Shown here one piece after another: positions 1-11,491 of a stretch of 11,491 nucleotides of DNA; positions within the stretch are counted from its first letter, which is position 1; each line of letters starts with the position of its first letter. The translations under genes were made by a program, and so were the position numbers. The notes beneath the pieces were generated by a model, which had not been told where the DNA came from, did no database searches, and worked only from the letters and a program-made list of their open reading frames with translations. This stretch comes from Sulfurospirillum sp. UBA6790 (lineage in GTDB: Bacteria; Campylobacterota; Campylobacteria; Campylobacterales; Sulfurospirillaceae), in contig DKFS01000040.1 of the NCBI GenBank assembly GCA_002452855.1, positions 1 through 11,491 of the forward strand, written 5' to 3'.

Positions 1-7
1 TTAAAAT

Positions 8-286
8 ATGAGTGAATCTAAACCCAAGCTACAAAAAGCTGTAGCGCTTAAATACGACAGAGAAAAAGCCAATGCGCCAAAAGTAGTTCCATCCGGCACA
101 GGCGATATCGCCAATAATATCATCAAATTAGCACAAGAACATGATATTTTTATCAAAAAAGACGCCGATTTAGTGGAACTTCTGTCTAAAATAGAGATCA
201 ATAAAGAGATTCCTCCCATGCTCTACAAAGCCGTTGCTGAAGTGTTTAGTTTTATTTATAAAATTACCAACGACAAACGAAAATAG
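8..286 (+). CDS. flhX: FlhB C-terminal-domain homologue (FlhX/FlhB2-like export switch paralogue)
   Basis: This 92-residue protein matches only the cytoplasmic C-terminal subdomain of FlhB/YscU, the substrate-specificity switch of flagellar type III export. Seen: AVALKYD at residues 11-17, APKVVPSG at 23-30, a DIANNIIKLAQEHDI helix, and EIPPMLYKAVAEVF near residues 68-81, all in the order found in FlhB. There is no membrane domain. Where FlhB has its self-cleaving NPTH motif, just before AVALKYD, this protein reads KLQK, so it resembles the already cleaved FlhB fragment. Known: the H. pylori counterpart (HP1575/FlhX) can substitute for a deleted FlhB C-terminal domain. A role in flagellar export is therefore inferred. 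An in-frame TAA at bases 2-4 means the ATG at 8 is the first possible start, and the ribosome-binding region falls at the window edge. The family assignment is firm; the gene name is less so. Confidence 0.85.
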   Translation: MSESKPKLQKAVALKYDREKANAPKVVPSGTGDIANNIIKLAQEHDIFIKKDADLVELLSKIEINKEIPPMLYKAVAEVFSFIYKITNDKRK

Positions 287-288
287 TT

Positions 289-300
289 TTTACATGTAAA
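289..300. repeat. Palindrome TTTACATGTAAA, copy 1
   Basis: Perfect 12-bp palindrome, extendable to 14 bp (288-301), two bases after the flhX-like stop codon. Three more exact copies lie at 2353-2364, 7915-7926 and 7961-7972, and a 10-bp core copy at 3333-3342. In RNA it could form a 5-bp stem with a CAUG loop, but no T-run follows on the + strand, so it is not a convincing terminator by itself. Confidence 0.7.
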
Positions 301-305
301 AGAGA

Positions 306-336
306 TAATCGTTCCAATACTATCTGGAAACGATTA
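306..336 (-). terminator. Probable intrinsic terminator of the purM-ydcF unit
   Basis: An inverted repeat lies between the convergent genes. TAATCGTTCCA (306-316) pairs with TGGAAACGATTA (325-336) as an 11-bp stem with one bulged base and an 8-nt loop. Read on the minus strand, the stem is followed by TCTCTTTTAC, a fair T-rich tract, so it best fits the end of the minus-strand transcript. On the + strand it is followed by CCTTATAG, so termination of the FlhB-like gene here is less likely. Confidence 0.6.
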
Positions 337-351
337 CCTTATAGACTTGGA

Positions 352-1137
352 TTAAATTCCTCGAAGTTTGAGACTTAGCAAACCAGCATATTCATGCAGC
401 GCAATATAACTTTTGGAAAATGAGTGTTCATTAGGCAAATAATCCCACATATCTTTTGTTCTGTGGCTTATTTTAAAGTCTGTGGCTACAGGAATAACAT
501 GAAAACCAAAGTGCTCATAAAGCCTGATAGAACGTCTCATATGATAAGCGGAGGTCACAAGATAGATAGTTGGCTCTTTTAAACCGACTTTCTCAAAAGC
601 AAGTTTACTAAAATAGGCATTTTCATAGGTGTCGAGACTTTTATCTTCAACATGCAATGAAAACTCTCTACTTCCAAGGCTTTTAGAACTGGGCGTTGCA
701 ATTTCTAATGATTGTTTAATCTCTTTGAGGCTATCAAGGAAAGCATCGCTTTCAAGATACTCTTTTTGAGCCCCTCCTCCACTAAAAAGAAGCGGTACAT
801 TGCTTGTTTTAGCGATCATCAGCCCTTTCATCATTCGTTTATAAGCATCACTGCTTAAAGGTAAATTAGCGACACCTTGCGTGTGCCCTCCCCCTAATAC
901 AATGACGGCATTAACCATGGCATTTTCTACAGGTTTATTATAAGGTTCTTCAAGCGGTGCTAAGAGCCAGTCAGCAACGTAAGAAGTACTAAAAAGATAG
1001 AAAAGCAAAGCGTTGGCTATAAAAAAAAGACGAAAGCGCCTTGCATAGATTCCCGCTAAAAGGAATAAAAGAATAAAAATACCTGGTGGTAGCACCAGGT
1101 AGGTAAAAGCTTTTGAAAAAATATAAATGGTACTCAT
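352..1137 (-). CDS. YdcF/ElyC-family (DUF218) inner-membrane protein
   Basis: A 261-residue protein with two N-terminal membrane segments (about residues 13-31 and 36-53) followed by a DUF218/YdcF domain (about 76-250). Family features seen: NAVIVLGGGH at 76-85, PLLFSGGG near 115-122, a DTYENA segment, and TSAYHMRRS followed by an EHFGFHVIPVATDF strand. The architecture matches E. coli ElyC (YcbC), an envelope factor linked to undecaprenyl-phosphate and peptidoglycan metabolism. SanA/YdcF are soluble or single-anchor relatives. The true substrate is not known from the sequence. The start codon shares its A with the purM stop (TAATG), so translation is probably coupled to purM. A hairpin terminator lies just downstream. 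The family is clear; ElyC function specifically is inferred. Confidence 0.85.
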   Translation of the reverse strand: MSTIYIFSKAFTYLVLPPGIFILLFLLAGIYARRFRLFFIANALLFYLFSTSYVADWLLAPLEEPYNKPVENAMVNAVIVLGGGHTQGVANLPLSSDAYKRMMKGLMIAKTSNVPLLFSGGGAQKEYLESDAFLDSLKEIKQSLEIATPSSKSLGSREFSLHVEDKSLDTYENAYFSKLAFEKVGLKEPTIYLVTSAYHMRRSIRLYEHFGFHVIPVATDFKISHRTKDMWDYLPNEHSFSKSYIALHEYAGLLSLKLRGI

Positions 1138-2132
1138 TAGAGCATAACAGCGCTTTTAGGGCCAGCTTTAAGCTCGCCAATGACATAACCGTCACTTGTT
1201 GCAAGAACATCATCCACATTTTCAGGGCTAACGACTAAAATCATTCCTACACCCATATTAAAGGTGCGGTGCATTTCACTCTCTTCGACATATTGGCTCA
1301 TGAAGTCAAAGACAGGAAGTGTTTTGATTTTAGACTTATAAACACATGCTTGTAGCCCTTCTGGAAGTACGCGAGGAAGATTTTCAACGATACCGCCACC
1401 CGTAATATGGGCTAAAGCATTGATTTTAGACTTCAGTGCTTTAAAGAGTTTTACATAAATGCGCGTTGGTGTTAAAAGTGTGTCGATAAGTGGTTTGCCA
1501 TTAAACTCGGTTTCAAATGTGTATCCTAATTTGTCAAAAAAGAGCTTTCGAACCAATGAAAAACCATTAGAGTGTACTCCTGAACTTGGCAAGGCAATGA
1601 GAATATCTCCTGCTTTTACATGTGGCAAACGATTCATTTCATCTTTCTCTGCAATACCCACTGCAAAGCCAGCAAGGTCAAAATCTTTACCATGATACAT
1701 ACCAGGCATTTCAGCTGTTTCCCCACCAATCAGTGAGCATTCTGCTTGTTTGCAGCCTTCTGCAATCCCTTTGACAATTGAGACAGCGGCATCAATTTCT
1801 AATTTACTCATGGCATAGTAGTCTAGAAAGAAAAGCGGTGTTCCAAAATTACAAATAAGGTCATTTGCACACATTGCTACAAGATCAATACCTACGGTGT
1901 CATAAATGCCTGAATCAATAGCAAGCTTTAATTTGGTGCCAACACCATCAGTTGCACCTAAAATAACAGGCTTCTGATAGCCAGTTGGAAGTTCATATGC
2001 TCCAGCAAAAGAGCCAATACCGCCAATGACATTGCTATCAAATGTGGATTTGACAAGTGGTTTGATATTCTCTACAAACTGGTTTCCTGCGTCGATATCG
2101 ACACCAGCGTCTTTGTAGCTGACTGTACTCAT
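1137..2132 (-). CDS. purM: Phosphoribosylformylglycinamidine cyclo-ligase (AIR synthetase)
   Basis: PurM closes the imidazole ring in de novo purine synthesis, converting FGAM plus ATP to aminoimidazole ribonucleotide in the cytoplasm. The 331-residue length fits the family. Hallmarks seen: the ATP-binding segment GATDGVGTKLKLA at 59-71, DLVAMCANDL at 83-92 and GGETAEMPG at 136-144, followed by an AIRS C-terminal half with SSGVHSNGFSLVRK and HITGGGIVENLPR. The ATG at 2132 is preceded by AAAGG about 8 nt upstream. It is the first gene of a two-gene minus-strand unit with the YdcF-like gene and is divergent from coaE; this purM/coaE/dapF neighbourhood recurs in Campylobacter. Confidence 0.97.
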   Translation of the reverse strand: MSTVSYKDAGVDIDAGNQFVENIKPLVKSTFDSNVIGGIGSFAGAYELPTGYQKPVILGATDGVGTKLKLAIDSGIYDTVGIDLVAMCANDLICNFGTPLFFLDYYAMSKLEIDAAVSIVKGIAEGCKQAECSLIGGETAEMPGMYHGKDFDLAGFAVGIAEKDEMNRLPHVKAGDILIALPSSGVHSNGFSLVRKLFFDKLGYTFETEFNGKPLIDTLLTPTRIYVKLFKALKSKINALAHITGGGIVENLPRVLPEGLQACVYKSKIKTLPVFDFMSQYVEESEMHRTFNMGVGMILVVSPENVDDVLATSDGYVIGELKAGPKSAVML

Positions 2133-2164
2133 TAGTGTTGCCTTTATTAGGTGATTGTTTAATA

Positions 2165-2190
2165 GATTTTAACAAAACTATGTTAAAATC
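2165..2190. promoter_or_regulatory. Perfect inverted repeat between divergent purM and coaE (candidate operator)
   Basis: GATTTTAACA (2165-2174) and TGTTAAAATC (2181-2190) are exact reverse complements separated by 6 bp. The element sits mid-way in the 92-bp divergent gap. Its left arm contains a possible -35 (TTAACA, 2169-2174) for coaE and, on the other strand, a possible -10 (TAAAAT, 2166-2171) for purM. This position suits a repressor site acting on both transcripts. The bound factor cannot be named. A small RNA hairpin is the alternative. Confidence 0.45.
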
Positions 2191-2205
2191 GTTATAAAAT
2201 ATAAT
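2169..2205 (+). promoter_or_regulatory. Candidate promoter for coaE-dapF-glucosaminidase
   Basis: TTAACA (2169-2174) is followed after 18 bp by TATAAA (2193-2198). A better -10 hexamer, TATAAT, lies at 2200-2205 but has no good -35 at the usual distance, which is common in this phylum. Either gives a short leader before the ATG at 2225. AAGGTG at 2208-2213 is the likely ribosome-binding site. Confidence 0.45.
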
Positions 2206-2224
2206 CTAAGGTGTAGAAGATTCA

Positions 2225-2830
2225 ATGGCGTATGAACATGCGATCGTCTTAACAGGCGGCATTGCAACGGGTAAAAGTACAGTATCTTCAATGCTGCAAT
2301 CACATGGATTCGAAGTGATTGATGCGGATAAGATTGCTAAAGAAGTTTTGCCTTTACATGTAAAAGAAGTGGAAAAAATTTTTGGTGATCGTGTCATTCG
2401 TGATGGTGTCATAGATCGAAAAGCACTTGGAGCATTAATTTTTAATGATAAAAAAGAGCGCGAAAAGCTAAATGCTTTTTTGCATCCGCTGATTCGTGCA
2501 GAAATCTTTAGGCGTTGTGATCTTTTAGAGGCAAAGAAAAAGCCTTATATCATTGATATCCCGCTCTATTTTGAGAGTGATGGTTATTCATGTAAGTTGG
2601 TTACTGTGGTTTATGCTCCTGTAGAGGTTCAGCGCAAACGTTTGATGGTACGAGAAAATTTTACCAAAGAAGAGGCACAAAAGCGTATTGACGCACAAAT
2701 TAGCATTGAAGAGAAGAAAATTATGGCCGATTTTCTCATTAATAACTCTTTTGACATGAAATTTCTGGAAGAAGAGATTGAAAAATTTATCAAATATGTA
2801 CGAGGACAGTATGCAAATTGCAAAATATAA
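2225..2830 (+). CDS. coaE: Dephospho-CoA kinase
   Basis: CoaE phosphorylates the 3'-hydroxyl of the ribose of dephospho-CoA with ATP, the last step of coenzyme A synthesis. Seen in the 201-residue protein: a P-loop near the N-terminus (GGIATGKST, 11-19), then VIDADKIAKEVL as in other CoaE proteins, HPLIRAEI, a DIPLYFES segment matching the usual D-x-PLLFE, and the C-terminal R-x-x-AQ-like stretch (KRIDAQISIEEKK). Length is normal. The start has an AAGGTG site 11 nt upstream. The 3' end overlaps the preferred dapF start by 20 nt, pointing to coupled translation. The gene contains one exact copy of TTTACATGTAAA (2353-2364). Confidence 0.95.
   Translation: MAYEHAIVLTGGIATGKSTVSSMLQSHGFEVIDADKIAKEVLPLHVKEVEKIFGDRVIRDGVIDRKALGALIFNDKKEREKLNAFLHPLIRAEIFRRCDLLEAKKKPYIIDIPLYFESDGYSCKLVTVVYAPVEVQRKRLMVRENFTKEEAQKRIDAQISIEEKKIMADFLINNSFDMKFLEEEIEKFIKYVRGQYANCKI
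2353..2364. repeat. Palindrome TTTACATGTAAA, copy 2 (inside coaE)
   Basis: Exact copy of the 12-bp palindrome seen at 289, 7915 and 7961, here inside the coaE reading frame (codons for Leu-His-Val-Lys). An intragenic copy argues that the motif is not only a promoter element of one regulon. Confidence 0.65.
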
Positions 2831-3554
2831 TGCCAACGGCAATGACTTTGTTATTTTTCACACTTTTATTGAAGTGGACCGAAGTGAATTAGCCAAGAAA
2901 TTATGCAATAGACAAAAAGGTATAGGAGCCGATGGTCTTATCGTGTTATTACCATATAATGAATACGATTTTAAATGGCAATTCTACAATAATGATGGCT
3001 CGGTTGCATCGATGTGTGGAAATGGTACGCGAGCATGTGCACACTATGCTTACTCCAATCAGCTTGCTGGTGCAAGTATGCGTTTTTTAACAGGCGCTGG
3101 CGTCATTAGTTCCATTGTTGAGAATGACAGTGTTGAAACAGAAATGACTGAACCCAAAAAATTACGAGACTCATTTGAAGAAAATGGTTTGACATGGCAT
3201 TTTTGCGATACGGGTGTGCCTCATCTTGTAACGTTTGTCGAAGATATTAACTGTTTTGATAAAACGATTGCTCGTCAAATGCGGTTTAAATATAACGCTA
3301 ACGTAAACTATGCAACGCTTGAAAACAGTACATTACATGTAAGAACATATGAGCGTGGAGTTGAAGATGAAACACTTGCCTGCGGCACAGGCATGGCAGC
3401 TTGTTTTTATAGCGCTTATTGTGAAAAGCTGATAGGAGAAAACGCAAAAGTATATCCTACCAGTAAAGAAGAACTATATTTACGTATGCACGAAGATAAA
3501 CTGTTTTTTAAAGGCTTGGTACAAAAAGTCTTTGAAACAACGTTGGACCTTTAG
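2811..3554 (+). CDS. dapF: Diaminopimelate epimerase
   Basis: DapF interconverts LL- and meso-diaminopimelate without a cofactor, supplying lysine and the peptidoglycan cross-link residue. Both catalytic cysteines are visible: Cys69 in NNDGSVASMCGNGTRA and Cys191 in ERGVEDETLACGTG. NANGNDFV at 7-14 is the normal N-terminal signature. I chose the ATG at 2811 (247 aa) because MQIAKYNANGNDFV matches the family N-terminus and GAGGA lies 4 nt upstream. A longer frame back to 2778 would add 11 unconserved residues and deepen the overlap with coaE to 53 nt. The preferred start overlaps coaE by 20 nt. It is the middle gene of the coaE-dapF-glucosaminidase unit. Confidence 0.95.
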   Translation: MQIAKYNANGNDFVIFHTFIEVDRSELAKKLCNRQKGIGADGLIVLLPYNEYDFKWQFYNNDGSVASMCGNGTRACAHYAYSNQLAGASMRFLTGAGVISSIVENDSVETEMTEPKKLRDSFEENGLTWHFCDTGVPHLVTFVEDINCFDKTIARQMRFKYNANVNYATLENSTLHVRTYERGVEDETLACGTGMAACFYSAYCEKLIGENAKVYPTSKEELYLRMHEDKLFFKGLVQKVFETTLDL

Positions 3555-4284
3555 TTTCGTGAAGTTTTTTTATACCTTCTTTACCTTCTTCTTGTTTTTT
3601 TCACAGAGTTTTTTGTATGCAGGCGGTCTTGCGAGCGATTATTATCAAATTGATGATAGCGCAAAGCAAAAAGAAGAGTTTATTCTCCAAATGAAAGTTT
3701 TAGTGGATAAAAGCAATGAGGAAATCAAAAAAGACCGTGATTTTATTACAAACTTTTTTGCACAAGCAATGCCAGGAGCCTTTCGAGGATTAAATCAGAA
3801 AAATGTAGGTTATCTCATCGCCTTACGTAATAAATATGGCATTGAAAATCTTTTTGACCGAGATGAGTATTATAAACGTATTGATGTCATCCCTACTTCG
3901 ATGGCTCTTGCTCAAGCTGCACTAGAAAGTGGTTGGGGAAAAAGTCGATTTGCCAGAGAAGCCAATAATCTCTTCGGTCACTGGACCTATTCAGGTGTCG
4001 GTTTATTGCCTCAAAATAGAACACTTGGGAAATCGCATATGATTCGCGTTTTCTCATCGCTTCAAAAATCAGTGAATGCTTATATGTTGAATCTTAATAC
4101 CAATGATGCTTATATAGCTTTTCGCGATAAACGTTTTCAAGCACGTCTTAATGGAAAATTATATACCGGAATGGATGCGGCAAAAACAATGATCAATTAT
4201 TCCGAACTTAAAGAAGAGTATATTAAGATGATACGAGAGATGATAGAGCAAAACAACCTTTCAATTTACGATCACGATCAGTAA
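3532..4284 (+). CDS. Secreted Bax-like glucosaminidase (peptidoglycan hydrolase)
   Basis: A 250-residue protein with an N-terminal signal peptide: basic start, a Phe-rich core FFYTFFTFFLFF, and possible cleavage after SFLYA (residue 30). The mature part is a glucosaminidase domain (PF01832) of the Bax type. Seen: TSMALAQAALESGWGKS with candidate catalytic Glu132, FAREANNLFGHW, RVFSSLQKSVNAYMLNLN, and a C-terminal YSELKEEYI segment. It probably cleaves GlcNAc linkages of peptidoglycan in the periplasm. The start is uncertain. TTG at 3532 overlaps dapF by 23 nt; GTG at 3559 lies just after the dapF stop and still gives a usable signal peptide; neither has a good ribosome-binding site. The Phe-rich start is encoded by long T-runs (3559-3606). 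It is the last gene of its unit, ending 5 bp from the convergent prfA stop. Confidence 0.85.
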   Translation: MKQRWTFSFVKFFYTFFTFFLFFSQSFLYAGGLASDYYQIDDSAKQKEEFILQMKVLVDKSNEEIKKDRDFITNFFAQAMPGAFRGLNQKNVGYLIALRNKYGIENLFDRDEYYKRIDVIPTSMALAQAALESGWGKSRFAREANNLFGHWTYSGVGLLPQNRTLGKSHMIRVFSSLQKSVNAYMLNLNTNDAYIAFRDKRFQARLNGKLYTGMDAAKTMINYSELKEEYIKMIREMIEQNNLSIYDHDQ

Positions 4285-4289
4285 ATCAA

Positions 4290-5357
4290 TTAGAAATTTG
4301 CCTCTTTCATCAATTCCGCTTGGTAGTGAGCGATAATTGGGTCAATAATCTCATCAAAAAGACCACCTTCCATAATCGCATCTAAACGGTAAAGGGTTAA
4401 TCCAACACGATGGTCGGTAATACGGTTTTGAGGATAGTTATACGTTCGAATACGGGCACTACGATCACCAGAACCCACTTGTTGTTTTCTGGCTTCGCTC
4501 TCTTTTGCATTACGTTCTTGAAGTTGAATATCGTAAAGTTTTGCTTTGAGAATTTTCATAGCAGCATCTTTGTTTTTATGCTGAGATTTTCCATCTTGGT
4601 TTACTACAACAAGCCCCGTTGGTAAGTGAGTAATGCGCACAGCACTGTCGGTTGTATTAACCGATTGTCCACCATTACCACTAGAGCGCATAACATCAAT
4701 TTTAAGGTCTTTTTCTTGTATGTCAATTTCAACGTCATCTACTTCTGGCATAACAGCAACTGTTACTGCTGAAGTGTGTACTCTACCTTGTGATTCCGTT
4801 AGAGGAACACGTTGAACTCTGTGGACGCCACCTTCATACTTTAAGCGTGAAAAAGCGCCCTGCCCTTTAACAAGGGCAATAACTTCTTTGTAGCCATTTA
4901 AAACGCCTTCACTGAGTGAAACAACTTCAACTTTCCAACCACGGTTTTCTGCATAACGAAGATAAGCTTTAAAAAGGTCTGCTGAAAAAATTGCCGCTTC
5001 ATCGCCACCGGTTCCTGCACGAATTTCAAGAAAGATGTTGCGATCGTCATTGGGGTCTTTGGGTAACAGAAGAAGTCTAATTTCATCTTCCAGTTCATCC
5101 CGTAGAGATTCTAGGTTTTTGAGCTCTTCTTTTGCTAATTCCCCAAGTTCCTCATCATCCAAAAGAAGTTTATTATCTTCAATTTGATCAAGTGTTGAAA
5201 TGTAGGATAGTGTTTTATCTTTGATCTCTTCTAAATTAGATTGTTCTTTAGAGAGTGCTGTCATCTTCTTAATGTCATTAGCGACATTAGGATCACTTAA
5301 TAGTGTAGATAACTCATTGTATCGATCAAGGAAAGGAACTAATTTTTCTTTTAGCAT
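4290..5357 (-). CDS. prfA: Peptide chain release factor 1
   Basis: RF1 recognises UAA and UAG stop codons and triggers peptide release on the ribosome. The 355-residue protein has the catalytic GGQ at 229-231 ([10 protein letters not shown]), the anticodon-like P-x-T at 185-187 ([10 protein letters not shown]; Leu in the variable place), and the RF1-type C-terminus with [25 protein letters not shown]2 would carry SPF instead of P-x-T. It lies 36 nt after rpsT on the same strand, an order also found in Helicobacter (HP0076-HP0077), and is probably co-transcribed. No purine-rich ribosome-binding site is visible before the ATG; the 15 nt upstream are pyrimidine-rich. Confidence 0.97.
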
Positions 5358-5393
5358 GAGAGGAAACTAAGAGTGAAAGAGGGTTGCCGCAAA

Positions 5394-5669
5394 TTATGCA
5401 GCAACACTACCTAGCGTATTAACGAGTTTTGCAAGTCTGCTTACGCGGCGTGATACAGTATTTTTAGTTAAAATACCTTTGCTAGAGTAAGAGTGAAAAC
5501 TTTTATTAACATTTTTTAACGCAACTTCAGCTGCTGCTTGATCACCTGCTTCTACAGCTTCTTTTACAGCTCTTGTAAGATTTTTGATTCTAGTTTTATA
5601 AAATCTATTTCTTTCAGTGCGTTTTTTTGTTTGTCTAATACGCTTTTCTGCTGACTTATGGTTTGCCAT
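5394..5669 (-). CDS. rpsT: 30S ribosomal protein bS20
   Basis: A 91-residue, strongly basic protein beginning [13 protein letters not shown], the standard bS20 N-terminus. It binds 16S rRNA early in 30S assembly. The ATG at 5669 has AAAGG about 7 nt upstream and fits the family start; an ATG five codons earlier (5684) lies upstream of that site and is rejected. It is the first gene of an rpsT-prfA unit with its own -10 element at 5702-5707. The leader is about 26 nt. Confidence 0.97.
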
Positions 5670-5701
5670 AGATAAGCCTTTCATTTTAAATTTAGGCGTA
5701 G

Positions 5702-5707
5702 ATTATA
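5702..5707 (-). promoter_or_regulatory. -10 element of the rpsT-prfA promoter
   Basis: On the minus strand the sequence reads TATAAT, 33 nt before the rpsT ATG. The expected -35 position (5725-5730) reads GTTCTA, a poor match, and the surrounding DNA is very AT-rich. This fits the phylum's habit of strong -10 and weak -35 elements. Confidence 0.6.
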
Positions 5708-5741
5708 TAAAAATAAATATTAAATAGAACTTATTTTAAGG

Positions 5742-5773
5742 GCATTTTAAAATAAAATTTTCTACTAAAATGC
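5742..5773. repeat. 8-bp inverted repeat between the channel gene and rpsT
   Basis: GCATTTTA (5742-5749) and TAAAATGC (5766-5773) are exact reverse complements separated by 16 bp of AT-rich sequence. It lies 16 nt after the channel gene's stop on the minus strand and could be a weak 3' hairpin for that transcript, but it has few G-C pairs and no clean T-run. It could equally be an upstream site for rpsT. Confidence 0.3.
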
Positions 5774-5788
5774 GATTCAAGGCTTAAA

Positions 5789-7480
5789 TCAAGGAGTTTG
5801 CTTCTTTTTTAGCTTCAATAAACCTTTTTCTGTACCATACAGCGCATAGCGAAATTCATAATAGTTTTGAGCAATGTATTCTAAATGGTCTTGCGCATTG
5901 GCATCGCCAGCAAATAAAAAGAGATCATTTTTTTCAATACTACTGTTCCATTCTGGCAAAAGAGTCACCTCTTTATGGCGAATTCTCATAAGAGGAATAA
6001 GGTTGTTTGTAAAATGTCTATCTTTTAACGACGTTCTCAGCAGTGATAATGTGAGTGTTTCTTGATAGTCATTTTCTATGAGCATAGGGGCTTGAGTGAG
6101 GTCAATTTTTAGTGAAAAAATCAGTGGTACTAAGTCGATTTCTAGAAGTTGCTTCGTTAAACTCATGATTTTTTCTTCTTCTAATCCATAAAGATGTTTA
6201 ATAAAAAGATCCAAGGCTGGATTTAAAATAGCATGAACGGTTTTATTAATAAGAACTTTTGCAGGGATAAAAATAGTATCAATATTGGAGCTCTCGAAAA
6301 TAGAAAAATCATCAAGTTCATTTTCTCGTGCAATCGTTATAATTTTTGGATTGAGTTTCTTGGCAGTTGCGAGAATCGACAAATTGGTTGTGTCATCATT
6401 GGTTCCTGCAATAATTGCGGCACAATGTTCTATGCCAAGTTCTCTTAACATATCTTTGTCATCACCGTCGCCAATTAAAATTTTAGGATGCTCAAAAGAG
6501 GTATAGCGTTCTTGTTTTTGTGCGTCAATTTCAGCAAAAACAGTTTCAAATCCATTGGCTTTAAGAACTTCGTAGATGCTTTTTCCCATACGTCCAAAGC
6601 CACAAACAATGTATTTTCCTTGTGGAAGTTGCAGTAATGGATCATAAAGATTACACAAACCGTAAAACCATCGAATAAGCCTTAGGGAGTAGGGTGCGGT
6701 AATAGCGAGGTGGATATGGTTCGCAATAATTTCAAATGGATTTTCAATAATCTGAACACCGAGATCTTGAAGGTTTTCCGTTTGGTTTTTTGTTGTGGAT
6801 TTAATTGCCATCATAATATTGGGATTTAAAACTTTTGAGGTGAGGGCAATGCGAAGGTTTAGAGCGTCATTTTCAAATAGACTGACGATTGCTTTGCAAT
6901 AAGCGGACTTAATGCCTGCCATTTCTAATGCTTCAGGATTATGGGCATCTGCGTTCAGGCAAAATACCGGTGGCGTAAAGTTTTCTAAGAGAAGATGATT
7001 GCGTTTGCTTTCATCTTTTTCAATAACAACAGAACGCAAACCATAGTCATTAGCTTTTTTAATAATTTCGCTTGTGATGGAATTATACCCCAAAATGATG
7101 ATATATTTTTCTTTGAGATAAGCGACATTGCGTCTAAATTTTGCACGAGCAAACTCTTCCAAAAAAAGTTTATCTTGCAATAAGGCAACTAAAGTTCCCA
7201 GACTGTAAAACCAACCGGTCACGGTAAAAAAAATAGAGATTGAAACCCAAATTCGCTGAGGATACGTAAAAACAAAAGGTGTTTCTCCAAATCCTATCGT
7301 GGTGGCAGTATAACTAATAAAATAAAAAGCATCAAAGATAGTTAGTTTATATGGATTTCCATTATTATCGATACCCTCTATCAGCAAAAGACCTATGATA
7401 GAGACAGTGTATGTGAAGATAATGACTAAAAAAGGCGTTCGCATCCTTTGTAAAACAAGCCATAAAGAACTACTTTTCAC
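5789..7480 (-). CDS. Two-TM potassium channel with two RCK (TrkA-N) domains
   Basis: A putative inner-membrane K+ channel of 563 residues from the start used here. In order: TM1 (about 17-36), a pore loop with selectivity filter TTIGFGE (61-66 for TIGFGE; Glu replaces the usual Asp of TVGYGD), TM2 (about 77-101), a first TrkA-N/RCK domain (KYIIILGYNSIT, about 125 on), a second RCK domain with an intact Rossmann motif GFGRMG (294-299), and a TrkA-C-like tail. The first RCK domain lacks the GxGxxG glycines, so nucleotide sensing probably sits in the second. Helicobacter has a comparable channel (HP0490, HpKchA). The frame opens at GTG 7537, but that would overlap the upstream gene by 44 nt without a ribosome-binding site; GTG 7480 has AAGAGA upstream and starts 13 nt after the previous stop. 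It probably forms an operon with the preceding small membrane gene. Confidence 0.88.
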   Translation of the reverse strand: MKSSSLWLVLQRMRTPFLVIIFTYTVSIIGLLLIEGIDNNGNPYKLTIFDAFYFISYTATTIGFGETPFVFTYPQRIWVSISIFFTVTGWFYSLGTLVALLQDKLFLEEFARAKFRRNVAYLKEKYIIILGYNSITSEIIKKANDYGLRSVVIEKDESKRNHLLLENFTPPVFCLNADAHNPEALEMAGIKSAYCKAIVSLFENDALNLRIALTSKVLNPNIMMAIKSTTKNQTENLQDLGVQIIENPFEIIANHIHLAITAPYSLRLIRWFYGLCNLYDPLLQLPQGKYIVCGFGRMGKSIYEVLKANGFETVFAEIDAQKQERYTSFEHPKILIGDGDDKDMLRELGIEHCAAIIAGTNDDTTNLSILATAKKLNPKIITIARENELDDFSIFESSNIDTIFIPAKVLINKTVHAILNPALDLFIKHLYGLEEEKIMSLTKQLLEIDLVPLIFSLKIDLTQAPMLIENDYQETLTLSLLRTSLKDRHFTNNLIPLMRIRHKEVTLLPEWNSSIEKNDLFLFAGDANAQDHLEYIAQNYYEFRYALYGTEKGLLKLKKKQTP

Positions 7481-7493
7481 GAAGTCTCTTTGT

Positions 7494-7871
7494 TTAACGT
7501 TTTGATTTGAGCGTATCTCCAATATAGAGCAATACACTGGTGATGTTAGCTAAAAGTGCCCCACCACTTAAACTAATAATGATAGAAGCAACTTCACGAT
7601 CAACGGTATATGCATACGTTGCAACTGTCCAAACGGTAGCTGAAGCAATGAGTTGAATATCCGCAACAAGGCTAGTCGCGAGTAAAACAGAACCCAGTTG
7701 TGTTTTATCACCAATCTTCAATGTCGTTGCAATGATATTGACGACGAGGGCAGCAAAAAGTTCATATTTACTGTGTAACTCTAAATCCGCCAAATCACCA
7801 TAGAAAAAGCCGAAGTTAAGTGTCATAGCTAAAATAAAGAAAAAACCAGAGATGACTTTGTCTAAATTCAT
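7494..7871 (-). CDS. Small four-helix membrane protein, probably DUF6394
   Basis: A 125-residue, very hydrophobic protein with likely membrane helices at about 5-23, 36-51, 59-85 and 93-117, short polar loops and a basic C-terminus (LKSKR). The N-terminus (MNLDKVISGFFFILAMTLNFGFF) and overall pattern resemble what I recall as DUF6394, a family often beside TrkA-type channels; this assignment is from memory and has not been checked. The ATG is preceded by AAAGGT about 6 nt upstream. The stop lies 13 nt before the preferred start of the K+ channel gene. The pairing suggests a partner or accessory subunit of the channel, which is an inference; no catalytic motif is visible. Confidence 0.75.
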   Translation of the reverse strand: MNLDKVISGFFFILAMTLNFGFFYGDLADLELHSKYELFAALVVNIIATTLKIGDKTQLGSVLLATSLVADIQLIASATVWTVATYAYTVDREVASIIISLSGGALLANITSVLLYIGDTLKSKR

Positions 7872-7905
7872 CTTTTTACCTTTGTTTAAATAAGATACTC
7901 AATGT

Positions 7906-7934
7906 ATTATAGCGTTTACATGTAAAGATTAGAA
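7906..7934 (-). promoter_or_regulatory. Candidate promoter for the membrane protein-K+ channel operon
   Basis: On the minus strand, TATAAT at 7911-7906 is preceded after 17 bp by TTCTAA (7934-7929), a 3-of-6 match to a -35. The spacer contains the palindrome TTTACATGTAAA (7915-7926), so a protein bound there would block the promoter. Confidence 0.5.
7915..7926. promoter_or_regulatory. Palindrome TTTACATGTAAA, copy 3 (candidate operator)
   Basis: Perfect 12-bp palindrome in the divergent gap between the channel operon and glmM. It lies between the -10 and -35 of the minus-strand promoter and overlaps the presumed -35 of the glmM promoter. An identical copy is centred 46 bp away at 7961-7972. 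Two sites flanking paired promoters fit a dimeric regulator; the regulator is unknown. Confidence 0.5.
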
Positions 7935-7949
7935 AAGTTTTGTTACAAT
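7921..7949 (+). promoter_or_regulatory. Candidate promoter for glmM-lspA
   Basis: TACAAT (7944-7949) is a good -10 match, and TGTAAA (7921-7926) lies 17 bp upstream as a weak -35, overlapping palindrome copy 3. The second palindrome would fall just downstream of the transcription start. Confidence 0.45.
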
Positions 7950-7960
7950 TTGCACATTAT

Positions 7961-7972
7961 TTTACATGTAAA
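7961..7972. promoter_or_regulatory. Palindrome TTTACATGTAAA, copy 4 (candidate operator)
   Basis: Exact copy of the 12-bp palindrome, 15 bp before the glmM ATG and just downstream of the predicted start of transcription, so it would lie in the glmM leader. Its centre is 46 bp from that of copy 3. Confidence 0.5.
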
Positions 7973-7987
7973 GTGGGTAAATCAACA

Positions 7988-9328
7988 ATGAAACTTTTTG
8001 GAACCGATGGTGTTCGTGGAAAAGCTGGAAAAAAATTGAGTGCTTTTATGGCTATGCGTTTAGCGATGGCCGCAGGTATCTATTTTCGTAAAAATTCGAT
8101 TACCAATAAAATTTTAGTCGGCAAAGATACGAGACGCAGTGGATATATGATTGAAAATGCGATTGTTTCAGGACTGACTGCTGTTGGGTACGATGTCAGG
8201 CAAATCGGACCAATGCCAACACCTGCTATTGCGTTTTTAACGGAAGATATGCGTTGTGACGCTGGTATCATGATTAGCGCGTCGCATAATCCGTATTTTG
8301 ATAATGGCATTAAATTTTTTGATTCTTTTGGTAATAAACTTGGTGAAGCTGAAGAAGCTGCTATTGAAAAAATTTATTTTGATGATGAATTAATCGAGCG
8401 CAATCAAAAAATGGAGTTTGATATTGGACGTTCTAAACGCGTCGATGATGTCATTGGACGTTATATTGTTCAAATTAAAAATTCTTTTCCAAAAAATTTG
8501 ACACTGAAAGGGTTTCGCATTGTCTTAGATACAGCCAATGGCGCAGCCTATAAAGTAGCCCCAACGATTTTCAACGAATTAGGCGCTGATGTCATTATGA
8601 TTAACGATGAGCCCAATGGAAGTAATATCAATCTTAATTGTGGGGCATTGCATCCTGAAGAATTGGGTGAAGAAGTTCGAAAGCTAAGAGCGGATATTGG
8701 GTTTGCTTTTGATGGTGATGCTGATCGTTTGGTCGTTGTTGATGAAAATGGCAATCCAATACACGGCGATAAGCTTCTTGGTAAGATTGCCACTTTTTTG
8801 CATAGTCAAAATCGGTTAGCTAACAAAGGCGTTTGTGTGACTGTTATGAGCAATCAAGCGTTAGAAGATTATTTGCATCAATCTGGCATTACAATGCATC
8901 GTTGTGATGTGGGAGATAAAAATGTTCTAGAGTGCCTATACAGAGAGAAAATTAGCTTTGGTGGAGAGCAGAGTGGGCATATCATAGTTTCAGATTTTGC
9001 AAAAACAGGTGATGCGTTAGTGGCAGCGCTTGCTGTTATGCACTGTGTGCTCACAGAGAAGAAAGAAGTGAGTAAACTTTTCAACCCATTTGAACTTTAC
9101 CCTCAATTGCAGCAAAACCTTAAAGTCGATAATAAAATTCCACTGGCTGACATTAAAGGATACGAAGCGTTGATAGAAGAGTTAGAGACTAAGAAGCTAC
9201 GCGTTTTGATTCGTTACTCAGGCACCGAGAATTTATTAAGGATTTTACTTGAGGGACAAGATGAGGTTGTGCTTGATGAGTGTATGGAAAAAACCGTAAA
9301 GTTTTTCAAAAGTGCTCTCAATGAATAA
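7988..9328 (+). CDS. glmM: Phosphoglucosamine mutase
   Basis: GlmM converts glucosamine-6-phosphate to glucosamine-1-phosphate for UDP-GlcNAc, the precursor of peptidoglycan and lipopolysaccharide. The 446-residue protein has all four functional sites: phosphoserine Ser99 in SASHN (97-101), Mg-binding DGDADR (242-247), sugar-binding GGEQSGH (325-331) and phosphate-binding RYSGTEN (409-415). I chose the ATG at 7988, giving the family N-terminus [11 protein letters not shown]. The frame is open back to 7940, but those 16 residues are not part of the family and would run through the promoter region. The ribosome-binding site is weak (AAGTGGG). The stop overlaps the lspA start by 8 nt. The glmM-lspA pair next to rpsT-prfA also occurs in Helicobacter (HP0074-HP0077), where no channel genes intervene. 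Confidence 0.97.
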
Positions 9329-9770
9329 AAAAGCATGGCTGATATTTGGGGTCACATTAGTAGCTATTTTCGGGATTGACCAATGGATTAAAACTCTATT
9401 TCTAGATGGATTTCGTTGGCAAGGCGATTTTTTTTCACTGATTTTAACCTATAATAAAGGTGTAGCTTTTTCAATGTTCTCTTTTTTGGAAGAGTATTTA
9501 AAGTATATACAGCTTTTACTGGTAGGCTCGCTAGGAATCTATCTTCTTTTTCATCAAAACCTATTGCATTCTTATGGTTTCGCTATTGGTCTTATTGGTG
9601 GAGCGGCGTTCAGTAATATTTATGACCGGTTTATTCATGGTGGTGTTGTTGATTATTTTTTCTGGCATTATGGATTTGAATTTGCCGTTTTTAACTTTGC
9701 TGATGTGATGATTGATTTGGGTGTATTGCTGATTTTTTATCGTTCATGGAAAGCTTCTAAGAGCATTTAA
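9321..9770 (+). CDS. lspA: Lipoprotein signal peptidase (signal peptidase II)
   Basis: LspA is an inner-membrane aspartic peptidase that removes signal peptides from lipidated prolipoproteins. The 149-residue protein has four membrane segments (about 7-24, 62-78, 84-104, 122-141) and both catalytic aspartates: Asp111 in [12 protein letters not shown] and Asp128 in [20 protein letters not shown] (43-53) is the conserved N-x-G-x-AF region. The ATG at 9321 is preferred; a GTG three codons earlier (9312) is possible. There is no strong ribosome-binding site, and the start lies within the glmM end (ATGAATAA), so coupled translation is likely. A hairpin beginning in its last codons probably ends the transcript. 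Confidence 0.96.
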
Positions 9771-9795
9771 TACGCCTCATTAAGCTCTTTTCTCT
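9759..9795 (+). terminator. Probable intrinsic terminator of glmM-lspA
   Basis: AAGAGC (9759-9764) pairs with GCTCTT (9784-9789), and inside it TTAAT (9767-9771) pairs with ATTAA (9779-9783), leaving a two-base bulge and a 7-nt loop. TTCTCTC follows the stem as a short pyrimidine/T tract. The left arm lies in the last codons of lspA. The hairpin separates the housekeeping transcript from the tRNA promoter beginning at 9805. Confidence 0.55.
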
Positions 9796-9804
9796 CAAAA
9801 ATAG

Positions 9805-9832
9805 TTGCAATTTCAGTTTTTTTTGGTATAAT
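9805..9832 (+). promoter_or_regulatory. Promoter of the interrupted tRNA-Val gene
   Basis: TTGCAA (9805-9810) and a perfect TATAAT (9827-9832) are separated by 16 bp, and the tRNA begins 20 nt after the -10. This is the best sigma-70-type promoter in the window. Because the tRNA is now broken, it should transcribe the tRNA 5' half and continue toward the integrase gene. Confidence 0.8.
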
Positions 9833-9852
9833 CTCAGCTCTTAAATGGTTAT

Positions 9853-9890
9853 GGTCGCGTAGCTCAGTTGGTAGAGCACTACCTTGACAT
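9853..9890 (+). tRNA. tRNA-Val(GAC), 5' half only, interrupted at the anticodon loop
   Basis: The sequence reads as a normal tRNA start: acceptor strand GGTCGCG (9853-9859), TA, a D-arm with stem GCTC/GAGC (9862-9865, 9874-9877), A26, the 5' side of the anticodon stem CTACC (9879-9883), and the seven-base anticodon loop TTGACAT (9884-9890) with anticodon GAC (9886-9888), which reads valine codons. From 9891 it fails. The next five bases must be near GGTAG to close the stem but are CGACT, and no proper variable loop or T-arm follows. The break falls exactly at the loop/stem edge, a known tyrosine-integrase target position, and an integrase gene starts about 100 bp on. As it stands here, the locus cannot give a normal tRNA. 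Confidence 0.85.
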
Positions 9891-9994
9891 CGACTAGTGA
9901 AAACCCCTTCGATACGGACTTCGTGACAACTTTTTAACAACTTCCTACACAGTTTGATACACAAAAACGACCTTCATTTTAAGGGTTTGTGTAG
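9884..9994 (+). other. Presumed attL core and integrase arm region
   Basis: The presumed crossover lies in or next to the anticodon loop (9884-9890), where tRNA sequence ends. Element-side DNA contains short repeats typical of integrase arm sites: ACAACTT twice (9926-9932, 9937-9943); TACACA twice (9946-9951, 9958-9963) with an inverted TGTGTA at 9988-9993; and CTACACA (9945-9951) facing TGTGTAG (9988-9994). The last repeat covers the integrase ribosome-binding region, so it could also serve in autoregulation. These assignments rest on pattern and position only. Confidence 0.5.
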
Positions 9995-11223
9995 TGAAAT
10001 ATTTAGTCAAAAATCTCAATGATACTTACCACGTTAGAATAAGAGTCTGCTCTAAGCTTATTAAATATTTTCGTCAAAGAGAAATCTCTAAAAGCCTTAG
10101 AACGAGAAACCTAAAACAGGCTAAAGCACTCCTAAAGCTCATCGTTAATGATTATAAAAAGCTCAAACTATTAGCCACTATAGGTCTTCATTCAGAAGAA
10201 CATATACAGACCCTTACTGATGAGTTTGTTGATAAGTATACTCTTACAAAATATAGAACTATTTACAGCACTAAAACAGCTAGACTATTGACTCATGGAG
10301 CATGTTTAGATGAGTTTGAGAAGTACTATAAATCATTAGACATCGGAGATAACAAACGTAATATAACACTAAGTTACCTTAGAAAGGTCTATCTCCCTAT
10401 TGTTGGTGCTAACACGCTTATAGACGTTATTGATTTTAATAAAATGTATTCTATCAAAGAGACACTCTCTCAGCTCCCTAAAAGGCTTTCTGCAAACTAC
10501 AAGTCATTAACACTAAAAAAGCTAGTAAAAGTAGATGTAGAGGACGATGAAAGAATATCTGATACAACCCTAAAGGCATACATAGGCTACACTAAACGCT
10601 TTTATAACTATTGCCTCTCTCAACAGTATATTAGAATTAACCCCTGTAGTGCTTTGAGTGTCAAAAGCTCAAGCAATGCTATCAATGAGCGTGACCCATT
10701 TACCAAAGAAGAGGTTAGGGCGTTGCTACAGGTTATAGATACTCACAACCCTTCATTAAAGGCTATCTATTACACACTGGCTTACACTGGTTTGAGGATG
10801 TCAGAACTATGGAAAGCTACACTAAAGCATGACGAACAGGGTGACATATGGTTCTTAGACCTTACTGATAGAAAACTAAGGCTAAAAACAAATAGCAGTT
10901 ACAGAATAGTCCCTATACACAGAGCTTTAGTGGACTTAGGCATCCCTCAGATATTACCACAAGCAGTGAGAGAGTACAAGCAAGAACGTGCTCAAAAGGT
11001 TTTCAATATCAGTATTAAGCCACAGGTTACCTCATCACCTAAAAAGGTTTTATACTCATTTAGGCACACCTTTGCTACAGAGCTCAAGTACTCTAAAGTA
11101 GACCCTTTAGTTATCTCAGAACTTATGGGGCATTCTCATAGTGGTATGACAATGAGCAGATATGCTAGTAGGTATCCTATATCCATGCTCAAGGAGGCTA
11201 TTGATACGTTAGATTATCTATAA
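9994..11223 (+). CDS. Tyrosine recombinase/integrase with DUF6538-like N-terminus
   Basis: A 409-residue site-specific recombinase. In order: a DUF6538-like N-terminal segment (about 1-50: YLVKNLNDTYHVRIRV, then SLRTRNLKQAKALL), a helical core-binding domain (about 105-222), and the catalytic domain (about 235-405). Catalytic residues seen: Arg268 (TGLRMSELW), Lys298 in the beta-hairpin (RLKTNSSYRIVPIH), Arg357 with Tyr354 in the place of the usual first His of HxxR (LYSFRHTFATEL), His380 (ELMGHS) and nucleophile Tyr390 (MSRYAS). The set is complete apart from that tolerated substitution, so it is probably active. The GTG start has AAGGG 8 nt upstream. Arg codons are mainly AGA/AGG and CTA is frequent, unlike the CGT/CGA-rich upstream genes, which supports transfer. 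It should act at the tRNA-Val junction beside it. Confidence 0.93.
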   Translation: MKYLVKNLNDTYHVRIRVCSKLIKYFRQREISKSLRTRNLKQAKALLKLIVNDYKKLKLLATIGLHSEEHIQTLTDEFVDKYTLTKYRTIYSTKTARLLTHGACLDEFEKYYKSLDIGDNKRNITLSYLRKVYLPIVGANTLIDVIDFNKMYSIKETLSQLPKRLSANYKSLTLKKLVKVDVEDDERISDTTLKAYIGYTKRFYNYCLSQQYIRINPCSALSVKSSSNAINERDPFTKEEVRALLQVIDTHNPSLKAIYYTLAYTGLRMSELWKATLKHDEQGDIWFLDLTDRKLRLKTNSSYRIVPIHRALVDLGIPQILPQAVREYKQERAQKVFNISIKPQVTSSPKKVLYSFRHTFATELKYSKVDPLVISELMGHSHSGMTMSRYASRYPISMLKEAIDTLDYL

Positions 11224-11284
11224 GACTTTATACAAGCTTTGCAACAATATATAAAAATATTATAGAAATAAGGAGAACACAACG

Positions 11285-11491
11285 ATGGAAGATATTTCGT
11301 TAGATATTGAATTTAAGATGCACACATCAGTCCCTTATGAGTATATGAGCCCTGAAAGCTATATTACGTTTATCAAAGGTGACATAAAAGCGTATGATGA
11401 TGAAACAGAATCACCAGTTCTTATTGGAAAAATTCAGCTCTATTATTGCGATATGCTATCTGCCTGTATTGTCAAGCGAAGCGCAGAACTG
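11285..11491 (+). CDS. Unrecognised protein, 5' part only (runs off the window)
   Basis: An open frame of 69 codons from ATG 11285 to the last base, with a good AAGGAG (11270-11275) 9 nt upstream. It begins MEDISLDIEFKMHTSVPYEY and is acidic, with no signal peptide or membrane segment. A motif-like stretch, SPVLIGKIQLYYCDMLSA, follows near residues 44-61 and suggests beta strands. I do not recognise the family. It starts 61 nt after the integrase stop in the same direction, as the first candidate cargo gene. The gap contains AT-rich DNA with a possible -10 (TATTAT, 11258-11263) but no -35 at a normal distance. Confidence 0.7.
   Translation, partial: MEDISLDIEFKMHTSVPYEYMSPESYITFIKGDIKAYDDETESPVLIGKIQLYYCDMLSACIVKRSAEL

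Follow-up and report, generated by a model that had tools for sequence, protein, structure and literature searches.

The Islander collection lists 159 islands with a displaced 5' tRNA fragment among 3919, against 3760 with a displaced 3' fragment (PMC4383910). As its main text describes them, the 5'-fragment islands consist of a tyrosine-integrase element lying between an upstream 5' tRNA fragment and a downstream complete tRNA, and a class of anticodon-centred sites is recognized there as well. Islander relies on the sequence signature, and its main text, in which “promoter” does not occur as a word, does not treat the expression of the rebuilt genes. Archaeal integrases of the pTN3 type offer a second likeness: the accounts given of them describe an element that brings the 5' half, the full tRNA being rebuilt away from its original promoter, and an integration that splits the integrase gene (PMC8371274, PMC5495485). 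For ICEKp1, transcription of int from the host tRNA promoter was shown; once the element has integrated, this promoter precedes int and has the same orientation. There the 3' end of the tRNA gene is occupied by the element, the tRNA continues to be made from the host promoter and the tRNA terminator is displaced (PMC13023037).

We analysed a stretch of 11,491 nucleotides from Sulfurospirillum sp. UBA6790, called here the window, in which a tyrosine integrase gene follows the front half of a tRNA-Val(GAC) gene. A reading made from the letters of the window (the sequence-only reading) had called this layout less usual than the standard one, and the Islander numbers bear this out: it is a rare but already known kind, that of the displaced 5' tRNA fragment, within what those sources describe. 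Unlike the split gene of the pTN3 type, the integrase gene of the window is an intact frame 3' of the break. It is highly probable, in our estimation, that the window holds the int-side junction (attL) of an integrative element inserted in the anticodon loop of a single-copy tRNA-Val(GAC) between lspA and thrS, and that the tRNA is rebuilt by a 5' half which the element carries on its far arm. The features on which this reading rests are collected in Table 1.

Table 1. Features of the window and of the related element in genome G001 (window positions unless stated otherwise)
Feature	Position	Strand	Basis or remark
lspA, host flank marking the chromosomal locus	9312..9770	+	domain search
Host tRNA-Val(GAC) promoter: -35 TTGCAA (9805-9810), 16 nt, -10 TATAAT (9827-9832), TG before -10	9805..9832	+	promoter scan and sequence
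Stranded 5' half of tRNA-Val(GAC), bases 1-38 (attL, host side)	9853..9890	+	alignment to intact genes of the genus
attL core: CACTACC and the 7-nt loop TTGACAT, then element sequence CGACTAGTG	9877..9899	+	putative crossover region
Candidate arm-type integrase site ACACAGTTTGATACACAA	9947..9964	+	candidate by position and repetition (G001 counterpart ACACAAATCGGTACACAA)
Tyrosine integrase (int), 409 aa, GTG start, co-directional with the tRNA	9994..11223	+	PF00589 (Phage_integrase), DUF6538, phrog_1
Further element reading frame, interrupted by the contig end	11285..11491	+	no Pfam or PHROGs match
G001 rebuilt complete tRNA-Val(GAC)	13189-13264, reversed contig		thrS start 50 nt behind
G001 element	L007 3671-11652		7.9 kb

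A perfect tRNA 5' half ending at base 38 (9890) behind a promoter had been claimed for the window. Aligned with seven intact tRNA-Val(GAC) genes, chosen among the 26 such loci of the genus and all of the GGTCGCG...TTGACAT allele, the half is identical at 38 of 38 bases in each of the seven, and TTGCAA-16-TATAAT stands in front of it. The next 38 bases agree with the same genes at 6 or 7 positions only, an abrupt change confirming that the sequence past 9890 does not continue the tRNA. The break thus lies directly 3' of base 38, with which the anticodon loop ends. In the intact gene this loop belongs to a core, CACTACC-TTGACAT-GGTAGTG, where perfect 7-bp arms surround the 7 nucleotides. That no repair of the tRNA occurs on the integrase side was also correct: ARAGORN found no tRNA in the window, Rfam gave no match at E≤1 between 9000 and 11491, and a pattern search of the window + strand found neither the tRNA-Val 3' half (with up to two mismatches), nor GTTCGAATCC, nor GGTTCGAnTCC. 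From the break, 103 bases lead to the start of int on the same strand, so that the integrase gene, recognized by Pfam and PHROGs, lies inside the element near its end; the contig stops 1.6 kb inside the element, before its far end.

This missing 3' half is also what would be expected if tRNA-Val(GAC) were truly lost in the strain, tRNA-Val(TAC) then reading all the valine codons, and a pattern search does detect a tRNA-Val(TAC)-type sequence in 20 of the 24 genomes available for the genus of G001 (G001 included; this set is used throughout for the genus). The copy number speaks against it. The number of tRNA-Val(GAC) genes and the state of the site in relatives had been proposed as checks: by exact pattern, tRNA-Val(GAC) occurs once, and once only, in all 23 genus genomes other than G001, and G001, whose integrase is the closest, retains a rebuilt copy. 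The second option of the sequence-only reading, a tRNA lost and replaced by another valine tRNA, is thus improbable, and we prefer the reading in which the far arm of the element rebuilds the gene.

lspA is present in all 24 genomes; an intact tRNA-Val(GAC) lies within the 1.5 kb fetched around it in 18 of them, and at 2.1-2.2 kb in five more (G003, G004, G017, G018, G021), so that empty sites abound and G001 is the genome in which the tRNA-Val(GAC) at lspA is broken. An exact TATAAT precedes the tRNA by 19-20 nt in 17 of the 23 other genomes. Behind it, a thrS-like start is found 50-54 nt 3' in all 23 (L139-L162 being the loci of the genus), the N-terminus resembling that of the G001 threonyl-tRNA synthetase at 44-49 of 59 residues in 22 genomes and more weakly (19/59) in G015. 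This suggests that tRNA-Val(GAC) and thrS form a tRNA-synthetase operon which the element splits from its promoter; the gap between the two genes being short, thrS would share the promoter of the tRNA and lose it through the element.

Some variation at this locus can be mentioned here. The lspA-linked promoter that tRNA-Val has in most of the genus is not seen in the five genomes with the longer distance (loci L140, L141, L154, L155 and L159), and in G003 a divergent sulfatase-domain gene on the other strand separates lspA from the tRNA. Besides, the tRNA-Val(GAC) of nine genomes (G002, G007, G008, G010, G014, G015, G022, G023 and G024) and of G001 has a C at position 33 (loop TCGACAA; our own numbering); to our knowledge U33 is nearly universal in tRNAs. 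In the nine, the acceptor stem GGCCGCG...CGCGACC yields a C3-A70 mismatch (same numbering). The loop of the remaining 14 of the 23 reads TTGACA.

Both ends of an element of this kind can be read in G001, the only close relative to offer them. A single scan of genome contigs with the window integrase found one relative, locus L001 of G001, whose integrase is 72% identical over residues 1-408. L001 also lies downstream of lspA, from which an LpxR-like gene separates the tRNA, and shows the same order, the tRNA-Val 5' half preceding int by about 100 bases. Farther along this contig, 7.9 kb beyond the half, stands a complete tRNA-Val(GAC) in the same orientation, followed by thrS, identified by its threonyl-tRNA synthetase domains; the window, ending inside its element, has the 5' fragment only, and its own far end is presumably alike. 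An exact direct repeat of 61 bp, made of a 20-nt leader and tRNA bases 1-41, begins at 5263 and at 13169 of the reversed contig, its second copy being the front of the complete tRNA. Each copy of the 61-bp repeat, one per element end, is flanked by an 18-bp repeat, ACACAAATCGGTACACAA, which the candidate arm-type site of the window resembles. The search for a far end with the 3' part of tRNA-Val, which the sequence-only reading had advised, was successful in this relative.

The sequence to the left of the far-end repeat belongs to the element wherever in the repeat the crossover falls, and for this reason the upstream side of the rebuilt tRNA is element DNA. That the element carries the tRNA 5' half is thus supported, by one relative and by comparison of sequences. 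The first option of the sequence-only reading, an element bringing a 5' half with its own promoter and rebuilding the tRNA at its far end, stands in G001 for the 5' half and for the rebuilt gene; the promoter is a candidate, which the promoter scan did not match.

Two other explanations of the junction have to be considered with G001 at hand. The window ends within the element, its far end being outside the contig, and one could imagine that the contig is an assembly chimera. Nevertheless a junction of the same kind is found at the same locus with a diverged integrase in an independent metagenome-assembled genome, G001, and the window integrase belongs to a cluster of 23 member sequences on 3 contigs, so that a chimera is exceedingly improbable. 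The other explanation places the crossover at the front of the tRNA leader: the int-side 5' half would then be the element's, and the far-end tRNA an undisturbed host gene cut from its promoter. Identity alone permits it, as the 61-bp repeat of G001 begins 20 nt upstream of the tRNA, and some repeats of related elements begin away from the loop (in the D arm for G341, as a nearly whole tRNA for G373, as the last 18 bp only for G323). However, identity ends at base 38 in the window and at base 41 in G001, i.e. at or just past a loop flanked by perfect 7-bp arms; the repeats of G342, G270, G393, G006 and G011 begin in or just before the anticodon loop; and anticodon-centred sites are a known class in what the sources describe (PMC4383910, PMC8371274). 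A crossover at the leader appears very improbable to us.

We thus return to a crossover in the anticodon loop, which the two identity boundaries and the 7-7-7 core fit. The element would enter the loop of tRNA-Val(GAC) between lspA and thrS, one arm, that of int, being devoid of the 3' half and the other ending in a copy of the 5' half together with its upstream DNA. The exchange would take place within the 7 nucleotides between the 7-bp arms, any point of the 61-bp repeat being permitted in G001. Integration would then leave the host promoter and the host 5' half beside int, and, at the far end, join the 5' half of the element with the 3' half of the host, so that one complete tRNA gene would remain.

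Apart from the integrase, the G001 element encodes a serine recombinase and Bro-N/anti-repressor-like, DEAD-like and DNA-binding-like proteins. Virion structural families were found in none of the 7 of its frames that were searched in Pfam, nor in the 5 of these also searched with PHROGs; the window contributes int and one cut frame. The DEAD-like frame reads X over a short stretch. A further (third) tRNA-Val(GAC) of G001 is located on contig C49, next to another lspA-like gene, which shares 51% identity with lspA of the window; we take C49 for a foreign contig in this assembly.

A block of about 50 bp upstream of the rebuilt tRNA of G001 matches the sequence that precedes tRNA-Val(GAC) in G003, G004, G017, G018 and G021, with alignment scores of 45-63 that none of 500 mononucleotide shuffles reached in any of these five; G017 and G021 hardly differ from each other in that region. 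The other 18 genomes of the genus score 12-25, the best (G007, 25) being reached by 2 of 300 shuffles, and the left, int-side copy in G001 itself scores 18, reached by 53 of 300 and 108 of 500 shuffles. A tree of lspA unites the five, with modest support (93/90), in a group to which G001 does not belong. Judging from these alignments, the element probably took up a tRNA front, with the DNA preceding it, from a different lineage, or else the transfer went the other way and the five genomes owe theirs to an element. It is a possibility that the five received their tRNA-Val promoter from a past element of the same kind.

Since this block is conserved upstream of the tRNA, we consider it, on sequence grounds, a candidate for an element-borne promoter serving the rebuilt gene; both this tRNA and thrS, which starts 50 nt 3' of it, would be transcribed from there. 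A promoter scan of the far-end stretch of G001 gave no match in the block, its sole hit lying about 250 bases upstream of the rebuilt tRNA, with 1.9 hits expected by chance in the stretch, and the tRNA could be transcribed from elsewhere than the block. In the five genomes, a divergent gene begins on the side of the block away from the tRNA, and the block may serve that gene instead.

The other elements of the integrase family that were read do not share this layout. A search of the order retrieved a relative of the integrase at E≤1e-20 in 15 of 398 genomes, and besides G001 we read ten related elements, leaving out G191, G349, G377, G388 and a second hit of G393 (all below 100 bits). An intact tRNA stands beside int, with the 3' piece at the far end, in G342 (tRNA-Ser GGA), G270 (tRNA-Met) and G323 (tRNA-Ser TGA; a repeat of 18 bp only); the 3' piece stands beside int, with the intact tRNA at the far end, in G011 (Pro), G006 (Arg), G393 (Met), G341 (Asn) and G373 (Ser), the int-side copy of the latter being nearly whole and called a tRNA by ARAGORN. 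These eight same-family integrases are thus also at tRNA genes, but the displaced fragment is the 3' one, whereas the clade of the window and G001 strands the 5' fragment, a layout seen in none of the ten. As eight of the ten displace the 3' fragment, kinship alone would predict the standard layout. Repeated arm-like sequences are found at both ends of the element in G342, G393 and G341. The repeat of G348 is in no tRNA found by ARAGORN. In G278, whose integrase is 34% identical, the first 60 nt of tRNA-Leu(TAG) stand beside int (C1:136229-136289) without the 3' part, the complete gene being 7 kb away; no simple layout fits, and G278 was kept out of the classes.

The integrase tree unites the window with G001 (100/100) and joins G011 and G342 to them, with a support of 91/93 for all four and of 80/86 for the G011/G342 pair. 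G393 and G270 are sisters (100/98) and use the same tRNA type with opposite layouts, which indicates that int can change sides with respect to the tRNA from one close relative to another. Wider searches at E≤1e-60 retrieved 3 of 44 genomes of the family and 4 of 397 of the phylum, in samples overlapping the order-wide one, with G001 in both and no further close relative. The named relative P0022, from a Sulfurospirillum sp., is 38% identical. Among viral contigs, the integrase has one weak match, or eight weak ones with an alignment as query, and remote matches occur in 21 phage records, below 60% identity. A pattern search for other broken tRNA-Val 5' halves gave candidates in 46 of the 398 genomes of the order; all except that of G001 read GGTG past base 38, able to pair with CACC, and were discarded, as they look like intact stems (seen to base 42).

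Five viral contigs match the tRNA-Val 5' half: four hold complete tRNAs, and one, L125, a half. In L125 the 5' half of tRNA-Val(GAC), at 3219-3271, has a promoter-like TGnTATATT in front, and ARAGORN found no complete tRNA on the whole contig. An integrase gene adjoins the half on the other strand, diverging from it, with phage-type genes on both sides; this integrase has more than 1000 remote phage matches, all below 60% identity. L125 looks like an attP, and likely one that carries the 5' half on the int arm; we count it as an independent case in favour of our reading.

The orientation of int raises the question of its transcription. In both the window and L001, int runs in the direction of the stranded half tRNA, and the host promoter points into it. 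Within 9300-11491, no terminator-like site was scored, an absence that weighs little with 1.1 expected by chance; the absence of any promoter-like match on the + strand between the tRNA promoter (9832) and int weighs little as well, 7.1 matches being expected by chance over the same stretch. By its layout, and by analogy with ICEKp1, int is likely transcribed from the host tRNA promoter. Unlike in ICEKp1 (PMC13023037), a half tRNA precedes int in the window, where the host promoter would transcribe int by position, and a scan behind the rebuilt tRNA of G001 scored no terminator-like site. The latter scan led us to drop CTCCC...GGGAG, behind the intact tRNA, as a terminator. An attenuator or leader RNA structure between the half tRNA and int was likewise set aside, three segments folding no better than shuffles (z -0.40, -0.04 and -0.18).

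Extending this to both ends, we tentatively envisage an exchange of promoters, in which the element would bring a tRNA promoter of host origin along with the 5' half. At the empty site, the host promoter would serve tRNA-Val and probably thrS; in the integrated state, the host promoter would serve int, and the promoter of the element would serve the tRNA and thrS; in the excised circle, the promoter of the element would serve int. We hold this scheme for possible, though rather doubtful.

The locus is a case of a minority solution, in which a mobile element rescues the tRNA because it supplies the front half and perhaps the promoter as well; one relative allows both ends to be read, and empty sites are numerous. 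One family of integrases displays three layouts, the 3' half being carried either on the int arm or on the far arm, and the 5' half on the far arm, which makes the switching of the carried half a testable question. The prediction is that integration places the host tRNA promoter onto int and the promoter of the element onto tRNA-Val and thrS. This exchange would be the most interesting implication of the finding, read as it is from sequence: if true, integration swaps promoters between a tRNA-synthetase gene pair and an integrase.
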